Source of the DNA: Moraxellaceae bacterium
GTDB lineage: Bacteria; Pseudomonadota; Gammaproteobacteria; Pseudomonadales; Moraxellaceae
DNA: 64,000 nt
Direction of reading: 5' to 3'
Assembly: GCA_029267635.1 (NCBI GenBank)
Contig: JAJUIK010000003.1
Coordinates: forward strand, 130,751 to 194,750
Shown: piece by piece, positions 1-64,000 of the stretch
Layout: each line of letters begins with the position of its first letter
Numbering within the stretch: position 1 is the stretch's first letter
Position numbers and translations under genes: made by a program
Notes under the pieces: generated by a model
The model's database searches: none
What the model was told of the DNA's origin: nothing
Seen by the model: the letters and a program-made list of their open reading frames with translations, nothing else

Positions 1-28
1 ACAGGATGTCATTTGTGGGGAGAAAAAG

Positions 29-274
29 ATGACGGATCTCAATGATTATGATGATGCAGAAGATGTAACAGTCGATGAGGACGAGGCAAAAGCTGCAGAA
101 AAAGGGGCAGACAGCGAAGAAGGCTCGTCAGATGCAGATTTGGCTGAAGCAGAGACTTTAACCGTCACGGCAAAACAGAAGCAACGTCAGGCGCTTGAAG
201 ATGAAATCGCGGCCTTTCTCGCACGAGGTGGTAAAATTACTGAAGTACCACCAGATGAAGGCACACGTAACTAA
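29..274 (+). CDS. sutA: SutA-like RNA polymerase-associated regulator
   Basis: This 81-residue protein has a very acidic N-terminal half (Asp/Glu-rich, residues 4-45) and a conserved C-terminal segment (KQKQRQALEDEIAAFLARGG, then KITEVPPD). It resembles the central helix and C-terminal region of Pseudomonas SutA, a small intrinsically disordered protein that binds RNA polymerase and alters transcription during slow growth. A GGGGAG ribosome site precedes the ATG. The Pseudomonas protein is about 105 residues; the basic tail seen there is shorter here. Function is inferred by family resemblance only. Confidence 0.75.
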   Translation: MTDLNDYDDAEDVTVDEDEAKAAEKGADSEEGSSDADLAEAETLTVTAKQKQRQALEDEIAAFLARGGKITEVPPDEGTRN

Positions 275-294
275 AGCTAAAAAATACAATATTC

Positions 295-325
295 AAAAAG
301 CATCATTTTAGGTGATGCTTTTTTT
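295..325 (+). terminator. Rho-independent terminator after sutA
   Basis: The stem AAAAAGCATCA / TGATGCTTTTT with a 7-nt loop ends in a run of seven T. It lies about 20 nt after the sutA stop and 15 nt from the convergent rsmI stop. The A-run on the other arm means it could also serve rsmI. Confidence 0.85.
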
Positions 326-340
326 GGTCAGTAGTGAGGG

Positions 341-1180
341 TTAAGTTTTATCGCTGAGTTCCAGGGCACGTTGATAGGCAATTTTTTTCTTGATGCCGGT
401 CAGATCCGCTGCCAATTGTGAAGCCGCCTTGACCGATAAATCCTGCAATAACCGCATTAATAATTGATCCAGTTTTTCCTGTTCCAGATCTTTTTCCTGG
501 GTGGCGCCACCTACCACCACCACAATCTCGCCTTTTTGCTGATTGTGATCATTGGCAATAAACCTTGTTAATTCACCTAAGGTCATTTTTTTAATGGTTT
601 CAAAGGTCTTGGTAATTTCCCGGGCAAAACCGACTGGACGTTCTGCACCAAAAACCTGTGCCATATCCTGAATACAGTCCAGGATGCGATGGGGGGCTTC
701 ATAAAAAATCAGTGTTTGGGTTTCATCTTTGAGTTTTTCCAGTTGTGCAATGCGTTGTGAATGTTTGGACGGTAAAAATCCTTCAAAACTGAAACGGTCA
801 CTTGGCAGGCCAACTGCACTAAGCGCAGCAATCGCGGCACAGGCACCTGGAACCGGAATCACGCGAATCTGATGTTCTTGTGCAGCACGCACCAGTTTAA
901 ACCCGGGATCACTGATTAATGGGGTACCTGCATCACTGATCAGCGCAAGGTTTTCTCCGGCAAGCAGTTTTTGAATCAGACTGTCAATTTTGTTGCTTTC
1001 ATTATGGTCATGGCAGGCGGTCAGCGGCGTGTTGATATTAAAATGTTTTAATAACTGCACAGATTGACGGGTATCTTCGGCGGCAATCAGGCTCACCGAT
1101 TTCAGCACCTCCACTGCTCGGAAACTCATATCATCCAGGTGCCCAATTGGGGTAGCAACAACGTATAACGAGGCACGCAT
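341..1180 (-). CDS. rsmI: 16S rRNA (cytidine(1402)-2'-O)-methyltransferase RsmI
   Basis: The protein has 279 residues and the tetrapyrrole-methylase fold of the RsmI family. The N-terminal YVVATPIGHLDDMS, the AEDTRQS segment (about 35-41), the glycine-rich SDAGTPLISDPG (about 82-93) and VPGACAAIAALSAVG (about 109-123) form the S-adenosylmethionine site. The enzyme 2'-O-methylates C1402 in the decoding centre of 16S rRNA. It is transcribed divergently from yraN, the arrangement seen in many gammaproteobacteria. Length is normal for the family. Confidence 0.95.
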   Translation of the reverse strand: MRASLYVVATPIGHLDDMSFRAVEVLKSVSLIAAEDTRQSVQLLKHFNINTPLTACHDHNESNKIDSLIQKLLAGENLALISDAGTPLISDPGFKLVRAAQEHQIRVIPVPGACAAIAALSAVGLPSDRFSFEGFLPSKHSQRIAQLEKLKDETQTLIFYEAPHRILDCIQDMAQVFGAERPVGFAREITKTFETIKKMTLGELTRFIANDHNQQKGEIVVVVGGATQEKDLEQEKLDQLLMRLLQDLSVKAASQLAADLTGIKKKIAYQRALELSDKT

Positions 1181-1362
1181 GGTATAACTCCAGGATCAGA
1201 TCAGCAAAAATGCAGGATTTCTCGTAAAACCGAGTAAATCGAAAAGGTGGGATGAGTTGATTGTACCTGAAATGCCGCTTCAGGTCTAAATGCTTTGCCT
1301 GTACCTGAAAAATTACGCTATAAGACAGTTAGAATAAAAATAATCGCCGTGATGGAGCGAAA

Positions 1363-1770
1363 ATGACAACAAAAACTCGGGCGTTAGGCCAGTGGGCAGA
1401 ACAGCAAGCTTTGATCTTTTTACAACAGGGAGGCTACGTGCTGGTCGAACAGAATTACCATTCGCGTTACGGTGAAATTGACTTGATTGTGCGCAAAAAC
1501 CAAGAACTGGTCTTTGTCGAAGTCAAGGCTCGTTCTGCTGGAAATTGGGCACAAGCGCATGAAGTGATTAGCTTCAGTAAACAACGGAAAATTATTCAGA
1601 CTGCACAGCATTATCTAGCGCAGTCGCCACATTTTCAGGACTGTTATTGCCGTTTCGATGCCCTGTGTTTTGAGCTTTCCCAGCCCGTTGCAAAAACCAT
1701 ACAGCAAGATTTTTATAATCTCATTTATGATCTGCAATGGATTGAAAACGCATTTACATTAGATCAATAG
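1363..1770 (+). CDS. yraN: YraN family (UPF0102) endonuclease-like protein
   Basis: This 135-residue protein carries the [10 protein letters not shown]...[10 protein letters not shown] core (about residues 37-58), the PD-(D/E)xK nuclease-like signature of the UPF0102 family. Biochemical function is unsettled; the fold suggests DNA or RNA cleavage or repair. The ATG follows a GGAGCG ribosome site. It is divergent from rsmI and upstream of the BON lipoprotein, the conserved rsmI-yraN-(diaA)-dolP neighbourhood of proteobacteria with diaA absent here. Confidence 0.9.
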
Positions 1771-1850
1771 TTCATTACTCTTTGAATATAATCTAGGTAT
1801 CTGTTCAATAGATAGACAATAAATTGAAGATGATGAGGGAGTTTGACTGA

Positions 1851-2546
1851 GTGTCTAAACGTATCGCAATGGTTGTGCTGTGTGTCGTAAGTTTATCAGG
1901 TTGTGCAAGCTTTATTGCCAGTGGTACAGGACCAGCCCCTGTAGGAAATGATATTGGAACGCGTTCTTTAGGTCAGGTTTTGATTGATTCTTCCATTGAG
2001 CGTACCGCCAGCATTAACCTGTATAAACTGGATCCACGATTTAAGCAGTCACGTGTCAATATTGAAAGTTTCCATGGCAATGTATTGTTAACCGGACAGG
2101 TTCCTGACCAGCATTTAAGACAGCTTGCAGAAGATAATGTCCGTGCCATGAGTGATGTAAAAGCGGTACATAATTACCTGACGATTGGGGATAAAATTGG
2201 CTATACCAGCATCATGCAGGATGCTGCAGTGACGGCCAATACGCGTGGCCTGATTGTGAAAGCACCGATTGTCAGTGACAAGAAAGTATTGATCCATACC
2301 GAAAATGGCGTGTTATATGTTTTAGGACGCTTGAATACGGCAGAGCTGAATGATCTGAACCAGGTGCTGCAACAGGTGGGCAATGTCAGCAAGATTGTGA
2401 CCCTGATTGACAATACCGACCAGATGAGCGTGGGTTTACAAAATTCTGCTTATGTCAGTCTGAGCCAGAGTACTCCAGGGCAACCGGAGGTCCAAACACC
2501 GGTGGCCATTGATCCATATGAGTCCGAACCGAACTATGTCCAATAA
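1851..2546 (+). CDS. BON-domain outer-membrane lipoprotein (DolP/YraP-like)
   Basis: The 231-residue protein starts at GTG after a GAGGGAG ribosome site. A signal peptide ends in the lipobox LSGC with lipidated Cys18. Two BON domains follow (about residues 45-115 and 125-195); the first includes VNIESFHGNVLLTGQVPDQ and the second VLIHTENGVLYVLGRL. In Escherichia coli the homologue DolP binds anionic phospholipids at division sites and supports outer-membrane integrity. The C-terminal tail (about 205-231) is Gln/Pro-rich and likely disordered. The stop overlaps the next gene by 11 nt, so the two are translationally coupled. Confidence 0.88.
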   Translation: MSKRIAMVVLCVVSLSGCASFIASGTGPAPVGNDIGTRSLGQVLIDSSIERTASINLYKLDPRFKQSRVNIESFHGNVLLTGQVPDQHLRQLAEDNVRAMSDVKAVHNYLTIGDKIGYTSIMQDAAVTANTRGLIVKAPIVSDKKVLIHTENGVLYVLGRLNTAELNDLNQVLQQVGNVSKIVTLIDNTDQMSVGLQNSAYVSLSQSTPGQPEVQTPVAIDPYESEPNYVQ

Positions 2547-3423
2547 TCCGCAAAAAATCGTGCAACGTTTAAACGATAAAGTGCAACAGGTGAAACAGGT
2601 CTATGACGACTTTCGCCTGTATGACATTGGCAGTTATGCACTCAATCGTTTTATCGCGACTGAGTATTTTGACGTGCTGCCGAATATCGCCTATGGTTTA
2701 AAGGCACGTCAGCGGTTGGACTTGTATCGCTCTCGTCAACCTCTGCTGCATCGACCCTTGCTGGTGTTTGTGCATGGTGGTTCCTGGCAGCATGGTGACA
2801 AGAAAGATTATAAATTTATAGGTGAGGCCTTTGGTCGTGAAGGCTATGACGTCGCGGTGATCAATTATCATCTTGCACCTGAACATATTTTCCCGGCCTA
2901 TATTGATGATTTGACTTTGGCCTTGAACCATTTGCACCAGCATCAAGACAAGTACCAGATTTTAACTGAAAATCTGGTGTTGATGGGGCATTCTGCCGGT
3001 GCCTTTAATGTGATGTCGGCCTTGTACCATCCACAGCCGTATAATCTACATTGCCGTGAACAGATCAGGGCAGTGGTCGGGATTGCTGGACCTTATCATT
3101 TTGATTATAAAGGTGATCCACTGTCGCAACATGCCTTTGATGAGCATATTCCGTATCAGCAAGTGATGCCGTATTATTTTGTCGATAATAATTCGATCCG
3201 CCATTATCTGTTGACCGCCGAGAATGACCAGATTGTACAGGACAGCAATAGTTGGGATTTACATCAGGTCTTGCAGAACAAAGGCAATTATAGCCAGGTT
3301 GAGGTGATTCCCAATACCGGCCATATTACCATTGTGGGAAGTCTGTCCAGCTGGTTTAGCCGCTATTTTAAGACCAAAACCACCATTTTAAATATGCTAG
3401 ATCAGACCTTTAGCCCGAAATAG
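2536..3423 (+). CDS. Alpha/beta hydrolase (esterase/BD-FAE-like)
   Basis: This is a 295-residue alpha/beta-hydrolase of the HGGG-type esterase group. The oxyanion-hole motif HGGSW is at about 80-84, the nucleophile elbow GHSAGA places Ser at about 153, and the likely catalytic His is in NTGHITIVG near 263. No signal peptide is visible. The ATG at 2536 overlaps the stop of the lipoprotein gene and gives the best start; an in-frame ATG at 2509 would add nine residues. The substrate cannot be inferred. Confidence 0.8.
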   Translation: MSNNPQKIVQRLNDKVQQVKQVYDDFRLYDIGSYALNRFIATEYFDVLPNIAYGLKARQRLDLYRSRQPLLHRPLLVFVHGGSWQHGDKKDYKFIGEAFGREGYDVAVINYHLAPEHIFPAYIDDLTLALNHLHQHQDKYQILTENLVLMGHSAGAFNVMSALYHPQPYNLHCREQIRAVVGIAGPYHFDYKGDPLSQHAFDEHIPYQQVMPYYFVDNNSIRHYLLTAENDQIVQDSNSWDLHQVLQNKGNYSQVEVIPNTGHITIVGSLSSWFSRYFKTKTTILNMLDQTFSPK

Positions 3424-3435
3424 ATTCTTGCGTGA

Positions 3436-4185
3436 TTACATGGGCTCGCCGTGGATGACGTGCATAATCATGGCATGTGCCACACTGCCTTTAAATGGGA
3501 TTTCTGGCAGCTGGTCAAACTTAAAGAAGCCTGCATCATGAATCTCATCTTCCTGTAGCTGAATTTCACCAGACTCATATTCAGCTTGGAAAGCGATCAT
3601 CAGGTTGCTCGGGAAAGGCCAGGGTTGGCTGGAAATATAACGAATATTTCTGACCTTGACACCGACTTCTTCGAGCGTTTCACGTTCAACCGCCTGCTCT
3701 AAAGTTTCACCAACTTCCACAAAACCGGCAATCAGGCCATACATTTTGCCTTTATTGCGGATCGACTGCGCCAGCAAGATTTCATCATCACCTTTGGTGA
3801 TAATTGTAATGACACACGGTTGAATCCGCGGATACTGGCTGTATTCGCAGACTGGACAGACCATGGCATATTGCACTGGATGCACTTCGGTTGGATGACC
3901 GCAATGACTACAGAACTTATGGTTGCGGCGCCATTCCAGCAATTGTACTGCACGGCTGGCTTGTTCAAATTGATTGCGATCCCAAATCGTGACGAGTTGC
4001 CGGATGGGAACCAGTTGCAAACCTTCTGGAATGATTTCGGTATCGAGCAGATCACGTGCGATGACTTGATCGCCAGCAACAAAAGGCAGGTCGTCTTCTA
4101 GACGTTCGACTCGAGGCAGCTGAAACTGCTCGTCAACGAGCAGTTTCTGTTCATGAAAAATATAAGCAAGTGATAATTCAGACAT
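3436..4185 (-). CDS. nudC: NAD(+) diphosphatase NudC
   Basis: The protein has 249 residues. A four-cysteine zinc ribbon (C92, C95, C110, C113) is followed by a Nudix box beginning GFVEVGETLEQAVERE (about 154-176) and the SQPWPFPS signature (about 186-193) diagnostic of NADH pyrophosphatases. The enzyme hydrolyses NAD(H) to NMN(H) and AMP, and the family also removes NAD caps from RNA. Its ATG immediately follows the fimL stop codon, so the two are one operon, as in Pseudomonas aeruginosa. Confidence 0.95.
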   Translation of the reverse strand: MSELSLAYIFHEQKLLVDEQFQLPRVERLEDDLPFVAGDQVIARDLLDTEIIPEGLQLVPIRQLVTIWDRNQFEQASRAVQLLEWRRNHKFCSHCGHPTEVHPVQYAMVCPVCEYSQYPRIQPCVITIITKGDDEILLAQSIRNKGKMYGLIAGFVEVGETLEQAVERETLEEVGVKVRNIRYISSQPWPFPSNLMIAFQAEYESGEIQLQEDEIHDAGFFKFDQLPEIPFKGSVAHAMIMHVIHGEPM

Positions 4186-5832
4186 TTAGGCCGCTACATT
4201 CGCAAGTTGTTGACTACTTGCTAATGCTACATCAAACATTGACTGTAAAACAGGCTGTTTATTTTTTAAATTATCGATCAGTAACTCGGCACTGGCCAGG
4301 CTGTCTAACACCTGATTCATTTGTGCTTGTTCCAGGTCATTTTGCTGATCCAGTTGTTGCTGGATGAAATCAGCAGAGTGCAATAGGGCCGTTTGACCAT
4401 CTGGCACACCCAGGAACAGAACCGCGCCGCCAATTTCTTTCAACTGTGCGGGAATGGCATTTAATGTTGAGAGATCCTGATTTTCCAGATATTGCACTAA
4501 CGTCTGGCTGCAGAGTTCAATCAGGGATTGGGTTTCATTCAACAAGCCTTCATGCGCTTCATCGAGGCGATCCAGTGAAATCTTCAAGTTGTTGACGGGA
4601 AGCTGCAAACGGCTAGAGGTGTGGCGACGCTCAAAGATGCCAATCGCATTCATGGCTGCCAAAATGGCATTCATCAGTTTTTCTGCAAAACTTTCTTCAT
4701 GCACTACATCAGGCTGGCTCAGCGCTTCAGCCTGGATACAGAGTTCCTGATAGGCTTCATGCAGGTCGAGCACCTTGAAAATATTGGCCAGTCCCATGAG
4801 CTTACCTTGCAACTCCTGGGTTTTTTCAGAACTCATGTTTTGGTAGTTATATTCAATTTCATTACGGATTTGTGCCATTTCCGTGGTAACTAAAGCGCTG
4901 ACGCTATGAATGGTGTCGTAATCTGGACCATAAAGCTGGGTGCTTAAAACGTGCAATTGCGTATCGGTGAGCGAGTCTTCCGAGATGTTCAGCTGTTGAC
5001 GGATATTGTGCGAAATATCATCTTCCTGGCTGATGCACAGGCTGAGAATATCCGCGACATCAGACAGTTCAGCTGTGAATTCAGCTGGGGCAGCAAAGAA
5101 TTGCGCCATATTGTGTTCAACCTGGATCAGGATGCGCAGGCGTGCATCATTTAAAAACAGCTGATCAATATGGTTGAGTGCCACAAACACCAGACTCCAG
5201 TATTGCTGGCTTGGCTGCTGCTCGGCTAAACCGGCCAAATAGGTTCCCGCCAGTTTAATGCCTTGACGGTCCAGTTCAGTGGTTTCACCTTTGAGCAATT
5301 TATGTAAGCAAAGTTTATAGAGTTGATGCACATAGACTGATTTTTCCAGTTGTGGTGCTTGCGGCAACTGGAAATTTGGGCTGATGCAGTCGAGTAAAGC
5401 GGCGATATGCTGGCCTTCACGGGTGAGCGGTTTGCCCAGTGCGAGTTCGAGACGGTTTAAGGTATCGAGCATGAATTGCGGAACCGTGACTTCACGTAAA
5501 CAGATAAATTCAATATAACGTTTTAACATGGTGGTACCTTCGCTCAAGGCCAGCATGTCTGGTGTCTGGATTGCGGCCGGGTTGGCCATGATTTTGCGCA
5601 TCAGTTCTGCTGAATACTGTGCAATTTGCGCCAGATTTGGCATATCGATCAGGGCGAGAACTTGTGCACACTGTTCAAACTGATTCAGTGCATCATCAAT
5701 ACCAAAAGGTAAGGTCTGGTCCTCTGCGAGAGCGCTGACAGCGGATTCCACCAGCTTAATCGAATTATCAACCTCATTTTTTATTATCAATAATGCAGTC
5801 GGGTCGAAGTGAATAGAGGTTTGGTAAGACAT
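4186..5832 (-). CDS. fimL: FimL-like HPt-related scaffold protein
   Basis: This 548-residue, mostly helical soluble protein has no signal peptide or membrane helix. Size and order (nudC immediately downstream, rnhA/dnaQ nearby) match fimL (PA1822) of Pseudomonas aeruginosa. FimL resembles the N-terminal part of the chemosensor kinase ChpA but lacks phosphorylatable histidines; it supports cAMP production by CyaB and type IV pilus function. An AGGAAAGG ribosome site lies upstream of the ATG. The name rests on synteny, length and helical character rather than a diagnostic motif. Confidence 0.75.
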   Translation of the reverse strand: MSYQTSIHFDPTALLIIKNEVDNSIKLVESAVSALAEDQTLPFGIDDALNQFEQCAQVLALIDMPNLAQIAQYSAELMRKIMANPAAIQTPDMLALSEGTTMLKRYIEFICLREVTVPQFMLDTLNRLELALGKPLTREGQHIAALLDCISPNFQLPQAPQLEKSVYVHQLYKLCLHKLLKGETTELDRQGIKLAGTYLAGLAEQQPSQQYWSLVFVALNHIDQLFLNDARLRILIQVEHNMAQFFAAPAEFTAELSDVADILSLCISQEDDISHNIRQQLNISEDSLTDTQLHVLSTQLYGPDYDTIHSVSALVTTEMAQIRNEIEYNYQNMSSEKTQELQGKLMGLANIFKVLDLHEAYQELCIQAEALSQPDVVHEESFAEKLMNAILAAMNAIGIFERRHTSSRLQLPVNNLKISLDRLDEAHEGLLNETQSLIELCSQTLVQYLENQDLSTLNAIPAQLKEIGGAVLFLGVPDGQTALLHSADFIQQQLDQQNDLEQAQMNQVLDSLASAELLIDNLKNKQPVLQSMFDVALASSQQLANVAA

Positions 5833-5959
5833 GGATCTGCACCTTTCCTAGTGTTATTTCTGTTTGTGTCGATCCCAAATCAACGGGACCAATATGTTGG
5901 AATTAATATAGCTTAACTGCTGAGGCTTTAAATACAAAAAATAACAAATTCTGCAAAAT

Positions 5960-7333
5960 TTATTTGCCGAAAAAGCAAGGTTCTCCATGTTTTTCTTCAT
6001 ATTGTTTGACCCAGGTCTCATGTTTATCGAGTTCTTCGGCGCTCGGCAAAATTACCGGAAGGTCTATCTGGACCAAGCGGCGGCCCGACTGGCCATTCTG
6101 TTGTTCGCTGTGGGACAGGGCATCCATATCAAAAGAGACCTGTCCACCGGTCATCGCGAGGTAGACATCCGATAAAATTTCGGCATCCAGCAAGGCACCG
6201 TGGAAGGTACGGTCACGTGCTGGAATTTCGTAGCGTCGTACAAGTGCATCCAGCGAGTTTTTCTGGCCTGGATGTTTGCTTTTGGCCATAGCCAGGGTAT
6301 CCGTCACTTCGCAAACTTCCGAAAGCGCTACCAGGCCAGCCCGTTTGAACTCCATGTCCAGGAAGTTCATATCGAAGGTGGCGTTATGCGCAATAATTTC
6401 CGCACCCTTTAAATAGTCAAACAGCACATCAGCGATTTCGGCATACGTGGGTTTGTCTTTGAGAAATTCATCCGAAATACCATGCACGGTCTCTGATTCA
6501 CCGACTGGTTTTTCCGGATTGATATAGATATGAATCGAACTGCCGGTGAGCTTGCGGTTGATCATCTCAATAGCACCGACTTCAATAATCCGATCCCCAT
6601 CCTGATAATAAAAACCGGTGGTTTCGGTATCCAGAATTAACTGTCTGGGACCATAGGCTTCAATCTGTGCCGGTGTGATTTTAATTTGGGGATGTAGCGA
6701 TGTGGATTCAGCCGGTTCACACATTGGAGAGTTGCCCCAATTTTCTGTTTCGCTAGAGACTGGTTCTAATTCGTTACTGCCAATTTTTTCTTCTGGTATA
6801 TCAATTAAATCAAAACCGAAAGGATCGTCGAGTAACCAGTCGCTCTCAGACTTTTTTTCGCTGCTGACCGTGCTTTCACTAATAATTGTTTCACTGCTTT
6901 GCAGATGCTGCTGACCAACTTGATCTGCGCCGAGATTGGCCAATTGATCCGCCATTTCATTGCCCGGATGGCCGGCATGGCCTTTAATCCAGTGCCATTC
7001 GATGTCACGCTGCTGGCAGGTGGCATCCAGTTTTTGCCAGAGATCCGGATTTTTGACATCTTTCCAGTTTTTCTTTTTCCAGCCATGGATCCACTCGGTA
7101 ATACCTTGTTTTACATATTTGGAGTCGGTCCAGACAATCAGTTTGGCATCCACAGGGCAAAATGCAATGCCTTCAATGGCCGCGGTCAGTTCCATGCGGT
7201 TATTGGTGGTTTGGGCTTCACCCCCAAACAGTTTGTGCTCGCCGTTTTCGGTAATGACATATGCGCCCCAGCCACCCAAGCCCGGATTGCCGCGGCAAGC
7301 GCCATCAACATACAGTGTGATTGTTTGTGACAT
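5960..7333 (-). CDS. rnhA-dnaQ: Fusion of ribonuclease HI and DNA polymerase III epsilon subunit
   Basis: One 457-residue frame contains two enzymes. Residues 1-145 are RNase HI: VDGACRGNPG with D10, E48 in NRMEL, D70 in TDSKY, then H119 and D129 in the GHAGHPGNEMAD loop. Residues 150-225 form an acidic, Ser-rich linker. Residues 230-457 are the DnaQ proofreading exonuclease: Exo I with D235/E237 (LDTETTG), Exo II near HNATFDMNFLD (D321), Exo III with H378/D383 (FHGALLDAE). QVSFDM (398-403) sits where E. coli epsilon has its beta-clamp-binding peptide. All catalytic residues of both halves are present. Elsewhere the two genes are usually adjacent and divergent or overlapping. Confidence 0.96.
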   Translation of the reverse strand: MSQTITLYVDGACRGNPGLGGWGAYVITENGEHKLFGGEAQTTNNRMELTAAIEGIAFCPVDAKLIVWTDSKYVKQGITEWIHGWKKKNWKDVKNPDLWQKLDATCQQRDIEWHWIKGHAGHPGNEMADQLANLGADQVGQQHLQSSETIISESTVSSEKKSESDWLLDDPFGFDLIDIPEEKIGSNELEPVSSETENWGNSPMCEPAESTSLHPQIKITPAQIEAYGPRQLILDTETTGFYYQDGDRIIEVGAIEMINRKLTGSSIHIYINPEKPVGESETVHGISDEFLKDKPTYAEIADVLFDYLKGAEIIAHNATFDMNFLDMEFKRAGLVALSEVCEVTDTLAMAKSKHPGQKNSLDALVRRYEIPARDRTFHGALLDAEILSDVYLAMTGGQVSFDMDALSHSEQQNGQSGRRLVQIDLPVILPSAEELDKHETWVKQYEEKHGEPCFFGK

Positions 7334-7541
7334 AGATCAACATCCAAGACGTAGCAGCAAAAACATGGAAAGTTATTGTATACGGAAATCGAATTTTGCA
7401 GCGCTTGGAAAAGCACTTTTTTAAACTTCTTGTAACATTTATAGTGAAAACCCGCTAAATTATAGCCTTGCCTGAAAGACATGCTTTACTAAAATGGCAG
7501 ATCTAAAAAATAAATTCTCACGCGAGTTGTCTGGAACTTTT

Positions 7542-10500
7542 ATGTATAAACCCACCACAGCGATGTGGCAGCCTTCTGCATCGGTCTTTTTTAAAATTAC
7601 TCTATTAAGTTCGGCTTTAGCAGCATTAGGTATGACCACGGGCTGTTCCTCAACTCAAAGTGCAACCACAGTTACGAAATCCAACAGCCTCGATTCAGGT
7701 TATCTAGATGCCAGCAGTCTGGATTCACTGGAGGATTTATTGTCTGCAACCGATATGCGTGCAGTAGAAGGTGACCGTTTACTGATTTTAAAACATGGTG
7801 ATGTGTGGAAGCGCATGACGGTCGGTTTTAAAATGGATTTGAACCATTGGGATCCGCGCATTGAAGCCCAGCGCAGCTGGTTTATTTCCCGTCAGCCTTA
7901 TCTGGACCGTTTAAGTGCACGTGCCAGCCGTTATTTGTATCACACGGTGAAAGAAGCGGAGCGTCGCGGTTTGCCGACCGAATTGGCTTTATTGCCGGTG
8001 ATTGAAAGTTCCTATGACCCGGCAGCGACCAGTAGTGCGGCAGCGGCTGGTTTATGGCAGTTTATTCCAAGTACGGGTCGCATCTATGGTTTAAAACAAA
8101 CCGGAATGTACGATGGGCGCCGTGATGTGGTGGAATCCACACGGGCCGCCTATGAATTTTTAGGCAGTTTATATAATCAGTTTGGTTCCTGGGAGTTGGC
8201 ACTCGCAGCCTATAATGCCGGGCCAGGACGTATTCAGCAGGCAATTAACCGCAATAAGGCCGCCGGTTTACCAACGGATTACTGGTCGTTGAAACTTCCG
8301 CAAGAAACCATGAATTATGTACCGCGTTTCTTGGCCGTGGCCCAGATTATTAAAAATCCGCAAGCCTATAATGTCTCTTTACCGCCCATTGCCAACCGTC
8401 CGCATTTTCGCGAAGTGCAGGTTCCAGGGGATGTTTCTCTTAATGAAATCTCTGCATTGACTGGTTTGAGTCGTGCGGAACTGTATTCGCTGAATCCGGG
8501 CTATCGGGGTGAGCAGATTGATCCGTCCAGCCCGATGCGGATTTTAATTCCGGCAGATATCAGTCCGGCTGTAGACAGCAAATTACGTCGTCTGAAAGCC
8601 AATACCGGTTTATTGGCCAGTACACAACCGGTGTTGAGTGATACCACCACGACGATTAACGTAAAACCTGTCGAAAGTAGTAGCAAGAACATTACACCGG
8701 CGAAAACCACACCGCCACCCCTGCTGGCCAGTGTAACGCCGACCAAAACAGCAGAGAAGAGCAGTGTAAGCAGTGCCAAGAAGATGGCTACTCCACGTGG
8801 CTCGGATGCGCTCGCTGCATTTGCGGCATCCGCTGATATTCCAAGTGCGCCGCGGATTCCGGTTGCAGTGACGCCAGCCAGCAATATTCAGCCGGTAAAA
8901 GTAGAACCGCCAATTTCCGCACAGGAACGTGAGCAGATTCTTGCGGCAGTAAAAGTGGAAGGGCAGAACAAGAGTATTGATGAGGTGTTGCAGCCGCAAG
9001 CCTCACAGGCAGAAAAAGATGAGGTGGTGGCAGAGCTGAAAGCCTTGGCACCACAAGGCACGGAAATTGTCGATCCTTATGATGGCAAGATTAAACTGAC
9101 CGCAATTCAGACCAGTCAGTCTGTAGCGGAACAGCAAGGTCAAGAAGTCAGCAAACGCTTTGCCTATCCGAAAACCTTAGCGGAAACCACACCTGTAGAT
9201 TCGGAAGAAGCCAAACTGAACCGTGGCAAGAATTATGTGAAAACCGATGCCGAAGTGGTGGTGGTGCCGCCAAAAGGCAAGCGCAGTACCTATACGGTGA
9301 TGACGGGTGATACGTTGGCCTTGATCGCCATGAAAAATGGGGTGAACTGGCGTGATGTCGCCAAATGGAACCAGATTGATCCGAATGCGACCTTATATGT
9401 CGGGATAACGCTATATCTGTATGATGCCAAACCGCAGGTTGTGATAGACAAACCGAGCAAGAAAATTGAAAGCAAGCCGGAGACTTATCTGGTCAAGGCC
9501 AATGACAGCCTGACCAGCGTGGCGAGCCAGTTTGATGTGTCGATCCAGGAGCTGGCAGAGTGGAATGATCTTACGGTAAATAGTGGTTTATTTGTTGGAC
9601 AAAAACTGTCTCTGAAAGAAACGGCCGATTCGCGCGAAAAAACAACGAACAAGAGCAGCGTGCAGGCAACCAAACGTGCTGCCACTCAGTTGTATACGGT
9701 CAAACGCGGTGAATATCTCAAACTGTTGGCCGACCGTTATGCCTTGTCGAATCAGGAACTGGCGGATTTAACCCCCGGTCTGACAGCAAACAGCAGTCTG
9801 ATGGTGGGACAAAAAATCAATGTGCCGCTCAGTACAGAGACCGCAAACATTGAAGCACCGAGCACAGAAAAAACACGTGCAGCGAAAACTGAAACTAAGG
9901 CACAACCGAGCTATAAAACGGAAAGCTATAAAGTGCAACGCGGTGATACCTTGTACAGTATTGCAGCACAGTCCAAAATCAGCCTGACTGAGCTGGCGGA
10001 ACTGAATGACTTGAGCAACAGCAGTGGCTTACGTGTGGGTCAAAGCATCAAGATTCCTGCAGGCAGTTCGATTCCGGAAAGCTATGTGGTCCAGCCCGGT
10101 GATACCCTGATTGGGCTGGCAAGCCGATATAATCTGCAGCCGGATTATGTGGCACAGCTGAATGGATTAAGCCGTAGCGCCGGTTTGCGTGCGGGGCAAA
10201 AAATCAAGCTGAGTGGCGAAATACCGGTTGTGGTGAAAAAAGACAATAAAGCAGAAATTGCTACAGCAGAGATTCATGTGGTGAAATCGGGTGAAACCCT
10301 CACCAGTATTGCCAATAAATACCATCTGCAGTTGAATTATCTGGCTGAGCTCAATGGTTTATCGCGTAATAGTCCAGTACGTGTCGGGCAACGTCTGAAA
10401 CTGGAGGGTGACGTTGCGAAAAAAGTGGATAGTAATAAAGCTGAATCGGTAAAAGAAACCAGCGTAAAAACGGTTGTGAAAGCCGTAAGCAAAAATACCG

Positions 10501-10793
10501 AAAAATATACGGTCAAAGCGGGTGACTCTTTAACGGTGATTGCGGGTCGTGTCGGGATGTCTGTCAAGGAACTGGCTGATTTGAATGACCTGAATCCGCG
10601 TACAACTTTACAACGCGGTCAAAGCATTATCATTCCAAAAACCATCACGGAATATACGGTAAAACGTGGCGACACCCTGATTGGTCTGGCCAGTAAATAT
10701 GGATTGCAAACCCAGGAACTGGCCGAGCTGAACGATCTGCAACCGAATACACAATTGCGTATTGGTGCTGTCATTAAAGTGCCAAACTTATAA
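7542..10793 (+). CDS. mltD: MltD-type lytic murein transglycosylase with LysM repeats
   Basis: Length is 1083 residues from the ATG at 7542, which has a TGGAAC ribosome site; an in-frame ATG at 7494 adds 16 residues and lacks one. A hydrophobic signal segment ends in GMTTGCSS, an imperfect lipobox, so an envelope-anchored lipoprotein is likely. The SLT domain shows VIESSYDP with the catalytic Glu (about 155), AGLWQFIPSTGR and AYNAGPGR. A degenerate LysM follows at about 290, then a Pro/Ala/Thr-rich linker. Eight clear LysM modules (each with a GDTL/GDSL-like start, an N-D-L core and a V/I-GQ turn) fill the last 500 residues. The family cleaves murein glycan strands, forming 1,6-anhydro ends. 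Typical MltD has two or three LysM modules. Confidence 0.93.
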   Translation: MYKPTTAMWQPSASVFFKITLLSSALAALGMTTGCSSTQSATTVTKSNSLDSGYLDASSLDSLEDLLSATDMRAVEGDRLLILKHGDVWKRMTVGFKMDLNHWDPRIEAQRSWFISRQPYLDRLSARASRYLYHTVKEAERRGLPTELALLPVIESSYDPAATSSAAAAGLWQFIPSTGRIYGLKQTGMYDGRRDVVESTRAAYEFLGSLYNQFGSWELALAAYNAGPGRIQQAINRNKAAGLPTDYWSLKLPQETMNYVPRFLAVAQIIKNPQAYNVSLPPIANRPHFREVQVPGDVSLNEISALTGLSRAELYSLNPGYRGEQIDPSSPMRILIPADISPAVDSKLRRLKANTGLLASTQPVLSDTTTTINVKPVESSSKNITPAKTTPPPLLASVTPTKTAEKSSVSSAKKMATPRGSDALAAFAASADIPSAPRIPVAVTPASNIQPVKVEPPISAQEREQILAAVKVEGQNKSIDEVLQPQASQAEKDEVVAELKALAPQGTEIVDPYDGKIKLTAIQTSQSVAEQQGQEVSKRFAYPKTLAETTPVDSEEAKLNRGKNYVKTDAEVVVVPPKGKRSTYTVMTGDTLALIAMKNGVNWRDVAKWNQIDPNATLYVGITLYLYDAKPQVVIDKPSKKIESKPETYLVKANDSLTSVASQFDVSIQELAEWNDLTVNSGLFVGQKLSLKETADSREKTTNKSSVQATKRAATQLYTVKRGEYLKLLADRYALSNQELADLTPGLTANSSLMVGQKINVPLSTETANIEAPSTEKTRAAKTETKAQPSYKTESYKVQRGDTLYSIAAQSKISLTELAELNDLSNSSGLRVGQSIKIPAGSSIPESYVVQPGDTLIGLASRYNLQPDYVAQLNGLSRSAGLRAGQKIKLSGEIPVVVKKDNKAEIATAEIHVVKSGETLTSIANKYHLQLNYLAELNGLSRNSPVRVGQRLKLEGDVAKKVDSNKAESVKETSVKTVVKAVSKNTEKYTVKAGDSLTVIAGRVGMSVKELADLNDLNPRTTLQRGQSIIIPKTITEYTVKRGDTLIGLASKYGLQTQELAELNDLQPNTQLRIGAVIKVPNL

Positions 10794-10811
10794 TAAAAAA
10801 CAGGAATCTTT

Positions 10812-12656
10812 ATGCGTCAGTCTTTTGTAAGAGTTCAATCGCTGGGTCTGTTACTGGGACTGAGCATGCTGGCGCAAGGGGTTTCTGCGGCTGTGCAAAC
10901 CACGCCGTATATTGCGCTACATACCCAGCCGCGCTATAGCGGTTTGGCTGCTATGCCCTATGCTAATCCGCAAGCTCCTAAAGGTGGCTTGCTCAGTAGT
11001 GCCAGCATGGGCACTTTTGACAATTTGAACAGCATGAATGGCAAAGGCAGCTCGACCGAAGGGGTGAATTATCTGTTTGACTCCCTGATGGACAGTTCGC
11101 TGGATGAACCCGGGGTGCTGTATCCGTTGCTGGCAGAGAAAGCCACCTTTGACCCTGAAAAAACCAAGTTCGTCATATTTCATCTCAATCCCAAAGCACG
11201 CTTTAGCAATGGCCAGCCCTTAACGGCTGCGGATGTCAAATTTACCTTTGATACCTATCAGACCAAGGCCAATCCGGGTTTGCAGATGTATATTTCAGAT
11301 CTGGCCAAAACTGAAGTCTTGTCGAAATATCAGGTTAAATTTACTTTTAGATCCGACAATAATACCGAGATGCCGCTGATCCTAGCCACTTTGCCGATCT
11401 ATTCCCAGCAGGACTGGCGTGGCAAGGATTTTAGCCGTATCAGCATGCAGCCGATTTTGGGCTCAGGGCCGTATTTGATTGACCGCATTGATGCCGGGCG
11501 CAGTATCACTTATAAGCGTAATCCGAATTATTGGGGCAAGGATTTACCGATCAATCGGGGGCGCTATAATTTTGACAAGATTAAATATGTTTATTACCGC
11601 AATCTGGATATTGCCTTTGAGGGTTTTAAATCCGGCCAATATACTTTGCATGAAGAAATGACCGCACGGAAATGGGTGACGGAATATCGCTTTCCCGCCG
11701 TGACGGCAGGGATGGTGAAAAAGAACCGATTCCAGCATCACAATCCGATTGCCACGCAAAGTTTTATTTTTAATACGCGACGCAGTCCATTTCAGGATAT
11801 CCGTTTACGCAGGGCGCTGACCTATGCCTATGATTTTGAATGGCAAAACAAGGCACTGTTTTATGGCCAGTATAAGCGCTTACAAAGTTATTTCAGCAAC
11901 AGTGAACTGGAAGCCAAAGGCCAGCCCAGTGCCGCAGAATTGCAGATTTTGCGTCCCTGGTTGAAGCAGCTGCATCCATTGCAACGTCAAGGCGTATTAC
12001 AAAACTGGAAATATCCAGTATCGGATGCCAGTGGCTTTAACCGTAATAACCTGTTGCTGGCGCGCCAGATGCTGCTTGAGGCGGGTTATCCGATCCGTAA
12101 TGGCCGGCTGTATGATAAACAGGGCAAACCGATCCAGATCGAATTTTTAATTCACCAGGATGGTTTGCAACGCACCCTGATGCCCTTTGTGCGTAACCTG
12201 AAAAAACTCGGCATTGTCGTGCAGATCCGTCAGGTGGATTCGCCGCAATATATTGAACGCATGCGCCGCTTTGACTTTGATATGACCACTGGCGTGATGC
12301 CGCAATCCTTAACGCCGGGCAACGAGCAGGCCCAATTCTGGGCGAGCGCAGCGGCTGATCAGGTGGGGAACTATAACTATGCCGGTATCAAGAATCCGGT
12401 GATTGACGCAGCAGTACAGGGCGTGATCCGGGCACCAAATCGTGAACAGCTGGTGATTCGTACCCGAGTATTAGATCGTTTGCTGCGTGCGGGTTATTAT
12501 CAGATTCCAACCTATGGCAAAGGCGAAAACTGGCTGGCGTACTGGAATATGTATCGCCAACCCAACATCAAGCCGAAATTGTCGACCGGGGTGGATTACT
12601 GGTGGGTGGATGCCAAGCAGGCGCAAAAGGTCAATCAGTACTTACATCAACAATAA
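10812..12656 (+). CDS. yejA: YejA-type periplasmic oligopeptide-binding protein
   Basis: This 614-residue solute-binding protein (SBP family 5) has a signal peptide ending in VSA (about residue 26). Typical landmarks are YALHGTPRY-type N-terminus (here IALHTQPRYSG), YANPQAPKGG, ILGSGPYLID and a large peptide-binding lobe. It is first in a complete yejABEF set and begins 18 nt after the mltD stop, without a terminator between them. In E. coli the system imports oligopeptides and microcin C; in Agrobacterium a YejBEF importer takes up muropeptides with a different binding protein. Substrate here is not known. Confidence 0.88.
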   Translation: MRQSFVRVQSLGLLLGLSMLAQGVSAAVQTTPYIALHTQPRYSGLAAMPYANPQAPKGGLLSSASMGTFDNLNSMNGKGSSTEGVNYLFDSLMDSSLDEPGVLYPLLAEKATFDPEKTKFVIFHLNPKARFSNGQPLTAADVKFTFDTYQTKANPGLQMYISDLAKTEVLSKYQVKFTFRSDNNTEMPLILATLPIYSQQDWRGKDFSRISMQPILGSGPYLIDRIDAGRSITYKRNPNYWGKDLPINRGRYNFDKIKYVYYRNLDIAFEGFKSGQYTLHEEMTARKWVTEYRFPAVTAGMVKKNRFQHHNPIATQSFIFNTRRSPFQDIRLRRALTYAYDFEWQNKALFYGQYKRLQSYFSNSELEAKGQPSAAELQILRPWLKQLHPLQRQGVLQNWKYPVSDASGFNRNNLLLARQMLLEAGYPIRNGRLYDKQGKPIQIEFLIHQDGLQRTLMPFVRNLKKLGIVVQIRQVDSPQYIERMRRFDFDMTTGVMPQSLTPGNEQAQFWASAAADQVGNYNYAGIKNPVIDAAVQGVIRAPNREQLVIRTRVLDRLLRAGYYQIPTYGKGENWLAYWNMYRQPNIKPKLSTGVDYWWVDAKQAQKVNQYLHQQ

Positions 12657-12689
12657 TCACAGCGTGAAGTCATAAGGAACGTCGTTTCG

Positions 12690-13760
12690 ATGGGCACATA
12701 TATATTAAAAAGACTGCTGTTTATTATTCCTACATTGTTTTTCATTTTGCTGATTAACTTTGTGGTGATTCAGCTGGCGCCTGGCGGCCCGGTTGAGCAG
12801 GCCATTCAGCAGGCTGAAAATTTTCAAGGTGTCAAAGGTGCAGCGGGTGCAGAAACTGCCAATACGCCCAATAGCAATTATCAGGGTGCGCGCGGTTTAA
12901 GTGACGAAATGGTGCAAAAAATCAAAGCCCAATATGGCTTTGACAAATCTGCTCCGGAACGTTTCGGGATCATGCTTAAGGGCTATTTGACACTGGATTT
13001 CGGCACCAGTTTTTTTAAAGACAAGCCGGTGACTCAGTTACTCTATGAAAAAATGCCGGTCACGATTTCGCTGGGTTTATGGAGCACCTTGCTGATTTAT
13101 CTGGTTTCGATTCCGCTCGGGATTAAAAAGGCCAAGCAGCACGGGCTGTTATTTGATAAGACCACTTCGTTATTTCTTGCCGTTGGTTATGCAGTGCCGG
13201 CTTTTGTGTTTGGGGTCTTACTGATTGTGTTTTTTGCTGGTGGTTCTTATTTTCAGTGGTTTCCGTTACAGGGGCTGGTTTCGGAAAATTTTTCACAGCT
13301 TAGTCTGCTCGGCAAAATCAAAGATTATTTCTGGCACATGACGTTACCGTTGCTGACCATGGTATTGGGGAGTTTTGCCGGTCTGACCTATCTCACCAAA
13401 TATTCCTTTATGGAAGAATTGAATAAACAATATGTGTTGGCGGCACGCTCCAAAGGGCTGAGTGAAAACCGGGTGCTGTATGGTCATGTGTTTCGTAACG
13501 CCATGCTGATTGTGATTGCCGGTCTGCCAGAAGCACTGGTGGGGATTTTCTTTGTCGGTAATCTGTTTATTGAAATTATTTTTAATCTGGATGGTTTGGG
13601 ATTACTGGGTTTTGAGGCCGTGGTGCAGCGTGATTATCCGGTGATTTTTGGTACGCTGTTTTTATTTACCTTGCTCGGTCTGTTGTTACGTCTGGTTAGT
13701 GATGTGCTGTATCAGGTCATTGACCCGCGCATTAATTTCGATTCGCGAGGAGCCAAATAA
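12690..13760 (+). CDS. yejB: YejB-type ABC transporter permease
   Basis: This 356-residue inner-membrane permease has six predicted helices. The N-terminal helix (about 8-30) precedes the long periplasmic insert characteristic of YejB (about 35-110, ending LSDEMVQKIKAQYGF). The coupling helix contains the EAA-like loop YVLAARSKGLSENRVLYGHV. A GGAACG ribosome site precedes the ATG. Its TAA overlaps the ATG of the next gene (TAATG). Confidence 0.92.
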   Translation: MGTYILKRLLFIIPTLFFILLINFVVIQLAPGGPVEQAIQQAENFQGVKGAAGAETANTPNSNYQGARGLSDEMVQKIKAQYGFDKSAPERFGIMLKGYLTLDFGTSFFKDKPVTQLLYEKMPVTISLGLWSTLLIYLVSIPLGIKKAKQHGLLFDKTTSLFLAVGYAVPAFVFGVLLIVFFAGGSYFQWFPLQGLVSENFSQLSLLGKIKDYFWHMTLPLLTMVLGSFAGLTYLTKYSFMEELNKQYVLAARSKGLSENRVLYGHVFRNAMLIVIAGLPEALVGIFFVGNLFIEIIFNLDGLGLLGFEAVVQRDYPVIFGTLFLFTLLGLLLRLVSDVLYQVIDPRINFDSRGAK

Positions 13761-14773
13761 TGTCTCCGTTAATGCAAGCGCGTCTGAAAAGATTTCGACA
13801 GAATAAACTCGGTTTTGGCTGTTTTATCCTGTTTAGCCTGATTTTTGTTTTGTCTCTAGCTGCCGAACTGATCGCCAATGACAAGCCGCTACTGGTGAAA
13901 TATGAGCAGCAGTTTTATCTGCCAGTGCTGAAAACCTATCCGGAAACCACCTTTGGTGGTGTGTTTGAAACCGAGGCCGACTATAAAGATCCGGTGGTGC
14001 GGCAACTGATCGAAGCCAAAGGCTGGGCGATCTGGCCAGTGATTGGATATTCCTACCAGACGCCGAATCTGGACCTGGCTGTTCCGGTTCCATCGCCACC
14101 GACTGCGCAAAACTGGCTGGGGACTGATGACCAAGGCCGTGATGTGCTGGCAAGAATTCTCTATGGCTTGCGGGTGTCATTGCTTTTTGGTTTTGCTTTA
14201 ACGTTTATTTCCGCGATTCTGGGCATTATTGTGGGTGCGGTACAGGGTTATTATGGCGGCTGGGTGGATTTGCTCGGACAGCGTATTCTGGAGGTCTGGG
14301 GTGGCCTGCCGATGCTATTTATGGTAATGATTCTGGTCAGCATGTTTACTCCGAATGTGTACTGGCTGTTTTTAATCATGCTGCTGTTTGGCTGGACGGC
14401 TTTGGTCGGTTTGGTGCGTGCCGAGTTTCTGCGGGCGCGGAATTTCGACTATGTGCGTGCGGCCCGGGCTTTGGGGGTGCGTGACCATACCATCATGTTC
14501 CGGCACATCTTGCCGAATGCCATGAGTTCCTCATTATCCCAATTACCCTTTATGCTTACCGCCAATATTACCGCACTGACAGCCTTGGATTTTTTGGGCT
14601 ATGGTCTGCCACCGGATGCCGCTTCTCTCGGCGAGTTATTGTTACAGGGCAAAAATAACCTGAATGCGCCGTGGTTGGCTTTATCTGGATTTTTTACCCT
14701 GGCACTGGTGCTGTCACTATTGATTTATATTGGGGAGGCGACCCGTGATGCATTCGATCCAAGACGTCAATAA
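13760..14773 (+). CDS. yejE: YejE-type ABC transporter permease
   Basis: The second permease has 337 residues. After the first membrane helix (about 18-38) comes the YejE-type periplasmic segment with NDKPLL and YPETTFGGVFETEADY, then GTDDQGRDVLARILYGLR and the EAA loop YVRAARALGVRDHTIMFRHI. It pairs with YejB to form the transmembrane channel. It overlaps yejB by 1 nt and yejF by 26 nt, so translation of the unit is coupled. Confidence 0.92.
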   Translation: MSPLMQARLKRFRQNKLGFGCFILFSLIFVLSLAAELIANDKPLLVKYEQQFYLPVLKTYPETTFGGVFETEADYKDPVVRQLIEAKGWAIWPVIGYSYQTPNLDLAVPVPSPPTAQNWLGTDDQGRDVLARILYGLRVSLLFGFALTFISAILGIIVGAVQGYYGGWVDLLGQRILEVWGGLPMLFMVMILVSMFTPNVYWLFLIMLLFGWTALVGLVRAEFLRARNFDYVRAARALGVRDHTIMFRHILPNAMSSSLSQLPFMLTANITALTALDFLGYGLPPDAASLGELLLQGKNNLNAPWLALSGFFTLALVLSLLIYIGEATRDAFDPRRQ

Positions 14774-16343
14774 GCCGGAAACCGAGCTGTACTTGAGTGT
14801 GCAGCATTTACAGATCCAAAATGAACAGCAGCAGCCTTTGGTGCATGACCTGAGTTTTGAACTCTATGCCGGTGAAACTTTAGCCATTGTGGGGGAGAGT
14901 GGTTCAGGCAAGTCGATCAGCAGTCTAGCCTTGCTGGGACTCTTGCCCAGTACCTTAAAGATTCAAGGCAAGGCGTTGTTGCATGGTCAGGATTTACTGC
15001 ACATGACCGAGGTACAACAACGTCAGATTCGTGGTCAGAAAATGGCGATGATTTTTCAGGAGCCGATGACCGCACTGAATCCTTTGCATCGGGTAGAAAG
15101 AATCATCGGCGAGACCTTGCTCTTGCAAGGTTACTCAAAGGCTGAAGTGCGCGAGCGGGTCATTGCCTTACTGAACGATGTTGGGATTAGCGAAGCTGAA
15201 GACAAATTACGCCGTTATCCACATGAATTGTCGGGGGGCCAGCGCCAGCGGGTGATGATTGCGATGGCCTTAGCGCTTGATCCGCAAATTCTGATTGCCG
15301 ATGAACCGACGACAGCATTGGATGTGACCTTGCAGGCGCAGATCCTGAACCTGCTCAAATCCTTGCAAAAAAATCGCAATATGGCCCTGATTTTAATCAG
15401 CCATGATCTGAATCTGGTCCGTCGTTATGCGGATCAGGTCATTGTCATGAATCAGGGGCGAGTCGAAGAACACGGCGCTGTACAGTCGATTTTTCAGCAA
15501 CCGAAAGCCGCTTATACCCGGAATTTGCTGGATCATGATTTTGGCAAGGCGTTGCAGATCACCAGTCAGCAGCCTTTATTGCAATTGCAGCAGCTCGGGG
15601 TGAAATTCCCGATCAAGCAGGGCTTGCTGAACCGCATCAAAGATTATTATGTGGCGGTAGAGCCGCTGGACTTGACTTTATTGCAAGGCGAGTCGATTGG
15701 CATTGTTGGAGAGAGTGGTTCAGGTAAAACCTCGCTGGCGTTAGCCATTGCCCGCTTAATCGAAAGTGATGGGAAAATCCAGTTACTGAAACATGATCTC
15801 AATCAGCTGTCGGAAAAGCAGTTGCGTCCATTACGCAGTGATTTTCAGATCGTTTTTCAGGATCCTTTTAGCAGCCTGAATCCCCGCATGACCGTGCAGC
15901 AGATTATTGGCGAAGGGCTGGCCTTAAAGCAGCTGTCTGCTGATCAGGTCTCACAACAGATTGATGAAGCCTTAATCAAGGTGGAATTGCCGGTGGAGTT
16001 TAAGTACCGTTATCCGCATGAGCTTTCGGGAGGACAGCGTCAGCGCATTGCCTTGGCACGTGCTCTGGTGTTGCAACCGAAACTGATCATTATGGATGAG
16101 CCGACTTCGGCACTGGACCGCACCACGCAACGTGCGATTGTGCAATTATTGCGTCGTTTACAGCAGGAACAGCAGTTGAGTTATCTGTTTATCAGTCATG
16201 ACTTGCAGGTGGTAAAAGCACTTTGTCAAAAAGTGCTGGTTTTACGTCATGCTCAGGTGGTGGAATTACAAGAGACCGACATGCTGTTCACTCAGCCACA
16301 GGCAGAATATACCCGTCAGCTGATCGAAGCCAGCCAGTATTAA
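14748..16343 (+). CDS. yejF: YejF-type ABC transporter ATPase (two fused nucleotide-binding domains)
   Basis: Length is 531 residues from the ATG at 14748, preceded by GGGGAGG; an upstream TTG at 14730 is in frame but less likely. There are two complete ABC modules: Walker A GESGSGKS (about 49-56) and GESGSGKT (about 322-329), each followed by a Q-loop, an LSGGQRQR signature and Walker B (LIADEP, LIIMDEP). It powers import by YejBE. A strong hairpin terminator follows, closing the mltD-yejABEF unit. Confidence 0.93.
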   Translation: MHSIQDVNKPETELYLSVQHLQIQNEQQQPLVHDLSFELYAGETLAIVGESGSGKSISSLALLGLLPSTLKIQGKALLHGQDLLHMTEVQQRQIRGQKMAMIFQEPMTALNPLHRVERIIGETLLLQGYSKAEVRERVIALLNDVGISEAEDKLRRYPHELSGGQRQRVMIAMALALDPQILIADEPTTALDVTLQAQILNLLKSLQKNRNMALILISHDLNLVRRYADQVIVMNQGRVEEHGAVQSIFQQPKAAYTRNLLDHDFGKALQITSQQPLLQLQQLGVKFPIKQGLLNRIKDYYVAVEPLDLTLLQGESIGIVGESGSGKTSLALAIARLIESDGKIQLLKHDLNQLSEKQLRPLRSDFQIVFQDPFSSLNPRMTVQQIIGEGLALKQLSADQVSQQIDEALIKVELPVEFKYRYPHELSGGQRQRIALARALVLQPKLIIMDEPTSALDRTTQRAIVQLLRRLQQEQQLSYLFISHDLQVVKALCQKVLVLRHAQVVELQETDMLFTQPQAEYTRQLIEASQY

Positions 16344-16362
16344 CGCAGCTCAGCTATTCGTG

Positions 16363-16390
16363 AATTGGCCAGGTTTAGTCCTGGCCAATT
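16363..16390 (+). terminator. Terminator after yejF
   Basis: A perfect 11-bp stem, AATTGGCCAGG / CCTGGCCAATT, surrounds a 6-nt loop and runs into TTTTCC, 20 nt after the yejF stop. Confidence 0.8.
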
Positions 16391-16466
16391 TTCCAGTTTT
16401 ACTGGATAAGGCTTTAAAGAGGCGCCAACCTTTTAATCCTTCATGCACATGGGAAGAAAAATAAAA

Positions 16467-17711
16467 ATGAGCTTGATTGCAGAACCTCTCAAGATTCGCC
16501 ATAGCATTTTCAAAAACCGGATAATTAAAGCCGCGATGAGTGAAGCCTTGGCCAATGATCAGGGACAGCCCAACCATTTACATCTGGGCCTATATGAAGC
16601 ATGGGCCAAAGGTGGTGTAGGCTGTGCCATTAGCGGCAATATCATGGTGGATGCGCGGGCCAAGAACGAACCGGGCGTGCTGGTGATTGAAAATGAACGC
16701 GACCTGGCTCTGTTAAAACAATGGGCTGAAATGGGAAAACGTTATGGCATGGTGCAACTGCTTCAGCTGTCCCATCCAGGACGTCAATGTCCGAAAGGTC
16801 TAAACTGGGAAACGGTTGCCCCCTCGGCAATTCCCTTTAGTCTAGCACTGTCCAGTATGTTTGCTACACCACGAGAATTGCGAGATGCAGAAATCCGCGA
16901 GATTATTCAGCGTTTTGCCCGAGCGGCACAGATTTGTGAACGGGCCGGTTTTGAAGGTGTGCAATTACATGCTGCACATGGTTATCTGATCAGTGAGTTT
17001 TTATCTCCTTTGACCAATCAGCGCCAGGATCAATGGGGCGGCTCGATTGAAAACCGTAGCCGCTTTTTATTGGAAATCTATCAGGCGGTACGTGCAGTAA
17101 CTTCAGAGAATTTTCTGGTTGCCGTCAAGCTCAATTCTGCCGATTTTCAGCGAGGGGGGATCAGTGAGGAGGAGGTTCTGCATGTTTTTAAGCTGATGGA
17201 TGCGGCAGGAATTGACCTGATCGAGATTTCCGGGGGCACTTATGAGGCACCCGCTATGACGGGGAAAAAGACCGAACCGCATAAAGCCAGCAGCATTGCC
17301 CGAGAAGCCTATTTTCTGGAATTTGCGGAAAAAATTCGCCAGCATGTGCGTTGTAAGCTGATGGTCACCGGTGGCTTTCGTACGGTACAGGGCATGAATG
17401 CGGCATTACAGAGCGGTGCCTGTGATTTTATCGGAATTGCACGACCATTTGCGGTTGAACCTGATCTGACCAATAAACTGATGGCGGGGCAGGATGTCAA
17501 ATATGCTGTACAGCCGATCAAAACAGGTATTTCGGTTATTGATAAAATGGCGATTATGGAAATTATCTGGTATGCGGCGCAGTTTAAAGCAATTGCTCAA
17601 GGCCATCGTCCAAATCCGCGACTGTCAGCGCTCAGTGTATTTCTAAAATATGCGAAGAATAATCTGCAAGCCGTGCTAAAAGGCCGCTTGAATTCACGTA
17701 AATCGGTTTAA
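16467..17711 (+). CDS. NADH:flavin oxidoreductase, Old Yellow Enzyme family
   Basis: This 414-residue single-domain TIM-barrel flavoprotein has its best start at the ATG 16467, after GGGAAG. FMN-site and catalytic motifs are LQLSHPGRQ, LHAAHGYLISEFLSP (paired His residues and the catalytic Tyr), QWGGSIENR and the phosphate-binding GIARPFAVEPDL. It lacks the FeS and FAD/NAD domains of FadH, so it is a simple ene-reductase. Its substrate is unknown. It has its own terminators on both sides and appears monocistronic. Confidence 0.88.
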   Translation: MSLIAEPLKIRHSIFKNRIIKAAMSEALANDQGQPNHLHLGLYEAWAKGGVGCAISGNIMVDARAKNEPGVLVIENERDLALLKQWAEMGKRYGMVQLLQLSHPGRQCPKGLNWETVAPSAIPFSLALSSMFATPRELRDAEIREIIQRFARAAQICERAGFEGVQLHAAHGYLISEFLSPLTNQRQDQWGGSIENRSRFLLEIYQAVRAVTSENFLVAVKLNSADFQRGGISEEEVLHVFKLMDAAGIDLIEISGGTYEAPAMTGKKTEPHKASSIAREAYFLEFAEKIRQHVRCKLMVTGGFRTVQGMNAALQSGACDFIGIARPFAVEPDLTNKLMAGQDVKYAVQPIKTGISVIDKMAIMEIIWYAAQFKAIAQGHRPNPRLSALSVFLKYAKNNLQAVLKGRLNSRKSV

Positions 17712-17774
17712 CTCGATCATTCAGGTGATGTTTGATGATCTGAAAAGGATTTGGCGGTAGATTTTGCAGGCAAT

Positions 17775-17808
17775 AAAAAAGCCTGAGGCATGATGCTCAG
17801 GCTTTTTT
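17775..17808. terminator. Bidirectional terminator
   Basis: AAAAAAGCCTGAG and CTCAGGCTTTTTT flank an 8-nt loop. With an A-run on one side and a T-run on the other it can end both the flavin oxidoreductase transcript (+) and the tandem tRNA-Glu transcript (-), whose gene starts 24 nt away. Confidence 0.88.
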
Positions 17809-17831
17809 ATGAAGAAATTCATCTTCGAATA

Positions 17832-17907
17832 TGGCGTCCCTACGGGGATTCGAACCCCGGTTACCGCCGTGAAAGGGCGATGTCCTAGGCCTCTAGACGA
17901 TAGGGAC
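17832..17907 (-). tRNA. tRNA-Glu (UUC), copy 1
   Basis: This is a 76-nt cloverleaf on the minus strand: acceptor stem GTCCCTA/TAGGGAC, D-arm with AGAGGCCTAGGACA, anticodon loop CCTTTCACG giving UUC, T-arm GGTTCGAATCC and an encoded CCA end. It is identical to three further copies in this window. It lies 23 nt downstream of copy 2 in transcription order with no promoter of its own visible, so the two are probably one transcript. Confidence 0.97.
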
Positions 17908-17930
17908 TTATATGAGGCAGATCTGAATAT

Positions 17931-18006
17931 TGGCGTCCCTACGGGGATTCGAACCCCGGTTACCGCCGTGAAAGGGCGATGTCCTAGGCCTCTAGACGAT
18001 AGGGAC
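17931..18006 (-). tRNA. tRNA-Glu (UUC), copy 2
   Basis: It is identical in sequence to copy 1, with anticodon UUC and encoded CCA. It is the promoter-proximal member of the tandem pair. Confidence 0.97.
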
Positions 18007-18023
18007 GTTTCAGAGGTGGGCGT

Positions 18024-18052
18024 ATATTAGGGTGAATTTTATGAGGTGTCAA
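18024..18052 (-). promoter_or_regulatory. Sigma-70 promoter of the tandem tRNA-Glu pair
   Basis: Read on the minus strand, TTGACA (18047-18052) is separated by 17 nt from TAATAT (18024-18029), near-consensus hexamers. A GC-rich discriminator (CGCCCACC) follows, as in stable-RNA promoters under stringent control. The same layout precedes copies 3 and 4. Confidence 0.85.
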
Positions 18053-18205
18053 ATCTTTTTCAGCAATATGGCGATTTTATTGCAAGACCTGGATAAAAAG
18101 AGATCAGTTTTCTACAGTGCGCAGTATTTAGCGATTTTTTCCTAAATAAAATGGATGATTCGGTATTCATGCTAAATACGCTATCTTTTTTCCTCAAGTT
18201 TAACG

Positions 18206-19117
18206 TTACGACATACAGAGTAATTTTCGTTCTGGATCGAGCAAGGATTCTACGATGCGTTGAATGACCGCAGGATGTTGTAAATAACCGGTAATTTCAT
18301 GCGGATCGACAATAAAAGTACGAATCGCATGATTAATAATCGGCGGATCGAATTGAAAAGGTGGATCTTCTAGGGCAAAACAGCTAATAAAATCATCCGG
18401 GGAATAAAAATTATACCAAGGACCATCTAAGCAAACAGGCCGGATAATTGGAGGAGGGATTTTGGACTGGATGACGTGAAAGGCCAAAGGTGAGCCGAGG
18501 GTAATAAAACATTTCAGCCGGAAATGTTTAGGTTGCTGGCGCAGAATGTTATACGCCACAACGCTACCGAGGGAATGCGCCACAATCACATAAGCTTCCT
18601 CGTCCTTTAAACACATACAGATCCGTGCATTCACTTCAGTCATAAATTGCGGATTACTCAGATACAGATAGGCCTCCACAATAAAGGTATGCATCAGGCT
18701 TTCATGCATTTTTGGAAAGTAATTCAGCATCATGATGAAATCTTTCAGCAAATGATCTTTGGCCATCTGCGACAGCAGATAAATTTTGGAACGGAAAGAC
18801 AGGTTTTTGTCAGTTAAAAAATGCGGAATGAACGGTGTAATATTGGTGTTTTTCAGATCGAGTAAATGGGGTTTGGGATGGGGTGAAAATACTTGGGCAG
18901 GCTGGTTCAGCGTGAGGGTTCCCAGATTCAAGGCATTTTTCAGACAATGTTGTTCCAGTATGTCAGCATAAAAGGGAAATTCTAAATTAAGCGTAGACAG
19001 ATCGATGTACGAATTTAGGTTTTTAAATCCGAGTGCCAGAATTTCCAGCCATTGCTGTTTTAACGCAATCGCATCCAGATTTTGTTGGTTCATGCCATGA
19101 ATAAAAACGATTTTCAT
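18206..19117 (-). CDS. Alpha/beta-fold hydrolase, lipase-like
   Basis: The 303-residue protein begins MKIVFIHGMNQQ, a strand followed by an HG oxyanion-type turn. The nucleophile elbow is AHSLGS (about residue 180), and VDPHEITGYLQHP near residue 280 may supply the acid and His. No signal peptide is seen. It resembles bacterial lipase/PGAP1-like hydrolases; the substrate is unknown. It stands alone between the tRNA-Glu clusters. Confidence 0.7.
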   Translation of the reverse strand: MKIVFIHGMNQQNLDAIALKQQWLEILALGFKNLNSYIDLSTLNLEFPFYADILEQHCLKNALNLGTLTLNQPAQVFSPHPKPHLLDLKNTNITPFIPHFLTDKNLSFRSKIYLLSQMAKDHLLKDFIMMLNYFPKMHESLMHTFIVEAYLYLSNPQFMTEVNARICMCLKDEEAYVIVAHSLGSVVAYNILRQQPKHFRLKCFITLGSPLAFHVIQSKIPPPIIRPVCLDGPWYNFYSPDDFISCFALEDPPFQFDPPIINHAIRTFIVDPHEITGYLQHPAVIQRIVESLLDPERKLLCMS

Positions 19118-19251
19118 GTCGTGATGTCCTGTCTGACAACAAGATCGAATTGTTACTTTACGCCTGAATATAAGGCTGAGCTAGTTCTTTAACCAGAAAA
19201 AAATGTGTTGTTTTTGCTACAGGTTTGGCATTAAAGGCTGATCAATATGGC

Positions 19252-20673
19252 CTAGTGTTGTGAGCGATACAACAGAAAATAATTGAGATAGCAGGCTGCA
19301 ATAAACAGCAGGCATCCGATAAATCCTACCCACATTTCCGGATCTGCCGCCATACTGAAACAGGTGATCAGGCAGCACACAAAACCCAGAAGGGGTACGA
19401 GGGGAAATAATGGGGTAGCAAACTGCAATTCCTGTTGGGTATGACCCTGCTGATACCATTGCCGGCGGAAATTGTACTGGCTCAGGCAGATACTCATCCA
19501 GACCACCACCATGGTAAAGGCCGCGACACCCAGCAGGTTTTTAAAAATGCTCTCGGGTGCAAACTGTTCAGAGAGCAAGCCGGGAATGGCCCCGAACAAG
19601 GTGACAATAATGGCAATATAGGGAGTGCCTGTTTGGCTCAGTTTGGAAAAGATTGCAGGCAGTTGTTGACGTACAGACAAGGACCACATCATACGCGAAG
19701 CCGCAAACAGTCCGGAGTTTGCGGCTGAGAGCAGGGCGGTAATGATGACAAAGCGCATGACATCTTCCGCATGGGGAATACCGAGATAACTAAACACCGT
19801 GACAAAAGAACTGTTGCTGATTCCATCCGCCTTTAAACCGGCCTGCTGATAAGGCAAGAGTGCGCTAATCACGAGAATGGTCCCGACAAAGAAAATCAGC
19901 AGGCGCCAGATGGCGGTATGAATGGCTTTAGGAATCTGTTGTGCAGGATCCTGACTTTCACCAGCGGCAACACCAATCAGTTCGGTGCCGGAAAAAGCAA
20001 AATTCACAATCAGCATAGTGGCAAAAATCGGAAATATCCCTTGTGGGAACCAGCCTTGGGCAGTGAGATTGTTGAAGAGGGGCGCAGTTTCGGTTCCCTG
20101 ATACGGTATCCATCCGAAAATGGCCAGTAGACCTAATACAATAAAACTGACCACGGTGATGACTTTTACCAGTGCCAGCCAGAATTCAGATTCGGCAAAA
20201 ATCAGGGTCGAGCTGATATTGAGCACAAAGACCAATGCTGCAAAAATCAGGGTCCAGATCCAGACGGAAACTGTGGGAAACCATTCCTGCATCAGTAGGG
20301 CGGCTGCAGTAAATTCGGTACCAAGTGTGGCGGTCCAGGTCAGCCAGTACAGCCAAGTGATCATATAGCCAGTCGCTGGACCGATAAACCGATGTGCATA
20401 GCTGCCAAAAGCCCCCGATTCCGGCAGATGTACCGCCAGTTCACCTAGGCACAGCATCACCATGTAGGCAATTAAGCCACCCAGCAAATACGCTAGAATT
20501 GCGCCGATTGGGCCGGTTTGTGCAATGACTTCACCTGAGCCGAGAAACAGGCCAGTGCCAATGGCTCCCCCTAACGACAGCATGACCAGATGTCGGGTGC
20601 TCATCGCGCGTTTTAAGGACGCAGGATTGCTTTGAGGACAACGATCAGGATGGGGTAGATGGGTAGGCATCAT
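19252..20673 (-). CDS. APC-family amino acid permease, MmuP/YkfD-like
   Basis: The 473-residue protein has twelve predicted membrane helices. The amino acid permease signature is clear: MLSLGGAIGTGLFLGSG at about 31-47, then ESGAFGSYAHRFIGP, NFAFSGTELIGVAAGE and SAANSGLFAASRMMWSL. Of the APC members I can recall, these segments match E. coli MmuP (S-methylmethionine permease) most closely, but GABA and lysine permeases are also related, so the substrate is provisional. No mmuM-like methyltransferase is next to it. It lies 100 nt downstream of tRNA-Glu copy 3 on the same strand. Confidence 0.83.
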   Translation of the reverse strand: MMPTHLPHPDRCPQSNPASLKRAMSTRHLVMLSLGGAIGTGLFLGSGEVIAQTGPIGAILAYLLGGLIAYMVMLCLGELAVHLPESGAFGSYAHRFIGPATGYMITWLYWLTWTATLGTEFTAAALLMQEWFPTVSVWIWTLIFAALVFVLNISSTLIFAESEFWLALVKVITVVSFIVLGLLAIFGWIPYQGTETAPLFNNLTAQGWFPQGIFPIFATMLIVNFAFSGTELIGVAAGESQDPAQQIPKAIHTAIWRLLIFFVGTILVISALLPYQQAGLKADGISNSSFVTVFSYLGIPHAEDVMRFVIITALLSAANSGLFAASRMMWSLSVRQQLPAIFSKLSQTGTPYIAIIVTLFGAIPGLLSEQFAPESIFKNLLGVAAFTMVVVWMSICLSQYNFRRQWYQQGHTQQELQFATPLFPLVPLLGFVCCLITCFSMAADPEMWVGFIGCLLFIAACYLNYFLLYRSQH

Positions 20674-20773
20674 GAACCAAATAGCAAAAACTATTAGGTA
20701 CTATTGTAAAACAGACGAAGAATGCTGTAAGAGAAAATGATGAACGATGTAGGAGAAGTATCGAGGAGATAAG

Positions 20774-20849
20774 TGGCGTCCCTACGGGGATTCGAACCCC
20801 GGTTACCGCCGTGAAAGGGCGATGTCCTAGGCCTCTAGACGATAGGGAC
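20774..20849 (-). tRNA. tRNA-Glu (UUC), copy 3
   Basis: This is a third identical 76-nt tRNA-Glu with encoded CCA. No clear terminator is visible between it and the permease gene downstream. Confidence 0.97.
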
Positions 20850-20865
20850 GTCGTAAGGTGGCGCT

Positions 20866-20894
20866 ACTATAGGAATTCTGGCAGCACCTGTCAA
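20866..20894 (-). promoter_or_regulatory. Sigma-70 promoter of tRNA-Glu copy 3
   Basis: On the minus strand, TTGACA (20889-20894), a 17-nt spacer and TATAGT (20866-20871) are followed by the discriminator AGCGCCACC. Confidence 0.82.
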
Positions 20895-21004
20895 ACAAAA
20901 AAAGCCGGTTTATAGAAAGGAACGCATTGTTTGTTTAAAAATTAGCTGATCCGTCACAAAAATATACGGTGATGTATCAAAATGACCAGATCTATAAAGC
21001 TGTT

Positions 21005-21142
21005 TCAATGATCGGGTGTCTGATAAATCGGGCTTTGTTGTACAGCTTTGGGTTGCGCTGGTTTAGGCTGATCACGATTGACAATATAAACATACAGCAG
21101 GGATGGGGAGAGGATCAGTAACACTAAAAGGATTTTCTTCAT
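21005..21142 (-). CDS. Small single-pass membrane protein, 45 residues, hypothetical
   Basis: The 45-codon frame begins MKKILLVLLILSPSLL, then YVYIVNRDQ and a Pro/Gln-rich tail ending YQTPDH. That is a Lys-Lys start, one hydrophobic helix (about 4-21) and a short polar tail, as in small inner-membrane proteins. The ribosome site is weak. It lies between tRNA-Glu copies 3 and 4 on the same strand, in an otherwise gene-free stretch. I do not recognise a family. Codon pattern and organised topology favour a real gene, but this is tentative. Confidence 0.45.
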   Translation of the reverse strand: MKKILLVLLILSPSLLYVYIVNRDQPKPAQPKAVQQSPIYQTPDH

Positions 21143-21299
21143 GGCAACATCAATCACTATTTTGCTGGTAGGTATTATAAACGCATTTAAATTTTAACTG
21201 TAAATTTACAAGAATAGGGGTAAAGAAAAAGCGTGATCTGATGTTGAAAATATCAGAACCTATTTAGAATAACGAGAATTTATACTGTGCAGCAGAATA

Positions 21300-21375
21300 T
21301 GGCGTCCCTACGGGGATTCGAACCCCGGTTACCGCCGTGAAAGGGCGATGTCCTAGGCCTCTAGACGATAGGGAC
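21300..21375 (-). tRNA. tRNA-Glu (UUC), copy 4
   Basis: This is the fourth identical tRNA-Glu, with encoded CCA. Its 5' end is 20 nt from the stop codon of rnt, and its promoter overlaps the end of that gene. Confidence 0.97.
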
Positions 21376-21392
21376 GTTTAGAAGATGGCGGT

Positions 21393-21421
21393 ATCTTATT
21401 GATCCGCCACCGCATTGTCAA
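21393..21421 (-). promoter_or_regulatory. Sigma-70 promoter of tRNA-Glu copy 4, inside the 3' end of rnt
   Basis: On the minus strand, TTGACA (21416-21421), a 17-nt spacer and TAAGAT (21393-21398) precede the discriminator ACCGCCATC. The first three bases of the -10 hexamer are the TAA stop of rnt, and the -35 lies within codons of its last residues. Confidence 0.8.
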
Positions 21422-22055
21422 GCAAGTGTGGGCCGAGTTTGTTTAAAATATAGCAAAACAGTTCGGCGGTCTTTTGCGTGTCATACAATGCCGAATGTGC
21501 CTCTTTGCCATCAAATTCAATCCCCGCTTGAATACAGGACTTGGCCAGTACGGTTTGACCAAACATCATGGCACTCAAAGTCACGGTATCAAAGACCGAA
21601 AAGCTGTGAAACGGATTCTGATTTTTGCTCCCGGTACGCTGAATGGCTGCTTGTACAAAACCGAGGTCAAAATGCGCATTATGACCGACCAGAATGGCAT
21701 GGGTACATTGCTGCTGGCGGCGCACCTCATTGATTGATTTAAAGATGCGTTTCAAGGCACTTTTTTCATCTTCAGCCATGGCAACACGCATCGGATTAAA
21801 CGGATCAATGCCGATAAAGTCCAGTGAACGACGGTCCAGATTGGCACCTTCAAACGGATTGATGTGGGCATGTACTGCTTCACCTGGAACAAATTGACCC
21901 TGTTCGTCATAGATAATCGGAATGCAGGCAATTTCGAGTAAGGCATCGGTTTTGGAATTGAAACCTGCCGTTTCTACATCGACAACGACAGGCAAAAATC
22001 CACGGAAACGTTGACCAATGACTGGTTTGACATCCGAGGTCACGCTTTCCTCCAC
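21396..22055 (-). CDS. rnt: Ribonuclease T
   Basis: This 219-residue DEDDh exonuclease has D26 and E28 in VDVETAGF, D130 in [10 protein letters not shown], and H187/D192 in EAHSALYD. RNase T trims 3' ends of tRNA and other stable RNAs and takes part in tRNA end turnover. Length matches the family (about 215). The start overlaps the 3' end of pyrC by 16 nt, so the two are co-transcribed. The stop lies inside the promoter of tRNA-Glu copy 4. Confidence 0.95.
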
Positions 22056-23074
22056 TGAATGGTTTGACCCGCATAGAGCGGAATAATTTTTTCACCGTCA
22101 AGATAATCGAAACTTTCCGGAATCACCTGGGCTTCTTTAACCAGCGTGATGGTGTTGGTATTGCGTGGCAAACCGTAGAAGTCTGCACCAAAATGGCTGG
22201 CAAAACCTTCTAAACGTTCCAGTTTATTGACCTGATCAAAGGCTTGTGCATACAGCTCGATGGCTGTTGGTGCGCTATAGCAACCGGCACAGCCACAGGC
22301 ATTTTCTTTGGCATTTTTCGAATGCGGTGCACTGTCAGTACCCAGGAAGAATTTTGGATTGCCGCTAGTTGCCACTTCAAGTAGCGTTTGCTGATGGGTC
22401 TGACGTTTTAAGATCGGTAAACAATAGAAGTGCGGCTTGATGCCACCGACCAGCATGTCATTACGGTTAAATAGTAAATGTTGCGGGGTGATGGTCGCAG
22501 CGACATTACGGTCCTGTTCCAGTACAAACTGAGCCGCGTCTGAAGTGGTAATGTGTTCAAGTACCAGTTTCAGTTTCGGGAACTGCTTTAACAAAGGAGA
22601 AAGTATTTCATCAACGAAGCGTTTTTCACGGTCAAAAATATCCACATGAGCATGCGTGACTTCACCATGTAACAGTAACGGAACCTGATGTTCTTCCAGT
22701 TGTTCGATCACCGCATAGACTTTACGGATGTCACTGACACCATTGTCCGAATTGGTCGTTGCACCGGCTGGATACAGTTTGATGGCATTGACGTGTGCAG
22801 ATTCTTTGATTTTACGAACTTCATCCGGTGAAGTTTGATCGGTAAAATACAGCACCATGCGCGGGTCAAAGTTGAGACCTTCAGGCACATGCGCCATGAT
22901 ACGTTCGCGGTATGCTAGGGCTTCTTCAACAGTTTTAACTGGTGGAACCAGGTTTGGCATACAGATTGCGCGGGAAAATTGGCGTGCTAAGTCGGGTACA
23001 GTTCGTTTTAAGGCAAGTCCATCGCGCAAATGCGCATGCCAGTCGTCAGGCTGGAGAATCGTAATGGTATTCAA
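22040..23074 (-). CDS. pyrC: Dihydroorotase
   Basis: This 344-residue type II dihydroorotase catalyses the third step of pyrimidine synthesis. Zinc ligands are visible in HAHLRDG (H13, H15), [11 protein letters not shown] carries the bridging, carboxylated Lys, and LLHGEVTH and LEHITT give further His ligands. GTDSAPHSK carries the catalytic Asp. Length is normal (E. coli 348). Confidence 0.95.
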
Positions 23075-23261
23075 GGTAATTCAGGCTTAAAAATAAAACA
23101 AATGATAATCGATAAACTGTGAAAATGGTAACGAGATTTCTCATCAAGCGGAAAAATTCGGCAGATGCATAAGGGTTATCCATTTGAGGCAGGATTGAAG
23201 CGTGAAAACTGCGATGTACGTGGTGATTTACCGAATGATAAAAAAGTAAAAATATACAATA

Positions 23262-23288
23262 AAAAACCGCCTACTGCAGGCGGTTTTT
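23262..23288 (-). terminator. Terminator after argG
   Basis: AAAAACCGCCT / AGGCGGTTTTT with a 5-nt loop lies 15 nt beyond the argG stop, with a T-run on the minus strand. The structure is symmetric and could act in both directions. Confidence 0.85.
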
Positions 23289-23303
23289 AACTGAAAGGCA
23301 AAC

Positions 23304-24701
<1,398 letters not shown>

Positions 24702-24714
24702 TTAAAATGGCGTT

Positions 24715-24720
24715 ATTGTA
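24715..24720 (-). promoter_or_regulatory. Candidate -10 box of argG in a 345-nt gene-free stretch
   Basis: On the minus strand TGCTACAAT reads as an extended -10 element about 70 nt upstream of the argG ATG; no good -35 was found. The rest of the 24648-24992 gap holds an imperfect hairpin (24750-24759 with 24769-24778, one G-T pair) of unknown role and no convincing ORF. No ArgR box was recognised. Confidence 0.4.
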
Positions 24721-24992
24721 GCACTTTTCCTGAAGCATGTTTTCGCTAAACCCGGTAATCCCTAAAAAATTATCGGGTCAGGTGTGATGAAAGTGGGAGC
24801 CTTGTACTGTGGCTTGGGATTGATCAAGAGTGGTTTGATTAAGACTAGATAAGAAAAGCTAAAACTCAGAAGACTATTTACTCTATTTATTTAATGCTCT
24901 GATGAGCGTAAATAGATAGCGTAGAACACCAGCATGAGACTGGTCAGTACTTGAATTTTCGGTATAGTGGGATTTATTTGAGGGAAAGCGAG

Positions 24993-25343
24993 ATGAACAA
25001 TAAAATCCCATTTTCAGGATTGCCTATAGAGCCGCTGAACCAGACTTTATCTCTTGTGCATGCCATTTATGCAGGGTTAATGGGTTTTGCTCTGGTGATT
25101 TTTGTCTACCTGGAATATCAGCAATCCATGACCGATTTGCCAACCTTGCTGGGATGGGTGTTGGTTTTATTCGTTATTATGATGCTGAATATTAAAGCTA
25201 GTCATGCTGTCAAGCAGGGGCAAAACCAGGGTTTATGGTTGTCGCGAATTTTGGCTGTTTTGATGCTTCCGGGGTTCCCGATTGGTACAGTGCTCGGTTT
25301 CATTGCTTTATGGAAAACCTTGCCTAAACAGTGGCAGATTTAA
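24993..25343 (+). CDS. Small integral membrane protein, hypothetical
   Basis: It has 116 residues from the ATG at 24993, preceded by GAGGGA. Three hydrophobic helices are apparent (about 22-42, 52-72 and 86-108), with a short polar N-terminus and no recognised motif. An upstream in-frame start at 24951 would add 14 residues but lacks a ribosome site. Function is unknown. Confidence 0.7.
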   Translation: MNNKIPFSGLPIEPLNQTLSLVHAIYAGLMGFALVIFVYLEYQQSMTDLPTLLGWVLVLFVIMMLNIKASHAVKQGQNQGLWLSRILAVLMLPGFPIGTVLGFIALWKTLPKQWQI

Positions 25344-25495
25344 TTTCAAGATAGAAATGATGATACTCAACATCGAATTAAATTGGTTTATTTGAGTGTG
25401 AATATGACACCTCATTCGAACAGCATAATTGACAATATTGCCTGTAATCCAAGGTAGATTAGTCATAAACAATAAGAAAAAATCAGTTAAATTAA

Positions 25496-27568
<2,073 letters not shown>

Positions 27569-27616
27569 CAATTGATGAAACAATATGCGGTTGAATCTAT
27601 TTGACGTAAATTTCTC

Positions 27617-27645
27617 TTGAATAACATGCAGAAGATTTGTATTCT
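27617..27645 (+). promoter_or_regulatory. Candidate promoter of tRNA-Ser
   Basis: TTGAAT (27617-27622), a 17-nt spacer and TATTCT (27640-27645) end 9 nt before the tRNA 5' end. Confidence 0.6.
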
Positions 27646-27654
27646 TGCGCCTAT

Positions 27655-27744
27655 GGAAGCGTGGCAGAGTGGTTTAATGCACCGGTCTTGAAAACCGACG
27701 AGGGTTCACGCCCTCCGTGAGTTCGAATCTCACCGCTTCCGCCA
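27655..27744 (+). tRNA. tRNA-Ser (UGA)
   Basis: This 90-nt class II tRNA has acceptor stem GGAAGCG/CGCTTCC, anticodon loop TCTTGAAAA giving UGA, a long variable arm (CGAGGGTTCACGCCCTCCG), T-arm GAGTTCGAATCTC and encoded GCCA. Confidence 0.97.
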
Positions 27745-27751
27745 AATTTAA

Positions 27752-27782
27752 AACAAAGCCCTGATAATATCAGGGCTTTGTT
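27752..27782 (+). terminator. Terminator after tRNA-Ser
   Basis: AACAAAGCCCTGAT / ATCAGGGCTTTGTT, a perfect 14-bp stem with a 3-nt loop, lies 7 nt after the tRNA and is followed by ATTTTT. Confidence 0.9.
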
Positions 27783-28088
27783 ATTTTTGGGATTAAGATT
27801 CTTTAGATCTTAATAAGATGTAAGGTATTCGAGATCCAATTTTTAATCTTAATTTCCAAAGAGGCTAGGGGGGTTCATCAATTAGTTTGAGAAAACTTGA
27901 TTTATCCCCCTCTGATCATTTTTATAACCAAACACTGTGCATTGAAAGACTGTTCTACCTTTAGACCTTATTATTTCAGGTTAATTATTAGGTAATTTTT
28001 CTATCTGTTCCAATGAAATGGACTATTGAAAACTTTTTGTAACCCAGAAATTAACTGTTTTGAAATCAATTTCTTAAATTGGCATGTT
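27783..28088. other. Gene-free A/T-rich stretch with two hairpins
   Basis: No ORF is credible here. There is an 8-bp inverted repeat ATTAAGAT / ATCTTAAT (27792-27814). A longer composite hairpin spans 27867-27911: AGGGGG pairs with CCCCCT, ATCAA with TTGAT, GTTT with AAAC, closed by a GAGA loop. The latter lies about 180 nt beyond the pilX-like stop and could be its 3' end structure, or a small structured RNA. Neither is proven. Confidence 0.4.
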
Positions 28089-29588
28089 TTACATATAGCG
28101 GATACCAAGAATAGTAAAAGTTTTTTTATGTACGGGAATAAAGTTTGCAGGATCATCTGCTTTACTTAAGTTTAATTTAAAATCACCCGTCATCTCAGTC
28201 ATATCTGTACCACCCACAACCATTAAATTACCTTCAATATTTACAGTACCAGTACCAATCAATTTTCCAGATGACCCACCTGTACCTCCGGCAGAAGAGT
28301 TAGCCATTAAATTGCCATAATAGCTGACATGAACATTCTGTTGCTCTTTACCGCCACTCAACTGTAAAGTTTTAGAAAGATAGAGAATATTGGCAATTGT
28401 TGCAGGCATTTTTTCCATTTCTGCTACAGGTTTCAATACACCCTCAGCACTACAGTATTGAGTGGGATAACTCGCTGGACAAACCTTTAATAACCGTGCA
28501 TTTCTATCATTATCTGATATTGAATTTAATACATAATGATGTGGAGCATATGCTTCAAAATAGGTTGCTAGATAGTTTCCATTCAATTCTATAATTTTAC
28601 TATTGATATGATTTGTGGAAATAATGGTATTCACTAGAATATTTTTTTTATATTCTGTGGTTACCTCAACTGTATTTTGACCGACTTTTTCTGTCATTTT
28701 TACTGCACTGGCATTTAGCTGAACTTCAACATCTGCGTCAAACCACAAAACGCCGGCGGGTACACTCTGAGCGCTATTTATAATCCATACATTGTTGCTT
28801 TTCGTAATAGCTGATGTACAAGCTGCGATCTCTCCAATAATTATTTCATTATCAATTTTTTTACTCTGTGCAATATCAAAATAATTATTCCGCGCACACA
28901 TTAATTTTTCATTATCAGTATAAAAAATATAATTCGCATACTTCCTGGCTTCAACAGGAGATATGAAATCTCTTGGAGTATAAGGAATAATATTGATACC
29001 CACTGTTTTTAGTTCTTCTTGAGTATAGGTTTTTCCACTACCTCCCATTTCAGAGATAACTCCTCCACCAATTTCTAAAGTAACATTATTAGCGGTTAAA
29101 TTTTCTAATTTATTAACTTTTAAACCACCTTCAAATATTGAGCCGTTTAATCGCTCATTCACTAACTCATCAGAAATGATGAATTGGGAGCGAATAATCG
29201 AAGTTGCTCCACCACTTTTACCAAAAATATCAAAACAGTATTTTCCTGTCCCACAACTTACTTTTTTAAAATGAATTGGTACACTACCTCCACTGACTGT
29301 TCCCGTTGCAATTGTTTCAATTCTGGGAATATCTATAAGAGATTGACGCTTTAAAAATTCTGTTAAAGCTTGATAACCAATCATGGCCTGCATTTGTGCT
29401 TGGGTTTGTGCATGAGCCGTAGTTGCACTCGATTGCAGACTACGCATAGAAGACATGTAACCGACTGTCAAAACTGTTAGAGATAGCCCAACCAAGACAA
29501 TAAACAAAAGCGAAGAAAACCCTTCCTGCTTGGACAGAGATGTTATTCTAGATTTTTTTTTCATAATGGAAGACATACGGTTTATCAT
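28089..29588 (-). CDS. Large PilX-like minor pilin
   Basis: The 499-residue protein has a type III signal: a basic leader to Gly23, then F24-S-S-L-L and a hydrophobic helix (LLFIVLVGLSLTVLTVGYM). Position +5 after cleavage is Leu, not Glu, as in PilX/GspK-type pilins that sit at the pilus tip. The exposed part (about 70-499) is more than twice the usual PilX length. It has repeated short V-x-I/L strands and a Gly/Ser-rich stretch (AGGTGGSSGK) followed by GTVNIEGNLMVVGG, suggesting a beta-rich, possibly beta-helical head. RBS AGGGGAT. It is last of a five-gene minor pilin operon with no PilY1. Confidence 0.7.
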   Translation of the reverse strand: MINRMSSIMKKKSRITSLSKQEGFSSLLFIVLVGLSLTVLTVGYMSSMRSLQSSATTAHAQTQAQMQAMIGYQALTEFLKRQSLIDIPRIETIATGTVSGGSVPIHFKKVSCGTGKYCFDIFGKSGGATSIIRSQFIISDELVNERLNGSIFEGGLKVNKLENLTANNVTLEIGGGVISEMGGSGKTYTQEELKTVGINIIPYTPRDFISPVEARKYANYIFYTDNEKLMCARNNYFDIAQSKKIDNEIIIGEIAACTSAITKSNNVWIINSAQSVPAGVLWFDADVEVQLNASAVKMTEKVGQNTVEVTTEYKKNILVNTIISTNHINSKIIELNGNYLATYFEAYAPHHYVLNSISDNDRNARLLKVCPASYPTQYCSAEGVLKPVAEMEKMPATIANILYLSKTLQLSGGKEQQNVHVSYYGNLMANSSAGGTGGSSGKLIGTGTVNIEGNLMVVGGTDMTEMTGDFKLNLSKADDPANFIPVHKKTFTILGIRYM

Positions 29589-29597
29589 TTTTATCCC

Positions 29598-30287
29598 CTA
29601 TTTAAAGTTAAATAGGCAGGTGACATTACTAATTTTTTCAGCTGTAGTGGCACTACTTGCAGCATAAGTATTAGCAGTTAATACGACCAGGTATTTGCCT
29701 CCAACAGAAATATTATTCTTTACACCGAAGGGGAGACAATTAGTCGTTTCCTGAACCTCAATATTGATTTCACCTACTTTATTGGTGCTATTAGATATTC
29801 CAGAGCTGGCAAGAGTACTTCCCACTTGAACTAATAATTCTTTTGTCAGTGTTTCTTCAGGTTTAACCAGATTTGCACAGATATAACCTGTGTCTTTGCC
29901 ATATAAATACAATCCATTCGCATGACTTTGTAAAGCCTGGCAATGTGTATTTGAGACTTTCCAAACTAAGAATTTTCCTGTTGCTCTTTTTGTAGTGGCA
30001 TCCAAATTAACGGCTGTGCCAGCTTGATCTAAAATGCGAAAATTCGTGCCATATCCAGCTGTGGTATCACTTAATTCAAATCCCATACCTTGCAAGATAC
30101 GATCTGCAGTAATAAAACCCAACATTATATTGCTATCTACTTTGGCACCCAGAGAAGATTCAGCAGTAACTTTTCCGGTAGTTACAAATGCACGCAACAT
30201 AGCCAGAATAATAATAATTGACAGGGCAAGCGAGATGAGAATTTCAAGTAGAGAAATGCCGTACTGTGAAGATTTGGGATTAATCAT
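29598..30287 (-). CDS. PilW-like minor pilin
   Basis: The chosen ATG at 30287 has a GAGGAA ribosome site and gives 229 residues; starts at 30302 and 30305 are also in frame. The leader ends at Gly10, then ISLLE with Glu at +5 and a long hydrophobic helix. The motif KVDSNIMLGFITADRILQGMGFEL after the helix is typical of PilW proteins, and later Cys residues (NTHCQAL, YICANL, TNCLPFG, NVTCLF) could pair in the head. It is part of the priming complex of a type IV pilus. It begins within a few bases of the pilV stop. Confidence 0.8.
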   Translation of the reverse strand: MINPKSSQYGISLLEILISLALSIIIILAMLRAFVTTGKVTAESSLGAKVDSNIMLGFITADRILQGMGFELSDTTAGYGTNFRILDQAGTAVNLDATTKRATGKFLVWKVSNTHCQALQSHANGLYLYGKDTGYICANLVKPEETLTKELLVQVGSTLASSGISNSTNKVGEINIEVQETTNCLPFGVKNNISVGGKYLVVLTANTYAASSATTAEKISNVTCLFNFK

Positions 30288-30301
30288 CTTTTTATTCCTC
30301 A

Positions 30302-30736
30302 TCACGGTGATATTTGCACTTTGATCGGAACAAAGCTGTCATCGGCACTGATTTTAATCTCTGCATAACTCACATTAACCGTCGAGGCTGCTACGCCTTG
30401 TTTAGGATTAGAGTTATTAAATGTGTCTACAGTGAAGGCCTGCGTTTTAACCGTACAATCCACTTGTACCTCTTTGCCGACAATCTTTACTTTCTCAGAA
30501 TGAGTTCCCGTAGATTTACTGCCACATTGTGTCGAATTTTCTAATTGTTGACGAAGTTGGCCAATGGTATGTAAGTGAATATTTTGATCACGGTGTATTA
30601 CGGCAGTACGTCCGGCAATAAAGGCTCCACCAAGGCCAATAATCGCCATAAGCACAATCGAAATCAGCACTTCAATAAGTGTGACCCCTTGCTGACTCTT
30701 CGGTAAAGATAAAATCTTACAATGCTCCTGTTGCAT
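30302..30736 (-). CDS. PilV-like minor pilin
   Basis: There are 144 residues from the ATG at 30736, preceded by GGAGGTG. The prepilin leader ends at Gly17, then VTLIEVLISIVLMAIIG with Glu at +5. Two downstream Cys residues (STQCGSK and VDCTVK) may form a disulfide. It resembles the PilV/GspI class of minor pilins. It overlaps the FimT-like gene by 20 nt. Confidence 0.8.
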   Translation of the reverse strand: MQQEHCKILSLPKSQQGVTLIEVLISIVLMAIIGLGGAFIAGRTAVIHRDQNIHLHTIGQLRQQLENSTQCGSKSTGTHSEKVKIVGKEVQVDCTVKTQAFTVDTFNNSNPKQGVAASTVNVSYAEIKISADDSFVPIKVQISP

Positions 30737-31172
30737 TGACACCTCCACCTGCGGCCGTAATCGTATAGACCGTACAGTCTGCAGTCATTACATGCGCATT
30801 ATTATTCAATAGAATTTTATTATTACACTTGTCTGATAAGGTCACCGTAACTCTCGGTTCAATTGTTACCTTTAATACAATTGAATCGGCTGTGCTATCA
30901 TCTTTATTTCTGACGGTAATTGTCTTGTTTTCATTATCTACAATTAAAATTGCTGCTGGTATCGTACTATCCATGGGTACACCATTTGGATTACGGACTG
31001 CCTCATTCTTAGTCCGGTTATAGGCTTCCAAGAATAGCTTTTCGGTTTTGGTAATCTGTGCATTTGCAACCCAATTTTGTCCTAACGGAAATACTGCTAA
31101 AGTCAACATTGCCAATAAAACAATTGCGATCAAAAGCTCAATTAGGGTTACTCCGTACTGTCGATTTACCAT
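30717..31172 (-). CDS. FimT/GspH-like minor pilin
   Basis: There are 151 residues from the ATG at 31172, which overlaps the stop of the pilin upstream by 7 nt. The leader is only seven residues, ending at Gly7, then VTLIELLIAIVLLAML with Glu at +5. The post-helix region (AQITKTEKLFLEAYNRTKNE) is typical of FimT/FimU proteins. FimT homologues bind DNA in natural transformation of some gammaproteobacteria; whether this one does is unknown. Confidence 0.8.
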   Translation of the reverse strand: MVNRQYGVTLIELLIAIVLLAMLTLAVFPLGQNWVANAQITKTEKLFLEAYNRTKNEAVRNPNGVPMDSTIPAAILIVDNENKTITVRNKDDSTADSIVLKVTIEPRVTVTLSDKCNNKILLNNNAHVMTADCTVYTITAAGGGVNATGAL

Positions 31173-31618
31173 GATGTTAAGCCACCACAACCATAAGTTT
31201 TCGGAATGCTTCTATCGTTTTTATTATTGATCGTAAGTTGGCAGTTTGTGTTGCGTCCCTTACCTGTTGCTATCAAGGTATAACTCGTATCGGTAACATT
31301 TACCTTATACTCAAAAGTTTCTGTTTCCGCGGGTTGCCATATTCCTGTTATCCCTTTACTTGTCAAATACGCACTGGCTTCTTGTTCACCATTTGAACTC
31401 GGATAGATTAAGTTTCGTTGATACAAACTCTCTAGCACCAGACTGAGTGTAACTAAATCTGCTCCAGCATTTCTTGCTTTAGCTTTAGTGATGTAGTTTG
31501 AATACATCGGCATAGCTATTGCCGCAAGAATAGCCAAGATAACCACTGTCACCATAAGCTCTAGTAGCGTAAAACCAGCATGAGAAGATTGAAGCTTTGA
31601 AATTTGTTTTTTATACAT
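31166..31618 (-). CDS. PilE-like minor type IV pilin
   Basis: The protein has 150 residues. The leader ends at Gly15, followed by FTLLELMVTVVILAILAAIA with Glu20 at +5. The head shows EYKVNVTDTSYTLIATGKG and a C-terminal Cys pair (NTNCQL, YGCGG), the usual PilE disulfide loop. It is first in the operon. The length suits a minor pilin of the PilE/ComP-like type, not proof of a major subunit. Its ribosome site is weak. Confidence 0.82.
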   Translation of the reverse strand: MYKKQISKLQSSHAGFTLLELMVTVVILAILAAIAMPMYSNYITKAKARNAGADLVTLSLVLESLYQRNLIYPSSNGEQEASAYLTSKGITGIWQPAETETFEYKVNVTDTSYTLIATGKGRNTNCQLTINNKNDRSIPKTYGCGGLTSW

Positions 31619-31682
31619 TTTTTACTTGGCAACACTAAATGTTTACTAACAAAAGCTAACACAGCCTGTTTAAAATTTAGCT

Positions 31683-31711
31683 TGTATATATGCCCAAAAT
31701 GCTTAGTCCAA
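31683..31711 (-). promoter_or_regulatory. Candidate promoter of the minor pilin operon
   Basis: On the minus strand TTGGAC (31706-31711), a 17-nt spacer and TATACA (31683-31688) lie about 65 nt upstream of the first pilin ATG. Confidence 0.5.
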
Positions 31712-32366
31712 CAAATAACAATTTGAATTCAAATAATGAATATTATTTAGTTTTCATAAATATCAATATTTTGATTTTTTATTAAAATAATTATTTTTTT
31801 CAATGATATAGGTTGGATTTTATTATTTTTTATAAAACATAAATTGTTCAACAATTAAAACCTCTTACTAAATTAAAAATTTAGATACACAAATTTACAC
31901 ATAATTCAAGTGATAAAAGTGATAAAATTATCAAATTTATATACTAATTTGATTTAAGTCACAAAAAAATAAAATTAAAGCCAAATTCCAAACAAAGCAT
32001 CAAATTTTTTAAATTTATGAAAAGACTTTTTATAAATCATTTAAAGATAGCAGGGCTTTTCCAGCGCTGCATATCCATAAATGGATACCTATACGGGTTT
32101 TGCTAAGACCGATCTACATTCATGCCCAAGATCACTGGATTTTTTTTGGTATGATATAACTTGCAAAATCAATAACTACCATGTCATCACTCACTTGGTT
32201 TCAGATAATCACCAGCGGGTACCATTCATCACCAGATTAGGCTGTGCAGGGCAGAACCAATTTCCGCAGTTCTTCAAGATTATTTTCGATAAAGTGAACA
32301 TTTATTCTAAAAATACTGAAAGTTAGATAGAAAACAATATTGTGGGAAAATATTAAAAATACACAA
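31712..32366. other. Very A/T-rich region without recognisable genes
   Basis: From 31712 to about 32040 the sequence is extremely A/T-rich with no ORF of note. From about 32040 to 32330 the composition rises to normal. An 81-codon plus-strand frame (32081-32326) has no ribosome site and no recognisable motif. The minus strand shows a 30-codon frame broken by stops. The latter part may be the remains of a lost gene. Confidence 0.35.
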
Positions 32367-32392
32367 AAAAGAGCCCAAGATAGGGCTCTTTT
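32367..32392 (-). terminator. Terminator after the MFS gene
   Basis: AAAAGAGCCC / GGGCTCTTTT with a 6-nt loop lies 22 nt beyond the MFS stop codon, with T-runs on the minus strand. Confidence 0.85.
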
Positions 32393-32414
32393 GAGTAATG
32401 TGGAGCTTTGCAGA

Positions 32415-33848
32415 TTAATCTAGTTTTTCTAGTTTGATACTGTCACGGTAGTATTGGCAGCCTTTATACAGTAGGAACACACCAATCACTCCCGCAACCG
32501 CATTAACGATTGAGATCGAGTTGCCGACCAATAAAGTATTCTGGAAATATTTATCAGTAATTAATGCCACTGCTGTTGTACCCACACCAAGAGCGATCAG
32601 GTTAGAGATCAGCAGGAATTTTGCAGACACCTGAGCGCGCAACTGGTTTGGTGTGAGCATTTGCGTCGCTGCCGCAGAAGCTGGAATTGGGAAGGTAGAG
32701 AAGAACATTGCCACAAAGATCAGCGCAAAAGACAGCTGCATATTATCTACTTGGGTGAATAGCACACTCGGAATAATCAGTGCTGCACAACCAATCATAC
32801 CAGCACGAATTGCTGCATCGCTATACCCTTTTTTCGAGAAGAAGTCGATCAGCCAGCCGCAGAATAGAGCACCTGAAGTATTCGCAACCAGAATAATAGT
32901 TCCCAAAATATAACCCGTTTCACTGGCGGTCAGACCAAAATGACGCATGTAGTAGGCCGGTGCCCACCCCAACAATGAATACAGCATCATGGTATAGAAA
33001 GAGAAACCGATAAAGTGACAGAAAAAGGTCTTTTTATGGGTTTTAATAAATGCGATGGAGTTCTTGAACGATGCTTTAACCACAACGCCATCCTGACCCA
33101 TTTTCAAGCCTTTACGGGCTGGTTCTTTGATGGTCAGAATCATGACCAAAGCCAGCAAGACACCTGGTAAACCGACAATCATAAAGGTGAGTTGCCAGGT
33201 TTTCACTTGACCAATCACAGGTAGGATAATCTGATCCACATCTTTCAGTAAGCCAATAACATACCCACCAATTAAAAATGCCAAGCCAGAACCAATGAAC
33301 GCACCAATCGCATACAGACCCAACGCACGGCCTAATTTTTCTTTCGGGAATAAATCCGCCACGATGGAATAAAATGCTGGGGATAATGCTGCTTCACCTG
33401 CACCTACACCCAAACGTGCCAAGAACATCTGAATAAAGTTTTTGCTTAAACCACAGGCTGCCGTTGCAATACTCCAGAAGGCAATTCCGACTGCAATAAT
33501 TTTCACGCGTGATTTTTTATCAGCGAGCGCTGCAATGGGTACGCCCATAAAGGCATAAAACAGGGAGAAAGCCAAACCTTGTAGCAAGCTGAACTGCGTG
33601 TCGCTCAGCATCAGGTCTTGTTTAATTGGTTCGATCATTAGCGACAGAATCTGGCGATCTACAAAAGACAGAATATAGGCCACCATACAGATGACCACCA
33701 CATACCATTGATAGGTACTGGTTTTATTTTCGCTATGCTCAGGTGTCGTAATCGTTTGATCAGCAGGTGCTGCTTGCTCAAACGCTGTGATTTCGGATGT
33801 GCTGTTCCTTTCGACCACATCCATTTCTAGGGTCTTATCATTCATCAT
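32415..33848 (-). CDS. MFS transporter, spinster-like; candidate phenylacetate-regulon transporter
   Basis: This 477-residue major facilitator has a 45-residue polar N-terminal tail and twelve predicted helices. Signature loops are VDRQILSLMIEPIKQDL, GVPIAALADKKSRVKII (loop 2-3) and ARLGVGAGEAALSPAFYSIVADLFP. It resembles the spinster-like MFS group often found with aromatic-compound catabolism. An AGGAAG ribosome site precedes the ATG. It lies beside paaZ on the same strand but separated by a terminator. Its own upstream region has the same inverted repeat as the paaA promoter, so transport of phenylacetate or a related acid is a reasonable inference, not shown. Confidence 0.8.
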   Translation of the reverse strand: MMNDKTLEMDVVERNSTSEITAFEQAAPADQTITTPEHSENKTSTYQWYVVVICMVAYILSFVDRQILSLMIEPIKQDLMLSDTQFSLLQGLAFSLFYAFMGVPIAALADKKSRVKIIAVGIAFWSIATAACGLSKNFIQMFLARLGVGAGEAALSPAFYSIVADLFPKEKLGRALGLYAIGAFIGSGLAFLIGGYVIGLLKDVDQIILPVIGQVKTWQLTFMIVGLPGVLLALVMILTIKEPARKGLKMGQDGVVVKASFKNSIAFIKTHKKTFFCHFIGFSFYTMMLYSLLGWAPAYYMRHFGLTASETGYILGTIILVANTSGALFCGWLIDFFSKKGYSDAAIRAGMIGCAALIIPSVLFTQVDNMQLSFALIFVAMFFSTFPIPASAAATQMLTPNQLRAQVSAKFLLISNLIALGVGTTAVALITDKYFQNTLLVGNSISIVNAVAGVIGVFLLYKGCQYYRDSIKLEKLD

Positions 33849-33878
33849 TCATCTTCCTGTGATGAGTATGTGGAAATA

Positions 33879-33917
33879 TGATACTTTTAATACATACTTA
33901 TTTTTTATTTTGTATCG
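33879..33917 (-). promoter_or_regulatory. Bipartite inverted repeat upstream of the MFS gene (probable PaaX operator)
   Basis: TGATAC (33879-33884), a 27-nt spacer and GTATCG (33912-33917). The repeat at the paaA promoter has the same half-sites, the same spacing and a shared AATACATA inside the spacer. It ends 30 nt before the MFS start codon, so a bound repressor would block transcription. Confidence 0.6.
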
Positions 33918-33995
33918 TCTTTTGCTAATTTAGGGCTTAAATGAGCGATCGTCAATCGAAATTATAAAATTTGACACAAATATTTCAATTAAACT

Positions 33996-34025
33996 AAAAA
34001 AAGGAATCATAATGATTCCTTTTTT
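33996..34025 (-). terminator. Terminator after paaZ
   Basis: AGGAATC / GATTCCT with a 5-nt loop is flanked by A- and T-runs, 13 nt beyond the paaZ stop. It separates paaZ from the MFS gene. Confidence 0.85.
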
Positions 34026-34038
34026 AATGTTTCATAGA

Positions 34039-36153
34039 TTAGGCGGCACGTTCAACTAGCGTCAGAATGTCATAGGTTGCGACCAGATCATCACGCTGAT
34101 TTTTCACCTTAATGTCCCAGACCACCACACCATGCGGTTTTTGTGTTGGATCTTTGAGCTGTTTTGGCGTTTTCTGTTTGCAGGTCAGTTCGACCTGAAT
34201 GGTATCGCCAATTTTCACTGGTTCCACAAAACGCAGGTTGTCCATACCGTAGTTGGCAATTACGGGGCCAACGGCAGCATCGACAAACAGGCCAGCCGCC
34301 GCAGACACCACAAAGTAACCATGTGCGACGCGTTCACCAAAGAACGAATCTGCAGCACCAATTTTGTCCATATGGGCATAGAAATAATCACCGCTTAAGC
34401 CGGCAAAGTTCACCACATCAGATTCCGTAATGGTACGGCGTGCAGTCAGCAGACGTTCACCGATACGCAATTCATCAAAGGATTTTTTGAATGGATGTAC
34501 GCGATCTTCATGCACGTGTGCACCTGCCGTCCAGCTATGGCCAATTTGTGTCATGGCATTTGGTGAGCCTTGAATGGCGGTACGCTGCATATAATGTTTC
34601 ACGGCACGCAAGCCACCGAGTTCTTCACCGCCACCGGCACGGCCTGGTCCACCATGGACCAAATAAGGCAATGGTGAACCATGTCCGGTACTTTCTTTGG
34701 TACTTTCTGCATCCAGAATATGCAGTCGGCCATGCCAAGGGGCAATTTTGGCAATCAGCTGTTCAATATTCTGTTCTGGATTACGTACTACGGATGCCAC
34801 CAGACTCCCTTCACCACGTGCGACGAGGTCTGCCAGTTCAGCGAAGTTTTGATACGGCATCAGTGTCGCCACAGGACCAAAGGCTTCCACTTGATGAATA
34901 TATTTGGCTTCTGTTGGATGTTTGCAGACTAAAAGTGTAGGGGGATAAAACGCGCCTTTTACTGGCTGCTGGGCCTGAATGGTATAGTCTTGGCGTAAAT
35001 GGCTGCCCAATACAATCTCGGCATCCTGGCTGAGTAATTCGACTTTTTCCGCCACATCCTGTTTTTGTTTAACGCTGGCTAAAGCCCCCATGGTGACCTC
35101 TGCAAGTTCTGGATTGCCCACCACGACTTTCTGTAATTTGGCAACGAGACGGCTTTGCACGGTTTCTAGTAATGCTGCTGGAACAAAGGCACGACGAATG
35201 GCAGTACATTTCTGGCCGGCTTTGGTGCTCATTTCACGGAATACTTCACGCACAAACAGATCAATGGTTTCGTCACTGGCATCTTCGGTCAGAATGGCAC
35301 TGTTGACCGAATCGGCTTCCATACTAAACGGAATGGAGTATTGATTAAGATGTGGATGGGCACGCAGTTTTTGACCGGTGGATGCTGAACCGGTGAAAGT
35401 AACAGTATCTTGTGGTCCTAAATAATTAAATAGATCATAGGTTTGGCCGCAGATCAGCTGCAACGAACCTTCTGGCAGGAAACCGCTGGCATGAATATCT
35501 TTTACCACCGCGTGGGTCAGTTCAGCACCTTCGGTGGCTGGTTTTACGATACATGGCACACCGGCCAGAAGTGTCGGTGCAATTTTTTCCAGCATGCCCC
35601 AGATTGGAAAGTTAAAGGCATTAATGTGGACCGCGACACCTGCTTTGGCGGTCAGGATATGTTTGGCACCAAAACTGCCGTGTTTGGATAAAGGAATCCA
35701 GGCATCTTCCACCAAAGCGGTTTCATCGCTGAGTTCACGGCGTACCAGACTCGAATAGGCAAATAAAGTCGCGATACCACCTTCAATATCAATCCAGGCA
35801 TCTTTACGGGTACAGCCAGTGGCTTTGGCCAGTTCATAATAGTGTTCTTTGCGTTCTAGCAAATATTGTGCGACTTGTTTTAGCGCATTGGCACGTTGAT
35901 GGAAGGTCCAGGATGCAATCGCTGAACCGTGCTGTTTGGCATAGTCCACCACGCTTTGCATGTTAATGCCCTGGCTGCTGACCTGATAGATCGCGTCACC
36001 GCTAATGGCATGGTAGACCGTGCGCAAGTCTTGTTGTGCGGTATGGCTTTGACCATACACTAAGGAACTTAAGGCTTTGATGGAACTAAAGCCTGAGCTG
36101 CTGCTGGTATCTTGATTGTCTGTAGGGTTCGAGCCTGATTCTAACTCTAACAT
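34039..36153 (-). CDS. paaZ: PaaZ: oxepin-CoA hydrolase / 3-oxo-5,6-dehydrosuberyl-CoA semialdehyde dehydrogenase
   Basis: This 704-residue bifunctional enzyme opens the ring in phenylacetate degradation. The N-terminal half is an aldehyde dehydrogenase: INAFNFPIWGMLEKIAP, the catalytic Glu in SMEADSVN and the nucleophilic Cys in AGQKCTAIRR. The C-terminal 150 residues are an R-specific MaoC-type hydratase (LSGDYFYAHMD, ERVAHGYFVVSAAAGLF). E. coli PaaZ has 681 residues; the extra length is a Ser-rich N-terminal tail of about 25. An AAGGAG ribosome site is clear. It is divergent from paaA. Confidence 0.96.
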   Translation of the reverse strand: MLELESGSNPTDNQDTSSSSGFSSIKALSSLVYGQSHTAQQDLRTVYHAISGDAIYQVSSQGINMQSVVDYAKQHGSAIASWTFHQRANALKQVAQYLLERKEHYYELAKATGCTRKDAWIDIEGGIATLFAYSSLVRRELSDETALVEDAWIPLSKHGSFGAKHILTAKAGVAVHINAFNFPIWGMLEKIAPTLLAGVPCIVKPATEGAELTHAVVKDIHASGFLPEGSLQLICGQTYDLFNYLGPQDTVTFTGSASTGQKLRAHPHLNQYSIPFSMEADSVNSAILTEDASDETIDLFVREVFREMSTKAGQKCTAIRRAFVPAALLETVQSRLVAKLQKVVVGNPELAEVTMGALASVKQKQDVAEKVELLSQDAEIVLGSHLRQDYTIQAQQPVKGAFYPPTLLVCKHPTEAKYIHQVEAFGPVATLMPYQNFAELADLVARGEGSLVASVVRNPEQNIEQLIAKIAPWHGRLHILDAESTKESTGHGSPLPYLVHGGPGRAGGGEELGGLRAVKHYMQRTAIQGSPNAMTQIGHSWTAGAHVHEDRVHPFKKSFDELRIGERLLTARRTITESDVVNFAGLSGDYFYAHMDKIGAADSFFGERVAHGYFVVSAAAGLFVDAAVGPVIANYGMDNLRFVEPVKIGDTIQVELTCKQKTPKQLKDPTQKPHGVVVWDIKVKNQRDDLVATYDILTLVERAA

Positions 36154-36169
36154 GAAGAAACTCCTTTTA

Positions 36170-36207
36170 TGATACGTTTTACGATGAATTTTAATTTTGA
36201 TGTTTCA
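36170..36207 (-). promoter_or_regulatory. Degenerate operator copy upstream of paaZ
   Basis: TGATAC (36170-36175) and GTTTCA (36202-36207) are 26 nt apart. This resembles the TGATAC-N27-GTATCG repeats at paaA and the MFS gene, with one changed base and a spacing one shorter. It ends 16 nt from the paaZ ATG, next to the ribosome site. Confidence 0.4.
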
Positions 36208-36332
36208 TAATTTGTGTGTAAAAAAGCAAATTGTCAATCAGGTTGGCAGTAAAAAAATCATTTCTAAAAATATCTAAAAAATTAAAATTTTAAAAAACAA
36301 TATGTTAAATAAAATGATTCAATATTTTTAAT

Positions 36333-36371
36333 TGATACTAAAAAATATGTATTGATTTTAAACTTGTATCG
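36333..36371 (+). promoter_or_regulatory. Bipartite inverted repeat at the paaA promoter (probable PaaX operator)
   Basis: TGATAC (36333-36338), a 27-nt spacer and GTATCG (36366-36371). A possible promoter, TTGATT (36352-36357), 17 nt, TAATTT (36375-36380), overlaps it, so the distal half-site falls between -35 and -10. PaaX-family repressors bind such promoters and are released by phenylacetyl-CoA. Confidence 0.65.
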
Positions 36372-36415
36372 TTTTAATTTTAAGGCATAAACACTTGGGA
36401 CGAGTGAGGAAAACA

Positions 36416-37360
36416 ATGAAAAATCATTTGGAAGATTTCGACCGTGCAATCGCACAAGACATTTCAGTTGAGCCAAAAGACTGGATGCCAGAAGCCTACC
36501 GTAAAACTTTGATCCGCCAGATTGGTCAGCATGCCCATTCGGAAGTGATCGGCATGTTGCCGGAAGGCAACTGGGTTACTCGTGCGCCGACCTTAAAGCG
36601 TAAAGCGGTTTTATTGGCCAAGGTGCAAGATGAAGCGGGTCATGCCTTGTATCTGTACAGTGCGGCAGAAACCTTAGGCGCGGACCGTGATGACATGATG
36701 GATAAATTGATTGCGGGTCGCATGAAATATTCTTCCATCTTTAACTATCCAACTTTGACCTGGGCAGATATTGCCGCGATTGGCTGGTTGGTGGATGGCG
36801 CAGCGATCGTTAATCAGGTGGCACTCTGCCGTACCTCGTATGGTCCATATGCACGAGCGATGGTGCGCATCTGTAAAGAAGAAAGCTTTCATCAACGTCA
36901 GGGTTTTGAAGCCATGATGGAACTTGCTAATGGTACGCCTGAACAAAAACAGATGGCACAAGATGCAGTCAACCGTTTCTGGTGGCCAGCACTGATGATG
37001 TTTGGCCCAAATGATGACAATTCACCAAATAGTGCACAAAGCATGGCCTGGAAAATTAAACGTTTCAGTAATGATGAATTGCGTCAAAAGTTTGTCGATA
37101 ACACCGTACCACAAATTTTGCAGCTGGGGCTGACTGTACCGGATGCTGATTTAAGTTTCAATCAGGAAACCGGCCATTATGAGTTTGGTGCGATCAATTG
37201 GGATGAGTTCTTCGCGGTTGTGGCCGGTAAAGGTCCATGCAACCAGGAGCGTATTGATGCACGTCGGCAAGCTTGGGAAGGTGGAAAATGGGTACGTGAC
37301 TCAGCGGCCGTTTATGCACAAAAACAGCAAGCACAACAGCAAGACAAGAAAGTGGCTTAA
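36416..37360 (+). CDS. paaA: 1,2-phenylacetyl-CoA epoxidase, catalytic subunit PaaA
   Basis: There are 314 residues from the ATG at 36416 (GTGAGGA ribosome site). It is a ferritin-like diiron protein with E43, E73 and H76 (QDEAGH) and E155/E156/H159 (EESFH) as candidate iron ligands. It inserts one oxygen atom into the ring of phenylacetyl-CoA as part of the PaaABCE complex. It is the first gene of the long catabolic operon. Confidence 0.97.
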
Positions 37361-37401
37361 GGCCAGCGTTTAAAAAATATTGAAAAAGGGAAGGATGAAT
37401 C

Positions 37402-37692
37402 ATGGAAAATAAAAAAAACTGGTCACTTTTTGAAGTGTTTGTACGCAGCAAACAAGGTTTAAGTCACCGTCATGTCGGCAGTTTGCGTGCGCCGGATGCG
37501 GAAATTGCACTGCAAAATGCACGTGATGTGTATACGCGTCGCAACGAAGGCGTCAGCATCTGGGTGGTGAAATCTGAGCTGATTACTTCGTCGCAACCAG
37601 ATGAAAAATCAGAATTTTTCGATCCTTCTTTGGACAAGGTTTACCGTCATCCAACCTTCTACCATATTCCAGACGGCATTGAGCACATGTAA
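37402..37692 (+). CDS. paaB: 1,2-phenylacetyl-CoA epoxidase subunit PaaB
   Basis: This 96-residue small structural subunit begins with WSLFEVFVRSKQGLSHRHVG and contains LQNARDVYTRRNEG, both typical of PaaB. It bridges PaaAC units in the epoxidase. Ribosome site AGGG, and a 41-nt gap from paaA. Confidence 0.96.
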   Translation: MENKKNWSLFEVFVRSKQGLSHRHVGSLRAPDAEIALQNARDVYTRRNEGVSIWVVKSELITSSQPDEKSEFFDPSLDKVYRHPTFYHIPDGIEHM

Positions 37693-37703
37693 GGGGACGG
37701 ATC

Positions 37704-38459
37704 ATGACAAATCAAGCATTAGCGCAGTTCCTGTTGCATATTGGCGATAGCCAGCTGGTTTTATCACATCGTCTGGCAGAATGGTGCGGCCATGCACCTG
37801 AACTGGAATTGGATATTGCCTTGGCCAATATTGGTCTAGATTTATTGGGGCAAGCGCGTACCGCGTTAAGCCTGGCAGGTCAAGTCGAAGGTCTTGGACG
37901 CGATGAAGATAAATTGGCCTATTTTCGGACTGAACGTGAGTATCGCAACTTACTTTTGGCTGAGCAGCCAAACGGCGATTTTGCACAAACCATCGTGCGC
38001 CAGTGGTTGATGGATCATCACAATGCCTTGCTGTTGAATGCACTCAAACAGAGTCAGCATGCCGAGCTGGCTGCATTTGCGGTGAAATCACTGAAAGAGG
38101 TGAAATATCACCTGCGTTTCTCGACGGCTTGGATGGAGCGTCTCAGCCTGGGAACTGCTGAAGCACATGAAAAAATCCAGAAAGGGCTAAACAACCTGTG
38201 GCGTTTCACTGAAGAGCTGTTTGTATTAACCGCGGATGAAAAGCAGCTGGTTGAGCAAGGCATCTTGCCCGATGTGGAAGCCTTAAAAGCACAGTGGGAT
38301 GCGCAGATTGAAAGTGAATTGCAGCGTTTTGCACTCACCTTGCCAGAAACCGGCGCTTATCGTAGCGGTGCCAAACAGGGGCTGCATACCGAACATTTGG
38401 GTTTTATCTTGGCGGACTTGCAATATCTGCAACGTTCTTATCCAAATATGACGTGGTAA
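37704..38459 (+). CDS. paaC: 1,2-phenylacetyl-CoA epoxidase, structural subunit PaaC
   Basis: This 251-residue helical subunit has the ferritin-like fold of PaaA without a full set of iron ligands. Typical segments are GDSQLVLSHRLAEWCGHAP, IALANIGLDLLGQAR and KEVKYHLRFS. It forms the heterodimer with PaaA that carries activity. It starts 11 nt after paaB. Confidence 0.96.
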   Translation: MTNQALAQFLLHIGDSQLVLSHRLAEWCGHAPELELDIALANIGLDLLGQARTALSLAGQVEGLGRDEDKLAYFRTEREYRNLLLAEQPNGDFAQTIVRQWLMDHHNALLLNALKQSQHAELAAFAVKSLKEVKYHLRFSTAWMERLSLGTAEAHEKIQKGLNNLWRFTEELFVLTADEKQLVEQGILPDVEALKAQWDAQIESELQRFALTLPETGAYRSGAKQGLHTEHLGFILADLQYLQRSYPNMTW

Positions 38460-38487
38460 TTCAAGGTCATCACAGGGAGTGAATCGC

Positions 38488-38988
38488 ATGAATTTAATTA
38501 AACACTGTATCGATCAATGCTGGGACGTTTTACAGCAGGTGTCAGATCCTGAAATTCCAGTGTTGTCCGTGCTTGATCTGGGCATGATTCGTGGGGTTGA
38601 GCTGAATCAGCACGACGAGATTATTGTGCGACTCACCCCCACCTACAGTGGCTGTCCTGCGACAGACCTGCTTAAGGATGAAATTACCCAAGCCCTGACC
38701 GCACAAGGCTTGACACCGGTCAAAGTGGTCGTGGATCTGTCTGAAGCCTGGACCACCGATTGGATGAGCGAAGCCGGGAAGCGCAAATTACAGCAATATG
38801 GCATCGCGCCACCTAAAGGTGAGGCTCACAGCTGCGGAACGCATGTTGCATTGACCGATGGCATCCAGTGTCCGCACTGTCAGAGCCAGCACACCAAACT
38901 ATTAAGCGAATTCAGTTCGACCGCATGTAAAGCCTTATACAAATGCCAAGACTGCCTAGAACCATTCGACTATTTCAAATGTATCTAA
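38488..38988 (+). CDS. paaD: PaaD, Fe-S/metal-site assembly factor of the epoxidase
   Basis: There are 166 residues from the ATG at 38488 (GGGAG ribosome site 8 nt upstream); a GTG at 38479 is in frame. The N-terminal MIP18/DUF59 domain has DPEIPVLSVLDLGMIRGV and TYSGCPATDLL. The C-terminal zinc-ribbon-like part has CPHC, ACKALYKCQDC and FKCI. It is required for epoxidase maturation rather than catalysis. Confidence 0.94.
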   Translation: MNLIKHCIDQCWDVLQQVSDPEIPVLSVLDLGMIRGVELNQHDEIIVRLTPTYSGCPATDLLKDEITQALTAQGLTPVKVVVDLSEAWTTDWMSEAGKRKLQQYGIAPPKGEAHSCGTHVALTDGIQCPHCQSQHTKLLSEFSSTACKALYKCQDCLEPFDYFKCI

Positions 38989-39029
38989 AAGCAAAAAACC
39001 GAATAGTCGAGCCAGAGAGGGATTTTCAC

Positions 39030-40088
39030 ATGAGCCAATTTGTACCATTAACCATTAAATCCATTAGTCCACAAACCGAGCAGGCGATCTGTATTGCCTT
39101 TAATGTTGAACCAGAACAACAGGCGAATTTTCACTATCAACCCGGCCAGCATCTCACCATTCGTCATTTGACTGAACAGGGGGAAATCCGCCGCTGCTAT
39201 TCCATCTGTAGCGATCAGCGTGAAGATCTCAGTATTGCCATTAAAAAAATTGAAAACGGCCAGTTTTCAACTTGGGCCAATGAACATTTAAAAGCGGGCG
39301 ATGTACTGGAAGTGATGCCGCCACAAGGCGTGTTTTTCCAGAAAGCTGCGAAACAGGGTGGCAAAAACTATCTGGGATTTGCCGCCGGCAGTGGTATTAC
39401 GCCGATTCTCTCGATTGTCAAATCGGTGCTGTTCCAGCAACCTGAGGCCACTTTTACCTTGGTATATGGCAACCGTTCATGGAAGCAGACCATGTTTTCC
39501 GAGGAAATTCTGGATTTGAAAGATCGCTTTAAAGAACGTTTTCAGCTGATCAATATTTTCTCGCGTGAATTAAACGACAGCGCGGTATTCAATGGCCGTA
39601 TTGATGCAGATAAGTTGCAGCAACTGTTCCAGGCAGATTTGCTGGATCAGGATTTTGATCACTGTTTTGCCTGTGGCCCGGAAGAAATGATGCAAGCCGT
39701 GGAAACTGTTTTGCCAGAAATGGGAATTGCACGCAGCAAAATCCATACGGAGCGTTTTAATACCGGTGCAGCGCCAAAAGCAACCGCGCAACAAATTGAA
39801 AATCGTAGTGAAGAAAAAGTACATGTGATTCTGGATGGCCGTGAGCTGGTCGTCGAAGTCTCGAAACAAGATGACAGTATTCTGGATGCTGCGTTACGTG
39901 CCGGTGCAGACCTGCCTTATGCCTGTAAAGGTGGCGTGTGTGCGACCTGTAAATGCAAAGTGCTACAGGGTGAAGTCGAGATGGCTATCAATTACAGCCT
40001 GGAGCAGGACGAAATTGAAAAAGGCTATGTGCTCAGCTGTCAGTCACGCCCAGTCAGCTCGGATGTCCGTTTGAGTTTTGATGAATAA
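39030..40088 (+). CDS. paaE: 1,2-phenylacetyl-CoA epoxidase reductase subunit PaaE
   Basis: There are 352 residues from the ATG at 39030 (GAGAGG ribosome site); the longer in-frame extension overlaps paaD and is unlikely. It has an FAD-binding domain (RRCYSICS), an NADPH domain (GSGITPILSIVKSV, CFACGPEEMM) and a C-terminal plant-type 2Fe-2S ferredoxin (CKGGVCATCKCKV and a later CQS). It passes electrons from NADPH to the PaaA diiron site. Confidence 0.96.
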   Translation: MSQFVPLTIKSISPQTEQAICIAFNVEPEQQANFHYQPGQHLTIRHLTEQGEIRRCYSICSDQREDLSIAIKKIENGQFSTWANEHLKAGDVLEVMPPQGVFFQKAAKQGGKNYLGFAAGSGITPILSIVKSVLFQQPEATFTLVYGNRSWKQTMFSEEILDLKDRFKERFQLINIFSRELNDSAVFNGRIDADKLQQLFQADLLDQDFDHCFACGPEEMMQAVETVLPEMGIARSKIHTERFNTGAAPKATAQQIENRSEEKVHVILDGRELVVEVSKQDDSILDAALRAGADLPYACKGGVCATCKCKVLQGEVEMAINYSLEQDEIEKGYVLSCQSRPVSSDVRLSFDE

Positions 40089-40114
40089 CACGCGGATCAG
40101 CAAGGAATTATGTC

Positions 40115-40885
40115 ATGGATTACATCAAAACCTCGGCACCCCAAAACGGTGTGGTGCTGATTGAGCTGAACCGGCCGGAAAAGCGTAATGCGCTGAACAA
40201 TGCCACGCTTAAACAGTTGGCAGATACTTTGGCACAGCTCGATGGCGATTTCACGGTAAAAACCGTGGTCATTACTGGCAACGAGCAGTGTTTCGCCGCA
40301 GGTGCCGACCTGAATGAACTGGCACAACTTGATGTGGTGTCAATCCAGCAGGATCAGCGCCCCTTGCTGTGGAAGCGTATTGATGAATTTTCCAAGCCCT
40401 TGATTATGGCGGTAAACGGTTATGCCTTTGGGGCCGGTTTTGAGCTGGCCTTGCATGGTGACATGGTGTTGACTGGTGAGAATGCACAATTTGCCTTGCC
40501 TGAAATTGGTCTGGGCATGTTGCCAGGCGCAGGCGGAACCCAGCGTTTGGCGCGTTTAGTGGGGCAGCAATTGACCATGCGCTGGGCCATGACCGGTGAA
40601 ATGATTCCGGCTCGAGTCGCCCTGCAACACGGGATTAGCAGCCAGATTTGTCCAAGCGGATTGACCGTGCAATATGCCATTGAACTGGCGGCAAAAATTG
40701 CCAAACAGGCACCGCTGGCGATCAAAGTGATTAAACAATCCTTGAAATCAATTCATGAAGTGACTTTAAGCCAGGGCTTAAAACTGGAACGTCAGCATTT
40801 TGTCTGGCTGGCCGCAACACAAGACCGCCAAGAAGGCATCAACGCCTTTTTAGAAAAAAGAAAACCAGAATTTAGAGGTGTGTAA
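40115..40885 (+). CDS. paaF: 2,3-dehydroadipyl-CoA hydratase PaaF
   Basis: This 256-residue crotonase-fold protein has ELNRPEKRNALN, the oxyanion segment FAAGADLNELAQ and PEIGLGMLPGAGGTQRL, which carries both active-site Glu positions of true enoyl-CoA hydratases. It hydrates 2,3-dehydroadipyl-CoA. Its stop overlaps the paaG start by 1 nt (TAATG). Confidence 0.93.
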   Translation: MDYIKTSAPQNGVVLIELNRPEKRNALNNATLKQLADTLAQLDGDFTVKTVVITGNEQCFAAGADLNELAQLDVVSIQQDQRPLLWKRIDEFSKPLIMAVNGYAFGAGFELALHGDMVLTGENAQFALPEIGLGMLPGAGGTQRLARLVGQQLTMRWAMTGEMIPARVALQHGISSQICPSGLTVQYAIELAAKIAKQAPLAIKVIKQSLKSIHEVTLSQGLKLERQHFVWLAATQDRQEGINAFLEKRKPEFRGV

Positions 40886-41676
40886 TGGATTACCAAACAG
40901 TTATTGTCGAAGAAAAAAACGCGGTGGGCTATTTAACCTTTAACCGTCCAAAACAGCTCAACAGTTTTAATGAGACGATGCATCAGGAAGTGTCACAAGT
41001 TCTGAAAGCCTGGGCTAAAGACCAGAATATCCGTGCCGTGGTGATTTCAGCGGAAGGTCGTGGTTTTTGTGCCGGCCAGGATCTCAATGACCGTGTGGTT
41101 GATCCGAATGCAGACGCACCTGATTTAGGTTTGTCGATCGAAAAATATTACAACCCTCTGATTAAACTAATTACTGAAATGCCAAAACCAGTGGTTTGTG
41201 CCGTAAATGGCGTGGCGGCCGGTGCGGGTGCCAATATTGCCTTGGCCTGTGACATTGTCTTGGCAGCAAAATCCGCTTCCTTTATTCAGGCGTTTTGCCG
41301 CTTGGGTCTCGTACCAGATTCTGGCGGTACCTGGTTCCTGCCACGTCTGGTCGGTCGTGCACAAGCGATGGGAATGGCCATGCTCGGTGATAAAATCAGT
41401 GCCGAACAGGCCGTGCAATTGGGCATGATCTGGCAAGTGGTTGAAGATGATCAGTTGCAAGCCGAAGCGGCAAAAATGGCAGAACATTTGGCCAAACAGC
41501 CAACCTATGGTTTGTCTTTAATCAAAAAAGCTATTCATGCAGCGGCAAATAATAATTTAGATGATCAATTAATTTTGGAACGTGATTTACAGCGTCTGGC
41601 GGGGCGTTCAAGTGACTATCGTGAAGGTGTGCAAGCCTTCATGCAAAAACGTACACCTGAATACAAAGGATGCTAA
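40885..41676 (+). CDS. paaG: 1,2-epoxyphenylacetyl-CoA isomerase PaaG
   Basis: This 263-residue crotonase-family isomerase has TFNRPKQLNSFNETMH, FCAGQDLNDR and the CRLGLVPDSGGTWFLPRLVG segment with an Asp at the catalytic position, which distinguishes PaaG from hydratases. It converts the ring epoxide to oxepin-CoA and also shifts a double bond later in the pathway. Confidence 0.94.
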   Translation: MDYQTVIVEEKNAVGYLTFNRPKQLNSFNETMHQEVSQVLKAWAKDQNIRAVVISAEGRGFCAGQDLNDRVVDPNADAPDLGLSIEKYYNPLIKLITEMPKPVVCAVNGVAAGAGANIALACDIVLAAKSASFIQAFCRLGLVPDSGGTWFLPRLVGRAQAMGMAMLGDKISAEQAVQLGMIWQVVEDDQLQAEAAKMAEHLAKQPTYGLSLIKKAIHAAANNNLDDQLILERDLQRLAGRSSDYREGVQAFMQKRTPEYKGC

Positions 41677-41679
41677 ATC

Positions 41680-43230
41680 ATGTCACAACTCAATTTACAG
41701 CAGACCAAAGTCGCTGTGATTGGTGCAGGTACCATGGGAATTGGTATCGCCCAACTCGCTGCGATGCATGGGCATCAAACTTATCTATTTGATGTCGATG
41801 CAGAAAAATCTAAAATAGCCGTAGCTCAATTGGCCGATCAGCTGGCCAAGCGGGTGCAAGCGGGAAAAATGGCTCAACAGTTGGTGGACAGTACATTGGC
41901 GAATCTGTCGATTGCAACAGCCATCGAACAGCTGGCGGAAACCGATTTAATCGTTGAGGCTATTGTTGAAAAGAAAGAAGTCAAACAGCAACTCTTTCAA
42001 CAACTAGCAGCCATTTGTTCGCCACAGACCATTTTTGCTTCAAATACGTCCTCGATTTCGATTACCGCGATTGCTTCAATCATTCCGCATCCAGAGCGTG
42101 TTGTGGGTTTGCATTTCTTCAATCCGGCACCGGTCATGAAGCTGGTCGAGATTATTCGTGGTTTAAAAACTTCCGCAGAGATTGCGACCGCTTTGACTGA
42201 ATTGATGCACTTGTGGAAAAAAGTACCGGTTACGGCAAAATCTACTCCTGGTTTTATTGTTAATCGTGTGGCGCGTCCGTATTATGCGGAAGCTTTTCGT
42301 GCCTTGCAGGAAAATGTCATCAGTCCTGAACAGCTGGATTTTATCCTGCGTGAATGTGGCCGTTTTGCCATGGGACCATGTGAGCTGACCGATCTGATTG
42401 GTCAGGACGTCAATTTTTCTGTGACGAAAAGTGTGTATCAGGAATTTTTCTATGAGCCGCGCTATCGTCCATCGCTGATTCAGAAAGAACTGGTCGATGC
42501 GGGATGTTACGGCCGGAAAAGTGGACAGGGCTTTTATCATTATGCTCAGGCAGAAAAAACACCGCAGTATCGCTTGCCGCAAATGGAAAAGTCTGAACAG
42601 CAACTTGCTGTACAGATCAAAGGAGCATGGCTGAATCTGCCCGCATTCATTCAGCGTATTCAACATGCTGAACGGATTGATGCAAACTGTGTGGCTGACC
42701 AGCGAGATGTCATTCAGATGGGTGAAGTAACCCTGAAAGTGACTCAAGGCGAATCGGTCGATCTCAGTTATGCCCAGGAAAAAATCGTCTTGATGGACTG
42801 GCATGCGGATTGGAGCAAGGCGAAGGCGATTGCACTGGTTGCTTCTACGGCGTGTACCGATCAGGATAAAGCGCAGGTTGCGGCATTCTTCCAGGCGATG
42901 GATATGATACCAATTTGGTCTCAAGATCATCCTGGGCTGTATGTTATGCGTACCATTGCAATGCTGGTGAATGAAGCCTGTGAAGCGGTACTGCATGCAA
43001 TTGCTTCTGAGCAACATATTGATGCAGCAATGAAATATGGTGTGAACTACCCGAAAGGACCTTTTGAATGGGCAGAATCCATCGGATATAACACTATTTT
43101 ACAAATATTGGAAAATTTGTATCATATTTATGCTGAAGAGAAGTACCGACCTAGTTTATATTTAAGAAAGAAAGTGGCGTTAGGACAGACGCCTCAGCAA
43201 CAAGACTTACAATATCGCCAAGCTGGCTAA
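41680..43230 (+). CDS. paaH: 3-hydroxyadipyl-CoA dehydrogenase PaaH
   Basis: This 516-residue dehydrogenase has an NAD-binding Rossmann domain (VIGAGTMGIGIAQLA, about 13-27), FASNTSSISI, the catalytic His in GLHFFNPAPVMKLVEII, and a duplicated C-terminal 3HCDH domain. It is longer than fatty-acid 3HCDHs (about 280), as usual for PaaH. It oxidises 3-hydroxyadipyl-CoA to the 3-oxo acid. It begins 3 nt after paaG. Confidence 0.95.
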   Translation: MSQLNLQQTKVAVIGAGTMGIGIAQLAAMHGHQTYLFDVDAEKSKIAVAQLADQLAKRVQAGKMAQQLVDSTLANLSIATAIEQLAETDLIVEAIVEKKEVKQQLFQQLAAICSPQTIFASNTSSISITAIASIIPHPERVVGLHFFNPAPVMKLVEIIRGLKTSAEIATALTELMHLWKKVPVTAKSTPGFIVNRVARPYYAEAFRALQENVISPEQLDFILRECGRFAMGPCELTDLIGQDVNFSVTKSVYQEFFYEPRYRPSLIQKELVDAGCYGRKSGQGFYHYAQAEKTPQYRLPQMEKSEQQLAVQIKGAWLNLPAFIQRIQHAERIDANCVADQRDVIQMGEVTLKVTQGESVDLSYAQEKIVLMDWHADWSKAKAIALVASTACTDQDKAQVAAFFQAMDMIPIWSQDHPGLYVMRTIAMLVNEACEAVLHAIASEQHIDAAMKYGVNYPKGPFEWAESIGYNTILQILENLYHIYAEEKYRPSLYLRKKVALGQTPQQQDLQYRQAG

Positions 43231-43244
43231 CAGGATTGCTTAAC

Positions 43245-44456
43245 ATGGAACAGGTTTTTATTTGCGATGCTATTCGCACGCCGATCGGCCGTTATGCAGG
43301 TGGACTCAGCGGCATTCGCCCGGATGACCTTGCAGCCTTACCGATTCAATATTTAAAACAGCAACATCCTGATCTGCCTTGGCATGAACTCGATGAAGTG
43401 GTGTTAGGCTGTGCCAACCAGGCCGGGGAGGATAACCGTAATGTCGCGCGTATGGCAGCATTATTGGCAGACTTGCCGGATTCAGTACCCGCCATTACCG
43501 TGAACCGTTTATGCGCATCGGGTCTGGATGCAGTCGGTTTGGCAGCGCGTGCGATCAAATCTGGTGAAGCACAGTTTGTACTGGCGGGTGGGGTCGAGTC
43601 GATGAGCCGTGCTCCATTCGTTCAATCCAAACCGACCGCAGCCTTTAGCCGTGCCCCGGAAATTTTTGATACCACCATCGGCTGGCGTTTTATCAATCCA
43701 AAATTCAAGTCAAATTTTGGTGTGGATAGCATGCCGGAAACCGCGGAAAACGTGGCAGAAAAGTACCAGGTGAGCCGTGAAGATCAAGATTTGTTTGCTT
43801 ACCGCAGTCAGCAAAAAACCGCGCAAGCACAGCAGAACGGAATCTTTGCAGAAGAAATTATGCCGGTCGAGATCAAAGACCGGAAGAAAAATAGCATTAC
43901 TATTGCGCAGGATGAACATCCGCGTGCGGATACCACTTTAGAAACGCTGGCGGGACTGAAAGCACCGTTTAAAGCAACAGGGGGATCGGTCACGGCCGGT
44001 AATGCTTCTGGTGTGAATGATGGTGCAGCCTGTGTTTTATTGGCCAATCAGGATTTTGTTGCACAACATGCACTCAAGCCTTTAGCCAAAGTGGTCGCGA
44101 TTGCCAGTGCTGGGGTTGAAGCTAAATATATGGGTATTGGACCAGTTCCGGCCGTGGAGAAAGTCTTGAAACAGACTGGCCTAACATTGGACCAAATGGA
44201 TGTCATTGAGCTGAATGAGGCGTTTGCTGCACAATCGCTTGCCGTGATGCGTGAGCTGGGCCTGCAAGATGATGATGCCCGGGTCAATCCGAATGGTGGT
44301 GCAATTGCACTGGGTCATCCACTCGGTATGAGTGGTACACGTTTGGTGATCACCGCGATGAAAGAACTCAAACGTCGTCAAGGAAAATACGCTTTGTGCA
44401 CCATGTGTGTCGGTGTCGGACAAGGTGTCGCGCTTATTTTGGAAAATGTAGCTTAA
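43245..44456 (+). CDS. paaJ: 3-oxoadipyl-CoA/3-oxo-5,6-dehydrosuberyl-CoA thiolase PaaJ
   Basis: There are 403 residues from the ATG at 43245 (CAGGA ribosome site). The catalytic Cys is in NRLCASGLDAVG, His in GGAIALGHPLGMSG and the second Cys in CTMCVGVGQG. It cleaves the pathway's beta-keto CoA esters to acetyl-CoA and succinyl-CoA. PcaF of the protocatechuate branch is a close relative, but the location settles the assignment. Confidence 0.94.
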   Translation: MEQVFICDAIRTPIGRYAGGLSGIRPDDLAALPIQYLKQQHPDLPWHELDEVVLGCANQAGEDNRNVARMAALLADLPDSVPAITVNRLCASGLDAVGLAARAIKSGEAQFVLAGGVESMSRAPFVQSKPTAAFSRAPEIFDTTIGWRFINPKFKSNFGVDSMPETAENVAEKYQVSREDQDLFAYRSQQKTAQAQQNGIFAEEIMPVEIKDRKKNSITIAQDEHPRADTTLETLAGLKAPFKATGGSVTAGNASGVNDGAACVLLANQDFVAQHALKPLAKVVAIASAGVEAKYMGIGPVPAVEKVLKQTGLTLDQMDVIELNEAFAAQSLAVMRELGLQDDDARVNPNGGAIALGHPLGMSGTRLVITAMKELKRRQGKYALCTMCVGVGQGVALILENVA

Positions 44457-44538
44457 GCTGAGTCTTAGGTGGATTGAATCAGGACAAATCCGTTAAAAAT
44501 GCAAAAACAGTCAGGATGACTGTACAAGGAGTAGTAAC

Positions 44539-45831
44539 ATGAATAATAACGCAATGGAAAAGATCGAAACCGTTTCAATTGACGAATTGCGTCAGGTGCA
44601 GCTAGAGCGCATGAAAAAAACCTTGCAGCATGCGTATCAGAATAGCCCGGTCTATAAAAAGAAATTCGATGACGCCGGCGTGCATCCCGATGATTTTAAA
44701 TCCTTGGACGATCTGGCCAAGTTTCCATTCACCACCAAAAAAGACCTGCGTGACAACTATCCGTTTGGCATGTTTGCCGTTCCACAAGAACAGATTGTGC
44801 GTGTACATGCCTCTTCAGGTACGACCGGCCAGCCTACTGTGGTCGGTTATACGCAAAATGATATCAATATCTGGTCTGATGTGGTGGCGCGTTCCTTGCG
44901 TACAGCAGGCCTGAGTCATAAAGATACCATTCAGGTTTCCTATGGTTATGGCTTGTTTACCGGTGGTTTGGGCGCACATTATGGTGTGGAGCGTTTGGGT
45001 GCGACGGTAATTCCGATGTCGGGTGGCCAGACCGATCGACAGGCGCAACTCATCCATGATTTCAAGCCAACAGCATTGATGGTGACACCTTCTTATTGCC
45101 TGAACATTATTGAAGCTCTCGAGAAAAAATTTGGCACGGCCAAAGACTGTTCGATTAAAACCGGCATTTTTGGTGCTGAGCCATGGACCAATGAAATGCG
45201 TAAGGAAATCGAAGAGCGTTTAGGCATTGATGCGCTGGATATTTACGGTTTATCCGAGGTGATGGGGCCGGGTGTGGCGATGGAATGTCTGGAATCGAAA
45301 GACGGTCCGACCATTTGGGAAGATCATTTCTATCCGGAAATCATTCATCCGGAAACCGGTGAAGTTTTACCAGATGGCGAACTGGGTGAGCTGGTTTTTA
45401 CCACGATTACCAAAGAGGGTATGCCGGTGATCCGCTATCGTACCCGTGATTTGACCCGTTTATTGCCGGGAACAGCGCGTACCATGCGCCGTATGGATAA
45501 AATCGTGGGCCGCAGTGATGACATGATGATCATTCGTGGGGTCAATGTTTTCCCATCGCAGATTGAAGAGCAGATTTTGCAGATTCCGCAATTGATTCCT
45601 AACTATGAAATTCACATTTGTAAACATGGACATTTGGATACGTTGCATGTTCGGGCAGAAATGCGTAAAGATATAAGTGATATCGCGGCACATCAGTTGT
45701 CACAGCAATTGAAAAGCCAGATCAAAACCATGGTCGGGATTACGGTGAGTGTGGAAATTCTGCCAGAAGGCACATTACCACGTTCGGAAGGCAAGGCGCA
45801 GCGGGTATTTGATATTCGCCAGATTGCATGA
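44539..45831 (+). CDS. paaK: Phenylacetate-CoA ligase PaaK
   Basis: This 430-residue AMP-forming ligase has the P-loop SSGTTGQPTVVGYT (about 94-107), GLSEVMGPGVAMEC, and the hinge and C-terminal GRSDDMMIIRGVNVFPSQIEE. It activates phenylacetate to phenylacetyl-CoA, the inducer of the pathway. AAGGAG ribosome site. An 82-nt gap separates it from paaJ. Confidence 0.96.
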   Translation: MNNNAMEKIETVSIDELRQVQLERMKKTLQHAYQNSPVYKKKFDDAGVHPDDFKSLDDLAKFPFTTKKDLRDNYPFGMFAVPQEQIVRVHASSGTTGQPTVVGYTQNDINIWSDVVARSLRTAGLSHKDTIQVSYGYGLFTGGLGAHYGVERLGATVIPMSGGQTDRQAQLIHDFKPTALMVTPSYCLNIIEALEKKFGTAKDCSIKTGIFGAEPWTNEMRKEIEERLGIDALDIYGLSEVMGPGVAMECLESKDGPTIWEDHFYPEIIHPETGEVLPDGELGELVFTTITKEGMPVIRYRTRDLTRLLPGTARTMRRMDKIVGRSDDMMIIRGVNVFPSQIEEQILQIPQLIPNYEIHICKHGHLDTLHVRAEMRKDISDIAAHQLSQQLKSQIKTMVGITVSVEILPEGTLPRSEGKAQRVFDIRQIA

Positions 45832-45837
45832 GAGTGT

Positions 45838-45869
45838 AAAGGTGATTGATCACAGGATGAATCACCTTT
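45838..45869 (+). terminator. Hairpin between paaK and paaX
   Basis: AAAGGTGATT / AATCACCTTT pair perfectly over 10 bp around a 12-nt loop, followed by CAGTTTTG. The short T-run suggests a partial terminator or attenuator that would lower expression of the repressor gene relative to the catabolic genes. Confidence 0.55.
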
Positions 45870-45896
45870 CAGTTTTGAAGTGAAGGGTTAAATGTG

Positions 45897-46838
45897 ATGA
45901 ATCCAAAATTAAAACAGGTTCTTGATGATTTCATCGACCGTGAAGCATTAAGTGGTACATCACTGATCATGACCATTTTCGGTGACAGTATTTTTCATCG
46001 GGGCGGGATTATCAGTTTAGCCAGTCTGATTCAGCTCATGGATGTTTTTGCTTTTAATGAGCGTTCTGTGCGTACTGCGGTGTTTCGCTTGGTACAAAAT
46101 GGCTGGCTGATTTCTGAGAAGATTGGCCGTACCAGTTATTACCGGGTCACCGAAAGTAGCCGTCAGCGTTTTCTGATGGCGGATCAAAAAATTTACAGTT
46201 TCACCCATTCCGACTGGGATCAGAAATGGGATTTGGTATTACTCAGTTCTGTCGAGCTGGAAAATAAAATCATTTTGAAACGTGAACTGGAATGGTTAGG
46301 TTTTGCCAATATTGCCACCAATGTCATGGCTTATCCGGGTTGTGATCACTTGAAACTACAAAATCTGTTGCTCAATTTAAAAATGACCGATCAGGTAGTG
46401 CTATTTAAAGCTGAAACCTTGCAGTTGTGGCAGGAATCTTATCCAACTGTCAAACGGATGGTAGCGACCAATTGGCCGGTGCAGGAACTGCACACACGTT
46501 ATGAAAAATTTATCCATGATTTCCGTGAATTTTTTAATTTGGTGGAACATGAAGAAGATCTGGATCCCATACAGGCCTTCCAGATTCGTATTTTGCTGAT
46601 TCATCAGTATCGTCGTATTTTGCTCAAAGATCCAAACTTACCGTTTGAGCTATTACCGTCCGACTGGCTTTCCCTGACTGCACGTAATTTGAGTAGCAAC
46701 CTCTATCAAACCGTATTTTCAGCTGCGGATGAGTTTTTTCTGGACATCGCCCGCACTTCCGAGGGCAGCATGCCGCCGGCACATCCGCAATTTTATAAGC
46801 GTTTTGGTGGCTTAAAACAGGAAGCCATGAGCGTTTAA
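45897..46838 (+). CDS. paaX: Phenylacetate pathway repressor PaaX
   Basis: There are 313 residues from the ATG at 45897; a GTG one codon earlier is in frame. The N-terminal winged-helix domain (SLIMTIFGDSIFHRGG, then NERSVRTAVFRLVQNGWL) and the middle SYYRVTESSR and DWDQKWDLVLLSS are typical of PaaX. It is a GntR-like repressor relieved by phenylacetyl-CoA. Likely targets are the TGATAC-N27-GTATCG repeats at paaA and the MFS gene. Confidence 0.95.
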   Translation: MNPKLKQVLDDFIDREALSGTSLIMTIFGDSIFHRGGIISLASLIQLMDVFAFNERSVRTAVFRLVQNGWLISEKIGRTSYYRVTESSRQRFLMADQKIYSFTHSDWDQKWDLVLLSSVELENKIILKRELEWLGFANIATNVMAYPGCDHLKLQNLLLNLKMTDQVVLFKAETLQLWQESYPTVKRMVATNWPVQELHTRYEKFIHDFREFFNLVEHEEDLDPIQAFQIRILLIHQYRRILLKDPNLPFELLPSDWLSLTARNLSSNLYQTVFSAADEFFLDIARTSEGSMPPAHPQFYKRFGGLKQEAMSV

Positions 46839-46876
46839 TAACCATAATTCAAGGATAGATTGAAAGGAATAAAGCC

Positions 46877-47479
46877 ATGCCATGTTATGTGATCGATGGA
46901 GTGATCCCGGTGGTAAGCCCGAAAGCCTATGTGCATCCCACAGCGGTTTTGATTGGTGATGTCATTATTGAAGAGGGCGTTTATATCGGTCCATTTGCCT
47001 CCTTACGCGCAGACTTCGGCCGTATCCATATCCAGAAGAATGCCAATGTGCAGGATTCCTGTACCATTCACGGTTTTCCGCACAGTGTGACCTTGGTAGA
47101 GGAATATGGTCATATCGGACATGGTGCAATTCTGCATGGCTGTGTGATCCGTAAAAATGCTTTGGTCGGGATGAATAGCGTGATTCTGGACGAATCTGAA
47201 ATTGGTGAAAATAGTATTGTCGGTGCCAATAGTACGGTCAGAGCTAAAACACTTGTTCCTGACAATGTGCTGGCATTAGGCAGTCCGGCACGGGTAATAC
47301 GTCCTTTAGAAAGCAAAGAAATTGCGTGGAAGAAAAAGGGCACGGAAGAATATATCACCCTGACTCAACGTTGTTTATCCTCGATGCAAGAAGTTGAACC
47401 TTTGCCCGACCAGACAGACAATCGACTGACCTATGAAAATTTTACTTCGAGTCATGTGCTGAAAAGCCAAGCTTCTTGA
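46877..47479 (+). CDS. paaY: PaaY, gamma-carbonic-anhydrase-like hexapeptide thioesterase
   Basis: This 200-residue left-handed beta-helix protein has hexapeptide repeats ([46 protein letters not shown]). Histidines in IHGFP and [12 protein letters not shown] are placed to bind metal. PaaY proteins hydrolyse dead-end CoA thioesters that would otherwise tie up CoA. AAAGGA ribosome site, 38 nt after paaX. Confidence 0.93.
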
Positions 47480-47698
47480 AAGTAATTCTGCTGCTAAAAA
47501 CGCAAGTGATGCAACCTACTGCATTTTGTAAAACTGTCCAGATAGCTCAGTTTGATTGTTAAAAGGAGCTGTTGGGGGAGTTTGTGCCATCTTTTTAACT
47601 TTGGCATCGACGAGAACTGCGGTCATCACGATATTCTGCCTGGCATCTGGAAACCCGAAAAGTTATGATGCGATTTTCAAAGTTGTTGGATCACTGCA

Positions 47699-48766
47699 AT
47701 GAAAATTGTCGCGGATGAAAATCTGGCTTTTACCGAATATTTCTTTTCAGCGTTTGGAGAAATCCAGCAACGTCCCGGACGAACCCTGACCCATGCGGAT
47801 GTGCAAGATGCGCAGGCTTTACTGGTTCGTTCGGTGACACCCGTCAACCGTGCACTGATTCAGCATACGGCTTTACAGTTTGTGGGTAGTGCCACCATCG
47901 GTACGGATCATTTAGATATTTCTGCTTTACAACAACAGCAGATTCAGTGGGCCAATGCTGCGGGTTGTAATGCACAGGCAGTTGCCGAATATGTCATTAC
48001 GGCTTTAAAATATGTCCGCCCGGAATTATTAAAAAATAAACCTGCCTTTACTTTAGGGATTGTCGGCCTGGGCAACGTGGGAACACGTCTGGCGAAAATG
48101 GCACAGTTACTGGGCTGGAACGTGCTGGGCTATGACCCGTTGGTGTCGCGTGAACAGATCAATCAGGTTGAATTTGAACAGCTACTGACTGAAAGTGATG
48201 CGATTTCCATTCATGTGCCACTGACTAAAACAGGGCCTTATCCAACCTATCATTTATTCGATACTCAAACTTTGGCAAAAATTCCGGCACAAACCATTCT
48301 GATTAATAGTGCGCGTGGCCCGGTGATTGCTGAACAGGCTTTGTTAGACGATATTCAACGTACTCAGCGCACAGTGATTCTGGATGTGTTTGAACATGAA
48401 CCGATCATTTCAGCGCAGTTGCTGGATGCGGTTACGGTGGTCACACCGCATATTGCGGGCTACAGTCTGGAAGGCAAGGCACGCGGTACGGAAATGATTT
48501 ATCAAGCCTTCTGTACACATTTTGGCTTTAGGGCGGATAAGCATTTTGAAAGTCAGTTACCCGGCTGCAGCAATTTATTTGCCGGACAGGATTTACATGA
48601 TGTGTTGATTCAGCATTTACCTGAAATTTATGATATTGCCCGTGATGATGCAGCCCTGCGTGCCTGTTTAAAAGACGGTTTTGTGGAGCAGCCTGCTTTT
48701 GATCAGCTACGTAAGACATACCCGCTGCGCCGAGAATGGTCTGCTTATGGAGGACCACAGGCATGA
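47699..48766 (+). CDS. pdxB: Erythronate-4-phosphate dehydrogenase
   Basis: This 355-residue D-2-hydroxyacid dehydrogenase has the NAD-binding loop GIVGLGNVGTRLAKM, catalytic Arg in NSARGPVI, Glu in VFEHEP and His in TPHIAGYS, plus the extra C-terminal dimerisation domain of PdxB. It acts in pyridoxal phosphate synthesis. Its stop overlaps the next start (ATGA). The 47480-47698 gap before it shows nothing definite. Confidence 0.95.
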   Translation: MKIVADENLAFTEYFFSAFGEIQQRPGRTLTHADVQDAQALLVRSVTPVNRALIQHTALQFVGSATIGTDHLDISALQQQQIQWANAAGCNAQAVAEYVITALKYVRPELLKNKPAFTLGIVGLGNVGTRLAKMAQLLGWNVLGYDPLVSREQINQVEFEQLLTESDAISIHVPLTKTGPYPTYHLFDTQTLAKIPAQTILINSARGPVIAEQALLDDIQRTQRTVILDVFEHEPIISAQLLDAVTVVTPHIAGYSLEGKARGTEMIYQAFCTHFGFRADKHFESQLPGCSNLFAGQDLHDVLIQHLPEIYDIARDDAALRACLKDGFVEQPAFDQLRKTYPLRREWSAYGGPQA

Positions 48767-49734
48767 TGGATTATCAACCGACCTGTGATCTGGCGACCAT
48801 GCAGGCACGAGCCAAAATGTATGCTCGGATTCGCCAGTTTTTTGCCGAGCGTAACGTGCTTGAAGTGGAAACTCCCATTTTATCGCAAGCGGGTGTGACG
48901 GATGTGCATTTGGCTTCGGTCGCAGCCCAGCGTCATGTGGCGGGGCAGTTGCAAACCCATTATTTACAGACTTCACCCGAATTTGCCATGAAACGCTTGC
49001 TGGCCAGTGGCAGCGGACCGATTTATCAAATCTGTAAAGTATTCCGTGATGATGAGCATGGCCGCAAGCACAACAGTGAATTCAGCATGCTGGAGTGGTA
49101 TCGTCCGGGTTTTAGCTTGAAAGACCTGATGTTTGAAACGACGGACCTGCTATCTGTCTGTTTGCAAGAGCGCTTTAGTGAGTTGCGTCCGCTGGTGCTG
49201 AGTTATAAACACGCTTTTCAGGACCGTCTGGATCTCAATCCTTTGCAGGCGACGCTAAAACAGCTTAAAGATACTGCAAATCGGGTCGGACTGAATTTGG
49301 ATTTGGGTGAGGATCGTTTGGGTTATATTGATTTGTTATTTTCCCATTTTGTTGAGCCGAGTTTGGGGTTCGATACGCCGGTTTTTCTGACCGACTTTCC
49401 ACCGGAATTGGCATCTTTGGCCAAAGTGAAGCACGACCAAGATGGTGAATGGGTGGCTGCCCGTTTCGAGCTGTATATTGAAGGCCTGGAGCTGGCAAAT
49501 GCCTATGATGAGCTGGTGGATGCAGAGATATTACGTCAGCGTTTTGAGCAGGATAACCAGCGCCGCGCTGACTCGGGGCTTACCATCATGCCCGTGGATG
49601 AATATCTATTGGCGGCCTTACCGCAGATGCCGGCAACGTCGGGTATTGCTTTGGGTCTAGATCGCTTATTGATGGTGGCGACGCAACAATCACGTCTGGA
49701 TAAAGTCATGACTTTCCCGGCACATTTAGCCTAA
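48763..49734 (+). CDS. epmA: EF-P lysine-lysyltransferase EpmA (PoxA/GenX)
   Basis: There are 323 residues from the ATG at 48763 (GGAGGA ribosome site). It is a class II lysyl-tRNA synthetase catalytic core without the anticodon-binding domain: EVETPILSQAGVTDVHL, FRDDEHGRKHNSEFSMLEWY and GIALGLDRLLM. It attaches beta-lysine to elongation factor P. epmB and efp are not in this window. It overlaps pdxB by 4 nt. Confidence 0.95.
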   Translation: MMDYQPTCDLATMQARAKMYARIRQFFAERNVLEVETPILSQAGVTDVHLASVAAQRHVAGQLQTHYLQTSPEFAMKRLLASGSGPIYQICKVFRDDEHGRKHNSEFSMLEWYRPGFSLKDLMFETTDLLSVCLQERFSELRPLVLSYKHAFQDRLDLNPLQATLKQLKDTANRVGLNLDLGEDRLGYIDLLFSHFVEPSLGFDTPVFLTDFPPELASLAKVKHDQDGEWVAARFELYIEGLELANAYDELVDAEILRQRFEQDNQRRADSGLTIMPVDEYLLAALPQMPATSGIALGLDRLLMVATQQSRLDKVMTFPAHLA

Positions 49735-49800
49735 GCGGTTCGGACGCTATTTTTAGTGGCAAAAGATTGACTGTGTTGAATAGGCAAATTGAGCAAAAAT

Positions 49801-49825
49801 AAAGGGAGCCGAATCAGCTCTCTTT
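49801..49825. terminator. Terminator between convergent epmA and ruvB
   Basis: AAAGGGAGC / GCTCTCTTT (one G-T pair) with a 7-nt loop lies between the convergent stop codons. Confidence 0.65.
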
Positions 49826-49838
49826 ATGCTTGACAGGA

Positions 49839-50846
49839 TTAGGTGTTTTTCGGCTCTGGTGGAGTCAGGCCAAATTGCAAATAGGCTTGATTGGTGGCAA
49901 TGCGGCCCCGCGCGGTACGCATGACATAACCTTGCTGAATCAGATAGGGTTCAATCACGTCTTCCAGCGTCCCGGAATCTTCCGCCATGGCCGCAGCCAA
50001 GGCTTCAACCCCCGCGGGACCGCCATCAAAACGTTCCAAAAGCATGCTTAGATAACGCCGGTCAAGCGTGTCGAGTCCGGATTTATCCACATTCAACATA
50101 TCCAGTGCACGCTGTGCCATGTCCTGGGTCACTTCTCCAGTACCTTTGACTTGCGCATAGTCTCGCACCCGACGCAACAGACGGTTAGCGATACGCGGTG
50201 TACCCCGCGAGCGACGTGCGACTTCAGTGGCACCTGCTGCGGTCATCGGTACATTCATGAGACTTGCGGAACGCGCGACAATATGAGTCAAATCTTCAAC
50301 CGAATAAAACTCCAGTCGCTGCACAATCCCGAAACGATCCCGTAACGGAGAGGTGAGCAGACCGGCACGGGTGGTCGCAGCGACCAAAGTAAACGGGGGT
50401 AAATCCAGTTTAATCGAACGCGCGGCAGGACCTTCACCGATCATGATGTCCAGCTGGTAGTCTTCCATGGCGGGATACAGAATTTCTTCAATCACTGGTG
50501 ACAGGCGATGGATTTCATCAATAAACAGCACATCGCCTTCTTCGAGATTGGTCAGCATGGCCGCCAGATCACCGGCACGCTCCAAAACAGGCCCTGAGGT
50601 GGATTTGAGATTTCCTCCCATTTCCCGCGCAATAATATTGGCCAGGGTGGTTTTACCTAGACCTGGCGGGCCAAAAATCAGGGTATGATCCAGTGCTTCA
50701 CCACGGCCACGCGCTGCTCCAATAAAAATTTCCATCTGTTCACGTACCACCGGCTGACCAATATAGTCATCGAGTGAAGTCGGACGAATGGCACGATCAA
50801 AATGATCTTCTGGGCGTTCAGTGCCCGTGATTAAACGGTCTTGCAT
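49839..50846 (-). CDS. ruvB: Holliday junction branch migration helicase RuvB
   Basis: This 335-residue AAA+ motor has Walker [13 protein letters not shown] (about 59-70), Walker B LFIDEIH, sensor motif ATTRAGLL and the C-terminal winged helix with RTARGRIAT. It drives branch migration with RuvA. It starts 7 nt after ruvA; ruvC is not adjacent. Confidence 0.98.
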
Positions 50847-50853
50847 ACAATAT

Positions 50854-51456
50854 TTACTTCATCATCGATTTAAGCGCGGCACGGATAATATCGGCGGATT
50901 CGGTGAAATCGCCCTTCGCTGCGGCAACGGCTTTTTGTGCTTCAGCGGGTTTATAGCCTAAGGATTGTAACGCGGCTTCAGCCTCGGCAACTGCTGAATT
51001 GGCAGTAAACTGGATTTGTGCAATGGTATTGGTATTCGAATTGCTGCCATGAGAAAGCGCTTTAAAACGATCACGTAATTCAATCAACAGACGCTCCGCG
51101 GTTTTTTTGCCGATTCCCGGGACTTTGATTAAGGTATTCACGTCATCATGTTCAATACTGTGAATCAGCAGATCAACACTCAAGGTAGATAAGATCCCGA
51201 GCGCCATTCTTGGACCAACACCGTTGACTTTTAATAGGGTTCGGAAAATAGTTTTCTCTTGTGCATCGCTAAAGCCAAACAACTGTTGTGCATCTTCACG
51301 AACCACCAAATGGGTCCACAAGGTGACTTTCTGGCCTTTTTGCAGCTGGCAAAAAGTCGATAGCGGGGTGTCAATTTCATAGCCGACGCCATTGACGTTC
51401 AATAACACTGTCGGTGCTTCGAGTGCAAACACTTCACCGATTAAACAACCGATCAT
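50854..51456 (-). CDS. ruvA: Holliday junction DNA-binding subunit RuvA
   Basis: This 200-residue protein has an OB fold ([17 protein letters not shown]), tandem helix-hairpin-helix motifs ([14 protein letters not shown] and [19 protein letters not shown]) and a C-terminal domain III ([20 protein letters not shown]) that contacts RuvB. AGGAAG ribosome site. It lies 21 nt downstream of the dGTPase gene, so dgt-ruvA-ruvB form one unit. Confidence 0.98.
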
Positions 51457-51477
51457 TTGATTTCAATCTTCCTAAAA

Positions 51478-52818
51478 TTAAATAAATGCAACCCGACGTC
51501 CTTGTAGAACCTGAGCCAATTCATAGGCTTGATGATCAGAAAATTTACTGATGATATCCAGCACTTGCATGATGTTCTGATAATGATTGTGCTGAAAATT
51601 GGCGCCAAATTGCTGCAGGATGGACATGAGGCGCTGTTCTTTAAAGCTTAAAGACTTTTCTGGCAAGGTTAAAGGAATAAACGCATCTAAAATATGCTGC
51701 AAGCTCATATGTGCGACAATTTCCAGATCGGATTTCTGTCGATGCTCGAAAATTTTTTCTCGTGCCATATTTTTTGCACGCTGGATGCCAAGAGCAATAT
51801 CGGGAGAGCAATACTGTAATAATCCCCCTTCGAGTTGTCCGGACAAAATCTCATAATGGTGTTTGGCAAATGTACTGGTGACTTCTTCAACGAGTCGTTT
51901 CATGACGCGGCCACGCAGTGCAGCAATTTTTTGCTGCCAGGTACTGTGCGGCAGATTTAATTCAGCAGGCAGACCATAATCACCGAGTAAATTCAGGAAG
52001 ACTGGTTCGACTTCCTCATAACTCAGCATATGCAGAATAATGCCATCTTCGAGATCAATTAGCGCGTAACAAATGTCATCCGCCGCTTCCAGTAGATAGG
52101 TCAAAGGATGGCGGCAGTAGTGATAGTCTCCGAGCTGAATTAAACCCAATTGTTCAGCGATTTGTTGCAAAGTCTCTTTTTCCGACTGATAACAGCCAAA
52201 TTTGGCCCGTTGATGAGACGGCCGATCACCTTGTGAGGCAATGGTTTTTGAGAGCCAAGGATATTTGAGATAGGCTCCGAGCGTGGCATGGGTGAGACGC
52301 ATACCGCCATCATCTGGATGGTAATCAATTTTGGTGAGCAAGCGTAGGCCTTGTGCATTGCCTTCAAACTGGCGTACATCCGCTTCTTCTTCCGGGGAGA
52401 GTTCCTTCAGGAAATCACGGTGTGCAGCATCATCAAACCATTCACGGATGGCATATTCACCAGCATGACCAAACGGAGGATTGCCAATATCATGCGCCAG
52501 ACAGGCGGCCTGAATAATCGCCCCCACATCAGCCGGAGTAATCCACATCGGTAATTCGGTTTTGATTTTTTCCGCGGCCAGCATGCCGAGGGAACGGCCA
52601 ATACAGGACACTTCTAGAGAATGGGTGAGACGGGTATGAATGCCATCGTGCTGGGTTAAGGGGTGAACTTGAGTTTTACGGTTCAGTTGCCGAAAACTTT
52701 GCGAGAAAACAATACGATCATAATCTTTGTGAAAAGGGCTACGCGCCAGTTCATTACTACTTTTTTTGCTGCCTAGACGAACGGCTGATAACAGCTCCAA
52801 CCAACGCATTTGGGTCAT
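51478..52818 (-). CDS. dgt: dGTP triphosphohydrolase-like HD-domain protein
   Basis: The 446-residue HD-superfamily protein has RLTHSLEVSCIGRSLG and the HD pair in LAHDIGNPPFGHAGE, followed by a helical C-terminal region. It matches the bacterial Dgt family (dGTP to deoxyguanosine and triphosphate), which controls dNTP pools; broader dNTPase activity is possible. Ribosome site is weak, and an ATG three codons in is an alternative start. Confidence 0.9.
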   Translation of the reverse strand: MTQMRWLELLSAVRLGSKKSSNELARSPFHKDYDRIVFSQSFRQLNRKTQVHPLTQHDGIHTRLTHSLEVSCIGRSLGMLAAEKIKTELPMWITPADVGAIIQAACLAHDIGNPPFGHAGEYAIREWFDDAAHRDFLKELSPEEEADVRQFEGNAQGLRLLTKIDYHPDDGGMRLTHATLGAYLKYPWLSKTIASQGDRPSHQRAKFGCYQSEKETLQQIAEQLGLIQLGDYHYCRHPLTYLLEAADDICYALIDLEDGIILHMLSYEEVEPVFLNLLGDYGLPAELNLPHSTWQQKIAALRGRVMKRLVEEVTSTFAKHHYEILSGQLEGGLLQYCSPDIALGIQRAKNMAREKIFEHRQKSDLEIVAHMSLQHILDAFIPLTLPEKSLSFKEQRLMSILQQFGANFQHNHYQNIMQVLDIISKFSDHQAYELAQVLQGRRVAFI

Positions 52819-52918
52819 TTATACTTATTCAATCGAAATAAAATGAGATCATGCCAAATTTATGTGACGATCTCTAGAGCACAACGTCACAATATGTCGT
52901 GTAAAAGTAAACAGAAAT

Positions 52919-52937
52919 GTGAATGATAATTCTTCAA
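52919..52937 (+). promoter_or_regulatory. Weak Fur-box-like site
   Basis: The 19-mer here centres on GAATGATAATTCTTC and matches 12 of 19 positions of the classical Fur consensus (AATGATAAT core conserved). It lies about 85 nt upstream of the VIT-family gene and could report iron control of it. Chance similarity in A/T-rich DNA is possible. Confidence 0.25.
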
Positions 52938-53018
52938 TAAAATCAATAAATTTATCTATTTACAGATGAATCGAGATCACTGATGATGCGGGTAATACCA
53001 GCAAAATGAGCTAGCATT

Positions 53019-53720
53019 GTGAGCCGCTCTTATCATATTGAAAAACATTATATTGAACGTTCAGGCTGGTTACGCGCCGCGGTGCTTGGGGCGAATGACG
53101 GGATTATTTCCGTGACCAGTCTGGTTGTGGGGATGGCGGCGAGTGGTGCCAGCACGCAAACCCTATTGGTGACCTGTGTGGCCGGGCTGATTTCTGGGGC
53201 TGCTTCCATGGCCGCTGGAGAATATATTTCCGTCAAGTCGCAGCAGGATATTGAAAAAAATGACCTGTTGATGGAGGCACGTGAGCTGGAACGTCATCCC
53301 GAACATGAATTAAATGAGCTCAAAACCATTTATATTAACCGCGGACTGGATCCGCAGCTGGCAGATGAAGTAGCCAAACAATTAACTGCTCATAATGCGT
53401 TAGAAAGCCATGTTCGCGATGAACTAGGCATCCTGGAGCATACCTCCGCGCAGCCTTTGATGGCAGCAGGATCTTCCGCGCTGGCTTTCTCGGTGGGATC
53501 GCTGTTTCCGCTGCTTGCTATTTGGCTGCTACCCGAACACATTCTGCAAAAAGGAATTATTCTGGTGGGGGTAATCACGTTGGGGCTCATGGGGGCTTTG
53601 GCCAGTTATGTCGGCGGCGTCAATGTCTGGCGTGGGGCGGCACGGGTCATGATCTGGGGAATTATTGCCATGTTATTTAGCTCATGGATCGGTTCTTTCT
53701 TTAACGTTAACCCTATGTAA
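53019..53720 (+). CDS. VIT family (CCC1-like) Fe/Mn transporter
   Basis: This 233-residue membrane protein starts at GTG. VIT1/CCC1 hallmarks are present: LGANDGIISVTSLVVGMAASGAS, GAASMAAGEYISVKSQQD (conserved acidic ligand in helix 2), a cytosolic helical loop rich in Glu/His (about 80-145) and two C-terminal helices (GSLFPLLAIW, GALASYVGGVN). It probably exports or sequesters iron or manganese. Monocistronic. Confidence 0.88.
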   Translation: MSRSYHIEKHYIERSGWLRAAVLGANDGIISVTSLVVGMAASGASTQTLLVTCVAGLISGAASMAAGEYISVKSQQDIEKNDLLMEARELERHPEHELNELKTIYINRGLDPQLADEVAKQLTAHNALESHVRDELGILEHTSAQPLMAAGSSALAFSVGSLFPLLAIWLLPEHILQKGIILVGVITLGLMGALASYVGGVNVWRGAARVMIWGIIAMLFSSWIGSFFNVNPM

Positions 53721-53881
53721 TTTAATCTAAATCCTTGTTTTTTCTTGTCAGGTTGGAAAATGCTGTTTTTTTTCCTGCCCGAATCACTAGCTCAAAATGC
53801 CCTTTCACAGTAGAATATGCGTTCTCTCTAAGTCACATTGCGGTAAGGTCCAAAAGACTTGCCCGTGGAGCCAAAATCAGC

Positions 53882-56800
53882 ATGTTTATCGTGGCCGGTG
53901 CACCAGCACATTCTTCTTTTAAGAAAACTCAACTATTAACACGTTTAGCGTCAATTAGTTCTGTTCAATCAATAGAAAGCCAATGGGTTTATCTGTTTGA
54001 TCAAGCGCTCAACGAGCAGCAACATCAATCTGCTTTACAGCTTTTGAACGATGGTACCGCTTTTGAACTGCGCCAGGCAGCGAGTGATGAAGTCCAGATT
54101 CTGGTTACACCGCGTGTCGGTACGATTTCACCGTGGTCTTCTAAAGCGACCGATATCTTCCAAAACTGTAACACCCCCGTACACCGTTTAGAACGTGGCG
54201 TGTTGTATACGCTTAAAGGCGTGACTGAGCTTTCTAAAGAAGTGTTGCTGGCTTTACACGACCGTATGACAGAAAACGTGTTTCAGCAGATTGACGATGC
54301 CAAGGCCTTGTTCACTGAAACCGCCCCGAAACCTTTAAATGCGATTGATATTTTAGGCCAGGGCAAAGACGCTTTAGTGAAAGCCAACAATGAATTTGGC
54401 TTTGCTTTATCTGAAGAAGAAATTGATTATTTGACCCGTGCCTTTACTGAGCTGGGTCGTAACCCGAATGACATCGAATTGATGATGTTTGCGCAGGCCA
54501 ACTCTGAGCACTGCCGTCACAAAATTTTTGGTTCTGAATGGACCATCGATGGTGAAAAACAGCCACTATCTTTGTTCCAGATGATCAAAAACACCTATAA
54601 AGAATCACCAACAGATGTATTGTCAGCCTATAAAGACAACGCATCCGTGATTGTCGGTTATGACACGCAGCGTTTCTATCCAAAACAGGATGAAACCGGT
54701 CATTACGTGTATAAATATAAGAGCCAAGCGGCTCACATCCTGATGAAGGTGGAAACGCACAACCACCCAACCGCGATTTCCCCATTTGCGGGTGCAGCAA
54801 CCGGTTCAGGTGGTGAAATCCGTGATGAAGGTGCAACTGGTCGTGGTGGTAAGCCAAAAGCTGGTTTAACCGGTTTTACCGTATCCAACCTAAATATTCC
54901 TGGTTTTGAACAGCCATGGGAAGAAAATTACGGCAAGCCATCGCGTATGGCATCTCCGTTACAAATTATGATTGAAGGTCCGTTGGGTGGTGCTGCGTTT
55001 AACAACGAATTTGGCCGTCCAAACCTGAACGGTTATTTCCGTACCTTTGAACAAAACGTTAATGGTGAAGTGAAAGGTTTCCATAAACCAATCATGATCG
55101 CCGGTGGTTACGGTAACATCCGTCCGGATCATGTAGAAAAAGACGCGATTCAGCCGGGTGATTTGCTGATCGTTCTGGGTGGTCCAGCGATGTTGATCGG
55201 TCTCGGTGGTGGCGCAGCGTCTTCTGTAGACAGCGGTACCATGGGTGAAAGCCTGGATTTCGCGTCAGTACAACGTGAAAACCCGGAAATGGAACGTCGT
55301 TGCCAAGAAGTCATTGATACCTGTTGGCGCATGGAAGACTTTAACCCAGTGGTTTCCATTCATGACGTGGGGGCTGGTGGTTTATCTAATGCAATGCCAG
55401 AACTGGTTAATGATCATGAACTTGGTGCGATCCTGAACCTGCGCAAGATTCCTTCACTTGAGCCAGGCATGTCGCCAATGGAAATCTGGTCGAATGAAGC
55501 ACAAGAACGTTATGTATTGGCGATCCGTCCGGAATCTTTGGAACTATTTGAATCGATCTGTGCCCGTGAACGTTGTCCGTTTGCGGTATTGGGTGAGGCG
55601 ACTGAAGCACGTCAACTAACCGTACAAGATCCACTCTTTAATAACAATCCGGTGGATATCCCGATGCAGGTGATGCTCGGTGGTACACCACGTATGCAGC
55701 GTTCGTATGAAACCCAGCCACGTCAAGGCAATGACTTTGATGCAGCACAAGTGGATTTGAAAGATGCGATCTTCCGCGTGTTGAAAAACCCGACGGTTGC
55801 ATCAAAATCCTTCCTGATCACCATTGGTGACCGTTCGATTACTGGTATGGTGGCACGTGACCAGTTTGTCGGCCGTTGGCAGGTACCAGTTGCCGATGCT
55901 GCTGTTACTACAACGAGCTTGCAAGGTTTCACTGGTGAAGCCATGGCGATGGGTGAACGTCCACCAGTCGCTTTGTTGAATCCAGCTGCATCTGCACGTT
56001 TGGCCGTGGCAGAAGCCATTTCCAACATCATGTGTGCCAACATTGAGCAGATTAGCGACATCAAATTGTCTGCCAACTGGATGGCCGCTGCAGGTCAGAA
56101 AGGTGAAGATCAGGCCCTGTTTGAAGGTGTGAAAGCTATCGGTATGGAAATGTGTCCAGCATTAGGTATCGCAATTCCAGTCGGTAAAGACTCCTTATCA
56201 ATGCGTACAACCTGGAATGACAATGGCGAAGACAAATCTGTGACTTCGCCAATGACAGGGGTGATCACTGCATTTGCACCAGTCAACGACGTTCGTAAGA
56301 CATTGACGCCTGAATTAAAAGCAGGCCAAGATTCAGTACTGGTCCGTATTGATCTATCGCGCGGTCAGTTCCGTTTGGGTGGTTCGATCCTGGCGCAAGT
56401 GTATAAAGCGATCGGTACGACCACGCCGGATGTCGATAGCTTTGACGAATTCAAAGCGTTCTTTGCCTTGGTGCAAGACTGGAACAACCGTGGTCTGATC
56501 CAGGCCTACCATGACATCGGTGATGGTGGTTTGCTAGCAACTGTGGCGGAAATGATGTTTGCTTCTCGTCTGGGTGTAGCGCTTGAAGATCAATCTGTTG
56601 CTGGCCTGTTTGCTGAAGAAATTGGCGCCGTGTTGCAAATCAAGGCAGCCGACTGGGATGCGTTACAAGCTGAAATTGCAGCGTCTGAACTTAATGGTGC
56701 AATTGCAGTCGTAGGGCGTGTGAACGACACAGATCAATTGTCTGTCAATGGTTTAGTGCTTGAGCGTGCTGAATTGCAACAAGCTTGGGCTGAAGTGTCG

Positions 56801-57715
56801 CACCAGATCCAGCGTTTACGTGATAACGTGGAAACTGCTGATCAGGAATTTGCTCTAATTGCAGACAAAAACCATAAAGGTCTGATCGCACAGCCAACTT
56901 TCGATTTGAATGAAGAAATTGAAGCGCCGTATCTAAATCTGCGCCGTCCAAACATGGCGGTATTGCGTGAACAGGGTATTAACGGTCATGTCGAAATGGC
57001 AGCGGCTTTTGATAAAGTTGGCTTCAATACCGTTGATGTGCATATGAGCGATTTGCTTGCCGGCCGTGTCAGCCTGGATGATTTCCAAGGTCTGGTAACC
57101 TGTGGCGGCTTCTCATATGGTGACGTACTCGGTGCAGGCGGTGGCTGGGCGAAATCAGTGCTATTCAATGCCAAATTGCGTGATCAGTTTGAAAAGTTCT
57201 TCAACCGTGAAGAAACTTTCTCTCTCGGTGTATGTAATGGTTGTCAAATGTTGTCACAGCTTGCACCGCTGATTCCAGGTGCTGAAGCATGGCCACGTTT
57301 CCATCGTAATACTTCAGAAGTATTCGAAGCGCGTGCTGTGAACGTCCGTGTTGAGAAATCAGTCTCGATCATGCTTGAAGGTATGGAAGGTTCTATTCTA
57401 CCAATCGCCGTGGCACATGGTGAGGGGCGTGCAGTGATCTCTGATAGCAATATTGCTAACCTGACTGCTGGTCATCAAGTAGCGTTACGTTATGTGGATA
57501 GCCATGGCAACCCAACTCAACATTATCCGTTGAACCCGAATGGTTCTCCAGATGCGATTACTGGTGTCACCTCAAAAGATGGTCGTGCAACCATTATGAT
57601 GCCGCATCCAGAACGTACCTTCCGTGCAATTCAACATTCTTGGAAACCGGAAGATTGGGATCAGGATGGTGCGTGGTTACGTATGTTCCGTAACGCGCGT
57701 AAATTTATTGGCTAA
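53882..57715 (+). CDS. purL: Phosphoribosylformylglycinamidine synthase
   Basis: There are 1277 residues from the ATG at 53882, starting [15 protein letters not shown]; the frame is open 49 codons further upstream but that part is unlike the family. It is the large single-chain PurL: N-terminal PurS-like domain, two AIR-synthase-like halves ([39 protein letters not shown]) and a C-terminal glutaminase with [19 protein letters not shown], nucleophile Cys in GVCNGCQML, and [10 protein letters not shown]. It converts FGAR to FGAM in purine synthesis. Confidence 0.97.
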
Positions 57716-57734
57716 TTGTCCAGATCAAAAACAG

Positions 57735-57759
57735 AAAGCCACCTTCGGGTGGCTTTTTT
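57735..57759 (+). terminator. Terminator after purL
   Basis: AAAGCCACC / GGTGGCTTT with a stable TTCG tetraloop is followed by a six-T run, 20 nt after the purL stop. Confidence 0.92.
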
Positions 57760-57782
57760 GCTTTTAACATATCGGGAGCAGG

Positions 57783-57839
57783 ATGAACTTGCTGTTGCTG
57801 TTGGTTTATTTCTTGCTTTTTATTCTTGCTATTTTTTAA
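57783..57839 (+). CDS. Possible 18-residue hydrophobic peptide
   Basis: ATG after GGAGCAGG encodes MNLLLLLVYFLLFILAIF then TAA. It is almost entirely hydrophobic, a single membrane helix with no charged residue. The ribosome site spacing is good. It might be a tiny membrane protein, a leader peptide for the next gene, or chance. No sequence family is recognised. Confidence 0.3.
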   Translation: MNLLLLLVYFLLFILAIF

Positions 57840-57919
57840 GAAGGGCAGCATTTTTGCATAAATTAGTTATGCTGTGTTAACCCATAAAACCCTATGTAGA
57901 ACAATAAGAGGTAAACAAA

Positions 57920-58048
57920 ATGAAAAATAACATCGGCGCTGCAAAAGCGATGTTGCGATATAAGGGCTGGATGTGGTTCGCTACGGTCATTGGCCTACAA
58001 ATTTTAGTGATTGCGATTCAATATCTGTTTAAAGTCAGTTCAGTTTGA
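57920..58048 (+). CDS. Small membrane protein, 42 residues, hypothetical
   Basis: ATG at 57920 follows AAGAGGT. The N-terminal 17 residues are basic (MKNNIGAAKAMLRYKGW), then one membrane helix (MWFATVIGLQILVIAIQYLF) and a short polar end KVSSV. The positive-inside pattern and clear ribosome site support a real small inner-membrane protein. It lies between purL's terminator and the NIF3-like gene on the same strand. Function is unknown. Confidence 0.6.
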   Translation: MKNNIGAAKAMLRYKGWMWFATVIGLQILVIAIQYLFKVSSV

Positions 58049-58119
58049 AATTTCTGGCTGGCATGGTTTGGACATGCTGCACCCTGGAGTCAGAGCGGAC
58101 GAACGAGGGAAGACTGTAT

Positions 58120-58434
58120 ATGCTTAAACTGATTTACTATGTACCAGAATCTCATTTAGAGTCGACCAAACAGGCGATTTTTGCTGCAGGTGCGGGCGGG
58201 ATCGGCAATTATGAACACTGTGCCTGGCAAGTGTTGGGTGTGGGACAATTCAAACCAGTCAAGGGTGCCAATCCATTTCTGGGGCAGGTCGACACTGTGG
58301 AGCAAGTGCCGGAATGGCGCGTGGAAACCATCGTGTCTGAAGAGCATGCTGCATCTGTGGCAAAAGCACTCAAGGCAAGTCATCCTTATGAAGAACCTGC
58401 CTTTGAATTTATCCAGCTGGTTGCAGTTGATTAA
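58120..58434 (+). CDS. NIF3/YqfO C-terminal-domain-like protein
   Basis: There are 104 residues from the ATG at 58120 (GAGGGA ribosome site). The sequence KLIYYVPESHLESTKQAIF, GAGGIGNYEHCAWQ and ASHPYEEPAFEFIQL matches the CutA-like domain inserted in YqfO/NIF3 proteins, here as a stand-alone protein. Metal or nucleotide binding has been suggested for the family; role unknown. Confidence 0.85.
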   Translation: MLKLIYYVPESHLESTKQAIFAAGAGGIGNYEHCAWQVLGVGQFKPVKGANPFLGQVDTVEQVPEWRVETIVSEEHAASVAKALKASHPYEEPAFEFIQLVAVD

Positions 58435-58445
58435 GCTGTATGCTT

Positions 58446-59204
58446 CTATATTTTCTGGATAAATAACTCGCGTTCAAACCGGTATTGCGGATGGAACACG
58501 CCATCTGCGGCACGTTCACCGGCTGCAATCACCATCACTGGATATTGCTTGTCATTTAAGCCGACAATTTTACGCAGCAGCGGTTCATCAAAACCTTCCA
58601 TCATGCAGCTGTCAAAACCATAAGCGCGTAATGCTAAAACCAGGTTTTCACAGGCGAGGGCAGTGCTTTTGCTGGCCCAGAGCTTGGCATCAGCCGGGCT
58701 AAATGCCGAAACTGGCAGTTGTTTATCCAGGGTGCGTGCTACAGAGAAGGCGACTTTTTTAAAACGGCCAAAACTGTTGAAATAACCGGTTTTGTAATTA
58801 TAGGGAATCAGGCGGTAATATTTTTTGATGGCAGCCGGTGCATCGGGAAAAGGAAATTCACTGATATTCTTTTTCGCCATTTCATCAATGCGGTCGGTAC
58901 GCGCCACACAGACGATGAGTTCTGCCGCCGTTTGCGCTGCCAATTGGCCTAGGCAGGCTTTGACCAATTGCTTTTTTTTATGCGCTGATTGCACCACATA
59001 AAAGGTCCAAGGTTGTAAATTGGATGAATTCGGTGCAAGCAGGGCTAAATTCAGACATTCATCCAAAATATGCTCAGGAATGGGTTTTTCGGTAAATTTA
59101 CGTACCGAACGACGGCTCTGGATTACTTTTTTAAAATTATCGACATCAATATCTTGTGGCGCAGCTTCGTAATAACGTTCTTTGGCAGTATTGGTATTTG
59201 ACAT
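58446..59204 (-). CDS. Nitroreductase family protein
   Basis: There are 252 residues from the ATG at 59204; the frame extends 14 codons upstream. The FMN-binding start is IQSRRSVRKFTEKPIPE, then LALLAPNSSNLQPWTFYVVQ and a late GFDSCMMEGFDEPLLRKI. It is an NAD(P)H-dependent flavin oxidoreductase; the natural substrate cannot be told. It is convergent with the NIF3-like gene, the stop codons 11 nt apart. Confidence 0.85.
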   Translation of the reverse strand: MSNTNTAKERYYEAAPQDIDVDNFKKVIQSRRSVRKFTEKPIPEHILDECLNLALLAPNSSNLQPWTFYVVQSAHKKKQLVKACLGQLAAQTAAELIVCVARTDRIDEMAKKNISEFPFPDAPAAIKKYYRLIPYNYKTGYFNSFGRFKKVAFSVARTLDKQLPVSAFSPADAKLWASKSTALACENLVLALRAYGFDSCMMEGFDEPLLRKIVGLNDKQYPVMVIAAGERAADGVFHPQYRFERELFIQKI

Positions 59205-59312
59205 GGCAATCGACGTAAAAGTTGAGAGGATAAGCGATAGTAGCATTAAATTTAGTGCTCGGTAGATGACTGAGATACAGTGGATTACTCAGCCATCAAG
59301 TGAATTTTGCAC

Positions 59313-60113
59313 TCAGTTAAATTGGGTGAAATCCGGCTTACGTTTCTGCATAAAGGCCTGTACAGCTTCCAGCATTTCCGCTGATGCAACCCGTTGCATA
59401 AAAATTTCGGCTTCATCATCAATACAAGTCAAGATTTCGGCCAGGTTGTGCTTCATCAAGGCTTTGCTCTGTTGGAGAGAAGCCAGTGGCAGCGCGGCTA
59501 GTTTTTCTGCCTGTTGCTGTGCGTAGGCATAGACATTCTCATGGATGCTATTAATTAAGCCGGCTTTCATGGCTTTGTCACTGTTAAACTTTTCTGCCGT
59601 GAACAGCAATTCGGCCGCTGGATGATAACCTGCTTGTTGAACCAGCAACTTGCTGGCAGCACCTTCTGGTGAGAGTCCCAAGCTGACAAAAGGGATTTGA
59701 AACAGGGCTGTTTCATCACTATAGGCGAGATCTGCATGGAGCAGGAGAGTAACTCCAATCCCAATGGCTACACCACGCACCGCCGCAATCAGTGGCTTAG
59801 AAAAACGTGCAGCGGCTTTGAGCAACACAAAGGGAGGAGCATCTCCAGCTTTGCCTTGTAGCGGGGACTGAACAAATTTCATAAAGTCCTGCATGTCATT
59901 ACCTGCGGTAAAATCAGCAGTTGCACCGCGCAAAATGACCACACGAACCTCTTTGTACTGGTCAGCTTCATCGAGAGCCTGGGTAATCCATAAATACAGT
60001 TCACCATACAGGGCATTTTTGCTTTCCGGCCGCTGGATGGCTAAAGTCAGAACCCCTTGAGCTAATTCCGCATGTAAATGTGGATGGGGCTGTTGAATAC
60101 AGCGCAGTGTCAT
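59313..60113 (-). CDS. Enoyl-CoA hydratase/isomerase family protein
   Basis: This 266-residue crotonase-fold protein has LAIQRPESKNALYGELY, the oxyanion loop FTAGNDMQDFMKF and FVSLGLSPEGAASKLL. The second active-site Glu of true hydratases is replaced in the LSPEGA segment, so an isomerase-type (ECI/PECI-like) role is as likely as hydration. Divergent from nadM; not linked to the paa genes. Confidence 0.85.
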   Translation of the reverse strand: MTLRCIQQPHPHLHAELAQGVLTLAIQRPESKNALYGELYLWITQALDEADQYKEVRVVILRGATADFTAGNDMQDFMKFVQSPLQGKAGDAPPFVLLKAAARFSKPLIAAVRGVAIGIGVTLLLHADLAYSDETALFQIPFVSLGLSPEGAASKLLVQQAGYHPAAELLFTAEKFNSDKAMKAGLINSIHENVYAYAQQQAEKLAALPLASLQQSKALMKHNLAEILTCIDDEAEIFMQRVASAEMLEAVQAFMQKRKPDFTQFN

Positions 60114-60217
60114 CGTACTATCCTTGCTTTCATCTATTGTTCAAATTATGTGGCTTATTATTACCCAGATTGATGTCTTCTGGGATAACTGATGAGTTCA
60201 TAAAAGTTTCCAGCACT

Positions 60218-60793
60218 ATGAAGCCAGCATTTGACTATCTTGTTTTTATTGGACGTTTTCAACCATTTCATCTTGCTCATCTGCAAACGGTCCATTTGGC
60301 CTTGCAGCAAAGTCAGCAGGTGATTTTGGCTTTGGGTTCGGCACAGGCTGAACGCAATATCAAGAATCCATTTTCTGCCTCTGAACGTGAACAGATGATT
60401 CTGTCCAATTTCCCGATTGATGAACAGGAACGTATCCGTTTTGTACACGTCATTGATGTCTATAACGATGAAAAATGGGTACAACAGGTGAAAGATCTGG
60501 TGGCCGGCATCGTAGAAACGGATGCCAAGATAGGCCTGATTGGACATTTTAAGGATGAGTCTTCTTATTATCTGAACCTGTTCCCTGAATGGACCATGGT
60601 AGAGCTCGATAGCCTGCATAATGCAATTTCTGCCACTCCAATGCGGGAAGCCTATTACCGTGGTGAGATTCTGGCCGAAGCTTTCCCACAAGGCACCATT
60701 GCGTTTTTACAGAATTTTCAAAAAACACCCATTTATCAACAATTGCAGCACAAATACCGGACGCAAGATAAAAGCAATCTCGCAGAATCCTGA
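60218..60793 (+). CDS. nadM: Nicotinamide-nucleotide adenylyltransferase (NadM type)
   Basis: There are 191 residues from the ATG at 60218; the frame is open further upstream but the conserved protein starts MKPAFDYLVF. The nucleotidyltransferase motifs are GRFQPFHLAH (about 12-21) and ISATPMREAYYRG. The NadM family joins NMN and ATP to make NAD; Acinetobacter is known to use a NadM enzyme on the NMN deamidation-independent or salvage side. No Nudix domain is attached here. Confidence 0.85.
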   Translation: MKPAFDYLVFIGRFQPFHLAHLQTVHLALQQSQQVILALGSAQAERNIKNPFSASEREQMILSNFPIDEQERIRFVHVIDVYNDEKWVQQVKDLVAGIVETDAKIGLIGHFKDESSYYLNLFPEWTMVELDSLHNAISATPMREAYYRGEILAEAFPQGTIAFLQNFQKTPIYQQLQHKYRTQDKSNLAES

Positions 60794-60844
60794 GTATGCT
60801 CATCAGTCGAAGCAAGATCTTGCACTGACTGGGGCTTGAATGGG

Positions 60845-61414
60845 ATGAAGCTCAAAACGACATTAGCCAGTACATGCATGCTTGGTCTATTTAGCCTAAG
60901 CCTCATGACACAGGCGAATGCACAAGCGTGGACCCTCACGCCACAAACGCAAGTGGGGTTTAATATTCGCTCTATGGGGTTTTCTCTGATAAAAGGTCAG
61001 TTTAAACAGTTCCAGTCGAATATGAATTTTGATCCTGCCACGCCACAAAATGCCTCAGCTCAGTTGGTATTGCAGATCAATAGCGTTCGCCTAAATCAAC
61101 CAGGGCTGAAAGATATGGTGTTGGGAGAGGGATTCTTTTTCGTAGAAAAATATCCAACAGCGACATTCAACAGCCGTGAATTTATTGCTTTAGGCAATTA
61201 TCAGTACGGTATTAAAGGCGATCTCACTTTGCGAGGAATCACCCAACCGGTAACGCTGAAGACAAGATTAAAACCCAATAGCCATAATCCACAACTGCTG
61301 GATGTAGAAGCGAAAACCGCGGTGAAACGTGGCGATTTCGGTATGAAAAAAGCTTTCGCAGGGATCGGGGAAAAAGTAAATATCGAAGTATCCGGGCAGT
61401 GGCAGGCCAAATAA
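60845..61414 (+). CDS. YceI family periplasmic protein
   Basis: There are 189 residues from the ATG at 60845. A signal peptide ends in ANA (about residue 26). The lipocalin-like YceI beta-barrel follows, with VGFNIRSMGFSLIKGQF, FFFVEKYPTATFNSREF, GDLTLRGITQPVTL and VKRGDFGM. YceI barrels bind isoprenoid or other lipids in the periplasm; the ligand here is unknown. Confidence 0.9.
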   Translation: MKLKTTLASTCMLGLFSLSLMTQANAQAWTLTPQTQVGFNIRSMGFSLIKGQFKQFQSNMNFDPATPQNASAQLVLQINSVRLNQPGLKDMVLGEGFFFVEKYPTATFNSREFIALGNYQYGIKGDLTLRGITQPVTLKTRLKPNSHNPQLLDVEAKTAVKRGDFGMKKAFAGIGEKVNIEVSGQWQAK

Positions 61415-61467
61415 ACTCGATTGGCTCATAGTATCGCTGAGGCTTTTATCGTTATTCAGTCAATGGA

Positions 61468-61510
61468 AAAACAGATACACAAATATTGCGATCTATGCGT
61501 CTGTTTTTTC
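61468..61510 (+). terminator. Possible terminator after yceI
   Basis: AAAAACAGA and TCTGTTTTTT flank a 24-nt loop, about 55 nt after the yceI-family stop. The long loop makes it weak; it lies between convergent genes. Confidence 0.35.
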
Positions 61511-61529
61511 GATTTTTGAAATGAGCCGT

Positions 61530-61991
61530 TTAGCCGGCTTGCAGTGCTTTTAAATCTTCTAGGACTTGCTCGGCATGGCCAGCCGCTTTCACTTTACGGT
61601 AGCTTTTGACCAGTTCACCTTTGTGGAAAATAAAGGTAGAACGCTCAATACCCATCACTTGTTTGCCATACATATTTTTTTCTTTGATCACATCAAAATG
61701 TTTGCACAGCACTTCTTCTTTATCGCTGATCAAATCGATGCTTAAAGCCTGCTTTTCGGTAAAGTTCTGATGAGATTTCACTGAATCGCGAGATACCCCA
61801 ATCACCGTTGCATTCAAAGCCGCGTATTGATCTTTTAGGCTGCTGAAATCGATCGCCTGCGTAGTACAGCCAGGCGTGGAATCTTTTGGGTAAAAGTATA
61901 GAACCAGCCATTCTGATGGGATTGCACTTAAGTTGATTTCACCCGTCGTGGCCGGAAAAAACTGAGGAGGAAGCGTGATGTGTTCAGTCAT
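61530..61991 (-). CDS. bcp: Thioredoxin-dependent peroxiredoxin (Bcp/PrxQ)
   Basis: This 153-residue peroxiredoxin has the peroxidatic Cys42 in DSTPGCTTQA. The nearby resolving Cys of E. coli Bcp (five residues on) is Ile here; the only other Cys is C96 in EVLCKHF. It may therefore act by a 1-Cys or atypical mechanism. It reduces peroxides using thioredoxin. It lies 6 nt downstream of the Dph6-like gene. Confidence 0.93.
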   Translation of the reverse strand: MTEHITLPPQFFPATTGEINLSAIPSEWLVLYFYPKDSTPGCTTQAIDFSSLKDQYAALNATVIGVSRDSVKSHQNFTEKQALSIDLISDKEEVLCKHFDVIKEKNMYGKQVMGIERSTFIFHKGELVKSYRKVKAAGHAEQVLEDLKALQAG

Positions 61992-61997
61992 GGGTTT

Positions 61998-62690
61998 TTA
62001 TCCTGCATGATTTTCTAATTCAAGTGTCAAGAAAGCATATTCTGCATGATACAGAATTTCGCCGTATCGTACAGGAATTGCATCCTGAAAAATTGGGCCA
62101 TCAATTACGGTGGTATGAAATTCGCCCCCTTCACCGCAGGGATCAATGCCACGATTTTCCAGTTGCTGAATATATTCCAGGGTTAATACTTGACCTAAAT
62201 CTTCCACCATCATACCCAAGTTGAGATTGACAGTCACAATCACGGTACGAAAACCAAGCTGGATAAATTCCTCAATCACGTCACGATGTGGACGTTGCCA
62301 CAGTGGCATACTCAGTTTAAGCCCTGCTTGTTGTGTAATCCGTTCATGCCAGCAACCGTGTTCCGGCATGTCCAAATCACCGGTCACTAAAACTTCTGCC
62401 CCTTGGGCTTTAGCTTGAGCCAACAGGTCTAAAAACTTGGCCTCATAATCATTCCAGCTGGAGGAGGCCGTAATGATGGGGAGGCCGAGGGCAGCAGCCT
62501 GTGCCTGAATAATTGCTCTGCTCATGGCGTGCGAGCGTGAACGCTGGCCGTTTTCTTCCAGCATGATGATCAGGCCAACTGCTTTACCTACTTGCATGGC
62601 CCGATATAAAGCCAGTGTACTGTCTTTGCCGCCACTGAAGGATACGACGAATTTGTGCTGTTCAGCGTTGCTTTGCCAATGATGTTGCAT
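61998..62690 (-). CDS. Dph6-like ATP pyrophosphatase (adenine nucleotide alpha hydrolase)
   Basis: This 230-residue N-type ATP-pyrophosphatase has P-loop SFSGGKDSTLALYRA (about 17-31), VTGDLDMPEHGCW, MPLWQRPHRDVIEEF and the EGGEFHT motif near 193. In archaea and eukaryotes this domain amidates diphthine (Dph6), but bacteria lack diphthamide, so the bacterial group must have another substrate. It is co-transcribed with bcp. Confidence 0.82.
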   Translation of the reverse strand: MQHHWQSNAEQHKFVVSFSGGKDSTLALYRAMQVGKAVGLIIMLEENGQRSRSHAMSRAIIQAQAAALGLPIITASSSWNDYEAKFLDLLAQAKAQGAEVLVTGDLDMPEHGCWHERITQQAGLKLSMPLWQRPHRDVIEEFIQLGFRTVIVTVNLNLGMMVEDLGQVLTLEYIQQLENRGIDPCGEGGEFHTTVIDGPIFQDAIPVRYGEILYHAEYAFLTLELENHAG

Positions 62691-62712
62691 ACATCCTCAC
62701 AGAGAAATAGAC

Positions 62713-62737
62713 AAAAAAGCCTGCAAATGCAGGCTTT
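62713..62737 (-). terminator. Terminator after the small secreted protein gene
   Basis: AAAGCCTGC / GCAGGCTTT with a 4-nt loop is followed on the minus strand by a T-run, 16 nt beyond the stop at 62754. Confidence 0.85.
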
Positions 62738-62753
62738 ATCGTAGCGAGAAAAA

Positions 62754-63161
62754 TTACTTTTTCGCTTGTGCGGATTTCATCGCTTCTTCACTCAAGGTTT
62801 TCAATTTTGCAGTGAGCTGTGGACCGAAACAGGCTTGCAAGTCTTTATTTTGCTTTTGTACAAAAGCTAAAGTGCTTGGGCTTTTTTTCTGGTTAATGGT
62901 GCTTTGAATTTGCCATTTTTGCGCATTGGTCAATTTACCATCGGCTTCCACCGCACAGCTACAGTATTTGCTGGCTTCAGCTGCGGTTAGTTTCTTACCT
63001 TTGGCTGTTTCTTCTTTACAGACATTAATCAGTGCCGCTTTCACATTGGTACTTTTGTATGCTTCTTGAATTTTGTTGGTTTCTGCATGTGTGGTGCTGG
63101 CCATGAAAGCCGCAGCAGAGACCAGTGTCGATAGAATAATTTTCGCTTTTAACTGTTTCAT
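62754..63161 (-). CDS. Small secreted Cys-containing protein, hypothetical
   Basis: There are 135 residues from the ATG at 63161. A signal peptide ends in THA (about residue 27). The mature protein is helical and Lys-rich with four Cys (INVCKEE, KYCSCAVE, LQACFG) that may form two disulfides. It looks like the short periplasmic proteins common in Acinetobacter. Its function is unknown. The gene follows queC by 13 nt. Confidence 0.75.
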   Translation of the reverse strand: MKQLKAKIILSTLVSAAAFMASTTHAETNKIQEAYKSTNVKAALINVCKEETAKGKKLTAAEASKYCSCAVEADGKLTNAQKWQIQSTINQKKSPSTLAFVQKQNKDLQACFGPQLTAKLKTLSEEAMKSAQAKK

Positions 63162-63174
63162 AATGGGTACCTGG

Positions 63175-63846
63175 TTATTGCGGTCTATAACGTGTTGGAT
63201 CAGGTACACCTGCGTCTAGAAAACCCTGTTTACGTAGACGGCAGCTGTCACACTTGCCACAAGCACGCCCTTGCTCATCTGCCTGATAGCAGGAGACGGT
63301 CTGGCTATAGTCTACGCCATGTTCAATCCCCAAACGTATAATATTCGCTTTGGATAAATGTAACAAAGGTGTTTCGAATTTTAGCGGTTTACCTTCCACA
63401 CCCGCTTTGGTAGCCAGCTGCGCCATGTGGGCAAAAGCTTCAATAAATTCCGGGCGACAATCTGGATAACCCGAATAATCGACTGCATTGATACCAATCA
63501 CAATCGCTTCTGCATCAAACACTTCAGCCGCAGCCAAGGCATATGACAGGAAAATGGTGTTACGTGCCGGTACATAAGTGACCGGAATGCCTTCCTGTTC
63601 CTGCTCAGGCACATCAATATTATGGTCGGTGAGGGCAGAACCGCCCAGATTCCCCAAATCGATATTGATTACGCGATGTTCCACGCCTGAACGCTGCGCA
63701 AGTGCTTTTGCGGCATCCAGCTCGGTGGTCGAGCGTTGGCCATAGCTGAAACTTAAAGCGATACATTCATAACGTGCTTGCGCCCAAGCCAAACAAGTGG
63801 TTGAGTCGAGGCCGCCAGATAATAAGACAATGGCACGAGGGCGCAT
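63175..63846 (-). CDS. queC: 7-cyano-7-deazaguanine synthase
   Basis: There are 223 residues from the ATG at 63846 (GGAG ribosome site); an ATG four codons upstream is weaker. P-loop [15 protein letters not shown] and a C-terminal zinc site ([18 protein letters not shown]). It makes preQ0 for queuosine tRNA modification. It follows queE on the same strand, 31 nt apart. Confidence 0.96.
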
Positions 63847-63877
63847 ACAATTCTCCAATTTTCAGATTGAGGAGGGA

Positions 63878-64000
63878 TTAACGACCGGTTTCGTCATTCC
63901 ATAACAATTTATGCAATTGTAACTGGAAACGGACAGGGAGGTGGTCATCTAAAATCCATTGGGCTAAATCACGTGCCAAAGGTGGCAGTTTTACCGCATT
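63878..64000 (-). CDS. queE: 7-carboxy-7-deazaguanine synthase QueE, C-terminal end (partial)
   Basis: The last 40 codons of a gene running off the window edge encode PPLARDLAQWILDDHLPV and RFQLQLHKLLWND, the typical QueE C-terminus. QueE is the radical-SAM enzyme just before QueC in the pathway, so adjacency supports the call. The catalytic part lies outside the window. Confidence 0.88.
   Translation of the reverse strand, partial: NAVKLPPLARDLAQWILDDHLPVRFQLQLHKLLWNDETGR

Follow-up and report, generated by a model that had tools for sequence, protein, structure and literature searches.

A predicted PaaX-controlled Spinster-like transporter gene beside the phenylacetate catabolic cluster of Acinetobacter

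In a 64,000-nucleotide stretch of Acinetobacter DNA (the window), bipartite inverted repeats at the promoters of paaA, paaZ and a neighbouring MFS gene are very likely PaaX-type operators. Taken as a whole, the preferred model is that PaaX controls the MFS gene along with the catabolic genes and that the MFS protein is a phenylacetate carrier, with import as the favoured direction; judged from sequence, it is given a probability of roughly 70%. The operator is of a known kind; the novelty lies in the transporter assignment. No earlier report of that assignment was found in the literature searched, many subscription papers and regulon databases lying outside the search, and no published expression, binding or transport data naming this MFS gene were found there. 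A. baumannii, the usual subject of published expression work, lacks the MFS orthologue.

The features of the window that bear on the model are as follows.

32415–33848, minus strand: Spinster-like MFS gene, predicted phenylacetate carrier (Pfam MFS_1, relative 6e8j, linkage to paaZ-paaA)
33879–33917, unstranded: putative PaaX-type operator of the MFS gene, TGATAC-N27-GTATCG (conserved as N26 or N27 in 38/38 upstream regions)
33927–33955, minus strand: predicted MFS promoter, TTGACG-N17-TAAATT (TTGAC and the -10 are conserved alignment columns)
33997–34025, minus strand: terminator-like hairpin separating the MFS gene from paaZ (13-bp stem, then a T-rich tail)
34039–36153, minus strand: paaZ (TIGR02278, 955 bits)
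36170–36207, unstranded: weaker putative PaaX-type operator of paaZ (conserved leaders; E. coli counterpart in the same place)
36208–36237, minus strand: predicted paaZ promoter abutting the operator, TTGACA-N17/18-(C)AAATTA (from sequence and conserved leaders)
36333–36371, unstranded: putative PaaX-type operator of paaA, TGATAC-N27-GTATCG (perfect arms in 54/55 distinct regions)
36352–36357, plus strand: paaA -35-like TTGATT inside the operator spacer (TTGA[CT][AT] in 54/54 sites)
36416–37360, plus strand: paaA, at the head of the catabolic operon (TIGR02156, 513 bits)
44539–45831: PaaK
45894–46838, plus strand: paaX, repressor (TIGR02277, 264.8 bits, cut-off 264.55)

Since the hairpin separates paaZ from the MFS gene, the latter appears to have its own promoter. 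With the start sites predicted from sequence, the MFS operator starts 9 nt downstream of the -10 at roughly +3 to +41 and spans roughly the first 40 transcribed bases; the paaZ promoter likewise runs straight into its operator. The paaA -10 is weak and its start site is similarly a prediction. The -35-like TTGATT falls inside the operator spacer. The initial annotation had placed PaaX in the same cluster, and the encoded protein is indeed a near-full-length match to E. coli PaaX (8a39, 217 bits over residues 8–311) with winged-helix, Cas2-like and C-terminal PaaX domains (PF07848, PF20803, PF08223), all scoring above their cut-offs. Type IV minor pilin-like genes follow in a run downstream of the MFS gene (28089–31618), and among them 31166–31618 matches the ComP DNA-uptake-sequence receptor domain.

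A scan of the window for TGATAC-Nx-GTATCG with spacers of 24–30 returned two exact sites at 33879–33917 and 36333–36371, identical letter for letter to those first annotated and both with N27, against 0.09 matches expected from dinucleotide shuffles of the window. The MFS-gene site lies 30 nt from the ATG at 33848, and the weaker copy, TGATAC-N26-GTTTCA at 36170–36207, lies 16 nt ahead of the paaZ ATG, reading TGAAAC-N26-GTATCA on the paaZ strand. Both placements had been described correctly, and the weaker copy is conserved in relatives. When the whole genome (Acinetobacter, 2.45 Mb, 32 contigs) was searched with spacers of 20–30, three perfect matches were obtained: the two window sites and a third within an open frame (C32:132473), which was rejected as a regulon member. 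Every additional N27 match with one mismatch was within a long open frame and was rejected as an operator. Outside the two sites the motif therefore has only open-frame matches, with no random scatter across the genome. One element of the initial annotation was not upheld. The sequence AATACATA, said to be common to both spacers, is out of register between them and occurs in only 1/38 MFS sites and 6/54 paaA sites; it was rejected as part of the operator, is regarded as a coincidence, and is wrong as evidence.

The E. coli PaaX operator has been described as TGATTC(N27)GAATCA, with phenylacetyl-CoA as the inducer (review, PMC9493321). In the E. coli K-12 sequence, TGATTC-N27-GAATCG was found just ahead of paaA and TGATTC-N28-GAAACA just ahead of paaZ, the latter in the same place as the weaker copy of the window. 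The operators of E. coli (Pz and Pa) and of Acinetobacter both consist of two 6-bp arms, TGAWWC/GWWTCR, with a spacer of 26–28; in each, the paaA site is the better match and the paaZ site the weaker, and both paaA copies end in G. Inverted arms are present at all three window sites, with spacers of N27, N27 and N26 and with placement at the paaA and paaZ promoters. The systems differ in three respects. The Acinetobacter arms are TGATAC/GTATC rather than TGATTC/GAATCA, the Acinetobacter paaA site spans the -35 region whereas that of E. coli adjoins the start codon, and in Acinetobacter a third operator would serve a transporter gene.

Another reading is that the sites, though real and shared, are recognised by some other regulator and that PaaX is not involved. 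GacSA and others act on paa expression in Acinetobacter (PMC9239106), and some Acinetobacter are reported to carry PaaR. The TetR-type PaaR, however, has a described operator that is a 15-bp palindrome such as ACCGACCGGTCGGTT, without PaaX-type arms (PMC9493321), whereas arms, spacer length and even the poorer paaZ site match those of E. coli, a species in which these sites are under PaaX control. PaaX is moreover present in every genome with paaA, and a different regulator is considered highly improbable. That PaaX controls all three genes, the simplest reading offered by the initial annotation, is supported by this agreement and by the paaX gene in the cluster; with little doubt, PaaX would act at the paaA, paaZ and MFS promoters.

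Conservation was studied at loci taken from 31 named genomes and in about 50 additional genome regions; as the two sets overlap, counts were made on distinct sequences. A genus-wide N27 search identified many genomes with a site pair about 2.45 kb apart, and the motif is kept at the same promoters throughout Acinetobacter; this and the lack of genomic scatter both favour the initial reading. Among the loci compared, every MFS orthologue has a site 67–76 nt before its start. All 38 distinct MFS upstream regions carry the arms with no more than one mismatch, 28 of them with N27 and 10 with N26, a combination of arms and spacing found in 0.25% of shuffled sequences. The spacing has a sharp peak at 26–27, other spacers being nearly absent, and pairwise identity is 90% and 98% in the two arms as compared to 63% in the spacer and 59% in the 5' flank. 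That the site pair is a coincidence might be argued from the AT-rich intergenic DNA of the window, in which short half-sites recur by chance, and from the at least two matches seen in 3/100 window shuffles. Arms that are kept in 38/38 upstream regions while the spacers diverge, together with the spacing peak, refute it, and its probability is negligible.

Among the 55 distinct paaA regions, 54 have perfect arms, separated by N27 in 37, N28 in 16 (A. baumannii-type and A. dispersus-type) and N26 in one; TTGA[CT][AT] was found inside the site in all 54. At paaZ, TGAAAC or TGAATC is paired with GTATCA in nearly all leaders and a conserved TTGAC promoter adjoins it, the clear exceptions being three loci (L085, L091 and L092) where the paaZ operator is decayed and the MFS orthologue is also absent. 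In A. baumannii-type loci (L087–L106), the N28 spacer at paaA coincides with a divergent PaaX that is only about 60% identical to that of the window. In another genome, paaA has an internal TAA stop (G070:C22:672004-672930) while the MFS gene and the operators are kept.

The product of the MFS gene has Pfam matches to MFS_1 (149.8 bits) and OATP only, and is not a member of the PaaL permease family. Its best solved relative is 6e8j (167 bits, 5e-48, residues 43–434), HnSpns of Hyphomonas neptunium, whose numbering fits the HnSpns paper, followed by a human Spns1 construct (2e-17) and DgoT (2e-13). As its sequence is nearest to Spns among solved MFS proteins, it is a Spinster (Spns) relative by a sequence criterion. 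The residues aligned with HnSpns D41, R42, D60, R122, E129 and D142 are identical in all 44 paa-linked and paralogous proteins; window D64, R145 and E152 align with D41, R122 and E129 and are invariant in this set. Roles in a proton switch and a charge relay have been described for these HnSpns residues (PMC9440201), so their conservation argues for proton coupling. The residues do not indicate a direction because Spns proteins are proposed to run both ways, as symporters or antiporters in principle (PMC9440201, PMC13192786). While the known Spns substrates are lipids and drugs, the genetic context of the window MFS gene points to arylacetates.

Of 119 Acinetobacter genomes, 57 have PaaA and the same 57 have PaaX. 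An MFS orthologue, defined by at least 82% identity, is present in 34 of the 119, all PaaA-positive, and it is always beside paaZ-paaA at 2.6–3.3 kb from paaA (Fisher p = 8e-15 for co-occurrence with PaaA, a linkage statistic that ignores shared ancestry). It is absent from 23 of the 57 PaaA-positive genomes, A. baumannii-type included, so the MFS gene is inessential to the pathway genus-wide. In a PaaA-positive locus without the orthologue (L130:2856-7846), downstream of paaZ come two open frames resembling CoA-transferase subunits, an MFS gene of another, sugar-transporter-like type and a gene for an OprD porin; no PaaX-type site precedes the start of that MFS gene. Other genera of the order yielded only two homologues (62% identity), both in one genus of Pseudomonas-like genomes; each has an OprD gene next to it, and no paa genes were recognised in the vicinity.

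A paralogue with 57–62% identity is at most 12 kb from a presumed iacA in 34 of 39 places (e.g. L121:6537-7886, L122, L124, L127 and L128). It is never within 12 kb of paaA and is in no genome without iacA, although these statistics ignore shared descent. The surrounding iac-like cluster includes a MarR regulator, an amidase, an acyl-CoA-dehydrogenase-like monooxygenase, a SnoaL-like protein and Rieske oxygenase subunits; presumably it is an iac cluster, an assignment made by content and by comparison with iac gene order. No PaaX-type site was found upstream of the paralogues examined, and PaaX control of them was rejected; the sole PaaX-type match near one (genome G034, L124:8353) is not upstream of it. 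The iac cluster of strain LF7 includes an mfs gene (PMC8383072), a possible counterpart of the paralogue.

Under the same PaaX control, the substrate might instead be another compound entering the pathway, for example a hydroxyphenylacetate, phenylacetamide, phenylethylamine or a phenylalkanoate. PaaX controls peripheral genes elsewhere, namely penicillin acylase in E. coli and styrene genes in Pseudomonas Y2, and the absence of the MFS gene from many genomes with the pathway would suit a peripheral role. Against this, no peripheral catabolic gene for such compounds was seen in the interval from paaZ to the MFS gene, the latter is associated only with core paa genes, and the iac-linked paralogue suggests free arylacetates. 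Another substrate of this kind is thus decidedly unlikely. Judged on sequence and context, the MFS protein probably transports phenylacetate or a close arylacetate, and the pathway transporter of the initial annotation is supported by the strict linkage, the paralogue tied to iac, the OprD pairing and the proton-coupling residues.

The direction of transport may be considered in terms of these same neighbors. An exporter under PaaX control would be a proton antiporter that relieves excess phenylacetate or toxic shunt products. The phenylacetate pathway has reactive intermediates, phenylacetyl-CoA would be a fitting inducer for a relief valve, and the two-way operation proposed for Spns proteins is compatible with it. 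However, OprD porins, generally uptake channels, adjoin the paa-linked MFS gene of A. dispersus, two of the iac-linked paralogues and the two Pseudomonas-like homologues; the paralogue is linked to the catabolism genes of a different arylacetate; and the equivalent permease and porin pair of Pseudomonas serves uptake. An exporter is therefore unlikely. The OprD pairing and the iac-linked paralogue point to arylacetate import, which, given transport, is favored over export with good odds. It is about an even bet that a bacterial Spinster-type MFS subclade is made up of dedicated arylacetate/proton symporters, with a phenylacetate branch under PaaX and a sister branch for the auxin indole-3-acetate beside iac.

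In the proposed mechanism, PaaX would span both arms when phenylacetate is absent, a distance of about 33 bp centre to centre or three helical turns, and block transcription, at paaA across the -35 region and at the other two promoters immediately after the -10. Phenylacetyl-CoA made by PaaK would release PaaX and so induce the transporter gene at the same time as the catabolic operon. The MFS protein would then act as a proton-coupled, Spinster-fold carrier, most probably importing phenylacetate. A point against the model is that at low pH diffusion gives phenylacetic acid another way through membranes. Of this scheme, the sites, conservation, linkage, families and residues were computed; PaaX binding, the response to inducer, the substrate and the direction are inferred.

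In A. baumannii, reported effects of phenylacetate concern pili, antibiotic tolerance and oxidative stress (PMC9239106). No assignment of a phenylacetate uptake route in Acinetobacter was found in the literature searched. The MFS gene may serve as a specific candidate phenylacetate transporter in many environmental Acinetobacter, and its operator would extend the PaaX regulon to a transporter. The model also proposes a physiological small-acid substrate for the bacterial Spinster group, which is known mainly for lipids and drugs. For the A. baumannii group, the iac-linked paralogue, sometimes accompanied by an OprD porin, offers a candidate auxin transporter.

A functional comparison can be made with PaaL and PaaM of Pseudomonas putida. 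PaaL is of the sodium:solute symporter type and not an MFS protein. In strain CA-3, PaaL expression depends on a sigma-54 promoter, a difference from the MFS gene, and among the 102 genomes of one study PaaL and PaaM occurred only in P. putida. Nonetheless, PaaL and PaaM, a phenylacetate permease and porin pair for uptake (PMC2653477), are like the window MFS gene in being encoded within a phenylacetate cluster, and the pairing of permease with porin is echoed by the MFS and OprD genes of A. dispersus.
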